Positions 1 through 64,000 of a stretch of DNA of 64,000 bases are shown piece after piece. This stretch comes from Henricia sp. BOLD:AAB3569 (Eukaryota > Echinodermata > Asteroidea > Spinulosida > Echinasteridae), in assembly GCA_037783545.1 (NCBI GenBank), contig JBBELK010000166.1:153591-217590 (forward strand), read 5' to 3'. The notes below the pieces were generated by a model. The model was not told the DNA's origin and did no database searches. It saw only the letters and a program-made list of their open reading frames with translations. The position numbers and the translations under genes were made by a program. The number at the start of each line of letters is the position of its first letter. Position 1 is the stretch's first letter.

Positions 1-3000
1 ACAGATTCCCGGAGTTGATTAGAGAAAAGCCTCTGACAAACGGTTTGTAAATACTCAGGAGTTACCTGGGGCAAAGCAACAAGAACATAGCAACTACTAG
101 ATATACCTAAAATTTTAGAGCCAAATGTTAGTTTTATTTCCAGCCGTATGACCGTGTGATACACAGTTTATTCCTGAAGTTTATTACTGCAGTACTGCAT
201 CAAATTCAGCTCTGGGGCCGATTTCACTAACGCTTTGCGATGATCGCTAATGCCCAAATCAATCGCTAAACTCGAAATCCATCGCAGTTTAGCGATCAAC
301 TTCGAAGAGCGATTTCACAAAAACTTAACGATGGCGTTGGCCATCGCTAGTTGTTATTTAGCGATGAATATTTAGCGACGACTAATTTGTCATCGTAAAT
401 GGAAACATTCATCGCTAAAATACAAATTCGCGCCATTTTGATTATTATTTTGAAGGTTTGGTGATTTTCAGTGCGTCTCGAAATGGCGTTTCAGTTGTTG
501 TACATAAACAATGCAAGAGAATTACAGAGAGAGAGGATTTTCAGGGACAGGACAAATCCTCTGGATTCATACAGTGACAAAAAGATGCACAAATATTATT
601 TATGAGTATTTGACAAAAGATACTATTTATTCAGGTTATGAAACAAAGTTAAACATAACTCTGAAAAATCGAAAATAAAATGTTCACACAAAGTCCGAGG
701 AACCGAAGCAAGTTCCACCGTGGACGTTCCACCGTGAACAGTCTACCGGACAATGTCACATTTAGACCCACGGTACACACACGTTGCCCGCCCAAAACCG
801 GTACAGTGCTGTGGAACTACAATTGTACGTTCGTGAAGACAAACCATGAATGTCAGCTCCTCTACGGAAAACAGAAAAACCCATTCGGTAGTCCAGGCTG
901 TCCAGTGAAATCTTGAGCAGAAAATGAGAGATATCTAAAGCAAAAAGCTGTCAAGTGAAGAGCGAATCGTTTCCGACAAAGTCGTGAGTATCGTGCGATA
1001 GTGAACGGCTGGTAAAGCGTATAACTTGACTATTGACAGTTTTTATTAATTTTAAGCTTTTGTGGTTAATTACGGGATATTTTGACTATCTTTTTTTACA
1101 AGGACCATCAACAAAATTATTGTCAAGGATGCTGTATCTCTAAATTACGTAAGCAGCAGGCCTGTGTGTACCTTTAACCAACCAGACCGATGGGTGACCT
1201 ATACCGTAGGTCTTCTCCCCACGACAGTCACTATAACAACGACATGCATCAGTGAGCACACCACAGGATTAGGATTCTATGCCTAACCACGCCCCCAGCA
1301 TCCAAGCCAGTCCACTTCAGTGCACACATTGTTCCACTATACATGTGTAGCCCTGTATCACCACGAGTCCAGTAACTCTCCTGAAGACGAAGGGACGGCA
1401 CATTGTTCGAAACGTGGAGTTCACACTTACCGGTTCTTTTCAGAACCGCACATCTTCAAAAGAGATATTTAACATTGTGCAACCACAAATAATTTGCACA
1501 TTAATTTTCACCATGCATAGCCCAAAGTCTTACTTAGTCTTTAAAGTGCCACCTTCTGTATTAATTTATCATTAAATTAAAACATCACTCACCGGATTAC
1601 CACTGATACAGCTCTCCAAAGAGTCGACCAGTTCAGCAGTTATTCCGATTAAGTTGTGGTAGTCGGCCTGGAAATTACACATTAACAAAATCTTTAAATT
1701 TGGCCAACACAACACACGAGTGGGTTTAAATAGGTTTTTTAAATTAGTTACATTATGGGATTGTTTGGCTCCCAAGTCAAGCACAAAGCAGGAAAATGAG
1801 TTTTATTAATAATTTGAATTTATATTTTGCCTCGGAAATCATCAGAAGTCAATTCTACCTGTAGTTTATTGTAGCGTTTAATGTACGTCATACATCGCTT
1901 CTCGGCTTCTACAACGTTGTGTTGAATCTGGTTCATTTGTTCCGAATTTTCTGCAAATAACGTTCACAAAAGGCAACATTAAATTTGTTTTATTCTTCCA
2001 ATTTCATATAATCTGTGGAATCCATCAAGGAAATAAACAATATGTGACCCGCTCTGCAAAAACGGGTATTAAGTCGCGCTGGCTAGTATTCTTTTTGCGA
2101 CCATAAAAAGAAATCCGCGGCAAATCCACGCTCAACAAAATACCAAAACACAATGGAAATTCCTGGCGGTGCCCAGATACCGCCTGGAATGTCTGTGTTC
2201 CCCCTGGAATGTCTGCGTTACGCCTGGAATTTCTTTTGTGTTTAGGTATTTTAATGAGCGTAGAAATGCCACAGATTTCTTCTTATGGTCGCAAAAAGAA
2301 TACTAGCCAGCGCGACTTAATACCCTTTTTTGCAGAGCGGGTCACATATATAGGTCAACTATTTCACGCAAAAAATAATAAACAGAAATATACTCACTGT
2401 TGTTCAAATCTTGCTGTTGACAAACAAGTTAAGGAAGAATAAGTTTTTACAACTTTTAATTTTAAAATACATTACATTATTTCCAAAATTTTAGTTCATG
2501 ATTTGACGAGAAAAACCGACTAAAAGTGTTGATAGAAATGGTAACAAACACCACATGATCTGTTTCGGTGAAAATTGTATTACCTTTAATGGAGAATTTG
2601 CCGACTGAAATTCGTTTGCAAAATTTGTTTTTTTACCATTAACGGCCAATTTTGGGCAATTCTAGGAATAAAAACATTTTAAATCAAAAGAAAGACATCA
2701 ACAAACTAATTCGTTTTGCCGGTCTTGGATGAGTGTTTCAAATATGTGACCCGCTCTGCAAAAAAGGGTATTAAGTCGCGCTGGCTAATATTCTTTTTGC
2801 GACCATAAAAAGAAATCCGCGGCAAATCCACGCTCAATAAAATACCAAAACACAGTGGAAATTCCTGGCGGTGCCCAGATACCGCCTGGAATGTCTGTGT
2901 TCCCCCTGGAATGTCTGCGTTACGCCTGGAATTTCTTTTGTGTTCAGGTATTTTGATGAGTGTAGAAATGCCACAGATTTCTTTTTATGGTCGCAAAAGA

Positions 3001-6000
3001 CCTTTTTTTGCAGAGCGGGTCACATATTTGTTCTCAGTCGGTCGCGTACTCTGTGGCTCGCGTCATGCACTCTCATCTGTGGTGCGAGTCATATGCGTGT
3101 GTGCGCAACCCATAAGCCCATGTCACACGAGGCAATTTACAGGCAATCAATTCCAAGCAATTCGCATTACAATTTTCACATTATTTTCTTTGTAATGTTG
3201 ATACATTGTCACAAAAATGTCTTTGTAGCATGCAGTGCTGTAAGTTGCCTCCAAGTTGCTTGTAAAAACTGCCTCGTGTGACTAGGGCCTATAGAGTTAA
3301 AAAATACATTGCGTTGGAACATGTATGGATACACACGCAGTAAGCACATTTTCGCTTTCTATCAACACGATTCGTAAAATTTAGTTTGTTCTCCCAAAGG
3401 ATACGTAAATCTCAAAAAGCCTCGGTTGAGGATGAGCCGGTAGCGTCAACATCAGAAACTTCTCCAGTCGCAACTGAAGGTCAGGCACCCAGGAGTCCTG
3501 GAACAGTTCCTTATAGGATGGATGCTTAGTCGGGTCAGGTACAAACGGAAGGGCGTAAAATGGCAAGAATTCTGTCGTTTGGCCGAGGACAGCACCTCGG
3601 GATTCCAGGAATGTCTTAAAAGCTAGCATTGAATCTTCCACTTTAATCTTGCTCTGGAAAATCAAGTAAAGATGAGAAAAGCCCAATCAAGGGTTTATCC
3701 GGGGTACCGTGGCCGAGCGGTTTGGGTCATTGACTCGCAATCATAGGTGAAAACTTGGGGTTGCGGGTACCTGTGCCCTTGGGCAAGGCACTCAACTACA
3801 CTTGCTCCATCTTTCGGAAGGGATGTAAAGCCGTTGGTCCAGTCTGTTAGGTAGCGGTAACGCACTTTAAAGATCGCAGAGCATTCTTTCGTGAAGAGCA
3901 AGGGGATACCCCGGTGTCTCTGCCCATTTATAATTCTAATTCTTTATGGGTTTCCTCACACTTGCGAGTGACAGTGCAATGAGCACTATTAAGGAATCCT
4001 TATTATGAATACCAGAAAGAAATAATAATAATAATATAGATATCACTTAATGCTGCAAACGGGCGACCCACCAGTAAAACTTTGCCAGACGACCACCAAA
4101 ATTTTGGCTGGAAGACATAGATTGGACACCAAATTTCTGTACCCGAAGCTTCCAAAAATGGTTCCATACCCAAGAGAGACGGTTCTAGACCTAATAAAAA
4201 TGGTTCTCGATTTTTAAAAGATGGTTTTTGACCTAAAGAAAATGGTTTTTGACTTTCAAAATATTGGGGCTACGCCAAATTGTCGCCCTAACCGACCGCG
4301 TCGCCCTTATATGACTCTCTACACAAAAAGTGTCGCCCCATTGGATAAAATAGAGAAATAATAATAATCCCTCTGTTGGGCTTCCTAAGCAGTGAAGAGC
4401 AACTGCACTACCGTGATTCAAGACCACCAGTTGGCTTCATCATAGCTCAATTGGTAGGGTGTCTGCACATTAGGCAGGTCCATGGTTCGAATCCCGGTGA
4501 ACCTAAGGATGCGACGTTTAACCGGTTAACCGTTTGTTTTGGTAAAACGAGGTAAAATGCTTTAATTAATAGGTAAGTTTTACACAAGAATTACAACCAA
4601 CCTTTTTGCCTGTGCTAAGTTGATACTTGATGGGGTAAATGGCGAAGTAGATGTTGAGATAAAATTCCACTTTCTTACAGACCGGGTCGTTGGCCTTTAC
4701 GGTCTGAGGTACGTTCTCATCCCAGAGTTGAAAGAACTCCTTGCGCGCTCCAACTTTGAACATGGAAAGTATGTTGGACTGATGGAAAAGCAACACGGGA
4801 ATCAAGAAATGAATCAGGGTTCTCCACTAGCATCCTCTTGCAACAGTGCCCCTTTAACGCACTCCCTAACTCCTGCGTACAGTGGCCCTGTTGAAAAAGG
4901 CCCCATTTGGCGGTGGGACTAGCGACAGAAATCTTGTCGCCTCTGCTAGACCAATCAGGACGCTTGCAGTGCATTGTAGCACGATTGCAGGCATTCAAAT
5001 GTAACGCGCACAGATTGTAAACACCGTGCATGCATGTGATACATGTACTCGGTAATGCTGGCCGTTGTCCTCGTCGGCGATTGGCTGCTATTTAAAGCAT
5101 ATTGGGGAATCCCTTCCATTACATTCGTCAGCATGCATCCCTGTTATTAATTTGAGAAACTGCGGAGTAAATAAGGTTCGTCGTTTGAAAGTTTGGTAGG
5201 AATGGGACAGTCATAAGGAACGGAACCCAATACAATTTCTGGAAAGTATAGAAATTGTTTCTTTTCGGCATAACATGACCGAATTGATTAAATTACATCA
5301 AAATGACTCGGGCGTGAGTTGGCTCAAGACAACAGCCGGATCGCTCCACATATTTGCGTGTATTTCCTCAGGGTATTGTCACGTCGCTTTGCAAAGTAGA
5401 AATTCCCTGAGATCTCAGGATGCTCCACTAGGGGCAATTCCAGAAATTCAAATTTACACTTCCGAGACTTTGAGTGCTTGTAAGGCACAAGGTCAAAATA
5501 GAATTGGTCTGTATACCGGTAAACGATTCAAGTTAATCCCTCTTCAAATCGTTTCTCTGTTGACAGAAAACCGTGGGACGGTTTTAAGGGAACCGTTTCC
5601 AACTTGCTAGGTTGGTCGATGATTGACAGGTTTACAACTAGCCGCCTGCACGAAGGGAACAAAAGGCTGCTACTGGCCGACGACTTCAAAGGGAGCCGCC
5701 CGACCCTCCAGCCGGGCGTGCCCCGGGGCATGAATGGGTTGTGGTTAAACACCTTTGTTCGGGTGGTCACGTGATAAACAGTGGCAGTGAGTCAGCCAGG
5801 AGTAGTCACACAATGGCCCGTAATCCGATAAGCTCTCTATTGTTCAGTGAACGTGGGCCGGGTTGAACATTGCCAATTATCTATCATCTGGCCAGACAAG
5901 TTGAATGGTTTGCTTGTTCACTGAAAACCGTGCAACATTGTTTATGTACTGTTTCCCGGTATACAGACCGTTTCTATTTTGACCTCGCGTCTAATGCTTC

Positions 6001-9000
6001 ACGTATTCAAGTTGTTTGATTTTAAACACATGTTCTTCAAGCATCATTGATGGAAATGTAATTCCTGAAAAACTAATTGTAATGCCATTCTCAATATGCG
6101 CGGTACATCCGAAACCGAGGGTTTTGGGGACCCTATATACACACTTACTGAAAGTGGCATTGCAACATTTTTTTAGGAATTACATTTCAATCAATGATGT
6201 TTGAAAAACATGTGTTTAAAATCAAACAAAAGTTTGAATATATGAAGCATTACAAGCCCTCAAAGTCTCTGAAGTGTAAATTTGAATTTCCGGAATTGCC
6301 CCTAGTTGTTTTGTTTGGCACGCCCCAAGACAAAAATATCAGAGGTACCGTTAGCCTCTAGCCCAATAAATTAGGCGTTACTGCACATATGCTGATGTCC
6401 TTCCTCGTAAATTGAGATCATCTCGGCACACAATGTTTCTATCTTTGTTTTCCCGCCCAGAATCACCACATTCCCGGAAAATTCATTTCTTTCATAATAC
6501 AATGAATTTTTACCTATCACCTGCATAGAACTGCTTGAAAAATTTCTTTGAATAAAAGGCTGTAAACGGAGAGAATTGACAGAACAATTATTTATCTGGC
6601 ACCGATTCAGAGTCGCTCAAAATGGTGGATGCTAGCGCACATGCTCAGATGTCAAATATCTGACATGAGCTGCGTTCAAGCATTTGGGTCTTTCTGTAAA
6701 TTAGGGGTCCAAAAGTGTGACATTTGGTATCCCCCGTTTCCTGATGTGTTATTTTTCGTACAAAAATCATTAAAATGGCTTTTAAACCATTTTGTATGAA
6801 TTGTACTTTATGTACTCACTCTTTGAGATGGAAAGTATTTAAAGAATGTGTCCTGAATTTACAAAAACAAGATGTAAAATGTAACGGGGGACACCAAAGC
6901 GGGACCCCTAATTTATAGAAAGACCCATTTACCCCTTGGAGCATACTCTCACTGACCCGAGTTTCATTATTATTGCTGTTCGCGTGCACAGGAGTATACT
7001 CGTGTTAACACAAGTACACGCACGAATACAGCCCAGGCCATACGTGTCCACCACTTTGAGCGACTCTGAACCAGTGCCAGAGAAACAATTAACGCCTAAT
7101 TTATTGGGCTTCGTTAGCACCCAGACAAAAAATTGCCACCCTAACAAAAAACTCGGCCACCCAGAAAAAAATGTTCCCCTCTAAAAACCTTCAGGTGACA
7201 AGTCACCAAATATGATTCGCTGGCCACTGGTGTCATTATAAAGTAACGTATGGCGGAGTGGTTTTGTGCATTGAATTCAAGAGCATGCCTAATAGACAGA
7301 TCCAGTAAGCTCCGCCATTTTGGAATTGACCAATGACAGCCTCAGGTTGAGGTAACCAAAAAGTGGATTTCCATTTTGGTTACCCGAGTCCTCAAAATTT
7401 TGTGCACAGAGCTACGGCAAAATGCAGCACGAGTGACGCAAAAACACCATAAACATCATTTTTGTCAGCGCAGAGGACCCTAGCCGGTTTAAAACGGATT
7501 GTATAAGACTTTTCTAACCTACTTTTAATCCCTTCATAAATGTGTTTTTAAACGGGAAAAACTCACCAAAATTAGCTTGTCGTTTTGCTATGTTGTGCAT
7601 TCACTGCGTTCTAGATGCGTGTCGAGATGTTTTTGTTCGACCGTTCGCGTTACGCGTATTGCAGGCGTGTTGTACGTGCACGCACACGACCGGATACTTA
7701 AAGGGCCTGTGACATCCTAAACAACTTTGTGCCTAAGCTTTGCTTCATAATGACGGATTACTTGTTCTGCAAGACTTACTATTGTTCGTTTGGATGTAAA
7801 ATCAATAAAAGGTGGCATTTTTCAACTTTGAAGATTTCATTGCAATAAATCACAGACAGAGGGCGCTGTTTTGAGTGCATCACATAAGGAAGACAGAAGG
7901 GAAAAGTTAAGAAAAAACATAAGACTTCAAGTTGGACTTGTGGCAAATTGCTGCAGTTTCTACGCTCAGTTTTGTCATGGTTTACAGCAGGCAACATGTA
8001 AAACAAACTCAAACAGCCATGGATCACAAAAGTTTCAGGAAAATTGAGAAAAAAGTGGAATCTTTTGTGCACTGTTCAATGTGATTTTCCTGTGTTTGCC
8101 TCTTGTGACGTCGTGACCTTGGTCATGAATATGCATATTTGCATTAGCATAAAAACTAAAAACCTTTGTTTTAACCCCCAAAGCAAGCTCCAAATAGGAT
8201 TTTTATGACTTTAACCGAGTAAAGTGGTTTTAAAGCATAGATTTCATTGATAAAAATCCTAAATAAGTGCACATTTTGCTTTCGAGCGTGCAGTTTCTGT
8301 GTGCGTGTTTTAATACGCGCTGACCAGGGCGCGGACGCTGACGCAACTCTACTGCACGTGCCTCACATGTGTGGTGTGTTGCTAGGCAATTTTTAAGTGG
8401 GCGGAGCTTACTGGATCGGTCTATTCCGCGGTCGTGAGTTCGATTGCCAGTCTAAACCATGGTGCGTGTGCCCTTGGGTCGGGCACTTTGGAGTAAATGG
8501 TTACCTGCAAGGGTTGCAGCCTTTGAGTGCTTGTGTCAGGCTGCCGGGGCTGCATACTCCCCAGGGTAATGATATTGTAAAGCAGCACGAGTATCTTGCA
8601 GGATAGTGTGCTACATGTGTGCTTATCGACACCCTAACCTGGTGAACAGGGGGATTATGGTGTTCACTGCGTGAGGGCGCTGCTCAGCACGCCCACCCCA
8701 GACAAGTTGTTGATGAGTGGAGAATTAACACTGCTAACCTGTAAATCCTTTTTCTTCATATCCCATGGTCTCTTGACCAAAGGTTTCAGTGGTTTGCCTC
8801 TCTCTCTAGTCTCCGTCTCAAAAGTTTTCAAAGTTGCATTAAAGGTGCAGAATTCCAAGTACTGTAAACAAATTAAAAATTAAAAATTAATAAATATACG
8901 AAATTGTTTCCATCAGTAAAATGTGATTGATTACATTCAGGAAAATAATTGCTGCATTAGACTTTTGCATTTCAGGAAAATGAGGAAAAATACAGTCAAT

Positions 9001-10823
9001 AAGAGCTCTGTTAAAGGCAGTATACATGATTGGTATCTCGAAAATCAGAAATGTTCACAGATTTACGCCTAACTTACACAATGACCGTATAAAACTTCCC
9101 CTGAAATGGTTTTGTCTGAAGTGCTATATATAGTCTTTGAGAAATGAGTAAAACAATTATTTTTCGTCTCATGAGACGAAAATTCAATTCGCCCCAAAAC
9201 CATTTCGCCCAAGTGCCATTTCACCCCAAATCACTTCGTCCAAACACCACATCGCCCAAATGCTACTTCGCCCCAAAACCACTTCGTGCACAGGCCGTGG
9301 TTCAGGGCAAAGTGGTTTTGGGGCGAAATGACTGCAAACCCTTTTTTGACTGTTTTCTCAAAAGTTAGACAAAGTACAGAGCTGGTTTTTGCTTAGGTTG
9401 GTTTTAATCGTGCAAATCTTTAATCAATAAAACTATTTGTAACAGTTTACCAATCATGTATACTATCTTTATTACAACAATTTGAAGAAAAAGTTGAATA
9501 TTTGAGATAACTTGGTGAACGGTACTTCAATTCTCATTTTTAAAAAAGGTTCGTTTCACAAAGATTAGTTTTATCATTGTTGGTTAATAAAGCATGCAAT
9601 CCTGTTATAACAAGGTTATATGCAAAGCCCCAAGGTAAAGGTAGGGAAAGTCGTTTAAGAGCCCATGCTGGCTCATACGGCCGGTACTCATACTCGGTTT
9701 CTGTGGCATGGAGGGACCAGGAGCATTGCTACTCCCACTAGACGGGATGACATTCCATCGCAGGTTTACCCCCAGCAATTAGTTGGGTTTCCCCAACAGG
9801 TTGTTAGTTTCCATGGCATGGTGGGACCAGGAGCATTGCTACTCCCACTAGACGGGATGACAGTCCATCGCAGGTTTACCCCCAGCAATTAGTTGGGTTT
9901 CCCCAACAGGTTGTTAGTTTCCATGGCATAGAGTGACTAGGAGCATTGCTACTCCCCCTAAACGAGATGACAGTCCATCGCAGGTCTACCCCCAGCAATT
10001 AGTAGGGTTTCCCCAACAGGTCGTTAGTTTCTATAGCATGGATCAGTGACTAGGAGCATTGCTACTCCCCCTGGATGGGATGCCAGTCCATTGCAGGTTT
10101 ACCCCCAGCAGTTAGTTGGGTTTCCCCAACAGGTTGTAAGTTTCCATGGCATGGAGTGACTAGGAGCATTGCTACTCCCCCTAGATGGGATCCCAGTCCA
10201 TTGCAGGTTTACCCCCAGCAGTTAGTTGGGTTTCCCCAGCAGGTTGTTAGTTTCCATAGCATGGAGTGACTAGGAGCATTACTACTCCCCTGGATGGGAT
10301 GCCAGTCCATCGCAGTTTTACCCCCACAGTTAGTTGGGTTTTCCCAACAGGTTGTTAGTTTCCATGGCATGGAGTGAATAGGAGCATTGCCACTCCTCCT
10401 GGATGGGATGCCAGTCCATTGCAGGTTTATCCCCAGCAATTGGTTGGGTTTCCCCAACCGTATTTGCTGGTACCCATTTATTCACCTGGGTGGAGAGAGA
10501 CAACGTGGAGTGAAGTGTCTTGTCCGAGGACACAACGCGGTGCAATGTCAATGACCAGGCTTCGAACCATGGACTCCTCGACGTGCTATCCACTAGACCA
10601 CCTATCCGACGCGCTATATATCTACTAGACCACCACGTCTCCAAGGACTCCCAAGGACTGTACTAAATTCAAGTTTTTTAACAGTGTACAAGATTGATGT
10701 CGTACAAAGAATATACACAAATAAACAAAGACAAAAAGAACATAAGCCTACCTCTTTAACAATCCCATTAAGATCATCCTCAAACGCAACCAGCATGTTT
10801 CCAGATGCTCGCTGAGATCCCAT
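1..10823 (-). CDS. ARMC9: ARMC9, LisH- and armadillo-domain ciliary/centrosomal protein, N-terminal ~289 residues (gene continues off the left edge)
   Basis: Coding exons in transcription order: 10823-10752, 8861-8739, 4778-4602, 3653-3405, 2413-2398, 1950-1859, 1667-1593, 65-1 (open). All junctions have AG acceptors and GT donors and the phases join without a stop. Residues about 10-50 form the LisH region ([15 protein letters not shown], then a TLKTF segment). Residues 66-207 contain [26 protein letters not shown] and [20 protein letters not shown], which match vertebrate ARMC9 closely. Residues about 214-268 are a predicted coiled-coil stretch ([36 protein letters not shown]). The last partial exon reads [20 protein letters not shown]. 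In vertebrates ARMC9 acts at basal bodies and cilia with TOGARAM1 and is mutated in Joubert syndrome. The start was placed at MGSQRASGN because it lies in the same exon, 24 codons before the first junction, as in human; an in-frame ATG ten codons upstream is possible. The armadillo repeats lie outside the window. Confidence 0.93.
213..432. repeat. ATCGCTAA-rich palindromic repeat in an ARMC9 intron
   Basis: The octamer ATCGCTAA and its complement TTAGCGAT occur many times in about 220 bp, together with GATTTCAC words typical of MITE ends. The left boundary is near GGGGCCGATTTCAC; a clean right end and a target duplication were not found. Confidence 0.5.
433..1592. other. ARMC9 intron, no gene seen
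   Basis: Intronic sequence between the last two ARMC9 exons in the window. No further exon matching ARMC9 was found, and the short open frames here have no recognisable similarity. It contains short mirrored CCACCGTG words near 717-740. Confidence 0.6.
2041..2348. mobile_element. Palindromic MITE, copy A (ends ATATGTGACCCGCTC)
   Basis: The arms of about 90 bp (TATGTGACCCGCTCTGCAAA and its complement at the right end) are near perfect inverted repeats around a centre with repeated CCTGGAATGTCTG. Copy B at 2742-3027 is about 95% similar by eye and in the same orientation. This copy fills most of the 447-nt intron downstream of the ARMC9 microexon. Confidence 0.8.
2398..2413 (-). CDS. ARMC9: 16-nt ARMC9 microexon
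   Basis: The exon before it (3653-3405) ends in phase 0 and the exon after it (1950-1859) starts with two bases of a codon, so a direct join would hit a stop. A 16-nt exon at 2413-2398, preceded by ...TTGTCAACAG and followed by GTGAGT, fills the gap. It adds QDLNN plus a lysine split across the junction. The resulting segment (EIY-QDLNNK-NSEQMNQ) has the same length as the KENGQS segment of human ARMC9. It is flanked on both sides by copies of the same palindromic repeat. Confidence 0.85.
2414..3404 (-). other. ARMC9: Predicted U12-type (minor spliceosome) intron of ARMC9
   Basis: The donor on the minus strand is GTATCCTTT, the U12 5' splice-site consensus. Near the other end, at 2436-2428, is TTCCTTAAC, a perfect U12 branch-point consensus. 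Its branch adenosine is about 15 nt from the CAG acceptor, the spacing expected for minor introns. No other intron in the window has these signals. The intron is 991 nt and holds a 286-bp palindromic MITE (2742-3027). Confidence 0.85.
2742..3027. mobile_element. Palindromic MITE, copy B
   Basis: Same family and orientation as the copy at 2041-2348. It has a short deletion in the right arm after TGGTCGCAAAA. It lies inside the U12-type intron of ARMC9. Confidence 0.8.
3702..4035 (+). mobile_element. tRNA-derived SINE with V-domain-like core and (AAT)n tail
   Basis: The head GGTACCGTGGCCGAGCGGTTT resembles a type II tRNA (Ser/Leu-like A box), and a B-box-like GGTTGCGGGTACC follows. The central CCTGTGCCCTTGGGCAAGGC resembles the conserved core of V-SINEs. 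The element ends in AGAAAGAAATAATAATAAT. A second copy lies in reverse at 26878-27204 and shares the whole body and tail. Confidence 0.75.
4391..4507 (+). mobile_element. tRNA-derived SINE (second family)
   Basis: A box TAGCTCAATTGGTAGGGTG and B box GGTTCGAATCC are spaced as in a tRNA, preceded by AGCAACTGCACTACCGTGAT. The acceptor stem is not paired well enough for a functional tRNA. A copy with the same upstream extension lies at 24889-25930 and is interrupted by a GC-rich element. Confidence 0.7.
4831..5422 (+). mobile_element. 592-bp non-autonomous DNA element, 9-bp TSD (CATCCT family, copy 1)
   Basis: The element runs from CATCCTCTTGCAACAG to CTCAGGATG, with short terminal inverted repeats (CATCCT/AGGATG). 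It is flanked by a perfect direct repeat CTCCACTAG (4822-4830 and 5423-5431). A 593-bp copy at 53283-53875 has its own perfect 9-bp duplication. Internally it has GATTGGCTGCTATTTAAAGC, a CCAAT/TATA-like arrangement. It sits 52 bp from the acceptor of the ARMC9 exon 4778-4602. Confidence 0.88.
5432..6301. mobile_element. Foldback MITE (ends GGGCAATTCC, TSD CTAG) carrying a nested Harbinger-type MITE
   Basis: Left end GGGCAATTCCAGAAATTCAA is mirrored at the right end by ...TTTCCGGAATTGCCC, and CTAG flanks both ends (5428-5431, 6302-6305). The arms include TTTGATTTTAAACACATG and its complement. The left arm is split by the element at 5484-5991; removing it restores the match to the right arm. 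Confidence 0.8.
5484..5991. mobile_element. PIF/Harbinger-type MITE, copy 1 (TSD TAA)
   Basis: The terminal inverted repeats contain AGGTCAAAATAGAA and GGTCTGTATACCGG. TAA lies on both sides (5481-5483, 5992-5994), and the undisturbed right arm of the host element reads GCTTGTAATGCTTC, confirming the empty site. A second copy in reverse is at 54835-55324 with TSD TTA. A TTA/TAA duplication is the signature of PIF/Harbinger elements. Confidence 0.85.
6349..7120. mobile_element. Foldback element with a nested palindrome
   Basis: AGCCCAATAAATTAGGCGTT near 6359 is mirrored by AACGCCTAATTTATTGGGCT near 7091. TTCAGAGTCGCTCAAA (6605) is mirrored by TTTGAGCGACTCTGAA (7054). Inside, 6686-6928 is another palindrome (GGGTCTTTCTGTAAATTAGG against its complement). 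Confidence 0.65.
7699..8300. repeat. Dispersed repeat, left end TTAAAGGGCCTG
   Basis: AGTGGCATTTTTCAACTTTG-type sequence and an AGAGGGCGCTGTTT block recur at 63775-64000 in the same order. Both copies start at TTAAAGGGCC, suggesting TTAA insertion. The right end was not located. Confidence 0.5.
8397..8610 (+). repeat. Degenerate tRNA/V-SINE-like sequence
   Basis: GGTCGTGAGTTCGATTGCC (B-box-like) is followed by GTGCCCTTGGGTCGGGCACTTT, the same core seen in the SINE at 3702-4035. No tail was identified. Confidence 0.45.
9011..9472 (+). mobile_element. TTAA-type palindromic MITE rich in ACTTCGCCC words, copy 1
   Basis: Ends AGGCAGTATACATGATTGG and CCAATCATGTATACTATCTT mirror each other. The centre has many CATTTCGCCC/ACTTCGCCC words plus their complements. 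Relatives lie at 22752-23236 (reverse), 23430-23850 and 46264-46765 (reverse, with clean TTAA duplications), and a split copy at 49955-50750. Confidence 0.75.
9665..10450. repeat. Tandem array, about seven units of 110 bp, in ARMC9 intron 1
   Basis: GAGCATTGCTACTCC recurs at 9721, 9831, 9941, 10053, 10163, 10273 and 10382. Each unit contains CCCCCAGCAATTAGTTGGG and GTTTCCATGGCATGG. The open frames through it reflect the 110-bp periodicity and are not genes. A SINE-like tail follows at 10451-10615. Confidence 0.9.
10451..10615 (-). repeat. SINE-like sequence with tRNA-type boxes (reverse)
   Basis: Read in reverse, a TAGTGGATAGCACG-like A box and a GGTTCGAAGCC B box precede a GTGTCCTCGGACAAGACACTT core. 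The layout is that of tRNA-derived SINEs. Confidence 0.5.
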
Positions 10824-10988
10824 GATATTGCAAGGAATGTCTTTTGTAGTCAACAGATGATACAGCTACATTTGCTACATTTGGTTCAGCGACATTGCAG
10901 ACGAGTCAGTGTCGAAATACATGTATTATCTCTGAATACATATGAAAGGAAAAACAAGTTTATGAATATTCATGCCATAGCATGCACA

Positions 10989-11608
10989 ATAAACCTTACG
11001 ACGTTCTCAATGCATCATGGCATTGGATGACAAAATTGCCCCGCTAATTGTGCATAAACCTATGAGGCGGACGCCAACTCTGCAACTTTTTTACTCATTT
11101 TCACAAAAACCAAAAGGATTTCACGAAAACCAAAAGGATTTCACGAATCAACCTCTCACTACTTGTTCTTTGATACATAACAGAAATTTTGCAAATGCGA
11201 GAAATCATCGGGGATTCCATTCGTAGTGGGAGAGTACCGCACTCACAGCTCGGCATGCGCAATGTAACACGCCATATAGCCACGGTATGGTTGGATTAGG
11301 TGTTCTGCACTGGGAGTCTGTGTTACAGGGACTCCCCCAGACGCCCACCACGAAGAGAATCCCCAATGATTTCTGGCATTTGCAGCATTTCTGTTTCGGG
11401 ACAGGTTTGTCAGAATGTTTGATATGTCTCAAAGAAAAAGTAGCCTGTAGGCCTAGTGAGAGGTTGATTTTTAAACTCTTTTTGGTTTTCGTGAAAATGA
11501 GTAAAAAAGTTGCCGAGTTGGCATCCGCCTCATAGGTTTATGCACAATTAGCCAGGCAATTTTGTCATCCAATCCCATGATGCATTCAGAACGTCGATAA
11601 GGTTTATT
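10989..11608. mobile_element. Foldback element upstream of ARMC9
   Basis: AATAAACCTTACGACGTTCT at the left is mirrored by AGAACGTCGATAAGGTTTATT at the right. The arms run for about 170 bp and include AGTAAAAAAGTTGC and AACCAAAAGG words. The outer end lies 166 bp upstream of the ARMC9 start codon and may contribute to its 5' flank. Confidence 0.75.
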
Positions 11609-12368
11609 AATAGAGCAAAAAAATTAATAAATAAATAGGCCTTAAAAAAACATGTTTCAGCATATTTACTGTACGATAGGGAGGTTGCGCGTAAAACGCG
11701 AATGTGAACATGAAATGCTTTAAGATTTGGTCATTAATTTGAGATATCTTAGTAGGGCCTAACAGATGAAAACAAAAATATTTTGTTTTGACACAGTCAG
11801 GCCTGGAAGTTTAGACTTTTTAGTGCAGAGCCACTTTTGCCTCAAAATTCTGTTATTTTGGAGCACCAGTAGGGCAATGGAGTTCCTAGGGCAATGAGCC
11901 TGATGAGGCCACTTTGGCAGTGCACTACATGTATGTATAACACAGCTAGCAAAAATTATAAAAGGCAATGCAGCCAAACTGGCCCCCAAAAAACAGCAAA
12001 GCCACAAGGTTAGGCCAATGAAATTAGATTACTAGTTTCTCATCAGCGCCCGCATGTGATTTGACCCCGCACCAAATAATTTCATTGTGCTTAAATCATT
12101 ATGCCAAAATTTCATTATTTTGCAAAAAAAGGGGAAAAATCAGATGCAAACTAGGCCTACTCCCAAGTGAAAAGTTTCCATTTGAGTTCTGCAGTCGCGA
12201 TCTGTGTTTTACAGCTTTTGTGTTTAGGCCTATATTCAAATAGGCCTAGGCCTATATTGCTCTTTCATAACCAGACATCTCCTTTGTAATTTCCCATGAT
12301 TTTGTCATCTCAACTTGTTCCTTCAAACACAAGCTACCCGGTTTAACTCAATGGAATTGAGGAGTCAG

Positions 12369-12734
12369 GTCAAGTCGACCGTTTACCAACTCGACTCGTA
12401 CCAACTCGACCGCGAACCAACTCGACCGCGAACCAACTCGACCGTGCGCCTCTAGGCTCTACTGTTTGCCCATTGTTGGGTTTGTGAAATAAATGGACAC
12501 GGAGACAGGCAGCGTCAGGAAAACAGAACGTGTATTCGGAACAACAAACATGTGAAACTCGAGCGAGCCGACATTCAACGGCCGAATCCAGCGACGCGAC
12601 ACGGCGTCTCCCGTTTTGCATTTGTATGGTCGAGTTGGTTTGCGGTCGAGTTGGTACGCGGTCGAGTTGGTTGACGATCGATTTTTTTCCCGGTCGAGTT
12701 GGTACGAGTCGAGTTGGTATTCGGTCGACTTGAC
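12369..12734. mobile_element. 366-bp foldback made of CGAGTTGG repeats
   Basis: GTCAAGTCGACCGTTTACCA at the left is mirrored by the end at 12734. Each arm has several CCAACTCGACCG (or CGGTCGAGTTGG) units. The centre is unique and includes CCGAATCCAGCGACGCGACA. Confidence 0.8.
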
Positions 12735-13324
12735 TGACATCCGGAATTGATACTGGCACCAAACCATTTCTGGGCGAGTTTAGAGCCTTAATAATCAGTT
12801 TCTAAATGGCAGTTCGTGTAAAGGTTGTATTTTTCCTTAATTAAATAATGAATAATGAATAATGAAAAAATCCCTCACAAAAATTTGATAAATGGTTGAC
12901 GAGAAACTAGTAGTAGTAGGTCAATAATAACTAGTAGTAGGCCCTAATCTAATTTCATTGGCCTTAATTATAACAATATAATACTAGGCCTGTAGGGGGT
13001 AGGCTAGTAGTAGTAGTAGTAGCCTACTATTACTAAATCATAAAGTAGTGGCTGCTTTTAAGGCATGTAACTGTAAGCATGGTAAGGCTTAGCTTCGGGG
13101 CGGGCCGGGGCCAGTTTGTTTGGGCACTGGCCTCCGTTGCCTCCGTAAATTTCTAGGCCTGCACCATATGAACAGTTTATGCTACAATGTTTAACCTTGA
13201 TATCACGGTATATTGACTTCACTAGTACCAGTTCACAGTTAAAAAAAAGACTTAAAATGTTTATCACATTTGCAGCGACAGCTACGGTTAACATGTAGCT
13301 ATGAGGTATAAGGTATGGCGGTGA

Positions 13325-13530
13325 CAGGTCAACTCGACCGTTTGCAGTTGCCAACTCGACCGTTGTACTAACTCAACCATTGTGCCAACTCGACCGTTGT
13401 ACTAACTCGGCCGTTGTACCAACTCGACCGTTGTGCGTTTAACTCCAGAAGCCAACTCGACTACTATTGTGCGTTCCACTGAATTTTCACTTGCCAGTCG
13501 TATACGTTGTCAACTCGATCTTATGCTCGG
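13325..13530. repeat. CCAACTCGACCGTTGTA array, left
   Basis: An array of 17-18 bp units containing CAACTCGACCGTTGTAC. It is matched by an inverted array at 18785-18944 whose outer end mirrors this one (GTCAACTC..ACCGTTTGC). The 5.4 kb between them holds the broken LINE. Confidence 0.8.
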
Positions 13531-13689
13531 GTAAGGGTAAAAAACAAACCCTAATTAACATTTTAAAAATATAAAGCAAACAAATTTTGGATTAAGCAAA
13601 TGTTTCTGCTAAACATGCAGCTTTATAAAATTGCACGGCGCTCTGTCGAGTGCCAACTTGTTTAGATACGGTAGCTATAGGCCCCGGCC

Positions 13690-14045
13690 CTACCGAGATA
13701 ATTTATTTGACCGGACCAACTTTACGACTTATAACGTGGATTATGTCGACTTGGCGAGATATTTTTGTTGCCAAGTCGCCTTTCTAAATTTCTAAATCGA
13801 CTTGACAACAATTAATTTACCAATAAGTCGACAGTAGTATATTTAGAAAGTCAACTTGGCAACATATAATTAATATCTCATCAAGTCGACTTATTGAATT
13901 CAGGAAGGCGACTTGGCGGCATAAAATATCTCACCAAGTCGACTTATTAAATCTAGGATGTCGACTTAGCAATTTAAATTATCTCGCCGAGACGAGTTAG
14001 CATCTCGCGCCTATGTAATTAGTCAACTTAGTGAGATAAATTATC
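13690..14045. repeat. AAGTCGACTT-rich repeat
   Basis: The palindromic decamer AAGTCGACTT and variants recur about every 35 bp, alternating with GGCGAGATA and TTGCCAAGTCG. A relative spans 60725-61315. Confidence 0.7.
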
Positions 14046-14519
14046 TAAACAAATGACATATAGCACTCCGAGAGCGCCGTAAAATTTACCCCAGGACGTG
14101 GTGCACGAATGTCTTCACGAAAGTGTCTCAGAAACCGTCCAGAAAGTTTAATTTTAGCATGGAATAATAATTTAGAATATGATGCAAATGTCATGCATAG
14201 GCCTATATTAAAGCCCCGTACATTTGCAGTTGCAAGCATTTACTTCACCAGACAGTTGACAAACAAATCGGACTAAATTGAATATAGCAATTGTGTAAAA
14301 CACCACATGATTTGTCCGTGTAAAATGGTGACCTTTCTCAGTGGGAGAAACTGCCAACTGAAATAAGTACTGAGAAGGTGCTTTAAAAAAATTGTCTGCA
14401 AAAATTTATTTTACCTTTCAACGCACACAAAAATGCATGGATTTTTCAGGTTTTCTGAAGTGCTAAATTGTTTCCAAGGCAGTTGTTTAACAAGTTATGT
14501 AAATGATGTTGTTTCTCAA
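14045..14519. repeat. Dispersed intron/intergenic repeat with ACACCACATG core
   Basis: ACACCACATGATTTGTCCGT, GGGAGAAACTGCCAACTGAA and AGGTTTTCTGAAGTGCTAAA recur with variation at 2500-2640 and 62510-62720. No clear ends. Confidence 0.45.
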
Positions 14520-15345
14520 CATTTTCCAATCACATGTCTTCATCAATGCGGCACGCGCAAGCCTTTCAAGGCAAAATTATATACCAAGTTTCCTGCACGT
14601 TTGTCACTAATTCTTTGTGCATGGAGTCTCAACTGGCGAACACCCTCAAACCACATAAGTCTTCCGGTCCTGACGAAGTCTCATCTAGGACAGATGCTGA
14701 AACTGACTTGCCGCTCCATACATTTGTGGTATTTTGTGTGACATATTCAATATGTCTTTGCGTTTGGGGCAGATTCCCCTTGATTGGAAAAGTGCTAATG
14801 TTGTGCCATTGCATAAATTGGGAAGTGTGAATGATATTTCAAATTACCGTCTAATTCCTTCGTGTTCTGTAACATAAACTATTGTTAAAAATAGACTTTG
14901 TCGGCATATTTCTTTACATGGTTTATGTCACCAACTTAACATAGATTTTGTGTGTTACTCAGGTTTTTACGGTGTTTCATCATTGGTGTGGAACTCTAGA
15001 CAAACGAAACCGGGCCGGAATGATGCGATATTCCTTGATTGGTCTCGAGCTTTTGATGATCATCAGCTTTTGTTGCAGAAGCTGCACGAATTTAATATTT
15101 GTGGCAATACCTTGCAGTGTGGTTTCGTAGTTATTTGACCAATCGGCGGCAGGGGGTAATTTTCAAGGGATCTTGCTCATCCTGGGAGAATGTTCGTTCT
15201 GGAGTTCCACAAGGATCAGTTCTTGGCCCAGTTTTGTTCAATTTGTTTGTTTTTAATCTTCCGTTTTGTGTACAGTCTCATTTACCACATTATGCTGGTG
15301 ACACGGTATACTTTATCGGGTCATCAATTATCCTATATTAGCTAT
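14520..15345 (+). pseudogene. Non-LTR retrotransposon (LINE) reverse-transcriptase fragment, 5' part, decayed
   Basis: Scattered over shifting frames are typical RT motifs: a DWKSANVVPLHK-like and SNYRPI-like segment (14770-14870), a DWSRAFDDHQLLLQKL segment (15040-15090), SGVPQGSVLGPVLFNLF (15193-15250), and HYAGDTVYF (15285-15315), where the catalytic YADD motif has become YAGD. Frameshifts and the YAGD change make it inactive. The element resumes at 17156 after two inserted MITEs. Confidence 0.8.
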
Positions 15346-16297
15346 GGGGCCGTCCATAAAGTACGTATATACGCACGGGGATGGGGGTGGGGGTGCTTGT
15401 TGACATTGCGTATACACCATGCGCACAGGGGGGGGGGGGTGTCCAATGCAAGCCAATGCGTATGTACGCAAACTGAAAATTTGCTTTTACTAAATCGGAA
15501 AAGGAATTGGACAAGTTGACAAACATATATTAGGCACAGGCCACACATTTGTCTCACTCATCTCACATTTTTTCACTCCTCAATTTAGGTTTTCCCATTA
15601 AATCTGCAGTTTCTGATGTTTGATGTCATTTTATGTGTTAACAAAAAATGCAAAAAAAATATCATTTATATCAGATTTTTGGGGCGACATGCGAATCGTT
15701 CTTGTAGTATATATAGCACTGTACATGCATGTATAGTACCGGTACTGAACCATTTACTAATGCTTACCAATGCCGAGGTATATTGAATGGCATATGCGTA
15801 TGCGTACAGGGGGTGGGGGTGGGGGTGGGGGGGGGGAAATGAATTGGACAAGTTGACAAACATATATTAGGCACAGGCCACACATTTGTCTCACTCATCT
15901 CACATTTTTTCACTCCTCAATTTAGGTTTTCCCATTAAATCTGCAGTTTCTGATGTTTGATGTCATTTTATGTGTTAACAACAAATGCAAAAAAAATCTC
16001 ATTTATATCAGATTTTTGGGGCGACATGCGAATCGTTCTTGTAGTATATATAGCACTGTACATGCATGTATAGTACCGGTACTGAACCATTTACCAATGC
16101 TTACCAATGCCGAGGTATATTGAATGCGTATGCGTACAGGGGGTGGGGGTGGGGGTGGGGGGAGGGGGGGGGGGGGGGGGGGGGGAGTGTTTGGGTGAGG
16201 GGAGTTGGAGCCACTGCGTACGCCATGCGTATACAGAGGGTAGGTATAGGGTCTAAAAAGTCGGCATTTTATGCGTACGTTCTTTAAGGACGGACCC
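15346..16297. mobile_element. 952-bp DNA element inserted in the LINE (ends GGGGCCGTCCATAAAG)
   Basis: Left end GGGGCCGTCCATAAAGTACG is mirrored by the right end (reverse complement GGGTCCGTCCTTAAAGAACG), with TAT on both sides. Inside is a 338-bp tandem duplication (15503-15840 and 15841 onward) and long G runs at 15808-15838 and 16138-16186. Confidence 0.78.
16138..16186 (+). repeat. Poly-G tract, predicted G-quadruplex
   Basis: Repeated GGGGGT units run into about 25 consecutive G. A shorter copy sits at 15808-15838 in the duplicated unit. The exact length may be unreliable because homopolymers are hard to sequence. Confidence 0.8.
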
Positions 16298-16375
16298 TAT
16301 TGACGAAGAAATTTTGCAGAATGACCTTAACTTTTATGACCCACACTTGGAGCTTGCAAAATAAGATGAAGTTAA

Positions 16376-17151
16376 AGGAACACGTTGCCTTCAGATTTCA
16401 CGAAATCTCACGTTTGAGGGTATTCCTTATACTTATTAAGAGTTGTTCTTGCAATAAAACACACTTAATGTGTTATAATTAGTGAATGGTAATTAAAAAA
16501 ACAAACACTGACCTCTGACCCCCACTACATGTCCCGCGAAATGTATACGTATTTCAAGCCGTCAATACGATCGTCCGGGTAGTGGGCAAAATGCAGCGAC
16601 GAACAGGAGTTAGGCTGGCGCCGTAGCCAGTGGTCAGGTAAACCTATCAGATGAACGCAAGGTACCATACCATTCTCCGCCTCCCGAGACATGTGTGAAA
16701 TGTAAACACGTACACACACACACACACCGACTGGCTGTCAAAAAATGGATCGTCAAGAGAACACAGCAGACGCGTCAAAAAAGAAAAAACGAAAACCTCG
16801 CCAATCAAGGTAAGAATATTGTCATGGGACAAACCGATAGAAAGGACTTGGATGATTTATACCCAATGGTTATTGTAGACACGAATTAAAAAACAGGCAC
16901 ATCACACGCAACGGAGGAAGGAAAAATAATTTCTTTCTCCAGGCTGGAAATAAGACTAATATAATTTCTCCGCCATTTATGGGAGTCAAGATTTTGACTC
17001 CCATAAATGGCGGAGCATTTCTAAGGCACGTTTGTGTGGATCATTATATTCTACTTTTTAAACATCTTTCAGATCGTGATCATTATACTTCAAACGCTTG
17101 TAATAGCCCAAAAACGCCCAATAAAGCGCAACCCGAAGGCAACGTGTTCCT
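16376..17151. mobile_element. 776-bp TTAA-flanked element (Kolobok-like), inserted in the LINE
   Basis: Terminal inverted repeats AGGAACACGTTGCCTTC are near perfect, with TTAA on both sides (16372-16375, 17152-17155). The interior contains a short frame from 16745 (MDRQENTADASKKKKRKPR, followed by a splice-donor-like GTAAGA). It also has a perfect 60-bp hairpin near 16965-17025 (CTCCGCCATTTATGGGAGTC). Confidence 0.82.
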
Positions 17152-17155
17152 TTAA

Positions 17156-18334
17156 ACAACGCAAAGTGCAAACTGATGCATTTGACTATTGAAAACTCCT
17201 CTCGCAAAAACCTATCACATTAACAATAGTGCTTTGGAAGTTGTGAATTCTTACAAATATTTGGGTTTTGTCATTTCATCTGATATGGTCCAAACATATG
17301 TTGATACGACAGTTGCTAAGGCATCTATAGTTTTAGGTCTCATCACTAGAATTTCTGGAGGGTCATAATCTGAGTCACACCACAAAGAGGTTATGTTACG
17401 GCCGGCTGTATAAGAAAATTTGTCTACCAATTCTTGAATACGGTGTACATGTGTGGCAGCCGCATAACAAAAAAATACATTCGTTCACTTGAGCGTGTTC
17501 AACATAAATTAACTAGGATTATTTTCAATGGCTGCACTACCACATATATGGACAGATTAGATAATCTTGGTATTTCATCACTAGCACTGCACTTATCTTT
17601 CTTTTGTATTTGTTTGCAAGAATTTGTATGGGCTGTACGTATGATTTACCAGTTTGTAATGTTGTATCTATTAACACCCGTCGAGACACTTAATTATGTT
17701 TATTTGTATTATTCATATGCAAGAACTGATGCCTTTATAAGCACTCACTGTTCCCTATAGATTTGCCCGTAGGCCTATACATGGAGTTTATTGCCAGATA
17801 TTGTTACAAACGAACCCATTTTTAATTTCACACGTTTTACAGCGAAACTATAAGGCCTGTCTTGGATAGCATTGTGGATGTTTATTAGACTTACAGTGGA
17901 TGGGGATTGTTCTTTTGATGTGCTTTTGTATTCCAGTATGTTGTTGTTGTTTCTTGTCGTCTGCCTGTCAGTCATTCTCTTGTCTTTGTCGCTTTGTGTT
18001 TGTGTTGCCCTTTGGTTGTTTTTGGATGTATTTGTCTTTCTTGTTGTCGTTCGTTTAATTGTATGTCGTAATTTTTGTTCAAAGTCGCATTATTGTAGTT
18101 GGAGAGCCTCACGATAATCTGTATAAGCTTTTTAGGTAATCCATCAGGCCTGCATGGTGCTTAATTCAATTTTGTGTTTTGTTGTCCTGCATGTTTAATT
18201 GTTTGTTTTAATTTGTATTTGTAATGGATCTTGTAACTCGATTGTACCGTACTGTTTGTATGTATTTTTTTCTATAGATTTGTATATATTTGTATATTTG
18301 CCTGAAAAATTATCTAATAAATAAATGTAAAAAC
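17156..18334 (+). pseudogene. LINE 3' part
   Basis: Translated pieces include SYKYLGFVISSD, ILEYGVHVWQPHNKK and LERVQHKLTRIIF, the C-terminal region of CR1/Jockey-like reverse transcriptases, across frameshifts. The unit ends in a T-rich 3' region with AATAAATAAATG near 18316-18326. Confidence 0.75.
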
Positions 18335-18784
18335 ATGTAGGGCCTACGGTATTTTTTGTTAGATGCGCACTATAAATCACTAGTAAACAACATTGACAGT
18401 GCACCGGGCAGGCCGCTTATAATTGCCTGCTGGCCGCGGTGCAGAACGTAGGCCTATAGGCTAGTATAAAATGACTCGCCGATCATCCCGAAAAATCCTG
18501 AACAAATCCCTCAAACTTAACCCCCGTCCGCGAGGTGCATGCTCTGAGCAGTCTCAGGCCGTATACTCTTCCACATGATATTTTCCTAATAATGTATACT
18601 AATTAGCCTATTTCTGCCAAACTTTCTCGCTGAAAGGCTGCTGAAAAATAACGTTGTGCACGTCTGTTTGTACGTGTTGTCACGGAGTTGTTTACCGTTG
18701 CTATAGGGTTTGCCTCGCTCTGGATTCAGGATGGCCGACTCGTGAATAAGGCAAATACAGCGCGGTTGAGAGATATTAGTGAAC

Positions 18785-18944
18785 AGTCATGTTGGCTAAC
18801 GGTCGAGTTGACACTTGGAAAACGGTCGAGTTGACTTGATTTTGAAGTCGAGTTGGTCTAACAATCAAGTTGGTATAACGGTCAAGTTGGTACAACGGCT
18901 GAGTTGGTACAACGGTCGAGTTGGCAAACGGTGGAGTTGACTGT
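18785..18944. repeat. GGTCGAGTTGG array, right (inverted partner of 13325-13530)
   Basis: Units such as CAACGGTCGAGTTGGTA repeat at 17-18 bp, reverse-complementary to the left array. It ends 195 bp upstream of the PPIH start codon, so it may lie in that gene's proximal 5' flank. Confidence 0.8.
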
Positions 18945-19138
18945 AACTATGACATTGCTACAACCTCGTACTCGCTATTTTACCACCTCCATTATCCGTT
19001 TTTGTACGTGTTTAGAAACTCTGAGCCAGAGAAAATTTAGCTGGTTTCCGTTTTGACGACAAAGTACAATAAAGATGTTGTTGTTTGGGTTCTGGTTACC
19101 AGTTATACGTTTCGAACGCATGATTTTATTTTGTAAAC

Positions 19139-22100
19139 ATGGCGGGGAATTCTGGAGCATCATCGCATCCCGATAATCCTGTTGTTTTCTTTGAAATTTC
19201 GGTAGGAGGCCAGGTATGTAGTGCGGTTTTACGGTAGATCAACTAAAGCTTTATCTGTCGGCAGTGCACAGTGACTGAATGCGGGTCTACTTGAGAAAGC
19301 CCATGCATTCCCATTATATTTCCGGGCGGCGATATTTTTTTCCGTACCGCTGTTTAGCGAACATTGCTTCTGATTGGTTTAACCCCTATGCATATGTTGC
19401 ATACTGATGTATTTTGTCGATAACTACCTCAACATAACCCCACACCATACCACACTCTTTCCTCAATTAATAGTAAAAAAAATTTAATACGAGATTCGAT
19501 AGGAGATTCGAACCTGCAATCTCTCGATTGACAGTACTACGTCTTAACCACTAGACTACCAAACGGAATTATATCCGTTTATATCCTTTTATTTAATAAC
19601 TCTTGGAGTTGCTATATTAAAATATGAATATTCATTTACAATGCACCAATCGATGAAGCCCCATAGCGAATATGTGGTACGGAAAAAAATATCGCTTCCG
19701 GGCGCGGGCGAGGGTAGACTGGTTCCTGCTCCACATATTCCACATACAACGACTGAATATGAGGACCGGCTACTGTCGTGTTTAAAATAGCACTTTAAGC
19801 ATTAACGTCATGCATTTATTTTTAGAAGCACATTTCCTACCTCCATGATATAACCGTTGATTTTCAAAGCGCGCTGCGCGCTATATGGCATGAGTGTACA
19901 ACAATTTGAAAGGGGTTATTCCTTATTTGACCAATAAACATTTAATATATTAACCTTAAATTATTAAATATGCCCATTTTAATATACATGTAGGCTAGCA
20001 TCAAAAAGAAAATTCAAACCTTGTCCGCATCACCAAGTGAGCTCCTACCGTACCGTAACTATACTCACTGCGTAGTTTTAAATCCGTGGCATCACCATAA
20101 AATACACACGCAGCGGCACGCGTACGTACGTACGTGCGTGCATGCGACGTCAATTTAAATTCTCGAAACAATGACGAATTGTACCCGACGATTAACGGTA
20201 ACGTCCGGACGACCGGACGTGCATTCGGGTAACTTCGGGAACCTTCGGAAAAAGGAGGAATTCCTCCTGTTTCAAAATGGCGAAATTGGCGGCTGCCGGA
20301 CCTTAAATTCAGTCTAGTCAAAGAATTTTTGGTCCGAGTACCAGACTAGGGCGAGGGGAAACCGGGGCGCGAAATTTTTTTCCGTACCGCAGTTTACACA
20401 TGGTTTAGCGAGCATTGCTTCTGATTGGTTTAACCCCCTGCATATTGCATCATGCATACTGTTTTGTCGATAACTACCTCAACATTTTTTACTTTCAAAT
20501 ACTGAAAGGCGCCCACGCCTGTTTTTTGCTGATGCTATGCTGCTTCTGCTTGGCCTGGGTGACTTTCAATATAATAAGCACTTTTTTTTTCCCATCAAAA
20601 TCGTTGCTCAAAATGGAATCATGCTTTAGGCAAGTCTTTTTACAGGAAATTGGGCATTCCTTACTTTTAGTACCCCGTTCCATATAAGTGATTAGAAGTG
20701 TCATTTTTATCAAACCACTTACCTATAGTGTTAATCTTGATCTATTTCTTCAGAATGACAAGATTATTTTTGTAAAAAAAGGGCGGGTTTTGATTTTTGA
20801 GGGAAATTGTGGGGTAAAAACAGGAATAACTGACCAAAGGTTTAACAAATTAAAGATGGCATTTTATGCTCACTGTGGCATGAAAGGCCGTTTTTGATTG
20901 GCTGAGAAAGGTTGCACTTTAATACCCGGTCTCTGATTGGCCAATGAGTGGGAGTTTTTTACAACATGAAACAGCAGCAGCCCAAATTCAAATGAGTTAG
21001 CAATGCTGAAGCTGACAAAAATTGTATTTTTTTGAAGGAATTATCGTCAAAAAGTTAAAAACTATGGATTAGAGGAATGAAGAAGAGTTGGTTGTTTCCA
21101 CAAAAGTGAAATTAGTTTTACAGCTGTAAAAGTTAGTACAAAAATGGGTGGCCTAAAAGTAAGGAATGACGGAAATTGCTATTTTTGTTAAATTACAAAT
21201 CTCTACACGTTCTACATACCTCCCTGGCCGGAATACTCTAAAAACTGACGTACAAATGTCCTTAAAACCCGAATCTTTCACGACAAATCATAGCACATGT
21301 CAGACGGTGTATTTTCCTGTTTTTTTAGATGGCTGCTGGCGTCTCGTGTAGACTTGAGCGCAGTCGATCTTTGGGCCAGCAGCACTAGCACGGTACAGAC
21401 AATGGGGGCGCTGTTCACAATTATTCGCTCTTCCCTGTGTGGCATGTACCGTACTGCCGGCGCCCCGCCTAGCGAATCCACAGTCAATGACGCGTTATAC
21501 GTTAAAGATGTTTTATTTCCCCTGGGATTTCAGGGCATGCATCTCTGAATATTGTTTTTAATTTATAGTTTGTTAGAAAACCTATACAAGCTGTTTAGTT
21601 ATCGACTAATTACTCTCAATCTTGTCAATATTTCGAAATCAACTTACAGCTAGACGCCAAAAAATATTGTCTGTGTATAAAAATTACGTTGTTTACACGG
21701 TTGCCAATGTCTCATCTACTAATTAAGTATGATTTGTTTCTTTGACTAATGGAAATGCCTTAACAATTCCGTTAGATGACGAAAAAAATTGCCACCCAAC
21801 TCCCCTCCCTCCCAAGAAAAAAAGGGTAAAAAAGCAAAGTAAAGGGGCCTAAAAAAAGTTGGCGGCATTAATTCTTGCTCAAAAGCTAGACATGGAATTG
21901 TATGGTTTCCAGAGGTTCTGTGGTTCTTATCGAGTCCTTTTTCAAAATGGCGAATGGGGTTCAATTGGTAAGGGGCTAAAAGTAATTCATAAAGTCCCAA
22001 TGTAAACATCAGAAAATCACTTTTAGCCTTCTAAAAGTACATGTATGTATGTATGTTGATTCAATCAATTCTGATGAACTGATGAAATTCTGGAAAAAAT

Positions 22101-25100
22101 ACCATACACCCTCGCCAGTTGAGACTATGGAGCATGACACAAACATTTTAAGTGTTTTCAAAGGAAAACTTGAAAATTTCTCACTACTAAATTCATGTTT
22201 TCTCACCTTGCACTTTCTGGGATGTTATGTCGTAATATGAAGAATTAGTGGCTAGGGTGTACATGTATGGTATTTATACCAAAATTCTTCAATTTTTCCC
22301 ATTTATATTTTTCCTTAGGACATTGGGAAAATGAAGATGGAATTATTTGCCAATGTTGTACCAAAAACAGCAGAGAATTTTAGACGGTTTTGTACTGGGG
22401 AATACAGGTGAGTCTCCATAAATTTCACCACACATACAAATCAATTCCCCAAATGATAAAAAGGTAATTTTACAGTCCTCATTTTTTTTTTCAATCCGTT
22501 ATTTTGAAACACCCCTTATGTAAAATGGCAGCTTGTTCAATTTTTACGTACATGTAGTAAAACAATACATGTACATCATTATCTGTGCCGAATTTTCTGA
22601 AAATATGTTTGTTTCCTTTGTTCTGTATTGACAGGGATGAGAAGTCGACCCCCATTGGCTACAAGGGAGCAACGTTTCACCGAGTTATTAAAGATTTTAT
22701 GATTCAGGGAGGGGACTTTGTCAAGGTTGACTTTTTTTGATTTCCATAATTTTAAAGATACTAGTATACATGATTGGTAAACTGTTATAAATAGTTTTAT
22801 CCCCTGTGTGATTGAAGGTATGCATGATTAAATTTTTAAAACCAACCTGAGCAAAAACCAGCTCCGTACTTCGTCTAACTTTTGAGAAAACAGTCAAAAA
22901 AGGGTTTGCAGTCATTTCGCCCCCAAACCACTTCGCCCTGAACCATTTCGCTCTGAAGCACGGCCTGTACACGAAGTGGTTTTGGGGCGAAGTAGCATTT
23001 GGGCGATCATGTAGTGTTTGGACGAAGTGATTTGGGGCGAAATGGCACTTGGTCGAAGTGGTTTGGGGGCGAAATGGTTTTGGGGCGAAATTTATTTTCG
23101 TCTCACGAGACGAAAACTAATTGTTTTACTCATTTCTTAAAGACTATAGCACTTCAGACAAAACCATTTCAGGGGGAGTTTTCTACGGTCATCATGTTTA
23201 TATTGTGTAAGTTAGGCGTAAATCTGTGAACATTTTTTATGTGACATTTATGTTATAAAATAATTAAATGTTATTCAATAAAAGCTAACGTATTTCTTTG
23301 GTTGTAAAAATTCTGGTTTAGAACTCATTAAAACGCAATTAAACTTGTAAAAGTTTCCACTTCAGGTTGAATTTCGAGAGCAGTAATTATAACCTTTTCA
23401 CAATTTCAGTGTACATGTACATGTGCACAATGCTTAAAAGCAGTATCTCGAAGAATCAGAAAACTTCCCCTGAAATGGTTGTCTGAAGTGCTATAGTCTT
23501 TGAGAAATGAGCAAAACAATTATTTCTCGTCTCGCGAGACGTAAATTCAATTTGCCCCAAAACCATTTCGCCCAAGTGCCACTTCGCTCTAAAACCACTT
23601 TGTGCACAGGCTGCACGGTTCAGGGTGAAGTGGTTTTGGGGCGAAATGACTGCAAACCCTTTTTTGACTGTTTTCTCAAAAGTTAGACGAAGTACGGAGC
23701 TGTGTTTTGCTCAGGTTTGTTTTAATCATGCGCCCTGAGCATCTTTTTGATGGATACCGGCGCATTACAAATATTCTTTATTATTATTATATCTTCAATC
23801 ACACAGGATAAAACTATTTGTAACAGTTTACAAATGATTTTTCCAGAAAATGGATTTCGGTCTAACCTACATGTATATAAAATACCTCCCTTGCATACTA
23901 CATGTATTCATGAGAAGAAAACAGGAAATTTGCAATCTCCAATTTGGATGTGGAAGCAAAAATGCTGGTGTAAATAATCACTGTACTTCTTTATGGAAAT
24001 GGATAAATTAGTTTATAAAACATCGGTGGTTTTTTGACGGTATCCTTAACATATTTAGATTGAGAGCACAAAATTTCAGAATGGTAATGAGGAAAATATG
24101 ACAAATGATATGGTATCTAAATCTCAACACACATGGGAAAAATGGAGGGCTCAAAATGTGATCTGAACACACCTCTTTAAAAATAGTTGTGCACATGAGT
24201 ATGTGGAAAGAAGAATCTACATGTAGACCAATTTGTTATTTTTCTCTTGTAATAGGGCGACGGCACAGGCTCGAAATGTATCTATCCAGGTTCAATGTTT
24301 CCGGATGAAAATTTCAAGTTAAAGCACGATGCCCCAGGATTGTTGTCCATGGTAAAATAATTTTATATAATTTCTGAATGTAATTTTTTGTCTGTCATTC
24401 ATTGATATTTTCACAAAATGAACGGTATATAATTAACATTTATGAATGAACAATTAAGTACAATTTGTACAGTACATACATAATGCAGTTTTATTTTTTG
24501 ATCTTTTTCTGTTTTTTCACTGCACAATGCAGGCCAATTCTGGACCCAACACAAATGGATGCCAGTTCTTTATAACATGTGCAAAGTGCGATTTCCTTGA
24601 CACAAAACACGTAGTCTTTGGAAAAGTTATTGATGGATTACTAGTCATGAGGAAAATAGAGGTAGGAATTAAACTGTTTATGTAATTATTATTTTTTAAG
24701 AATTGAGAAGTTGATCGTGGCTTCATATCTTGTGCATCAAACACGAGACACAAACATTTTTAATCACTTATTTATACTTAATGATTAGAGCAAGCCGGGC
24801 AGTAGTTTGGGGCGTATCTTAAATTATATCTGGGAGGGGTGGTTATTGTAGGGCTTGCTAAGCTCACGTTATAGCCAAATATCAATCAGTGAGGAACAAC
24901 TGCACTACCGTGATTCGAGACCACCAGTTGGCTTGATAGCTCGATTGGTAGGGCCTATGCACGTTATGCTACGTTTACACCATGTCCCCGGCAGTCCCGG
25001 CGCCCCGGTAGAGGAGCACCGGGGAGGCACCAGGATGGACGTCGGGGAGCGTAGGGGACCGGGGTGGCGAAACGTGAATAACCGTAGCTCACCCTTGCCA

Positions 25101-26462
25101 CCGGCCGGTGAGCAGCTCTGTCAAAAATTTTGCCCCGGCAGTCCCGGCACTAATGAGAATCGTCCTGGGCCGCAGTGGGACGGGGCTTCCGTCACAGGGC
25201 GTGACGGACCGCAGTGTGCCTTGACTCACCGGGGTGTGGCACCTTGGGGTGCCGGGGAACTCTGATCGCGGCCGGTGCCTCGCGCTCCGCCACGTTTGGA
25301 AGCCCGGCACCCCACGGTCTGCCAGGGCCCGACACGGTAGCGGCCACAGCATGGTGTGAATGCGGCCTGGTCAACTGCGGTGCGCCAAGGTGTGTGACGG
25401 TTGTTGCTCACGACCAGTTACGCCTCACTGCGTCGTGCTCCAGGACGAAGTGAAAATGAAGGTGTGGAGCGCACTATTTATACCAACCGGGGCTCACCGG
25501 GTGACCACCGGGGCGTGAAACGTGACAGCTGCCACGTTCAGTCGCAGGGCGCCGCAGCAGACCCTTGCACACCGTCTGGACCGTATTGGGCCGGGACAAC
25601 AAACGTGACACGAACGGGACGGACGTGAGGCACCGCATTAGAACTTAGCAGGCCGGCCTGGGACGTGGACCCATCCGTAGTGGAACGGCGCTTAAAACGT
25701 AGCGCGCCGTCCGCCTCGCAGCCCGGAACCGGCACGGCGCGCCACGCTTTACGTACCGGGACGTAACGCACCGTGGTAGAACGCAACACACCGGCCCAAC
25801 TAGGGCCGAGTCGAGCCAAAGTAATAAAAAGACGACAAAAGTTCCACGGCACGCCACGTTTTGGCTAAACCGGGGCGCCGGGACTGCCGGGGACATGGTG
25901 TAAACGTAGCATAAGGCAGAAGGTCCACGGTTCAAATCCTGGTGGAGCCAAGTTGCTTTTCACTGCATCCAGATTTCCCAAACTCGATCATGGATATTTG
26001 TCCACATTTGTAACGAAATTCGTTGGTGTGTTTTCTAAAAAATTCTTTATTTATATACGCATGTGTACGGCTCAGCCCACCCACCTTAGCAAATGAAAAA
26101 TGCAGACTGTAATCACGTGTGCACAAGTGTACACTTAATATATACGAACATGTCAACTTTCTTCAGTCCGACTTAAGAGGTAAACATATCTGACTTACGC
26201 GCTCCGACCTAAGTGATTATTTTTATTAGGAATAACATACGAAATCAAACGTTCCAAGCGATTTTGTCTGAGATAAGTGAAAATCTGACATAAACGTATC
26301 CAAATTATTATGGAAGGTTTACTGTATTATATTCTTTCGATTTCATCGCTGCAATTATTATTATTATTTTTTTTTACATTTGATTTCTTGCAGAATGTTC
26401 CCACAGGACCCAACAACAAGCCCAAGATTCCAGTTGTCATCTCACAATGTGGGGAAATGTGA
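19139..26462 (+). CDS. PPIH: PPIH, peptidyl-prolyl cis-trans isomerase H (snRNP cyclophilin USA-CyP), complete, 182 aa
   Basis: Exons: 19139-19213, 22319-22407, 22635-22725, 24256-24351, 24533-24661, 26394-26462 (TGA). All introns are GT-AG and the phases match. The start [20 protein letters not shown] aligns with the human N-terminus. The cyclophilin fold covers residues ~14-182: [13 protein letters not shown] (38-50), [15 protein letters not shown] (69-83, with catalytic Arg71, Phe76, Met77 and Gln79), [20 protein letters not shown] (113-132), [20 protein letters not shown] (142-161) and a C-terminal VVISQCGEM that is diagnostic of PPIH. The family binds PRPF4/PRPF3/PRPF18 in the U4/U6.U5 tri-snRNP in the nucleus. 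The length is close to the 177 aa of human. Residue 138 is Phe (CDFLD) where human PPIH has Trp. Intron 3 holds two inverted MITEs, and intron 5 a SINE split by a GC-rich element. Confidence 0.96.
19318..19705. mobile_element. MITE in PPIH intron 1 (ends CGATATTTTTTTCCGTACCG)
   Basis: GGCGGCGATATTTTTTTCCG at the left is mirrored by CGGAAAAAAATATCGCTTCC at the right. A related sequence at 20366-20490 is in direct orientation (GCATTGCTTCTGATTGGTTT shared). It contains a reverse tRNA-like segment at 19496-19566 with GGTAGTCTAGTGGTTAAGAC and GGTTCGAATCTCC boxes. Confidence 0.65.
19715..20348 (+). mobile_element. 634-bp MITE with 9-bp TSD (TAGACTGGT family, copy 1)
   Basis: Ends TAGACTGG and CCAGACTA are inverted, flanked by a perfect GGGCGAGGG duplication (19706-19714, 20349-20357). 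Internal landmarks are AGCGCGCTGCGCGCTAT and AGGAGGAATTCCTCCTG. Further copies: 40990-41501 (reverse) and 41762-42180 (decayed right end). Confidence 0.87.
21830..22043. mobile_element. Solo right end of the TACTTTTAG foldback family
   Basis: ATTGGTAAGGGGCTAAAAGT followed by GTCCCAATGTAAACATCAGAAAATCACTTTTAGCC...AAAAGTA matches the right end of the elements at 45232-47361 and 36377-37711. No matching left end was found nearby, so this is a fragment in PPIH intron 1. Confidence 0.65.
22752..23236 (-). mobile_element. TTAA-type palindromic MITE, copy 2 (PPIH intron 3)
   Basis: Begins TTAAAGATACTAGTATACATG and reads as the reverse of the copy at 9011-9472, including the TTTTGGGGCGAAATGGTT words. 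It starts 27 bp after the exon 3 donor. The end at ~23236 has lost its terminal repeat. Confidence 0.75.
23430..23850 (+). mobile_element. TTAA-type palindromic MITE, copy 3 (PPIH intron 3)
   Basis: Plus-orientation relative with an internal deletion. Its reverse partner lies about 200 bp upstream, so the unspliced RNA could form a long imperfect duplex within intron 3. Confidence 0.72.
23860..24185 (+). repeat. Dispersed repeat, copy in PPIH intron 3
   Basis: AAAATACCTCCC, TCTCCAATTTGGATGTGGAAG, ATTTCAGAATGGTAAT and TCTCAACACACATGGGAAAAA recur in reverse at 32505-32835 and loosely at 60370-60730. No termini were identified. Confidence 0.6.
24889..25945 (+). mobile_element. tRNA-derived SINE split by a GC-rich DNA element
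   Basis: The head (TAGCTCGATTGGTAGGGCC, ending at 24966) and the tail (AGGTCCACGGTTCAAATCC, from 25912) match the intact SINE at 4391-4507 when the middle 945 bp is removed. It lies in PPIH intron 5. Confidence 0.85.
24967..25911. mobile_element. 945-bp GC-rich element with 43-bp perfect terminal inverted repeats and TA duplication
   Basis: The terminal repeat starts TGCTACGTTTACACCATGTC and is identical at both ends for 43 bp. TA lies on each side (24965-24966, 25912-25913). The interior is strongly GC-rich in an AT-rich window, with many ACGTGACGG- and CCGGGGYG-type words on both strands and no convincing transposase frame. TA duplications suggest Tc1/mariner-type transposition. An element at 60785-61135 shares the TGCTAYGTTTACACC terminus. 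Confidence 0.88.
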
Positions 26463-26877
26463 AGTGACAATCCTTTGGACAGTAGAGGGCACTGTTTCCC
26501 CTCAAACAGAGCCATGCTTTGCTCGAGGCCCGCCAGTGCTGAAATTCATTCATGCATTCCTGTTGGTCAAGTGCCTGTCATGTGGATGAACATTTTAAAT
26601 GAATGCTAACCAGGTTAACCCTGGGAGCAACTACTGGAATATGACCCCTTTGAAATTGTTATATACTGGCTGCGGTTACGAACATTCGGGTTCTAGCGCA
26701 GCGCGCTTTGAAAATTAAATTTGGCACCCTAAAACATCATTTGTTATGAGAAAACTTGCCCTTATACCCCTGGTTTTATTCTCGAAATATAAACAGCAAG
26801 GATTAATCTTTTATATACATGTGTATATGCGAGAGAGGACAAATTCTGTCCATTCTACCTGACCAAATTGAATACTT

Positions 26878-27204
26878 GTAATTATTATTATTTCTTTTTG
26901 GTATTAATCATACCAAGGATACCAAGCGTGAGGAAACCCATGAAGAATTATAAATGGCCAGAGACACCGGGGAATCCCCTCGCTCTTGATCTTCATGAAT
27001 GCTCTGGGATCTTTAAAGTGCGTTACCGTTACCCAACACCCTGGACCAACGGCTTTACATACCTCCTGAAGGATGGAGCAAGTGTGGTTAAGTGCCTTGT
27101 CCAAGGGCACAGGTACCGCAGCCGGGAGGAGGTTTGGACCCGCAACCCTAAGTTTTCACCTATGATTGCGAGTCAATGACCCAAACCACTCGGCCACGGT
27201 ACCC
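26878..27204 (-). mobile_element. tRNA-derived SINE with V-domain-like core, reverse copy
   Basis: Reverse-complement match to 3702-4035 from the (AAT)n tail (here ATTATTATTATTTC) to the head GGGTACCGTGGCCGAGTGG. It lies 416 bp downstream of the PPIH stop. Confidence 0.78.
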
Positions 27205-30200
27205 CATATCATGGTTCGAAGCAGCAATAGACAGCCAAAGTGTGACGTTTGCCATGGCAATTGGCTCTAAACATCATGGCCGTTTGGAAAAAGTATCATT
27301 GCAAAAAGCACAGGGAAACGGTTCAGTGAGTTTTAGTGCCAATTGCTTAGGCAACCAACAAAATATGACATATTCACTTCGGCAGTCTATAGACCGTTCA
27401 ACAATGGAAGCACAATATGTGCAACCATGCATGTCCTCAAGGAACAAAGAAACTGCCCCACGAAATGGCGGATATTCGATACGGTCTATTAATGCTTCTA
27501 GTAACTCTAGCCAGCATAAACTATCATAGCGCTCTTCGAGGGACTCAAATAATTTGAGCTTTATATCCAGAGAGTGCATACACAATGCCTGGGACTTAGA
27601 AAGAAGAGCTTTATATCAGGGGGTGTTATAACGAGAGTTTACTGTACAGTGTGACCGACCGGCGCTGCATGCACTGCCGCCTAGTGAAATGGGAACGTGC
27701 CAATGTAGGTAGTGCTATCGTGTCCATCGCCTGGGCTCAAATTAAAAAAAGGTTTGGTGAGACTGAGCGACTCCTCTTCTATTGTTCCCCTATTGTGTGT
27801 AATAACATCTTTCAGGGAGAGTGTGTACATGTAGAGGAGGTGCTGAGTCACTCTGTCTCATATGTGGCAGCATGTAGTGGTAATGGCCGAAACGTTTTTT
27901 TAGTACTGGTAAAAATAAAAACAGTACAAAACTAAATCTTCCAAGGATTATCTTTACTTTCCTGACTTTATAACTACCTAGAAATTGGCTGATGTTGGAA
28001 ATCGTTCAGTATTGCTATATTTGAAGTGGGTGTTAAAAATGTATGTTGTAGTGAATTCCGTTATCACTTTTCAGATACAAGTGTCCGTTCATGTTATGAA
28101 CATGTCTGAGAAACCCTTAAGAATAAATGGCCTAATTTTGGTCACTGGAGAAAATGGGACAACATGCTTCGTTATATTGTTTTTCTTATGTCATGTGTGG
28201 ACAGACCCACCTTTGGTGCTACAAGAGTTTACCTCAGTGTGATCCAGGGGAGAGAATTATATGTATACCGCACGAGTCATGGAAATAATTAACAAGGCGA
28301 GTTCGGTATTTTCTCATATCACCCGCAACGACATCCAATATTATTGTTATATAAAATGAAGCTATGTTTTGAAAGATTTCCGCGAGTTTTGTCTGTTTGG
28401 TGTTGAAAACTTCAGATTGGGGCTCTGTGCTGCACGGTATCCGCAAAAGCTTCATTTTATACAATAGTTCCCTTTACTGGTCGCCACTAATTCTCCTTAT
28501 AAAGACTTAATAACCACCAAAACTGTTAACATTTGAGGGAAAAACATTCATAAATTTCCTTGAAAATACTTTTTCTGCCCTGTTCCATAGACGTGGCGAC
28601 CAGTGAACGGAATTCGTACCGATCCAGTTTTTGACACTGAAGAAAAGTGTCAACAGTTTAAAAATTACACTCGGATACTAAAAAGTGTTTGCTCAAACGT
28701 GATGTTTTATTTTGAGCCTTATTTGAACTCCCAATGCAAAAAGGTGTTACAAAGCATGGTTAAAGTTACAAACAAGATCTCCTGCTAAAGATGGTAGCAA
28801 ATTAACGGATAAAAGAAACAATACGCAGGAATTACCAAAACTTGCCAAAAAATGGGACAAAAATATCCCTTTAAAGCGGCCGGGAAATAAAGATGGCATC
28901 ACCGGGCACCTGCCAATTTAGAATTCATATCGTCCAAACTCATGTTCTCATTTCATGAAGTTTTATAAAATTTGATATTTTCACAAAAACAGCAGCAAAA
29001 AATGCATCGAGGGAACATCTTTCTCTTGTCCGCAAAGCTGAATTTCAGATCCGTTGAAAGTTCCTAATGTTTTAGGTAAATAAATTCATGAAATGGTACA
29101 AAATTTCTACAAAAATGGAAAAATTCATTGGCAGATACCTGGGCTTTTTTTGTGTTAAATAAAAGAAAAACCACAGCCAAAAAAGCATTTCTGATCGAGA
29201 AGTCACGAACACCTCAACTACCGTACAATACTGTAATATTGATAACAATCGCTCTACGAAATACCAGGTCTTACGAGTTACATCCATGTGTTCTAAATAT
29301 TACAATGTAAAGATGTTTTGGGATATTGCCAGGGCAACAGGCGTTTAAAACTTGTCTTAATTTATCACCGCTTGTCCAGATTGTTTTGTTCAGTTCCAGC
29401 TAATTCCCGTAATTTACACATTTTTAACACCACGTCATATTGGTGTGGTTTTCTCAGACCCAAACTTAAACCAGTCATAGGAAAAAACATCCCTTGATCC
29501 CAACTAAAAAATAAAACTGAAATTCTACTACCTGTATTAAAAAAGAAACGTCCCTTTTCACACCTCCCCTCCAAAAAATACAAAACGTGTTGTCCAAGTG
29601 TTTAATTAAAAAGTGTTATAATTAACAATGTCCTGACAGGAGGTTCCAAAAAAATTAAGTACTGTTTGTATGCACGCCCTCATTCTAAAGAAATCATTTA
29701 AAGTTATATTGTCCGTGGTACTCACTAAATCCGTGTTTTAGACATCAGCAACACTGTAAAAATCTGTTTTTATACGGCCATTTTTGCGCCTTGCTTTGAG
29801 TTAAATTATTGACAGTAATTGTTCGACAACTAAACGTTAGTGGGGTTTTTTTTCGCCGATGTCTCATTTGAAAGTGAATAACTTTTATGTTTCTAGAAAA
29901 ATATCAACTCAATTTTATTTATTTTGGAGGTGCCACACCCAAAAGTCCAAAACACACGGACAATACAACTTTATTATGTTCCGACCAGAAAGTGCACTAA
30001 TTCACACACAATTTTCCCACTGTTAGGGTCTTGCATACTAAACGCTTGGTATTACGGTGCACCCTAAAATAAATCTGGTTTTAATCAATGTGGTTGTTCA
30101 TGGGCGACAAGGAACCACTGTACTAATTAACAAAATTTACTGAAAATTCCTGTTGCCTTGTTCCCATGGTGTGCAAGTGCGTAAGTTTGTGTGTCTGCCT

Positions 30201-30222
30201 GGTCTATTACTTGATGTTATAC
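27205..30222. other. Intergenic region between convergent PPIH and YBX1; no gene seen
   Basis: Both flanking genes transcribe toward this region. Short mirrored segments occur (ACTGGTCGCCACTAATTC at 28478 against GGCGACCAGTGAACGGAATT at 28594; ATGAAGCTATG/AAGCTTCATTTTATA near 28357-28460). GTTCGACAACTAAACG at 29820 recurs at 43421. No open frame resembles a known protein. Confidence 0.6.
29924..29933 (-). promoter_or_regulatory. Candidate polyadenylation signals of YBX1
   Basis: On the minus strand the sequence reads AATAAATAAA, two overlapping AATAAA hexamers about 290 bp beyond the YBX1 stop codon. It is a plausible cleavage signal but is supported by the motif alone. Confidence 0.45.
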
Positions 30223-33200
30223 TCAATCCTTGTTCTCAGAGGTTTCTGCTGGTGTGCTTTCTTCACCCTGGCCAGACGGAGTTCCCTGCAAAAAAAAACA
30301 AAATTACTTTTTAAAGAGTTGTTAAGATCTTTCCAGAAAATGTATTTCATTCTAACCTAACAATTGTATAAAATATCTTCCCAAAATACTATCCAGGGGT
30401 TGAGATTTGCATGGATTTCCAAAATTTTACCGACACGTCTGGATTTGAGAGTTTTTTGTTTTTCATTGTGAAATGTCTGATTTTTAGCGGATTTTGGTTT
30501 TTTGTTGTGCTTCACGATCCACATTTTATTTTCCAACTTTTTTGCCCTTCCAGCAGACCATATTTTTGGTAATTAGCGCCCTCAATTAACATAGGCATAG
30601 GAGGAAGGGGGTATAGGAGGAAGGGGGTGTGGGGGAAAAGATATCAATTTTCCCACCTTTTCCCCCCCAACCCCTACTTTTTTGCCTCCCATATATGATG
30701 TAATTAATATTTTTTCGGCAAAATCATGGTACTATCGGCAACAATAAAAGGTTTATGAAACTAATACAACACCGCTGTAGCAACGCCAGGGCAACGGCAA
30801 TGCTATTACGTTATATTAATGTACGTCCATACAAGCGCCATCTTTGCCCCTCCGCTTTCGCTTCACCGTCTTTAATGATCATTTTTGCCTAGATTTTTTT
30901 TAATATTATCTATATTTGTACAAGGTAAATATTTAAAACAAAAATGGTTCTTGTTATACCTGGTTAAAATTTTTTTGACATTGCAATTTGAATGATGGTG
31001 GTGTTTAAAACGATCCCAAAAGTTGAAGTCTTCATGGTCTCTACATCTCTTCCCGCCCCCTCCCCTAAGGAAGCCATGCCCCTCCCACTTTGTTTTTCCT
31101 CCGGAATTTGTTTTCATCTAATCTCACAAAGGCATTCTTTTGTGCGTGTTCATCCTTTGCTTCTTGTTACTAGACTTGTGATGGACTCGACTACATCCCT
31201 GCCATTTAGATATCGCCCAACTTTATTGGGTGGAACGGATCAATAGCAAAGTAAAATGCATGTTACGTGAAGGCAGCAGCCAACCGCAGTTGAGACATTT
31301 TTTATCATGTTGGGTCGTGTGGACGAGCACATCCATGCAATGCCTAGTGTTTTAAAATTTGTTGTAACTTAGTTACATTATTATGATCATCATTCATGAA
31401 GAAATGTAGTTAGTTTTGCATTTGCTCGTTTCAAGATTGACCTTTGTTTGAATAAGCCTAAATTACTGTAGGTAAAAATTATTGGTCTGACATGACTCAT
31501 GACTAGCTACATTCTGTCACAGTGCAGCGCTGAAAAATAGACAAGAAACCAGTCCGTACGGTGAACTGTCGCTCGTGCGAACGTACACGAACGGAACTAA
31601 GTTAGAACGTCTTGCACAAAGACTCTGCAAGCAACGTCCGAACAAGCAACCTTACCTCTCCAACCGAGTCTGTCTTCTGGGGGCGCGAACCCTGCGGTCC
31701 ACGTCTACGATAACGTCTACGTTGAGGGGGACGGTCGCCTTCCTCGTTCTCCTTGTTCTCTTCACCGCCGCCTTCTTCGTTTTCTTCCTGGCGACGAGGG
31801 CGCCTGTAGTTTTGATAGCGCGGACGGTAGCGGCGCCGATTATTCGCAGGTTCACCGTCTTCGTCTTTTTCACCTTCCTCTCTCTGATGGTTTGAAATTG
31901 TCCAAGAAAATAAAAGTTTCATGGATTGTCAATTGAAACATTTTTTTTATTGGCAGCGAAGCACCCATCATGTTAAATTCACAGAGCCGAACACAATACA
32001 GTATCTGTCTTTTTTAGGCCTAGCGTACATCGACATTGCAACTGGAAGCAACTCAACTGACCAGTTTCTGTCGATGTGTGTGCAACAAGCGGCAACTGGG
32101 AGCATCTAGCCCTTTCTACATTTCTAGAGCGTGCACATCAACACGACAACTCGGTAAAGCCTCGAGTACATTGACCTTGCAACTGGAAGCAACTGTTGCT
32201 TGCAATTGCTTTCGATGTGCGCGCTCGTGATTAGATGCACTAGTTGCAAGTACATCGACAGCAACTGACCGCAACTGGGTACAACTAGTTGCCAGAAAGT
32301 AGAACATGAGCAACTCGCAGCAACTGGGATTTTTTCAGTTGCCAGTAGTTGCAAGTGCGTGTACATCATCCTTTTTAAGCAACTAACCAGTTGCCGCGAG
32401 TTGCTTCCAGTTGCTAGGCTTTAAAGAACTATAAAAAATTTCATGAACCCCTGCAAGACATGGTTTTGTTTACAGCATCAACGTCATCTCTCATTCCGTC
32501 TCATAATGTAAAATAATCTGACAATGAATTTGCTTAATCATGTCAATATCACATTTTTTACCGCCACCGTTTTTCCCATGGGTGTTGAAATTTAATACCA
32601 TGTCATTTGTCACATTTTTCTGATTACCATTCTGAAATTTCATGCTCTCAATCCGTATATTTCCAGGGATATCGTCAAAAATCCACCAAAGTTTAGTAAA
32701 ATAATTTATCCGTTCCATAAAGCAAAACAGTGATACATCAAACTGTTTGCTTCCACATCCAAATTGGGGATTGCAAATTTTCTGTTTTCGTCCCATGGAT
32801 AGTATTTTGGGGAGGTATTTTATATGATTATTAGGTTAGAACAAAATTAATTTCCCTGGAAAATCCAGGCAAAAATCTCATTTAAAAAGTTAGAAAAATC
32901 CCATGCACGAAAACAACATTTCTTGGGTTTCAGATTATGATATCTGCTAAGAAACCTCACCTTTTCACCCCCTTCGTCTGATTCTGTCGGTGGACGACGG
33001 TAGCCGCGGTTTCGATATCTACCACGCCCTCTCCCTCTACCCCTGCCGCCGCCTCTCCCGCCCTGCCGGGGAGACCTCTCCTCGGCGTTATCCCCTCCAT
33101 CGGACGTTTTCTCTCCTTCCCTATCTTCATCTGCATCGTCCGCAGGTCGACTTCGGTAATAGTTGCGGCGACGGCGGAATCGACGTCTATCTGGCGCATA

Positions 33201-36200
33201 CTTGCTACCCTGGACCGCTTCGCCGTCAGGTCCGGTTACATTGGTAGCCTCATTTCCCTGGGGCATTCATAACAAGGAAAACTCATTACAAGAGACGTTC
33301 GAGAAGCGTACAGAGCGTGATCCAATTTAGAGGGACGTCCCTCACGTGAGGGACGGAAATTAGGAGACAAATGCCTTTCCTTAGTCAATACAACAAATGA
33401 AAACTAAAGTGAACCTGTACGTTTACCTGCTACTGATGTTAATACACACACCCAGTTTATCACATGTTGAAATTGACTTTACAGTTTGATTATGCAGAGG
33501 TTGTTTTTATGCGCGAGGGACGGACAATTAATAAAATTGACAAAAATTACCATTTGTTTACATGCATTTTCAACTACTTCTTGAAAATGTGATGGCACAG
33601 TGTGCCCAGGCAAATTTTTTTTTCTTAACTTTTGTAATATGATTGTCAAATTTTGACATTTCTTTACTGTTCGAGGTATTATTTTGATTAATTTAAGAAA
33701 TTTGGAAATTTTAATCCAGTGTTTACTAGTTTTGGATCAAATTCTACACTGTGTTACACCACTACACTGTGTTACTGGTTAAAGTGCTAAAGTTACTTGG
33801 TTAAAGTGCTAAAGTTACTTGGTTAAAGTGCTAAAGTTACTGGTTAAAGTTACCTTTCTTCCAGCCAGCACGTCAAACTCCACGCTCTCTCCATCCCCAA
33901 GACTGCGCAGATATTTCTTAGGGTTGTTCTTTATAATCGCAGTCTGCAGTTAAAAAGTAATTTTAGGAAAACCAAAATGAGTGTACAATCTTACAAGTGT
34001 ACAAAATATATTACCTGAAAAAATAATCAGGTAATGGTAGTTTTCTAAGAAAATATTCAATATTTTTATTTTATTTTTTGTGATAATAATCCGATTACAT
34101 TATTATATGTTGCATGTGTATTGTAAGAAAATGAATAAAATAAATACAAATTTACACATTAATAAATGTTTGGCTGAAAGTGCCTGTTATTGGTAAACAG
34201 TGCTAAAAACAAGAGTTCCTATTTTGGAATTTTTTTACTGATAAAAATGTCTTTTTTTCTCGAAACTGATATCACAATTTGAGACCACGTACTACCTAGA
34301 GGTGTTCCATAAGGTAAGTTCTACCAGCCTGTAGATGTAGTGGGTGTTGAACCAACTCCTAAACTAGAGGGTTTTTCAGACTTTGCTCCTGGACTATGAA
34401 GTTGATCATGCTTTTAGACCTTATGTGCAAAACATATGACAATTTTCTAAGTGTTTCCTTGAAAAACATTTCAATTTTTCCCACTCAAAATTTTGGGTTT
34501 TTCCATCAAATCTGCACATTCCAATGCTAGATAAGTAATTTCAAAGTTGCACTGTCCGTGTTTGGGTGAAACGATTACAAAAATTAATTCACACAAGTGA
34601 ACGAACTTAAAAAGCTTGCGTGTCTCTGTCTGTAACTAAAATTTAAAAAAAAAATTTAATTGTTGACATTGGGAATTGGAGATACAAGCCTTTTTCTTGA
34701 AACGGACTTCACATGTTGTACTTGTGCGCGTACGCTCATATGTACATTGTATGTGAAGAATTTCAGAAAAGAAAAAAATGTAGTCCGGGCATTACCTGGT
34801 GTACAAAGATGTCTTCTTGTGTGTCATCTCTGAAAGTTAAAAAAACAAACCAAGTATTTAGTACATCAAGAGCAATGATTAGACAAGCAACAAAAGCTGG
34901 GTGAAATCATTAAAAGACATTACATTATCGGAAAACTTAAAATACAGGAACAACAGCATTACATACATTGTAACTAAAGAATGATGTTAACTACATGTAC
35001 CTCGTAGAAATTTCAGCCACATAGAGAAATCACTAGAGAAGTCGCTTTGTTCGACGATGATTTTACGATGATTTGACAAAGATTTCCTGATGTGAACGCA
35101 CGCCTCTTCATTCGACAATGATTAGAATAGCTTCATTCGATAAAGCAAATAGCTTCATTCGATGAAGCAAACTTGTAAAGTGAACGGCTCCCTTCGTTCG
35201 ATGAAGCAACTTGGCGGGCCTGTTGCACAACAGCGTTGTGCGTCGAGCGCCTAGCAAGAGTTGTTTTTGACGCACCGCTGGAAACAACACAGCATGTCTA
35301 GACGCTTTAAGCCGAGCACTTGATGCGCGACGCACATGTACGACCTTCCACGGCTTCATTCGATCTTCGTTAGCAGTCTCTCTTTGTTTGATCTTCGTTA
35401 AGTGATATATGAACGCACGCTTTATTATCTACCGATGATTAACTACATAATCTTCGTCGAACGAAGCGATTTCTCAATTGAGAACGGGGTCATAGATGCA
35501 TTAATACCTTAGAAAACCTGAAAAATCCATGTATGTTTTTGTGTTGAATCAATGATAAAAAAAATGTCTGCAGACAATTATTGTTTGAATCTGCTACATG
35601 TAAGTGGGAGAGCATGCAGGCATTAAGCAGTGTTCTACATGTATAAACTTGGTTTTTACCTGTTGATGAATCCATAGCCACTGCGTACGTTGAACCACTT
35701 CACGGTGCCAGCGACTCCACTGGCTGAGAAAAAAGGACAGCAGTTTTTTTTTACACTTTTGGAATGATTGAGCACACTCACAACTTACATTGTACTTGTA
35801 AATACCGGTACATGTACATGTACCTTCAGTTCAGATAACTCATATGTACCTTTGCCATGGCAGGCCTGTAAGGTTTTCCTCAAAGATTACCATGCATGGC
35901 AGGGGTCGAATTTGACCTAAATTGCATGCTTGTCAGAAGGACCAGTAGATTAGAGAACTCTACTGGTCCTGCTAAAAATTTGGTGGTCCACTGGTGCTGT
36001 TTAAAATAAAGACATACATGTATCGCTTTCGTTCACAACACTGGACAACAACATCAGTTACGGTCAGACTAAAATACCGTGAGGAGATTGGGCGAAGTGG
36101 CGATCAGGCAAAGTGGCAATAGGGCAAAGTGGCGAAGTGGCGAAGACCCGGGAGAGGGGGGGGGGGGGGTTGTTGATCGCTCTGTATATGCCGGACGAAC

Positions 36201-39200
36201 CCATATTGTGCATTCTCATGCCAAAAAAAAGGCCTCCTGTTGCGGACAGACATACCGGTACACAAATATTCCCACCCCTATTGCAGGTTTTGAAGGAAAA
36301 CATATTTACAGGATGGCTATTTATTTAGAATTTAGAAAAGAAAACAAGAGAGAGCACCCCATACCCCGGTACCTCATACTTTTAGAAGGCTAAAAGTGTT
36401 GTTTTGGACGTTTTATATTGGGACGTTATCATTTTCTATATACACTTTTAGCCCCTTAACATTTTAACCCCCTTCGATCGTGTAGACCGATCTTACCTGC
36501 CCTCAAGAGGCCAGATACACATGTGTAAATCCTTACCGTAAATTCCAAATCAGACATTTAAAAGCACACCATGAAGGTCCTTGTAATCTCAAGACTTCTG
36601 TACCCTTGTCGTTCATTGTCCATGATGACTCAAACATCAAAAAAGGATAAAAGGAAGCAAAATCTGGAGTAAAATCGACAAATTTGGACAGACGGGAGAC
36701 TTGACCATGTCATGCATGCTGACTTCGCTACCCATGTGATCGCATCAAAAGGAAAGTAGTCCCACCCAAGCGGATGGAATTTGTTTAGCCTAGACCTGCA
36801 CCCTGTCTATGTGCGCTACGCTGCTCTCGCTCATATACAACGCGTGGGGAAGTAAATATGTGGACAGGGTTCCAGTCTAGGCTAAACAAAATCCATCCGT
36901 GTTGGTGGGACTACTTTCCTTTTGACGCGTCTCAGCATGAAGTCTGTGTACCACGCTGGCTGAAAATTTTCGATTTTACTCCAGATTTTGCTTCCTTTTA
37001 TCCTTTTTTGATGTTTGAGTCATCATGGACAATGAACGACAAGGGTACAGAAGTCTTGAGATTACAAGGACCTTCATGGTGTGCTTTTAAATGTCTGATT
37101 TGGAATTTACGGTAAGGATTTACACATGTGTATCTGGCCTCTTGAGGGCGTGTAAGATCGGTCTACACGATCGAAGGGGGTTAAAATGTTAAGGGGCTAA
37201 AAGTGTATATGGGTTTGTCCACAGTAATGGGGTACATTTCTGTAACATTCAAGATCTTAGGTCCGTGTTCACTTCAAATGTCTTAATTTTATCTTTGAAT
37301 TATCAAGCTAAACCGAGGAAATAACTTTTTCACCAAGGAGTAAGAAAAATAGTCCTACAACATACATTTCTGAAAACCCCGTGCACAAATTTTCCTATTA
37401 CGCGTGTAACAAAGACGGAAAAAAATGTCACAAAATGGTCTGTCCACGTTACCTACGTAATAGGAAAATTTGTACACAAGCTTTTCAAAAATGTATGTTG
37501 TGGCAGAATTTTTTTACCTTTTTGGGCAAAAGTTATCTCCTGAGAACAAAACAAGGACATTTCTTTAATTCTGAGATAAACTAAAGACATCTGAAAAGAA
37601 TTATTGACTTACTTTTCAAATGTACCCCATTACTGTGGACAGACCCATATAGAAAATGATAACGTCCCAATATAAAACATCCAAAACAACACTTTTAGCC
37701 TTCTAAAAGTAGGTACCTCAGTCCCCAAAATAATGGCAGCTATTGAATCCTGGACTAATCCCCTTTCCAACAACACCACTTGTGTGAAGATTGGCTCAGT
37801 AGTTCCTGAGATACAGGGTTCAAAGGTGGGCATCCGTGCCGCTTTTAGCCACAAATTCCAAAATATCAGGGGCCGTATCTCCGGAACCACTGGTCCGATT
37901 GATCTAAATTTCGATATTTAGTGGTGTTTGACTCTAATCAACAAGTATACCGGTACCAAGTTTCACCAAAATCTGAGAGGGTCAGGTTTAACCCATCGCA
38001 TGATTTGACATGGAATGACCCGATTTTTAAAGGAGAAAATGTGATTTTTCTACAGAAAAGCAAATTTGCGACAAAAGTGCAATTGGGAAAGATACAAAAT
38101 TAGATTATCTGTTGATTCGAGGAGGTAATTTCCTTTAAATCTTGGCATATTTGAAAGGCAACATTTCCGACAGAAGTGCAAATGTCAAGTATTATATCTT
38201 ACTCAAGTTAGGGCTATTATAGAATTGAATAAGCTATCGATTCGGGTCATGCTAATATTAATTATGCATGTTGCACAGTTAGCCGGGCTCCTTGACGTCT
38301 CATGATCGAGAAGCGCCATATTAGCTAAGATGGCAGCGCGTTGTCCGAATTTTGTCCAATGTTTCAAGACGCCGTAGGGGATAACGCTAAATGAATATTG
38401 TCCAAAAACTCCAATTTTTCAAGACGACCTACATGTAGATGGCCAAATTGACGATTCCGTAAGCGTAACTGTTATTTTATGAAACACTAGACTCTCAGGA
38501 TTACAATGGTGTATGTGAAAGTGCTCTGGTCTGATGTGCTTCGGACGATATTTGTAGAGGAACTTTCTCGGATTTCAGCAGTTAAAAACTTAGCCTCTAC
38601 GTACACCCTCGTAGTAGGGCTGTGATTTGTAATATTAAAGTCAGATTTAAAAAGCGAGCTATTTACAGCCCTATTTGTAGGGCTAGGCTAGCGTGTACTT
38701 AGCCTTTTGTCAGATGTGTTTTGACAAGTCGGGGGAGGGGCTTCGGAATTTCAAATGCCACCTTTGACGTCATATCATGCCCAGTGCATCGAAATAGAGT
38801 CGACGACATCAAACCGAACATTCCCGAAGGTAAGTCTCCACGGTTTTTTTATGTATAATGAAATAATGAATAATGAAAAATGAAAAAAGCCTCATAATTT
38901 TTCAAAATCCCTCAGACGGTAAACCGGATTTTTTTTATTCTCGTGGCCTAACGATCGATTCCAATATATAAATTTACCAAAATCTGTGTTCAATCTGAAC
39001 AAAACAATACGAAAATCTTTGTTCAATGGATTTCGTTCAATGTATACAGGGAAAAAATGCACTTTCCCTCCTAATTTTTACATGGTTTATAATGCGGTCA
39101 TACTAAAAAGCGTCAACACAGCGTCAACACACTCCAAAGCGTCAACACAGCGTCAACACAGCGTCAACACATCCAAAATGCATTAAAATTGACAAAAGCA

Positions 39201-40226
39201 GTATGTAACCCATACAGTATGGACAGAAACAAGATTTGTGCTTAAAATCAATAGGTTAAACGTCTGAAAATCGCGATTTTCAGTTCAAGAAAATTGGCTC
39301 TCCGTGCCGCTCCGAAATCGGCTGCCGAACACCCGCCATGTTGCCTCAGTGGCAGCGCGGACCATACCATTATTCTAAAGGGTGATAGCGTTGTACAATA
39401 AACCAACAGAGAGGGACGCGGCCGGGGTCGCCAGTGTTAAAAATATCTGCAAAGACTAACAATTTAATGCTGTGTTTACGCTGCAATTGCCTTTGTTGTT
39501 TAATTTTCTTTACTACAGCAAGGCGCCCTCTGTTGTTTATGACAAGATAATGTCATTACCTACACACCCCTACTTGAAATGGTGTAGTCCAAGCTTTGTG
39601 CGAAGTCAAGATGGCGGACAACGGCCGTGCGAGTTAAGGTCATTTTTTTCGCGTGAAAATACGATATTTTTAACAATGAAATGGAAACTCAATCCAATGG
39701 AAATTCTCTTTTATTGTATGTTTCACAATTATATGCCCTTTTTGTCAATTTAGAATGTGTTTTGGATGTGTTGACGGTGTGTTGACGCTTCTGTCATGTG
39801 TTGACGCTGTGTTGACGCTTTTTAGTGCGACCCTTTATAATGTCATAACAATTATAATCCTGGGTGTCCGTCATGTCCGTGTAGGAATGCTAATGAACCC
39901 AAAAATTATTTCACAATGATCAAGTTGTCTCAATGGTCGAGTTGTCTAAATGGTCGAGTTGTCTAAATGGTCGAGTTGTCTAAATGGTCGAGTTGTCTCA
40001 ATGGTCGAGTTGTCTCAATGGTCGGGTTGTCGGACGCGCGCCTAAAGCGCACAAAGAACGGCCGCGGTTCCGTGGCGTTTGTGTTGACTCAGTGAATCAC
40101 GTATTTTTGGTGGGATTATTTCAGCAACCACACCACAAATCCATTAAATTTTTACACCATCTTACCCAGCAGTGTTTTCTCCGAGGCCGATTCGGCCTCT
40201 GGTTGTTGCTCCGACTCCTCGGGCAT
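30223..40226 (-). CDS. YBX1: Y-box-binding cold-shock-domain protein (YBX1-like), complete, 278 aa
   Basis: Exons in transcription order: 40226-40166, 35723-35660, 34829-34796, 33943-33854, 33257-32961, 31883-31656, 30285-30223 (TGA). All are GT-AG and every phase fits. Exons 2-4 (64, 34 and 90 nt) reproduce the layout of vertebrate YBX1. The start [20 protein letters not shown] is short and acidic. The cold-shock domain (~22-92) has [15 protein letters not shown] (RNP1) and EDIFVHQTAI (RNP2), then [13 protein letters not shown] and [20 protein letters not shown]. Residues ~107-260 alternate arginine-rich and acid-rich blocks with a Gly-Arg run ([20 protein letters not shown]), the basic/acidic tail of Y-box proteins. 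These proteins coat mRNA in cytoplasmic mRNPs and bind Y-box DNA. Intron 1 (4.4 kb) holds a 1.3-kb foldback and a 739-bp element. It could equally be the single ancestral YBX1/2/3 gene. Confidence 0.95.
32020..32420. repeat. GCAACTGG/CCAGTTGC-rich palindromic element in YBX1 intron 5
   Basis: More than a dozen GCAACTG or CAGTTGC words occur on both strands in 400 bp. The outer ends GCAACTGGAAGCAACTC and GAGTTGCTTCCAGTTGC are mirrored. CANNTG E-box cores are therefore very dense here, but as a by-product of the repeat. Confidence 0.75.
33778..33853. repeat. 22-23 bp tandem repeat abutting a YBX1 splice donor
   Basis: GGTTAAAGTGCTAAAGTTACT repeats about 3.5 times. On the minus strand each unit carries GTAACTTT, the same sequence as the authentic donor of exon 33943-33854, which directly adjoins the array. 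Confidence 0.8.
34545..34745 (-). repeat. Dispersed repeat shared between YBX1 intron 2 and EIF5A paralogue intron
   Basis: AGTTGCACTGTCCGTGTTTG, TTAATTCACACAAG, GGAGATACAAGC and CGCTCATATGTACAT occur in the same order here and at 62840-63015. It ends about 50 bp from the 34-nt YBX1 exon. Ends were not defined. Confidence 0.65.
35024..35475. mobile_element. Palindromic MITE with CTTCATTCGATGAAGC words
   Basis: GAGAAATCACTAGAGAAGTC at the left and GAAGCGATTTCTC at the right are mirrored. The interior repeats TTCATTCGATGAAGC and GTTCGACGATGATT on both strands. In YBX1 intron 2. Confidence 0.7.
36377..37711. mobile_element. 1335-bp foldback element with perfect 9-bp TSD (TACTTTTAG family), carrying a nested MITE
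   Basis: Ends TACTTTTAGAAGGCTAAAAG mirror exactly, flanked by GGTACCTCA (36368-36376, 37712-37720). The two arms, about 450 bp each, are near perfect inverted copies around a centre at ~36820. The right arm is interrupted by a 436-bp element (37211-37646). In YBX1 intron 1. Relatives: 45232-47361 and a solo end at 21830-22043. Confidence 0.9.
37211..37646. mobile_element. Nested 436-bp MITE with ATAT duplication
   Basis: Ends GGGTTTGTCCACAGTAATGG and CCATTACTGTGGACAGACCC are inverted. ATAT flanks both sides (37207-37210, 37647-37650). The uninterrupted left arm of the host foldback shows the empty site. Confidence 0.85.
37722..39085. other. YBX1 intron 1 stretch without recognised element
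   Basis: No exon or bounded repeat was found. It contains AAGATGGCAGCGCG near 38330 and an AT-rich ATGAATAATGAAAAA run near 38870 that also occurs near 12850. Confidence 0.5.
39095..39833. mobile_element. 739-bp element with 9-bp TSD and GCGTCAACACA repeat ends
   Basis: Left end CGGTCATACTAAAAAGCGTC and right end (reverse) GGGTCGCACTAAAAAGCGTC are inverted, flanked by TTTATAATG (39086-39094, 39834-39842). Subterminal regions repeat GCGTCAACACA several times on the left and TGTGTTGACGC on the right. In YBX1 intron 1, about 330 bp from exon 1. Confidence 0.88.
39919..40032. repeat. 18-bp array ATGGTCGAGTTGTCTAA just inside YBX1 intron 1
   Basis: Six or seven units of about 18 bp containing GGTCGAGTTGTC end about 135 bp from the donor of YBX1 exon 1. 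The GTCGAGTTG core recurs in arrays at 12369-12734, 13325-13530 and 18785-18944. Confidence 0.85.
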
Positions 40227-40299
40227 TTTTTTAGGCAGATCTTTTTACCGGGCGTTGATGTTACTCCCCTACGCACAACGATCTTTCTTTGTGCTGCCA

Positions 40300-40312
40300 A
40301 GATGGCGTCTTT
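40300..40312 (-). promoter_or_regulatory. YY1-like motif in the YBX1 5' flank
   Basis: CCAAGATGGCG lies about 75-85 bp upstream of the YBX1 start codon, on the strand opposite to transcription. It matches the YY1 core AAGATGGCG common in housekeeping promoters. The same word also occurs inside foldback arms (45345), so the call is tentative. Confidence 0.4.
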
Positions 40313-40587
40313 TTTCGCAATGGATTGTGGTCTCGAAATGACGTTATTGGACTATTCCAAATTGTACACTCTCGGAGGGGTGGACGTTTTTTCTGTTGAC
40401 GGAGGAAGTCCCTCTTAATTTATTTTTATTCCATTCGTTATTTTATCCCGGTATTTTATATTTATTTATTCATCTTATCTAATATGTTTTTACCAATTTT
40501 TGCCATGGATACAGCCGCATTAGTATACATTAGAAATATTTCAAAAACTCACAACTCCGGATGAACTTGGGATTAGAGAAAAGTGCT

Positions 40588-40660
40588 TTATCGGGATTCG
40601 AACCCGAGACCTCTGACTCATTGGGCAGGAGCTCTGCCAGTTGAGCTCTAATGCACAGTT
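40588..40660 (-). repeat. tRNA-like sequence (SINE head or tRNA pseudogene)
   Basis: In reverse: TTAGAGCTCAACTGGCAGAGC (A box/D arm) and TCGGGTTCGAATCCCGA (perfect T arm). The acceptor stem does not pair. A further partial copy of the right half, with a decayed B box (GAGTTCGAAACC), lies at 40754-40800. Confidence 0.6.
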
Positions 40661-40989
40661 TTATAATCCTTCGGTTTTTCCCTATGGACACAAATTCTTT
40701 TTTTCGGTGTTTCATGAGCGCGCAAATGGGCAAATTAACGAACGCAATATCTGGTATGCGCCTAATCAGAGGTCTCGAGTTCGAAACCTATAAGGCCCTT
40801 ACGATTTTTCTCTCATCCCAAATTTGTTTGTTACATTTCAGTCGTAATCAGGCACCATACTATCCATACCAGCGTTCGCCACCTCGAAGCTTCGCTCGTA
40901 CTCACCGCCCTTACATGACGCAGGGATATGGGCTGATGTGCCTTCACTGAGATTTCTGTGAAGGAAGTACGTTACGCAAAGGTCACATG

Positions 40990-41501
40990 TAGTCTGGTAC
41001 CAGGACCAAAAATATTTTGACTAGACTGAATTTAAGGTCCGGCAGCCGCCAATTCCGCCATTTTGAAACAGGAGGAATTCCTCCTATTTCCGAAGGTTCC
41101 CGAAGTTACCCGAATGCACGTCCGGTCGTCCGGACGATACCGTTAATCGTCGGGTACACTTCGTCATTGTTTCGTGTGTATTTATGGTGATGCCACGGAT
41201 TCAAAACTATACCCAGTGGCTGTCTTCTTTTTGATGCTAGCCTACATGTATATTAAAATGGGCATATTTAATATTTTAAGGTTAATATATTAAATTTGTA
41301 TTGGTCAAATATGGAATAACCCCTTTCAATTTGTTGTACACTCATGCAATATAGCGCGCAGCGCGCTTTGAAAATTAACGGTTATGTGCTTCTAAAAATA
41401 AATGCATGACGTAATGCTTAAAGTGCTATTTTAAACACGACAGTAGCCGGTCCTCATATTCAGTCGTTGTATGTGGAATATGTGGAGCGGGAACCAGTCT
41501 A
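40990..41501 (-). mobile_element. MITE of the TAGACTGGT family, reverse copy
   Basis: Reverse-complement of 19715-20348, with TAGTCTGG and CCAGTCTA ends. The flanks GGTCACATG and GGACACATG differ at one position, consistent with an old 9-bp duplication. Confidence 0.82.
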
Positions 41502-41761
41502 AGGACACATGCAGCTAAAGACGCGCGGAGCATTATGGGTTGCTTGCTGCCAGACGAAAAAAATAAATTAATAGTATGCTAATGCTTATATATCAAGCGA
41601 AAAATCAAATTTACGATCGAATGGAATGAGTATACTGTTTGCAAAACCTACCTTGCCTGCTGGAAAAATAGTTTTTGCAAGAAAAAGACTTGACCTTGTG
41701 GTCACGTATCGTTAAAAAATTGACTAATGGGGCGCAAACAAAGTTTTTGACGCGATGACTC

Positions 41762-42180
41762 TAGACTGGTTCCTGCTCCACATATTCCACATACAACGAC
41801 TAAATATGAGGACCGGCTGCCGTAGTGTTTGAAAAAGCACTAATCATTACGTCATGCATTTATTTTTAGAGGAGCGCATAACCGTGAATTTCCAAAGCGC
41901 GCTGCGCGCTACGGCACGAGTGTATAACAATTTGAAATGTGTTATTCCATATTTGGCCAATAGAAATTTAATATATTACACATGCCTATTATAGCATCAA
42001 AAATCAAATTCAAACCTTGTCTGCATCATCATAAATAAACACGCGGCGGCACGCGGCATTAACTCAAATTTTCGTACCCGACGATTAACGATAACGTCAG
42101 GAACCTTCGGGAAAAGGAGGAATTCCTCCTGTTTAAATATGGCGGCCTGGCGGTTGCCGGACCTAAATATCATCTAAAAA
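41762..42180 (+). mobile_element. MITE of the TAGACTGGT family, decayed copy
   Basis: TAGACTGGTTCCTGCTCCAC through AGGAGGAATTCCTCCTG and a degenerate right end. Shorter than the other copies through deletions. Confidence 0.75.
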
Positions 42181-42317
42181 TAGTAGCAATTATAAAGAAA
42201 AACATAAGAATTGCATCGCAGTTTGAAAAAGGCCAAGTGAATGAGACACTCGGCGTGTGTAGACTCTACTCAAGTCACCAAATCGCCCAAATTCACGAGG
42301 CCTTGTCAAAAGGCTAA

Positions 42318-43172
42318 TTTCGCTGGGGAACAAGCAACAACAATCCTGTCGCCTTTCTGGACCAATCAGGACGCTTAATTGGCATGGCAGTGCATCGCAG
42401 GCATCCAAATGTAACGCGCGCAGATTGTAAAACCGTGCATGCAGTGTGATATACACCAATCCGGTAACTAAGATCTCCTCCCTGCATATCCGCCATAGCT
42501 GGGGGGCGTCCAGTGCATGGGCTGTGCGTTTTGTGTTGCTGTTAGAACGAAAAGCGCTCATCCATTACATGCACGAACGAGCCTATACTTCGCGTCTACG
42601 CGACGCGCCCGCCTTCGCGCGCACACACAACCCTACAAAGACGCGCAACTTGTTCGAAGTAAACAAATGCAGCTTCAGCAACAACAAAAACATACAGTTC
42701 ATTCAGTGGAAGCCCCCCAGCTATGGCGGATGTACGTACAGGGAAGAAGACCTTATTACCGGATTGGTGTATACGTATATTATACTCGGTAATATAATGC
42801 TGGCCGTGTCCGCCTCGGCGATTGGCTGCTATTTAAAGCATACAGGGGAATCCGTTCCATTCACGATGGTCAGCATGCATGTTATTAATTTGAAGGGGAA
42901 AAAATATGCGGTTTAAATAAAAACGTCGCCGGAAATTTTGGTAGGACAATCATACATAAGGAACAGAACCCAATACAATTTCTGGAAAGTATAGATTAAA
43001 TTGTTTCTTTTTGGCATAACATGACCGAATTTCTTAAATTACATCAAAATGACTCGGGCGTGCGTTGTCCGAACACAACATCCGGCTTAGCCTACTCCAC
43101 AGATTTGCGTGGATTTCCTCAGGGTATTGTACCGTTGCTTAGCAGAGTGGAAATTCCCTGAGATCTCAGGAT
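42318..43172 (+). mobile_element. CATCCT-family element, 5'-truncated, with a nested palindrome
   Basis: Matches 4831-5422 from ATCCTGTCGCCTTTCTGGAC to the terminal GATCTCAGGATG. It is interrupted by a palindromic insertion (about 42451-42772) with arms TACACCAATCCGGTAA and CATCCGCCATAGCTGGGGGG and their complements. The left 110 bp are missing. Confidence 0.78.
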
Positions 43173-43179
43173 GGTGTTT

Positions 43180-44140
43180 GCTGAATTGAAAGCAACATCC
43201 GCCTTACCAGGATCAGGAGCGGATCCAGGAATTTTTCCAATTATTTAGAAAACTTTCTGAGACAGAGGAAACGAAGAAAACAGATTGGACAGGCCACCGG
43301 TCCGGAGGCGCATTTTTTTTCCGAAGGGGGGGGGGGGGGGGAATGTGCGCTGCGCGTTGCAGACCGAGCACGGGAGGTCAGACTTGGGCAAATCTACGCC
43401 TTGAAATATTGACAGTCATTGTTCGACAACTAAATGCTGGTCGATTTTTTCGTCGATGTCTCATTTGAAAAAAAATATCAATTCAAAAACTTTTTTATTT
43501 TTCGAGGTGCCTCACCCAAAACGCACAGACTGTATATCTTTAAAGGGCCATTTTGAAAAATGTTTGAGCTACTTGTGGGAACTATCCCCAACGCAAACTG
43601 AAACACAAAATCACCACCCCTTCTAAATAACCCCTACAGCTTGGAACGGTCCGCGTTGGGGGTTGGCGAATTGCTTCAATTTGAGGAACCCCTCCCGGAA
43701 AAAAACAGTCGCCAGCTCGGCGATACGCGCATGCGTAATCTCTTGCCTCATCGGCCTTCTTTCCCGCACAGAGGGGCCACATGTGAGTAGGAAAAGTCCG
43801 ATTAAAATCTTAAATAAATTGATAAAGGTTGCATTTTCTTTTGATCGTGTGTTGTGATGCAATAATAATTTATTGTAAGAGACTGTTGATTTAATTACTC
43901 TGATTGAAATTTGGGATTTGGCGTGGTAGGGCGTAAAATAAGTTGTAAATGTGTGAAGGGAGAATCAGTGAGTGTGTCCGGAAACTGGGCATCGCCCCAT
44001 ACCACAATTTGTTGTAACTATAGCGCAATCTTCATGCCACGAAGTCTTTGAACTTGCGCAAGCAGACTTAAAATTTTAAGCTGGAGGTACTGAACAAAAT
44101 TGCACGTCCAATTTATAACTGCGCTTAGGCATTCATTTAC
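43180..44140. other. Intergenic stretch, no gene seen
   Basis: Contains a run of G near 43327-43341 and a repeat with GTTCGACAACTAAATG (43421) also found near 29825. The overlapping open frames on both strands have no recognisable product. Confidence 0.5.
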
Positions 44141-44149
44141 TTTTGGTGT

Positions 44150-44992
44150 TGGACGCTTCGCCCATCCTTCCTCCATGCTTCGCCCCACTTCGCCCCGGGC
44201 CCATGTCAGTTTGCCCCATGTCAGTTTGCCCCATGTCAGTTCGCCCCATACCACTTTGCCCTATCGCCACTTTGCCCTATCGCCACTTTGCCCTATCGCC
44301 ACTTCGCCCCATCGCCACTTCGACCCATCGCCACTTCGCACCACCTATTCCTATGCTATTTAGCCGGCAGTCAGTCAATAAAATAGGGAAAATGGTGCAA
44401 TAAAAAAACTGTAAATTTTTTTTCGTTGAGCTGAGGTCTCATTTGAAATTGAATAACTTTTTTACAATATACTAGGTACCGGTAGGCTTATAATAGGCCC
44501 CTGTTCCCACTCCAGGGACTCGCTCTCAAGTTTGGAAAACCGGCAAAAGAATCAGCAGATTTGTTTTTTCGATTGCCGGCTTGCTTGCAAACTAAACAAA
44601 AAACAGAAAAAAACGTGTCAATAATTCTTGCTTTAATTAACTGCACTCAAATTCGTCTTAAAATTAATTGGATACATTTTTTTGGATTTTGTTGGTTGGA
44701 TTTAGGCTCCCTACGTTGAAATTATTTGTTTGTAAATTGACCTTGTTTTCTGATTTTGTTAATTTGACACTGAAAGCAATTTCAATGTAAATTTAAACAA
44801 GCCCTGGCACAGTGTTAGAGTAAGTTACTCTTCTTTCTATGTTATCGACTGACTGCCGGCTAAATAGCGTACATGTAGGTGGGGCGAAGTGGCAATGGGG
44901 CGAAGTGGCAATGGGGCGAAGTGGCAATGAGACGAGTTGTTATGGGTCGAACTGACATGGGGCGAAGTGGAAATGGGGCGAAGTGACTGTAA
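44150..44992. mobile_element. Foldback element with arms of 15-bp CCCATCGCCACTTCG repeats
   Basis: The left arm (44155-44345) consists of CCATCGCCACTTCG/CCATGTCAGTTTGCC units. The right arm (44872-44990) has the complementary GGGGCGAAGTGGCAAT units. Inner parts ATTTAGCCGGCAGTCAGTC and GACTGACTGCCGGCTAAAT mirror. A short stand-alone array of the same unit is at 36088-36150. Confidence 0.85.
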
Positions 44993-45231
44993 AGCGTTCA
45001 CTTGACTACAATTTGACGATAGCTACATGTATTGCACGATTTAGCTGGCTTAGAAAAGTTACCATGGACGGACACCCAATTTTCCGAGATTTATAAACGC
45101 CAACAAGCTTTAAAAAGGGGCTCCTTTTATTTTTGGGGTTCTTCTATCCTCTCCGATCTCCTAGTCCTATTTTCGTTTTTACCAGTTATCTGTCTACTTT
45201 TTCCTCCCCTGGGAACCAGACAGGGGTGGTG

Positions 45232-47361
45232 TACTTTTAAAAGACTAAAAGTGATTTTCTGATGTTTACATTGGGACTCTATGAATCAATTTTATCCCCT
45301 TACCAATTGAACCCCATTCGCCATGTTGAATTTTCTGCACGACCAAGATGGCGGCCCTTCTCCAAAGTAAAATTTCACCTTACAATCAAAATTAAACATT
45401 GAAAAACTTACCATGGAAGTCCCTGGAATCTCCAGAATGTAGTACCGTGGTCCATTTCCCCCGATTATTCTTCTAAACAGGAAGAAAACTAGTCCAACAT
45501 AATTTTTCTTTACATTTTCCGAGCAAACTGAAGAGAAGAGCGGGTGTAACAGATGAACGAACATGGCAAATCACGGTCGAGATAGCCCGCCCTCTTGTTG
45601 AATGGTTGAATGGTTTATTAACCTCTGCGACCCCAGCATGGGGTATGAGCCAGCTTAAATTACAAAACTGTTTATGCTATAGAAAGCTAAGTAACTATAT
45701 AAAAAAAAAGAACAATAATTATCAAAACTAAACTAAAATACAATTTAAACATAGGCTTAAAAAAAGACTTTAAATAGTGGAAGTTAAATGCAAACTATAA
45801 GAGCAAAAAATAATGAGTTTACGGGAACTTAGTCAAAATAATCTTAATAAATTTGGCAAGGTTACAGAGTTGGCGAGAACTGCACACATTGAATATCAAT
45901 CCCAATTTATCCACATTTGGTCTCTGCCAGTAAAACTTCTTAATCAAGCTATGTCTGTCACCACTTAGTGAGTTACAAACAAGTAAATAATAGAATTCAT
46001 CACAGAGATCCATCTTATTACATCAAGGACATAGGGTATAATTTTAATAAAGGCGAATCAGTTGGTAAATAGCGAAATTCAATCACAGGTAGGTTGTGAT
46101 TTCCGCTACAGAAGCGTGTTAATGCTGTTCTACAAGAGTTGTTAAGTTTAACAAGATAATTTTCAAAATTTACATCAAATTTGATCTTTTTATAAAAGGT
46201 ACATTATAAAAGGTCTATTATTAGAAATATTACTTTCCAAGTTTTGTAAGGCATTGTCTTTAAAGATAGTATACATGATTGGTAAACTGTTACAAATAGT
46301 TGTATCCCCTTGTGTGATTGAAGATATGCATGATTAAAACCAACCTGAGCAAAAACCAGCTCCGTAATTCGTCTAACTTTTGAGAAAACAGTCAAAAAAG
46401 GGTTTGCAGTCATTTCGCCCCAAAACCACTTCGCCCTGAACCATTTCGCCCGGAACCACGGCCTGTGCACGGAGTGGTTTTGGGGCCAAGTGTTATTTGG
46501 GCGATGTAGTGTTTGGACGAAGTGATTTGGGGCGAAATGGCACTCGGGCGAAGTGGTTTGGGGCGAAATGGTTTTGGGGCGAATTGAATTTTCGTCTCAT
46601 GAGACAAAAACTAATTGTTTTACTCATTTCTCAAAGACTATAGCACTTCAGACAAAACCATTTCAGGGGAAGTTTTCTACGGTCATCATGTTTATATTGT
46701 GTAAGTTAGGCGTAAATCTGTGAATATTTCTGATTTTCGAGATTACCAATGATTGTATACTGCCTTTAAGTCTTTGATCAATATCTGCAGATAGTCTCTT
46801 TGTGAAACACACATCTAGATTGGTTTCATTCCAGAGCATAGAAAAACCAGTATCGTCTAATAACGATTTCATTTTGAGTTAACAATATTTGAGTCAGATA
46901 AACGCCTCATCAAGCGATATACCGTATTCGAGAGACTGTTGTTCCTGTGGTCACCTCATTGTACTACAGTGACGTCATACAATGAGGTGACCACAAGAGG
47001 GCGGGCTATCTCGACCGTGATTTGCCATGTTCGTTCATCTGTTACATCCCGCTCTTCTCTTCAGTTTGCTGGGAAAATGTAAAGAAAAATTACGTTGGAC
47101 TAGTTTTTTTCCTGTTATGAAGAATCATCTGGGAAAATGGACCATGGTACTACATTCTGGAGATTCCAGGGACTTCTATGGTAAGTTTTTCAATGTTTAA
47201 TTTTGACTGTAAGGTGAAATTTTACTTTGAAGAAGGGCCGCCATCTTGGTCGTGCAGGAAAATTGAACATGGCGAATGAGGTTCAATTGGTAAGGGGCTA
47301 AAAGTGATTCATAGAGTTCCAATGTAAACAGCAGAAAATCACTTTTAGCCTTCTAAAAGTA
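45232..47361. mobile_element. 2.1-kb foldback element (TACTTTTAG family) ending 220 bp upstream of the EIF5A start codon
   Basis: Arms of about 370 bp (45232-45600 and 46983-47361) are inverted copies ending TACTTTTA. Flanks GGGGTGGTG and GGGGCAGTG agree at 7 of 9 positions. Both arms contain CCAAGATGGCGGCCCTTCT or a close variant. The centre includes a nested TTAA MITE (46264-46765). No transposase frame was found. Confidence 0.87.
46264..46765 (-). mobile_element. TTAA-type palindromic MITE, copy 4 with intact ends
   Basis: AGATAGTATACATGATTGG to CCAATGATTGTATACTGCCT, with TTAA on each side (46260-46263, 46766-46769). This copy fixes the target duplication of the family. Confidence 0.85.
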
Positions 47362-47580
47362 GGGGCAGTGTGCCACCTAACGTCCGTTGTAAATTTTGTG
47401 ATGAAACATGATTTTTAGCAGTGAGAAAAGTTTGCATTTTTCTTTTTTTTTAAATCTCCATAGACTTCGTGCATGGAGTCTCATCCTGGCAAACATGTAT
47501 GGTATTTTTTCCCTAAACTCAGCTTCTTTGTGTCTCTTTCAGCATTCTGTTTGTAGTATTATCACAGACAGTCGTCAAAA

Positions 47581-50500
47581 ATGGCTGACAGTACCGAGGA
47601 TTTTGATCAAGCCTCGTCTGGGGCGTCTGAGACCTACCCAGCTCAGTGCTCCAGTCTGCGCAAAAGTGGCTTTGTCATGATCAAAGGCCGTCCCTGCAAA
47701 ATAGTTGAGATGTCCACATCGAAGACTGGCAAGCATGGCCATGCCAAGGCAAGAAAATTCCCTTTAATCTGGGCAAACTACTTTCATTAAAAGGGATGCC
47801 AGTCTTCCGGCTATGGCCGGAATAGACCGTATTCCTGAACGCGTGAGGGCGCTCGAACACGGTGATTTGGAGGAAAATGTCCATAGACGACAGTAGAAAA
47901 GTGGGGGTCCGTGCATACGTACGTGGGGAAAAGTCGCGTACGCGGAGCGCGCAGACCTGTGTCGCGTGCACAGATTTCCATTCAAAATAAACGTTTGGAA
48001 GGCGTGTGCGCGTAGCGCGTTTTGTGTTCGAACATAACGCACGATATGCGCGGACCACTTGACAGTGCCCTCCACGTTCAGGAATACGGCCTATTCCGGC
48101 TTTTTCTTATTTTGGAAAAAGAAAGCCCCCGAAGCCTTTTTCCAGACCGGAAAAGTAAACGGCCGGAAATATAAGGATAATATAAAGTCAAAAAAAACGT
48201 GGAAAATTCTCACTTACTGATGAACGATGCCTGGATATGCCCTGTGTACAGCCTATGTACATATATTTACTCGCACGTAGCACATTTTCCCAATGATTTG
48301 CACACATGCAGTATGTCTGTATCCCAGCCATAATAATTCACGGCTAAAGTATCGTGAAACCAGACTATTGATCAGAAGTACATAGAGGGCGCTGTGTCCA
48401 TACAGCAGTGGTTAGACCACATACATGACGTACATACTGACATATCCATTGCATTGCATTGCACTCGTACTGTCAATGTACATACTGTACAGTATACTGT
48501 GCCAGCGTTCGAATTAGCACTGGTCCGTTGGCCAAATGACAGTTGAAATCATCTCGGGCCAGTTGGAAAGCCTCCCCAAATGTCCGGCTGTCCAGTTAAA
48601 ATATAACTTGTACTGGGGAGAACCTCATGACTACCAAATTTTCCTAACTTATTCACTCAAATGTGGTTATTGTAAACATTAAAGGTCGACTGTGTGCAAA
48701 AAGAACAACCGGAAATTTTAACCGGGCCACTTGAAATGCCGACGGGCCAGTGAAGACTTAAGCCAACTGGCCCTGTTAGCCAGTTGGGAAAAAAGTTAAG
48801 GGCAAACGCTGTGTGCTGTAGACACGGGATTTCCCGTAGGGACAGAAGAAACCCCTTTCATAAAGTGGGTTGTCATTTTGCCTCGAAATTAGAATCACAC
48901 CCAAAAATTTCCTCCTAGTTGTGTCCTACAGTAGTTTGAGATGTCCATGATTGGAAAATGATTTAAAAAAAAGACTTACAGAACCGTTTTTGAAGCCAAC
49001 ATTTTCTCTTGCGTGGAATCCGGACGAGGATTTTCTTCGTAACTGTCAATTCTGGACACTAGAGGGCGCTGTTATGAACTAGTGGCTTTGGCTATGGCTT
49101 TGCTGTTGCCATGGGCAGACAATAAAGGTCCTTAGAAACAGCATAGTAACAGCATGGCCATAGCCAAAGCCACTAAATCAGAATTTACAGTTACGAAGAA
49201 AATCCTCGTCCGGATTCCACGCAAGAGAAAATGTTGGCTTCAAAAACGGGTCTGTAAGTCTTTTTTTTGAATCATTTTCCAATCATGGACATCTCAAACC
49301 ACTGTAGGACACAACTAGGAGGAAATTTTTGGGTGTGATTCTAATTTCGAGGCAAAATGACAACAATCCACTTGATGAAAGGAAAGCTCACTGACTAACT
49401 GTGCTGGCAAGTCTATGACAATGTGCACACATACATGCAGTTATGATAGTGAAATTTTTTTCCGGCCCTGACATCCCTGTGGTAAACATTTTATTTATTT
49501 ACCACATCCAACAGCGGAGGGACCGCCAATTACAGGAATGGGAGCAAGTGTGGTTGAGTGCCTTGCTCAAGGGCACAGGTGCCACAACCCGTCACGGCCA
49601 GGAATCGAACCTACATTCTAGTACTAGCACAGGAACTTAAGTTCGACGCACTAGACCGCTCGGCCATAACACCCCACGTTTTACATTTAAAATGTGGCAT
49701 TTTTGTTTACATGTAAACAATACATGTAGTTATATTCCTTTTTATTTGTTTCAGGTTCATCTTGTTGGCATTGACATATTTAGTGGAAAGAAGTACGAAG
49801 ATATCTGTCCCTCTACTCACAATATGAATGTGCCCCATGTTAAGAGAACCGATTATCAGGTACATATGTACATGTCTGTGTCTGTGAGCACATGCATTGT
49901 AAGTCTAAATCTAACACAATCTCCTTTGGTATTTTGGAACAGTACAACTTGAAGGTAGAACACATGATTGGTATCTTAAAAATGTTCACAGATTTACACC
50001 TACATTTACACAATAGACTATGTAAGTTGACCTCGTGAACGTACGAGACCGCGCGAGACCACTGTTATTTCCGGGCACAAGACCCTATCTCTTCAACGCA
50101 CGTCGCGAGCGAAATTCTTGGATTATTTTGTTTACGCAGGTTTTTGTAAACTCAGACGGCCCAAAACGCGTATCTCTAAATAAAATATTGCATTCCAATT
50201 GATGAAGTGGGGTATATAATCAAAAATAAGCAATCGAAATGTAAAAATTCACTATCTTTTCTGAGCCGACAAGTCAATTATTAAAGATCGTAAACTACAT
50301 GCAGCAAAAGATATGCAACACGCACAGCAGCCGACGTGTACTGTACGTAGACTACAGTGTACATACAGACCTCGCTAGCGATAGGCGAAACGCCATATAC
50401 CAAAAGTAGAGCTTGCAGACTTTTTTAAGAGTGCCCAAGTTCGAAGCATTTATTTTCACATGAATCCACACTTGGGTCATCCATTCCAAATTGGATAAAA

Positions 50501-53500
50501 AATATGCTAGCAGGTGACGAAATTTTAATAAATTGTGATCGTTTTTAGAGATTATTATGCATGTATTATATATTGTAAAAAAACATTTTAGTCGTGTTGT
50601 GCCCGGAAGCTCAGATTTGACCTTTGCCGCGAGACTTACATAGTCTATATAAACATGATGACCGTACAAAACTTCCCCTGAAATGGTTTTGTCTAAAGTG
50701 CTATAGTCTTTAAGAAATTCTAGTTTTCGTCTCATGAGACTGTTTAACAGTGTTGTAGTCGAGTCACCAATATCGATTCCGAATCTCCAGGGGTAGAAAT
50801 TCACTCCAAAAATTACTTGCGCCTTGTGCAAGTTGGCATTGGAATTAACTTGCGCTTACAAAATACTTACTTGCGTTAAGATGACAAGTCGTCAGAAGCT
50901 GAATTCATTGAAGTAGGTCAACTTGCGCAAAGTGCAAGCTTGTGTTTTGGGTTACTTGCGTTCGTTAATTTTTACTTGCGTTGCGCAATCACTTTAATGG
51001 GAATTTCGAGCCCTGATCTCGAGTCAATAGCCTTGAGTCCGAGTCACAAGTCACTTTCCTCGTGTTCGAGTCACGAGTCACTTGTTCGCCATAAAATTGA
51101 ATCTATTATAGTTTCGTCTGCACAATATGTAAAATGATGTGCTACATACAGTATGTGCTACAGTCTACATATTCTCGCATCCGTTTTTTACCAAAGAATC
51201 AGGAGTCACCGTGTTCGAGTCCGAGTCACCGTGTCCGAGTCCGAGTCACCGTGTCCGAGTCACCGTGTCCGAGTCACCGTGTCCGAGTGTCCGAGTCCGA
51301 GTAACCGTGTCCGAGTCCGAGTCACCGTGTCCGAGTCCGAGTCACCGTGTCCGAGTCCGAGTCACCGTGTCCGAGTCCGAGTCACCGTGTCCGAGTCCGA
51401 GTCACCGTGTCCGAGTCCGAGTCACCGTGTCCGAGTCCGAGTCACCGTGTCCGAGTCCGAGTCACCGTGTCCGAGTCCGAGTCACCGTGTCCGAGTCCGA
51501 GTCACCGTGTCTGAGTGTCCGAGTCCGAGTCACCGTGTCTGAGTGTCCGAGTCACCGTGTCTGAGTGTCCGAGTCACCGTGTCTGAGTGTCCGAGTCACC
51601 GTGTCCGTGTCCGAGTCACCGTGTCCGAGTCCGAGTCACCGTGTCCGAGTCCGAGTCACCGTGTCCGAGTCCGAGTCACCGTGTTCGAGTCCGAGACACC
51701 GTGTCCGTGTCTAAGTCACCGTGTTCGAGTCCGAGTCACCGTGTTCGAGTCTCAGTAACCATTTTCGAGTCTCAGTAACCATTTTCGAGTCTGAGTCACC
51801 ATATGACCATATGTCACCATATTCCAATGTGACTCGAGTCGAGTCCGAGTCACAAATAGTGACACGAGTCGGACTCGAGTACAGGACTCGAGGCCTACAA
51901 CATTGGTGTCTAATACAGAATTTGAAATTCTCTCTTCACAGTTAATTAATATAGACGACGGTTTTCTCTCACTCATGCTGGATGATGGGACCGTCCGTGA
52001 TGATATCAAGCTGCCAGATACCGATATAGGCAAGGAGATATCCACAAAATTTGACAATGATGACAACTTTATGGTGAGTGCTGGTATTCATACATGTATT
52101 ACATCATCTTGCAACAGTACTGCTTTAACGCACTCCCCTATTCGTGCATCCCAAGGCCCTGTTGAAATCTGCCCCATTTCGCTGTGGAAGCAGCGACAAA
52201 TCTTGTCGCCCTTCTGGTAACGTTGTACGGAGAAAAATAAAATATAAGGAAAAAAATATGGGCGCCAGTATTTTTATTTTCAACTCGTAAAAATAAACTT
52301 CGCCAAACATAGGCCAACTTGAGTCTTGGAAAAAGGGCAACAAGGTGCCAAAGTTGTACACAAAGCAATTGGGGCTGAGTCGGTTTGGGAACGAGTTTGT
52401 ACATAAGTCAATTAGGGCCAAGTTGGTCTGGGGCCGAGTTTGTACACAAGTCAATTGGGGCCGAGTCGGTCTGGGGCCGAGTTTGTACACAAGTCAATTG
52501 GGGCCGAGTCAGTCTGGGGTGGGGTGGGGTGGCGAAATGGAAAAATAATGAAGTAGTCGCGATCGTCGCTTGCATGCCGCAAGTGAGAGAGCAGACGATA
52601 ATGATGATGATGATTTCCTATTGGCCGAGCACGCACTCGCAACGATCTACCTGTACCTTGCTACATGTACGTGCTGAGCATGCAGCGCCCTCGAGAGATA
52701 AACACATTCACTACTTGAGGGCGCTGTTCATAAACAAATGCATGCAACTTTCATGGCCGTTATATCGACGCTAATGCGATAGATTTGCGTGTTAAGTGAT
52801 CGATAATAGCAAGCGCATCATGTTTGGTGAATTTACACCTCATTTTGGAATGACTTGGCTGCATTATCACAGTGTTTTAGACGGTAAAATTAAATTTTGT
52901 CCGGGTGGCTAAGTTTTTTGTCCGGGCGGCAAATTCTTGTCCGGACAAAACCGGCAGTTTACATTTGTCCCTTTAATACATGTACAAGATTCTTAGGAAT
53001 TTGTTTTCCCATTGGACTCTGGTGGACTCTGACCAAATCTCCGAGTCCGAGTCCTGACTGGCTTGAAATTCGTGACTTGAGTCCGGACTCGCGTACAGCG
53101 CTGGACACCAATTGAGCCTTTTCACCAGAGGCCATGACAGGGGGCAGGTTTTCATTTTAAAATGTGACAATAGATCCTACTCGTGCCAACTCGTGCATGA
53201 CGCATGGTGACAATGTGACTGCACAGTGTCATGGCCGCTCGTGCAAAGGGTCCATTTATTGTGCCACAGGCTTGCAATGAACCATCCTCTTGCAACAGTG
53301 CCCCTTTAACACACTCCCTAACTCCTGCGTACAGTGGCCCTGTTGAAAAAGGCCCCATTTCGCGGTGGGACTAGCGACAGAAATCTTGTCGCCTCTGTAG
53401 GACCAATCAGGACGCTTGGCAGTGCATTGCAGCATGATTGCAGGCATTCAAATGTAACGCGCGCAGATTGTAAACACCGTGCATGCATGTGATACATGTA

Positions 53501-53985
53501 CTCGGTAATGCTGGCCGTTGTCCGCGTCGGCGATTGGCTGCTATTTAAAGTATACTGGGGAATCCGTTCCATTACATTCGTCAGCATGCATCCCTGTTAT
53601 TAATTTGAAAAACTGCGGAGTAAATTAAGATCGTCGTTTGAAAGTTTGGTAGGAATGGGACAGTCATAAGGAACGGAACCCAATACAATTTCTGGAAAGT
53701 ATAGAAATCGTTTCTTTTCGGCATAACATGACCGAATTGATTAAATTACATAAAAATGACTCGGGCGTGAGTTGGCTCAAGACAACAGCCGGCTCACTCC
53801 ACAGATTTGCGTGTGTTTCCTCAGGGTATTGTTACGTCGCTTTGCAGAGTGGAAAATCTCTGATATCTCAGGATGGCAATGAACTGACTTACATGTATCT
53901 GTTCATTAAACCACAGGTGACTGTTCTGCAAGCTATTGGCGAAGAATCCGCAATTGCAACCAAAAATATGGCGACCGGCAAGTAG
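47581..53985 (+). CDS. EIF5A: EIF5A, translation factor eIF5A, complete, 157 aa
   Basis: Exons: 47581-47748, 49755-49859, 51942-52073, 53917-53985 (TAG). The protein begins [20 protein letters not shown]. The N-terminal SH3-like domain (~15-85) carries the invariant hypusination loop [12 protein letters not shown]; Lys51 corresponds to human Lys50, which deoxyhypusine synthase and hydroxylase convert to hypusine. The C-terminal OB domain (~86-157) includes [20 protein letters not shown] and ends [20 protein letters not shown]. eIF5A relieves ribosome stalling at polyproline and aids termination. Intron 1 uses a GC donor. The start is preceded by a CTCTTTCAG acceptor-like site at 47534-47542, suggesting a 5'UTR intron as in vertebrate EIF5A genes. 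A foldback ends 220 bp upstream. Introns hold a 20-bp minisatellite and a CATCCT element 41 bp before exon 4. Confidence 0.97.
47812..48102. mobile_element. MITE in EIF5A intron 1 (ends GGCCGGAATAGACCGTATTC)
   Basis: GGAATAGACCGTATTCCTGA at the left is mirrored by TCAGGAATACGGCCTATTCC at the right. The interior has GTGCATACGTACG and other CpG-rich words. No clear duplication. Confidence 0.75.
48495..48815. mobile_element. MITE with CAGCGTTCG ends in EIF5A intron 1
   Basis: CAGCGTTCGAATTAGCAC at the left is mirrored loosely by GGCAAACGCTG at the right. GGCCAGTTGG and CCAACTGGCC words repeat inside. CAG...CTG termini with GAAATT resemble the smaller element at 50788-51015. Confidence 0.55.
48854..49382. 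mobile_element. Foldback element in EIF5A intron 1
   Basis: Arms of about 210 bp are nearly identical when inverted: CCTTTCATAAAGTGGG/CCACTTGATGAAAGG at the ends, CATTTTCTCTTGCGTGG and AGTGGCTTTGGCTATGG inside. The loop holds GAGGGCGCTGTTATG. Confidence 0.85.
49500..49680 (-). mobile_element. tRNA-derived SINE with V-domain-like core (reverse)
   Basis: In reverse: GTGTTATGGCCGAGCGGTCTAG head, GGTTCGATTCCTGG B box and GGCACCTGTGCCCTTGAGCAAGG core, related to 3702-4035. Confidence 0.7.
49955..50750 (+). mobile_element. TTAA-type MITE copy split by a TA-flanked element
   Basis: CACATGATTGGTATC (49960) and AAACTTCCCCTGAAATGG (50669) belong to the family at 9011-9472. They are separated by a 625-bp insert (about 50024-50648) with ends GACTATGTAAG and CTTACATAGTC. 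Its TA duplication is confirmed by the uninterrupted ACACAATATAAACATG in the copy at 46264-46765. Confidence 0.75.
50788..51015. mobile_element. 228-bp MITE with ATCTC duplication (ends CAGGGG..CCCTG)
   Basis: CAGGGGTAGAAATTC and GAATTTCGAGCCCTG are inverted and ATCTC lies on both sides (50783-50787, 51016-51020). The interior repeats ACTTGCG on both strands. Confidence 0.7.
51197..51830 (+). repeat. 20-bp minisatellite GTGTCCGAGTCCGAGTCACC in EIF5A intron 2
   Basis: About 30 units, with a core of eight near-identical units between 51310 and 51510 and decayed units at both edges. It opens three frames ([18 protein letters not shown]) purely because the period and codon choice lack stops. It ends about 110 bp before EIF5A exon 3. 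Confidence 0.95.
52101..52215 (+). mobile_element. Left-end fragment of a CATCCT-family element
   Basis: CATCTTGCAACAGTACTGCT through CAAATCTTGTCGCCC matches the first ~115 bp of the element at 4831-5422. It begins 28 bp after EIF5A exon 3. Confidence 0.65.
52350..52525 (+). repeat. 43-bp tandem repeat in EIF5A intron 3
   Basis: About four units containing GAGTTTGTACACAAGTCAATT and GGGGCCGAGTCGGTCTGG. The open frames through it are repeat-driven. Confidence 0.85.
53283..53875 (+). mobile_element. 593-bp CATCCT-family element, copy 3, with perfect 9-bp TSD
   Basis: CATCCTCTTGCAACAG to CTCAGGATG flanked by GCAATGAAC (53274-53282, 53876-53884). It is nearly identical to 4831-5422, implying recent movement. 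It ends 41 bp before EIF5A exon 4. Confidence 0.92.
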
Positions 53986-54107
53986 CAGTGGTCAATGCGC
54001 TGTCGATTTTTGGCACACGCATGCTGGTTAGAAATCGTTTGGTTCCAACTTGTCACACGAGCAAACTCCAGTTTGTACAAGCAGCAAGTTTTATTCTAAA
54101 GGAGATC

Positions 54108-54217
54108 ATGGGGATTCAAGTTGTCAATAACTAGAGTAATTGAACAGAGTATTGCATGTTTACTGTAGAAAGGATTAACATGAACATTTGCAATTCATTG
54201 AATCCCCATGTCCTCTT
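54108..54217. repeat. Small inverted repeat downstream of EIF5A
   Basis: CATGGGGATTCAAGTTG is mirrored by CATTGAATCCCCATG around 80 bp. It could form a hairpin in EIF5A 3'UTR RNA if transcription reaches it. Confidence 0.55.
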
Positions 54218-54834
54218 TTTTGTTTACGATGGAACAGACGATAGAAGGTAATGAACATTTATGAAGAGTACACCTCATCTCTTGTGCATTTTTATCCGAT
54301 GTTGCTAGAGCGCCAGCGATATGAATCGGTCAACACTTAGAAATATGAGCTTTAATCCCCAACAGAGCTATCAGCTTCCCTGGATTTTGGGGAAAAAACA
54401 CCCAGAAAATGATTCATCTTCAGACGCATCGAAAAATCCAGGAGGGTTTTTTATCGGTGTCGGGGGTCGTGAGAACAGTTATTTTACAGGAAACATGTTG
54501 CAAAATCCGGGAGGGTTAGCAGCTCTGCCACAAAAATCAAGTTTTTCTTTAATGTAGAAAGATGTAAACCTGGAAATTGAGTAATGTTGTGACTTCATAA
54601 AAAGTAAACAAATCACAAAATTATTCAATTTCGTTCTTTGTACATGTATCTCTACATTGAGTTTGAACATCTGCATTGAATAATGCTTAGGGCGATTCCA
54701 TGCCAGAGTCGAGTAGAATCTATTTAACTTTGGGAATTGAAATCGTGATTTTTGAGGAATCGATTCCCAGTAGGTATCAATTCATTTTCATTCAGATTTG
54801 ATTCCCAGTGATAGCTTGCCGATTCGAGAAATTA

Positions 54835-55324
54835 GGCGCGAGGTCAAAATAGAAACGGTCTGTATACCGGGAAACGGTACATAAACGATGCACCGTTGCA
54901 CGGTTTTCAGTGAACAAGCAAACGATTCAACTTGTCTGACCAGACGATAAATAAATGGCAATGTTCAACCGCTAAACAATAGAGAGCTTATCGGATTACG
55001 GGCCATTGTGTGACTACTCCTGGCTGACTCGCTGCCACTGTTTATCACGTGACCGCCCGATCAAGGGTATTTAACCACAACCCGAGGTGCGCCCGGCTGG
55101 AGGGTCGCGCTGCTCCCTTTGAAGTTGATGGCCAGTAGCAGCCGTTTGTTCCCTTCGTGCAGGCGGCTAGTTCTAAACCTGTCAATCATCGACCAACCCA
55201 GCAAGTTGGGAACGGTTCCCTTCAAACCGGCACACGGTTTTCTGTCAACAGAGAAATGATTTGAAGAGGGATTAACTTGAATCGTTTACCGGTATACAGA
55301 CCGTTTCTACTTTGACCTCGCGCC
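54835..55324. mobile_element. 490-bp PIF/Harbinger-type MITE, copy 2 (TSD TTA)
   Basis: GGCGCGAGGTCAAAATAGAA is mirrored by the right end TTTGACCTCGCGCC. TTA duplications lie at 54832-54834 and 55325-55327. Reverse of 5484-5991. Confidence 0.88.
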
Positions 55325-55327
55325 TTA

Positions 55328-56053
55328 CCTAGCAATGCCGAAGCCAGAAGACTAAATTTCTGCAAGAGTATTCAGCCTCTGATAATTTCTACATCTTTAG
55401 GAAGGAACGTGTGTGGCACAGGCCGGCATCATTCATGGACGTTTAGTGCCATTTGGTGCCAATTATTGTCGTGTGCACAAATATATCAGCTTTCCATCAA
55501 TGTACATGCACTTAAATATGCTTAGAATCGATTCCGAATGGAATCGCGATTCTTTTTTGGAATCGGAGTTGACTCCAAAAAAATTGAGTCACTCGAGCCT
55601 ACAGTGAATATTGTATTTTGATTACAGCTGGTTTTCGGACATTTGCCCATTTTGTTATTTAAAAAAAAATGTATTTTAAGAAATTAATCTTATAAAGGGG
55701 TTCATCTTCTAATGCTTTTCAGCATTCCGCCTGGAAAAAAGTTTAAGTAAATCTTGTTGACTGTGTTTTTTGACCATGTTCTTAAATTTACGGATCTAGC
55801 GTTGTACAGATATTAACGGGGTCACAGTTTTGCTGTAACCATGGATTGATTTTGTAATTACTAGGGTTTGTTCGTGCTATGTGTGGTGATGCATGAAAGC
55901 TTTAACCATGCAAGTGTACACAGGCTTTAATTCAGGGTGTCCTAAGAAGGTTGTGATCTTGTTTGCGCAGCAAACTCGCACCCTAGTTCAAGAACCAGAT
56001 CTGATTATTTGACAAGAACTGGCCGCTCAGTTTCAATACGATAAGATAAAGCA
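55328..56053. other. Intergenic stretch, no gene seen
   Basis: No recognisable coding frame or bounded repeat was found between the Harbinger-type MITE and the next palindrome. Confidence 0.5.
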
Positions 56054-56395
56054 TGGAGCAAGTTCGGGCGGGCGACTATAGTTAACTGGACTAACCTACC
56101 CACGGAGCTTGGTTCCTCTAGTTAGACTAGCTAGTCAAACCACGCAGCGTTCGGGTAACATCTAGGAGCAAGTTCGGGCGGGCGACTATAGTTATAGACT
56201 AAACCATAGGATGTAGATGCCAACCGAACGCTGCGTGGTTTGACTAGCTAGTCTGACTAGAGGAACCAAGCCCTGGGGGTAGGTTAGTCTAGTTAGACTA
56301 GCTAGTCAAACCACGCATGCTGCGTAACATGCTGTTGTATGCTCCGTAACGACAATGGTCCAGTTAACTATAGTCGCCCGCCCGAACTTGCTCCA
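56054..56395. mobile_element. Palindromic element (GGAGCAAGTTCGGGCGGGCG)
   Basis: The outer ends mirror over about 40 bp (to GACTATAGTTAACTGGAC). The left half contains a second direct copy of the end at 56166. GACTAGCTAGTC words repeat on both strands. The structure suggests a rearranged or self-inserted palindrome. Confidence 0.75.
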
Positions 56396-56414
56396 GGAGG
56401 CTCTCCATGGTTAA

Positions 56415-56532
56415 AGGCAGAGGCTCGTCGGCAATGCGCGCGCGCCTAATTCGTGCTACTAAATATGCAGCTCCATGCCTTTGCTATGGAGCTGCGTATT
56501 TTGTGGCACGCATTGCCGACGAGCCTGTGCCT
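56415..56532. mobile_element. 118-bp hairpin MITE with TTAA duplications
   Basis: AGGCAGAGGCTCGTCGGCAA and its complement form the ends; TTAA at 56411-56414 and 56533-56536. The inner CAGCTCCATGCCTTTGCTATGGAGCTG completes an almost full-length hairpin. Confidence 0.88.
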
Positions 56533-56959
56533 TTAATAGGCAGTCACTGGCCTTACTAAATTTAAGCCTGATTTTGATAACATGGGCTATTTTCCATTTA
56601 CGAACAGTGTACAGGAAAACCTAGATTCAGGGGTTGCATGTTTGGCGTGGACATATTTTGGGACGCTCTGTATAACATTTGAGACATTACAGTCTTACAG
56701 ACACACTTAAAACATTCACAGTAAATGCATGCTCATTACAGTGTACAGTTGTAACTGCCATAATTGTTTACATCAACACAATCGAACTGTCTTTCCTTGC
56801 TCCTCTGGTCGAATCGAATTTAACACTGGACAATGTATAGGTACATGTATGTAATGGCCCCTTTTTGTATGTATTCCATTTTAGGCACATGTTCCTATGC
56901 CATAGAAGTAACAATGCTAAAATCCTCACCGCTTGTTTGAAGTACACATAGTTAAAATG

Positions 56960-57616
56960 TCAACATAGTTTCCTCTAGCCCGAATGCTTCTGGCCGCACA
57001 CATTTTTGGGCGCATAGCATTGGGCGCGCTCTGCACCCAATGTAATTACAACACGCCCAGAAGGCCGCCGTTATTTTTGAAACGATATAGAGGAACGATA
57101 TTTCTGGAACTTGCAGAATGATCGTCGCCTCTTGGCCAGATGTTTTAAGATTTCTGGATAAGGGAACGTGTTTTAGAAAAGGTATGAGTTCCTCTATGTG
57201 TAGGTACCCTAACTTTGGAAATCTCTGTCCTGGGTAAGAGGAAAAATATCGCTCAAAGTATGTAGCAAATTCGCTACAAAAAGGTCCGTACCGCTGGGAA
57301 GGTCTACCGCTCAGAGGGCCAATTTCATGAAGCTGTTTAGCAAAAATATTTGCTTAATCCAAAATTTCTTTACTTTATAAAAATGGGTTAGCAGTCAAAA
57401 TCTTATGTGATGTGTATTTTAATTTACTGGTGTACTGCTATTCTTGCTAAAAACACAAGTTGACACAACTTTGACTAATAATCCATTTTTATAAAGCAAA
57501 CAAATTTTGGATTAAGCAATTTATTTTGCTAAACATCTTTATGAAATTGGCCCCTGGCCGTCACGCATAAGATGTGTGCGGCCAGGGGCATTCGGGCTAG
57601 AGGACACTATGTTGAA
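56960..57616. mobile_element. Foldback MITE with a nested palindromic repeat
   Basis: TCAACATAGTTTCCTCTAGC at the left and GCTAGAGGACACTATGTTGA at the right mirror, followed inward by TGGCCGCACACAT. A second palindromic element (about 57308-57553, ATTTCATGAAGCTGTTTAGC to its complement) sits inside. Partial relatives of it are at 13560-13650 and 58775-58990. Confidence 0.78.
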
Positions 57617-58080
57617 GTTTCCTCCCGCCTCTGCTAAAATTGCAGGAAAGCATGCACACAAACGGCTAACTCCAGAAACTACAACAGTGAAATATTTGCC
57701 AATTTGAGTAAGTTATTCAGGGTTCTTGTGTTATCGGCACTGCAAAATGGTCGTCAAAAATCCTTTGCTGTAGTGTGAGCAACAAAACAAATGCAAATTT
57801 TCAGTTTAATCAAAAATTTGAAAATTTCTTTTGTAATTAATTTGACATCAAAATATTTGCATGACTGCATAAAGCGGTGTGCTTAAAATTCCCACTCTCG
57901 GATTGACTGCTTCTTTTTTAATCAAAAATGGGGAAAATTTTTTCGTTTTTGTTGCTATGTTTCGTTGTTATAAAATCTCTCCCGGATCCGGGAGAGATGT
58001 TTTCCTTATTTAAAGCAGGTTTTCTGTTGTCCATTTAAAATTAATTGAAATGTGGACAGAAAATTTCTCATGTCATTTTG

Positions 58081-59447
58081 AAGGAACTGTCATAGAGTAT
58101 TAAAGTGAAAACGTCACTTTTTATGTGGTGCCAAGGTTACTGGGTCTACACTAAAACCAGTGAACTGTTTTCTTGTGCTCAATATCAGTGGACGTTTCAG
58201 ATTACCAGCGAATGCTTAGATCCAATGCCCTGGCAACTGACGTCACACTTTAGTAGTCTATTGGCTTTGACGTATTCTTGGGTTTCACTTTCTTGACAAG
58301 TGGTTGCTATCCGCCATTACTGTGTACATACTATGGCACGCCAAAGCGAAATAATTCAACACTGATAATTTAATGTTGACGCATATTTTCGCAAATGTTG
58401 CGCAAGACAAACAAGTTTGCATGACTTAAATGTTGATAGACTGTTTGAAACTGGCATACCGTGCTTTTGTTGGCAAGTTTTTTAAAATGTTGAGACTTGT
58501 TTTTCAGGGTTGATGGCAATTATCAGTGTTTAATTATTTCTGCTTTGGCGTGACGTCAACAACTATTATATCCACCGTTACTGTGTCCATACTATGGCAC
58601 GCCAAAGCGAAAATAATTCAACACATAATTCTGATGCTAAACTGTCATCAGTGCACTACGCACAACAGGCGAATAAGTTTTCGCCAAGAATGCTTCTTCG
58701 ATGAATCTTTGCGTATAATATTTATAGTTGACGTGCTGAACTGGCGAAAACCGCAGTCGCTTCGTTTCATCCAGGGCCGATTTTATAAAGCCGTTTAGCA
58801 GAAACAAATTTGCTGAATACAAAATCTGTTTTCTACACACAAAAATTGGTTACTGGTTAAAATTATGTGATGTATATTACAGTTGACTGCTTATACGCTA
58901 CAGTTCTCAGTAAACAAGTTGACGTACTATTTTGAGTGCTAAGCCATTTTTTCAAAGCAATTTGCATCAATAAATTTAACACAATTGAAGAGGGGGTTGC
59001 CGACCAAATGTTACAGTTAGCGTTTAATACAAGTATGTATTTTAGTGATAATTTGTTTTGTTTGGTTTTGTTTTTGGTGTTTTTCTTTTAACGAAGTTCA
59101 AGTATATTTTGAGGTTATTAAGTCACCGTGGTTAGGCTCGTGCTGCTCGCTCTATTTGACTACTAAAGTGTGACGCCAGTTGCCACGGTATTCTGAAACC
59201 TCCATTGCTAAAGCGCAGGGAAAACAGTTTACTGGTTCTAAGCGGGCATCCCACTGTGCGATTTTGGCCACGAAATAGGTACGATTAGCTACGATTTGGT
59301 ATGATTGTGTATAGAGTCTATACACAATCGTACCAAATCGTACCTAATACGTGGCCAAAATCGCACAGTGAGAGACCCGCTTTAGTGTAGACCATGGCAA
59401 CACACAAAGGGCGACGTTTTCACTTCAGCATTCTATAGGGGAACTGA
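58081..59447. mobile_element. Foldback element with nested insertions
   Basis: Left arm 58085-58265 (AGTGAAAACGTCACTTT, GACGTCACACTTTAGTAGTC) mirrors right arm 59155-59440. The right arm is broken by a 139-bp hairpin (59242-59380). The centre repeats TACTATGGCACGCCAAAGCG twice. Confidence 0.75.
59242..59380. mobile_element. 139-bp hairpin nested in a foldback arm
   Basis: GCGGGCATCCCACTGTGCGA and its complement, with GGTACGATTAGCTACGATTT and its loose complement inside. The intact left arm (GGTCTACACTAAAACCAGTG) shows the empty site. Confidence 0.8.
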
Positions 59448-59674
59448 CATGTACGCTATATTCATACCTTTGAAAAAGAGGCCACTAAAATGTACAGTGT
59501 GATTTTACTACAGGTCTTGCAGCATGGTTGGTAATCAGTTTGCAACAGTTTTGTGTATTAATTATCCTGACATGTACGTGCAAATAATAGACCTAAATTT
59601 GACGTCATGGTTTGTGTACATACGTACAATGGGGGTCTCAGGGTACCAGACGGTGTAGGGCCATTAGTAAAGCA

Positions 59675-59953
59675 CACTCTAAAAACAGATTGGTTGAATT
59701 CAACCAATTGGTTGGTAGATATGTGTCTAACCAATATATTGGTTAAAATAACCAGTCATATTGGTTAAAATGACCAATCCGTATTGGTTAAAATGACCAA
59801 TCCGTATTGGTTAAAATGACCAATCCGTATTGGTTAAAATGACCAATCCGTAGGCCCTATTGGTTAACCAATATAGATTGGTTAACATAACCAATATGAT
59901 TGGTTATTTTAACCAATATATTGGTTGAATTCAACCAATCTGTTTTTAGAGTG
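59675..59953. mobile_element. Palindromic MITE of TTGGTT/AACCAA repeats (ends CACTCTAAAAACAGATTGG)
   Basis: Both ends read CACTCTAAAAACAGATTGGT inward and then TTGAATTCAACCAA. The centre has four 23-bp units (ATTGGTTAAAATGACCAATCC). No clear duplication was found. Confidence 0.85.
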
Positions 59954-60784
59954 CACACGTGTAAACTAACTTGTCATTATGTTCCACTCTTTCGTGGAAA
60001 GCTCAGTATCACCGCCCTCTTCAAGATTCACATTTTATTTTGGATTATAAAATATGTGGATTCCAAGCGACTAATGCAATATTTGGTTTTTAAAAGACGG
60101 CTTTATTTGTATATTAAAATAGGTGATGCGCCTTAACTTAATAACTCCGCATCTCAATTTGGGGTTCATAGCAAAAGGCCAGGGGCATTGGGGAAAACGA
60201 CATAGGATGTATACGTAAAGCTGTTCAGTTTATTCAATAAATATAACAGATAAAGTCTGAAATCTGTGCGTCTTTCATGTCTAGTAGAGTCTGTCAATTT
60301 CCAAGGTGGCTAGGCCTACGATCCTGTTTAGATACCGAGCTAATTCATCTTGACTAGTACGTGGATTAAAGGAGCATGACCAGAGTTTCTGGAAAATAGT
60401 TTTCGATGTAACTTACCAATATTATCAAGTAACTCCCATACACACCTCCCATGTCCCAAAAACCCGAAAACATTCGCGATTTCCAGTAAAAAATTGAACG
60501 AAACTATCGAGTATGCTTTCAGTGGATAAACGTTGATACTGGAAAATTAGTTTACAAAAAATCGGTGGATTTTCGACGATGTCCTCGGAAATATGCGGCC
60601 TAGAAGCGCGGGAGTTTCAGTTTCGTAATCAGAAAAATATAACGGATGTTATGATATAAAAATCTCATGACCCATAAGGTAAGTCCCGGGGAGTTATGGG
60701 TAAACAAAAGTGATCTGGTCACACTCCTTTAAGTCTACCTGGCGAGAAATTGTATGTTGCCAAGTCACTTTTTTGAATTCATTA

Positions 60785-61135
60785 ATACCCTGTTTACACC
60801 GAAATCCCGAGGGACTTGAGAGTGATTTACGAACAAATATTGGACAAAATGGCATTTCCTCAGGAGTTGGTCGGCAAGATCTTAAGTTCCTCCTATGTTA
60901 CTTGTCAGAAGGTCGTAAGTTAGTCCTGAACACTTGCAATAACTCGGGGGGAATCGCCATCGCTCGGCACAAGTTCCCCGACCGTAGGCATATGGAACGG
61001 TTCAAAACGGTCGGGAAACTTTCTCGGTCGCCCCCTTGACAAAAGTTTCATGACCACTCACGAGTCCAAGAAATACAGAATTTTACAACTCGTAAGTCGA
61101 CCCTAACTTGGTCGTGCTTCGGTGTAAACATAGCA
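60785..61135. mobile_element. MITE with TGTTTACACCG ends inside the AAGTCGACTT repeat
   Basis: CCCTGTTTACACCGAA at the left and TTCGGTGTAAACATAGCA at the right. The right terminus matches the TGCTAYGTTTACACC end of the GC-rich element at 24967-25911. Flanked on both sides by AAGTCGACTT-type sequence. Confidence 0.68.
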
Positions 61136-61636
61136 TTAGTCAACTTGCAATGGCGACATGTTTTATGTTGCCAAGTCGACTTTATAAATCAACTAAGTTG
61201 ACTTCCTGAATTTAATAAGTCGACTTGACTTACATAATTATCTCGCCAAGTCGACTTACTAAATTTAGGAAGTCGACTTGGCAAAATAAAGTCTTTCTTC
61301 AAGTGGACTTCAAGTGATCACGATGTGTTTAATGTTCATGCATGGAGGAAAGAAACAACGTTGTTCCTTCCTCCATGGTTCACGTAACGATGGACATGTT
61401 GGCGGTGTAATACTATGATCGCTTTTGGAAATTTTATTGTACAAATGTAATACATGTAGGGCCTAGTAATAGAGGGTCTATTTAATTGTACATTCTCCAC
61501 GCGCCCCACACTCGCTCCCTAGTCTCAAAAGGTCTTTTAAACGTGAAGAAAACTTGCTGCCCTGCTGGTGCATGTACATTGTCTGTTTCGAGATAAATGC
61601 GTGCCATGAATATTTTATTATGGTTTATTTTAAAAA

Positions 61637-61914
61637 AACATGTATTCAACGCTATTCGAACTACATGTAGGTACTGAAATCGTTCATGCAATAGCCGTCG
61701 AGTTGTCAGTATTCGAAGTTTGGAAGAATTCGTCATGCATTGCACAACCAAATGCAATACATTAGGCCTAAATTTAAAAACATGTTTCAACGCTATTCGA
61801 ACTATGTTTAGGTACTGAAATCGTTCATGCAATAGCCGTCGAGTTTTCAGTATTCGAAGTTCGGAAGAATTCGTCATGCATTGCACAACCAAATGCAATA
61901 CATGTAGGCCTAAA
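61637..61914 (+). repeat. 142-bp tandem duplication upstream of the second EIF5A
   Basis: Two units share TCAACGCTATTCGAACTA, GGTACTGAAATCGTTCATGC and GAATTCGTCATGCATTGCAC with about 95% identity by eye. The second unit ends 327 bp before the start codon. Confidence 0.9.
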
Positions 61915-62240
61915 CTGTACCGACTACATGTACACCAAGTGGCGTTTAATATAATACACGGTTGCACGAACACAATCTCCCTCGAACCTTGGCGAAATTA
62001 TGTTGTGAGAACATTTTTGTGTCATGTTTTAGAAATAATCAATTTCCTGGACGGTCAATCTTGATAAACTCTATGCCAGCAAGCGGCAAAGTGTGTCTTC
62101 GTAAGTTGTTTAAATCGCGTAATGCGTCGGGAGGGCGTGTCTCTAGCCATACAGCGAGCGGAATAGGCTGACATCGAAATCTCCAACAAAATCTACACGT
62201 ACTCTTAAAATACTTCAAGTTGAATAATTAAACCAACAAA

Positions 62241-63662
62241 ATGCCGAGGAAAACAAGAGCCGACAAGAAGGCACACAAGAAGCAAGAGGGCGCTGCAGCA
62301 GCAGTTGATGTGATCGCCATCAGCGACGATTTTGAAAGTGGAGATGCTGGGGCGTCTAAGACGTACCCGATTCAGTGTTCTGCGCTGCGCAAGGGAGGTC
62401 ACGTGATGCTGAAGAACCAACCCTGCAAGATTGTCGAAATGAATACTTCGCAGCCGGGAAAACACGGCCATTCTAAGGTCAGTGGTGCTGAGGCGCTGTT
62501 AAATTTTACTTCACAAGTTGACAATTAAAAAAAGCCCGACTAAAATTAGTGATAGCAATGGTATAACACCACATGGTTTGTTTTTCCCTCGTAAAATGAT
62601 ACCTTTGTGGGAGAAATCTCCAATTAAGTGCTTTAATAAAATTGCAGACATTTGTTTTACCATTCATTCAACAACAAAAAATGCATATGTTTTTAAGGTT
62701 TTCTGAAGTATTACTGACTTTTTACTGTATTTATGTGGCTGAAATTTCTACAAGGTAGTTTATCAACATTATTCTTTACTTACGTGACGCTGTTCATGTT
62801 ACTTTTTAAAAGTTTTCCAATCATGTAGTCAGTTTCAACATGTTAAAGTTGCACTGTCCGTGTTTGGGTGAAAGGATTAAAAACAATTAATTCACACAAG
62901 CGAACAAATGTAAAAAGCTTACGTGTATCTGTAACGAAAAATATAAAAAAACTGGAGATACAAGCTTTTTTCTTGAAACGGGCTTAACATGTTGTATGTG
63001 CGCGCACGCTCATATGTACATAGTAATGTACAACAAAATATAAACAGTGCTCACCGAGAGAAATTTAGAAAGAAAAAAAAAACAGACAGAAAATTAAAAA
63101 ATAAGAAATTTTCCATGTTTTTTTTCTGTCGGTGAGCACTGTATATTTTGTATTTCAACTTTGGTGTGAATTCACAGTGCTACGCAGCATCATAATTTTG
63201 TTCTACATGTAGTATGTGTATGTACACACGTACGCGCACATGTACATTTACGTCATAACCCTGTCGAATAAACGACAAAACCTGTCTTTTATTATTTCTT
63301 CTTTTTTTAATCGGCTGGCATTAATCCTTGACGGATTTTTACGTTCTTGGTACCAAATGAAAGCCGATAACTTTTTCTATTATAGAAAAATAGCAATTTA
63401 ACTTTTACATATGTTTTGACACTCAAATCGGCCTAAAATCGGACTACGAAAGCGTGCCGTGGTCAGTTGCAACCGGGTTCACTGGTTTAAGTATAGAACC
63501 ATGGTTACCATGATGTTCCAACTACATGTAACATCCTCGTTCTCATATATTCTATAGGTCCATATCGTTGGCATGGATATCTTCACTGGGAAGAAGTATG
63601 AGGACATCTGCCCTTCGGGTCATAACATGTCGGTACCCAACGTCAAGCGTGAGGACTACCAG
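62241..63662 (+). CDS. Divergent EIF5A paralogue, N-terminal 114 residues (continues off the right edge)
   Basis: Exons in the window: 62241-62477 and 63558-63662, followed by a GT donor. The first intron falls at the same codon as in the gene at 47581. The protein starts [20 protein letters not shown], a lysine-rich extension of about 23 residues not seen in ordinary eIF5A; no other in-frame ATG precedes the conserved domain. The core follows ([65 protein letters not shown]). The lysine to be hypusinated (Lys74) is kept, but Lys-Thr of the invariant loop is Gln-Pro. Both exons are intact, which argues against a pseudogene. The same exon boundaries and strand as the gene 8.3 kb upstream suggest tandem duplication followed by divergence. 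The start context is AACAAAATGC. The C-terminal OB domain is not visible. Confidence 0.93.
62840..63015 (+). repeat. Dispersed repeat in the paralogue's intron
   Basis: Copy of the repeat at 34545-34745, in the same order of landmarks. Preceded at 62510-62820 by another dispersed repeat (ACACCACATGGTTTG) related to 14045-14519. Confidence 0.65.
63022..63150. mobile_element. Small palindromic element (CAGTGCTCACCGA)
   Basis: ACAAAATATAAACAGTGCTCACCGA-type left end is mirrored by TCGGTGAGCACTGTATATTTTGT at the right around an A/T-rich centre. Confidence 0.75.
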
Positions 63663-64000
63663 GTACCGTCCAACCTCGTTAATACGAGGTCATTGAGATT
63701 GTTCAGATTACCTTCCGTTATAACATAAACCTTGTATTATCAGAAAAGAAAACATTGAAACAGAATGTTACTTAAAGGGCCCTGAAATGCTCAATAACTT
63801 TATGCACAGATTTTGCTGCATATAAAGGATTACTTGTGTAGAAGGACAATACTGTTCATTTTGATTGCCCGTGCATGAATAAAAAGTGGCATTTTTCAAC
63901 TTTGAAAATTTCTTCACATAAACTCGCAGAAAGAGGGCGCTGTTTAGGGCATGTCACACAGCAGAAAAGCAAAGAAAAAACATCAGACTTCAAACTGAAC

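Follow-up and report, generated by a model that had tools for sequence, protein, structure and literature searches.

A predicted 16-nt exon adjoining a putative U12-type intron in the ARMC9 gene of Henricia sp.

The minus strand of the window analysed here, a 64,000-nt stretch of contig JBBELK010000166.1 from Henricia sp., carries the gene ARMC9, and its reading frame passes through an exon of only 16 nt (CAAGATTTGAACAACA; 2398..2413, minus strand), which encodes QDLNN plus one base. Judging from the sequence, we consider it highly probable that this exon is constitutive, with the intron upstream of it being removed by the minor spliceosome and the intron downstream of it by the major one. The exon is most likely a constitutive, frame-critical element rather than a switch-like neuronal microexon.

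Human ARMC9 is linked to Joubert syndrome. The locus had been assigned to this gene in a sequence-only reading, and the assignment holds: the spliced stretch matches the Pfam family CTLH_Armc9 (PF23138) with an E-value of 1.3e-48, and a tblastn search of the window and 30 kb of contig beyond it, with a reconstructed human ARMC9 query (also the source of the human protein in all comparisons below), found collinear exons matching human residues 17-627. The numbering of this query agrees with the published positions of Glu201 and Arg299, given as c.601 and c.895 in the available text of PMC8855066, and with c.1878 as the end of codon 626. The model comprises 18 exons and 17 introns, with a reading frame that is open throughout. 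From the place of human c.52 onward, the exons of its first half measure 123, 177, 249, 16, 92, 75, 87, 38 and 109 nt, followed by 99, 91, 124, 140, 77, 75, 91, 56 and 111 nt up to the place of human c.1878, amounting to 1830 nt between these two places, compared to 1827 nt in human. The 38-nt and 56-nt exons were looked for because the phases of their neighbours do not match without them, and were chosen by splice scores and by similarity to the reconstructed human peptide. A partial search for the first coding exon did not find it.

Within the window, all on the minus strand, lie the 123-nt exon with the LisH region (8739..8861; domain name as in the available text of PMC8666550), the 177-nt exon e0 (4602..4778), the 249-nt exon A (3405..3653), which covers the final portion of the CTLH-like domain region, the 92-nt exon B (1859..1950), which is preceded by TTATTTGCAG, the 75-nt exon C (1593..1667), and part of exon D (1..65), which continues off the window to a total of 87 nt. 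Exon A is present as a single copy in the 740.7-Mb genome and is open in one frame only (3653-3405), its last codons, GAG ATT TAC, being followed by GTATCCTTTGGG. Searches for the encoded protein yielded no relative in the PDB (best E-value 0.075), no NCBIfam match below an E-value of 0.05 and, as expected for an animal gene, no confirmed relatives in viral and prokaryote contigs.

On re-reading the region, the coordinates and motifs given earlier proved correct, as did the claim that exons A and B cannot be joined directly: exon B starts in phase 1, and a join of 3405 to 1950 therefore reads KIRNK, with a stop at the sixth codon. Translation bore out that the 16 nt at 2413-2398 restore the frame, and the resulting junction aligns to the human protein without a gap over 141 positions, in line with the exact spacing that had been proposed. 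Between the two exons, 21 in-frame candidates of 3-60 nt are available, only one of which is 16 nt long; it ranks first both by U2 scores and by the sum of branch-site and donor scores, and none of the other 20 combines a strong U12 branch site with a donor as good. As controls, we drew 2000 stretches at random from the part of the window past position 9000, and not one of them (0/2000) had a candidate that combined a branch score of at least 10 with an equally good donor. When candidates were judged by U2 scores only, one of equal quality was present in 363 of the 2000 controls at any length and in 30 at 16 nt; as these scores are not exceptional, the case rests on the U12 signals and on the frame. 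Direct in-frame joins of the flanking exons, of which there are 15 in the scanned ranges, all score -1.2 or less.

With 16 nt, the best-ranked candidate falls, at the sequence level, within the size class of microexons, defined as exons of 30 nt or less in the available text of PMC7821500. Because the length of the exon is not divisible by 3, its omission gives a frameshift and a stop, so that the exon must be included and cannot act as an in-frame switch.

The intron between exon A and the 16-nt exon (2414..3404, minus strand) is 991 nt long, lies in phase 0 and is of the U12 type by its donor and branch-site scores. Both minor-spliceosome hallmarks attributed to it earlier were confirmed as perfect consensus matches. 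Its 5' splice site, GTATCCTTT (3396..3404, minus strand), corresponds to RTATCCTTT at 3404-3396 with zero mismatches, and its branch site, TTCCTTAAC (2428..2436, minus strand), corresponds to TTCCTTRAY, with the branch A at 2429, 16 nt ahead of the first exon base. This distance is within the range of 10-20 nt reported for U12 branch sites, although longer than the optimum of 11-13 nt (PMC8199999, available text). On approximate splice-site matrices, the intron scores 15.9 as a U12 donor, -2.1 as a U2 donor and 13.7 for the branch site. Among the 17,784 GT/AT sites on both strands of the window, the GTATCCTTT donor scores highest, and a branch-site match this good, at a distance of 8-22 nt, is found at only 2 of 6,500 AG sites in the window. 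RTATCCTTT itself occurs twice in the window, compared to 1.39 expected occurrences, and TTCCTTAAC occurs once exactly and 11 times with one mismatch allowed, compared to 21.5 expected; the short motifs alone are unremarkable, and it is their placement at the exon ends and their co-occurrence that carries weight.

None of the other 16 introns of the ARMC9 model is U12-like: their U12 donor scores do not exceed 1.1, and partial branch-site matches at other acceptors score no more than 8.0 within 8-22 nt and 8.9 when distances of up to 40 nt are allowed. U12-type introns characteristically lack a polypyrimidine tract; here, the branch site is followed by TTGTTTGTCAACAG, and the acceptor still reaches a U2 score of 6.4. 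The phase of the intron counts against the minor-intron reading, phase 0 being a minority of about 22% among minor introns according to the available text of PMC10639083.

The downstream intron (1951..2397, minus strand; 447 nt, phase 1) is of the U2 type. It begins with GTGAGT at 2397-2392 and scores 6.8 as a U2 donor, 4.5 at the acceptor and -17.9 as a U12 donor. A palindromic, MITE-like repeat lies inside it (2039..2349), and a second copy of this repeat lies inside the U12-type intron (2741..3028). Of 3,943 genomic candidates for further copies, 40 were scored, and these yielded at least 39 further places with 97-99% identity to the repeat. The RNA fold of 1951-2349 has an energy of -230.7 kcal/mol (z -23.6), and each copy has arms complementary to those of the other across the 16-nt exon.

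Several components of the minor spliceosome were recovered from the genome: six matches to U11 RNA on two contigs, two to U4atac RNA and one to U6atac RNA, as well as a gene for the U11 protein PDCD7. The U11 RNA has the 5' end AAAAAGGGT, whose nucleotides 3-9 are able to base-pair with +3 to +9 of the donor, with one G-U pair among them. A family search for U12 snRNA, in which 44 of 89,056 candidates were scored, returned none, and U12 sequence patterns with mismatches allowed were found at 0, 1 and 0 places, the single place not being U12 by Rfam. An exact U12 14-mer is present at 76 places, compared to 7 for its reversed control, and 20 of these became loci; the flanks of 18 are copies of one repeat, the other 2 lie near tRNA genes, and Rfam identified no U12 among the 11 of the 20 to which it was applied. 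As three partner RNAs are present, we take the missing U12 snRNA as a gap, though it does count against the minor-spliceosome reading.

In the mechanism that we propose, a single U11/U12 particle would bridge the intron, its U11 base-pairing to the donor and its U12 to the branch site. This bridging would set the acceptor at 15-16 nt beyond the branch A and leave exon definition hardly necessary, and U1 would take the GTGAGT behind the 16-nt exon. Contacts between the minor spliceosome and U1 across exons have been described (PMC8329584, available text); a 16-nt exon would leave little room for such a contact, making recognition across the intron the likelier route.

Four other explanations were weighed against this reading. 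The 16-nt exon could be real while its upstream intron is spliced by the major spliceosome, the U12-like motifs being coincidence or relics. We regard this as very improbable: as a U2 site, the donor reaches just -2.1, compared to 4.5 to 11.3 for the other scored donors, and it matches the U12 consensus perfectly, as does the branch site, even if the U2 score of the acceptor (6.4) is in the range of its neighbours and U12 snRNA was not found in the genome. Still less probable in our estimate is a join of exons A and B without the 16-nt exon, through the cryptic acceptor AACCAG|ATT in exon B (first base 1927), which would make the protein 13 residues shorter. The score of this acceptor is -3.5, the best U12 branch site near it reaches only -2.6, and the join opens a gap relative to the human protein. 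It is in frame, however, and leaves the Pfam score unchanged, at 165.2 bits with as without the 16-nt exon; this score cannot judge the junction, because CTLH_Armc9 ends before it. The least probable alternative is the use of a different small exon, such as the 25-nt candidate at 2661-2637, which is second by U2 scores, with 11.2 compared to 13.1 for the 16-nt exon. It would add three residues relative to the human protein, and its U12 branch score is -2.7, although the GTATCCTTT donor would need such a site.

The exon, or a slowly spliced minor intron, might also constitute a regulatory switch, with retention or omission lowering ARMC9 in some cells, to which we assign as slight a probability as to the cryptic join. 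According to the available text of PMC8329584, splicing of minor introns is slower or less efficient, which would suit such a switch. So would the immediate stop that results from omission of the 16-nt exon. Omission would, however, be expected to need a U12-type donor paired with a U2-type acceptor, which makes retention the likelier failure.

For human ARMC9, the published exon naming allows a comparison of exon counts. On NM_025139.6, c.51+5 is named IVS2+5 in the available text of PMC11276581, and the intron after c.1878 is named intron 20 in that of PMC8855066, so that human exons 3 to 20, 18 in number, span the stretch considered here. As the Henricia stretch has 18 exons only if the 16-nt exon is counted, human ARMC9 probably has a 16-nt exon as well; otherwise, an extra human intron would be needed elsewhere in the stretch. 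A deletion of 124 nt, c.1211_1334, and a splice variant, c.1474+1, have been reported in human (PMC8855066), and the deleted 124 nt and the following 140-nt exon, which extends to that splice variant, match two Henricia exons in length and phase. The hg19 positions of c.443 and c.601 are 10,045 bases apart (PMC8855066), placing an intron between them. From the exon counts, human exon 6 is probably c.598-613 and would contain the reported stop variant c.601G>T. The 16-nt exon is probably ancestral.

It is conceivable, though on balance doubtful, that the 16-nt exon, together with the minor intron before it, is ancestral and that the two have been kept as human exon 6 and intron 5, that recognition of the minor intron as a unit let the exon survive, and that ARMC9 is a direct target linking U4atac defects to Joubert syndrome. 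Mutations in U4atac are said to cause Joubert syndrome, among others, in the available text of PMC13216214. If this ancestral reading is true, human intron 5 should have a GTATCCTT-like donor and a TTCCTTRAY branch site, and if the human intron is of the U12 type, ARMC9 would tie minor-spliceosome defects to Joubert syndrome. A human 16-nt exon 6, if present, would be easily missed by short-read alignment.

The arrangement had been called unusual, and this applies to the pairing, while a microexon and a minor intron are each of a known kind. The interest lies in the combination of the two in ARMC9, together with its probable conservation to human. A search of one open-access library returned no on-topic paper on ARMC9 with a U12-type or minor intron, and passages there on microexons and minor introns describe none in which a microexon adjoins a U12-type intron, although an earlier listing in supplements or U12 databases is possible. 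The locus thus offers a natural case for the recognition of a 16-nt, frame-critical exon next to a minor-spliceosome intron.

Set against known systems, ARMC9 resembles the ciliary genes with minor introns described in the available text of PMC13216214 in that a minor intron resides in a gene of ciliary function, but differs in that the intron is here typed in Henricia, not in human. With the neuronal microexons of the SRRM3/SRRM4 programme, the ARMC9 exon shares its size. In contrast to these microexons, its upstream intron is of the U12 type and its 16 nt, not being a multiple of 3, break the frame if omitted, leading to the stop at the sixth codon. Finally, the intron is akin to U12-type GT-AG introns in its GTATCCTTT donor, its TTCCTTAAC branch site, its short branch-to-acceptor distance and its single occurrence among major introns, but stands apart from them in its phase 0, the rarer state according to the available text of PMC10639083, and in bordering an exon of just 16 nt.

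Of the minor-spliceosome snRNAs, U11, U4atac and U6atac were all detected in the whole genome (740.7 Mb), unlike U12 snRNA, which was found there neither by a family search, scoring 44 of 89,056 candidates, nor with sequence patterns. One exact 14-mer from the U12 search occurs at 76 places; 20 of these were fetched, and 18 lie inside near-identical copies of a single repeat (L023-L033, L035-L041), many copies of which are grouped on few contigs. The reading of this repeat, GGDFNCNID, resembles a retrotransposon endonuclease. U11 is present in three copies per contig on two contigs, C82 and C261 (L002-L004), and U4atac in a single copy on each of C117 and C1195 (L016, L017), as if in each pair two haplotypes had been assembled separately; exon A of ARMC9 (249 nt) occurs only once in the genome. 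Outside the window (L020), the end of the minor-spliceosome protein gene PDCD7 is present in tandem copies (C1191, 57351-58312; C194, 5551122-5551938), seven on one contig and six on the other; the repeat unit measures about 140 nt, and 5 of these 13 copies contain a stop.

Within the window, the introns on the two sides of the 16-nt ARMC9 exon each carry a copy of a palindromic, MITE-like repeat (2039-2349 and 2741-3028). Among 40 places scored of 3,943 candidates, 39 others in the genome are 97-99% identical, which suggests that the repeat has been active recently.

Elsewhere, the tandem open frames with SESPCPS/RVRVTV units at 51133-51561 (+) are probably a minisatellite. The element at 40583-40655 (-) is possibly tRNA-derived; despite its 36-bit tRNA-family match, ARAGORN called no tRNA there. 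An Arg/Gly-rich open frame lies at 32850-33266 (-); 102 of its residues are without a match in Pfam, and it resembles the tail of a Y-box protein.
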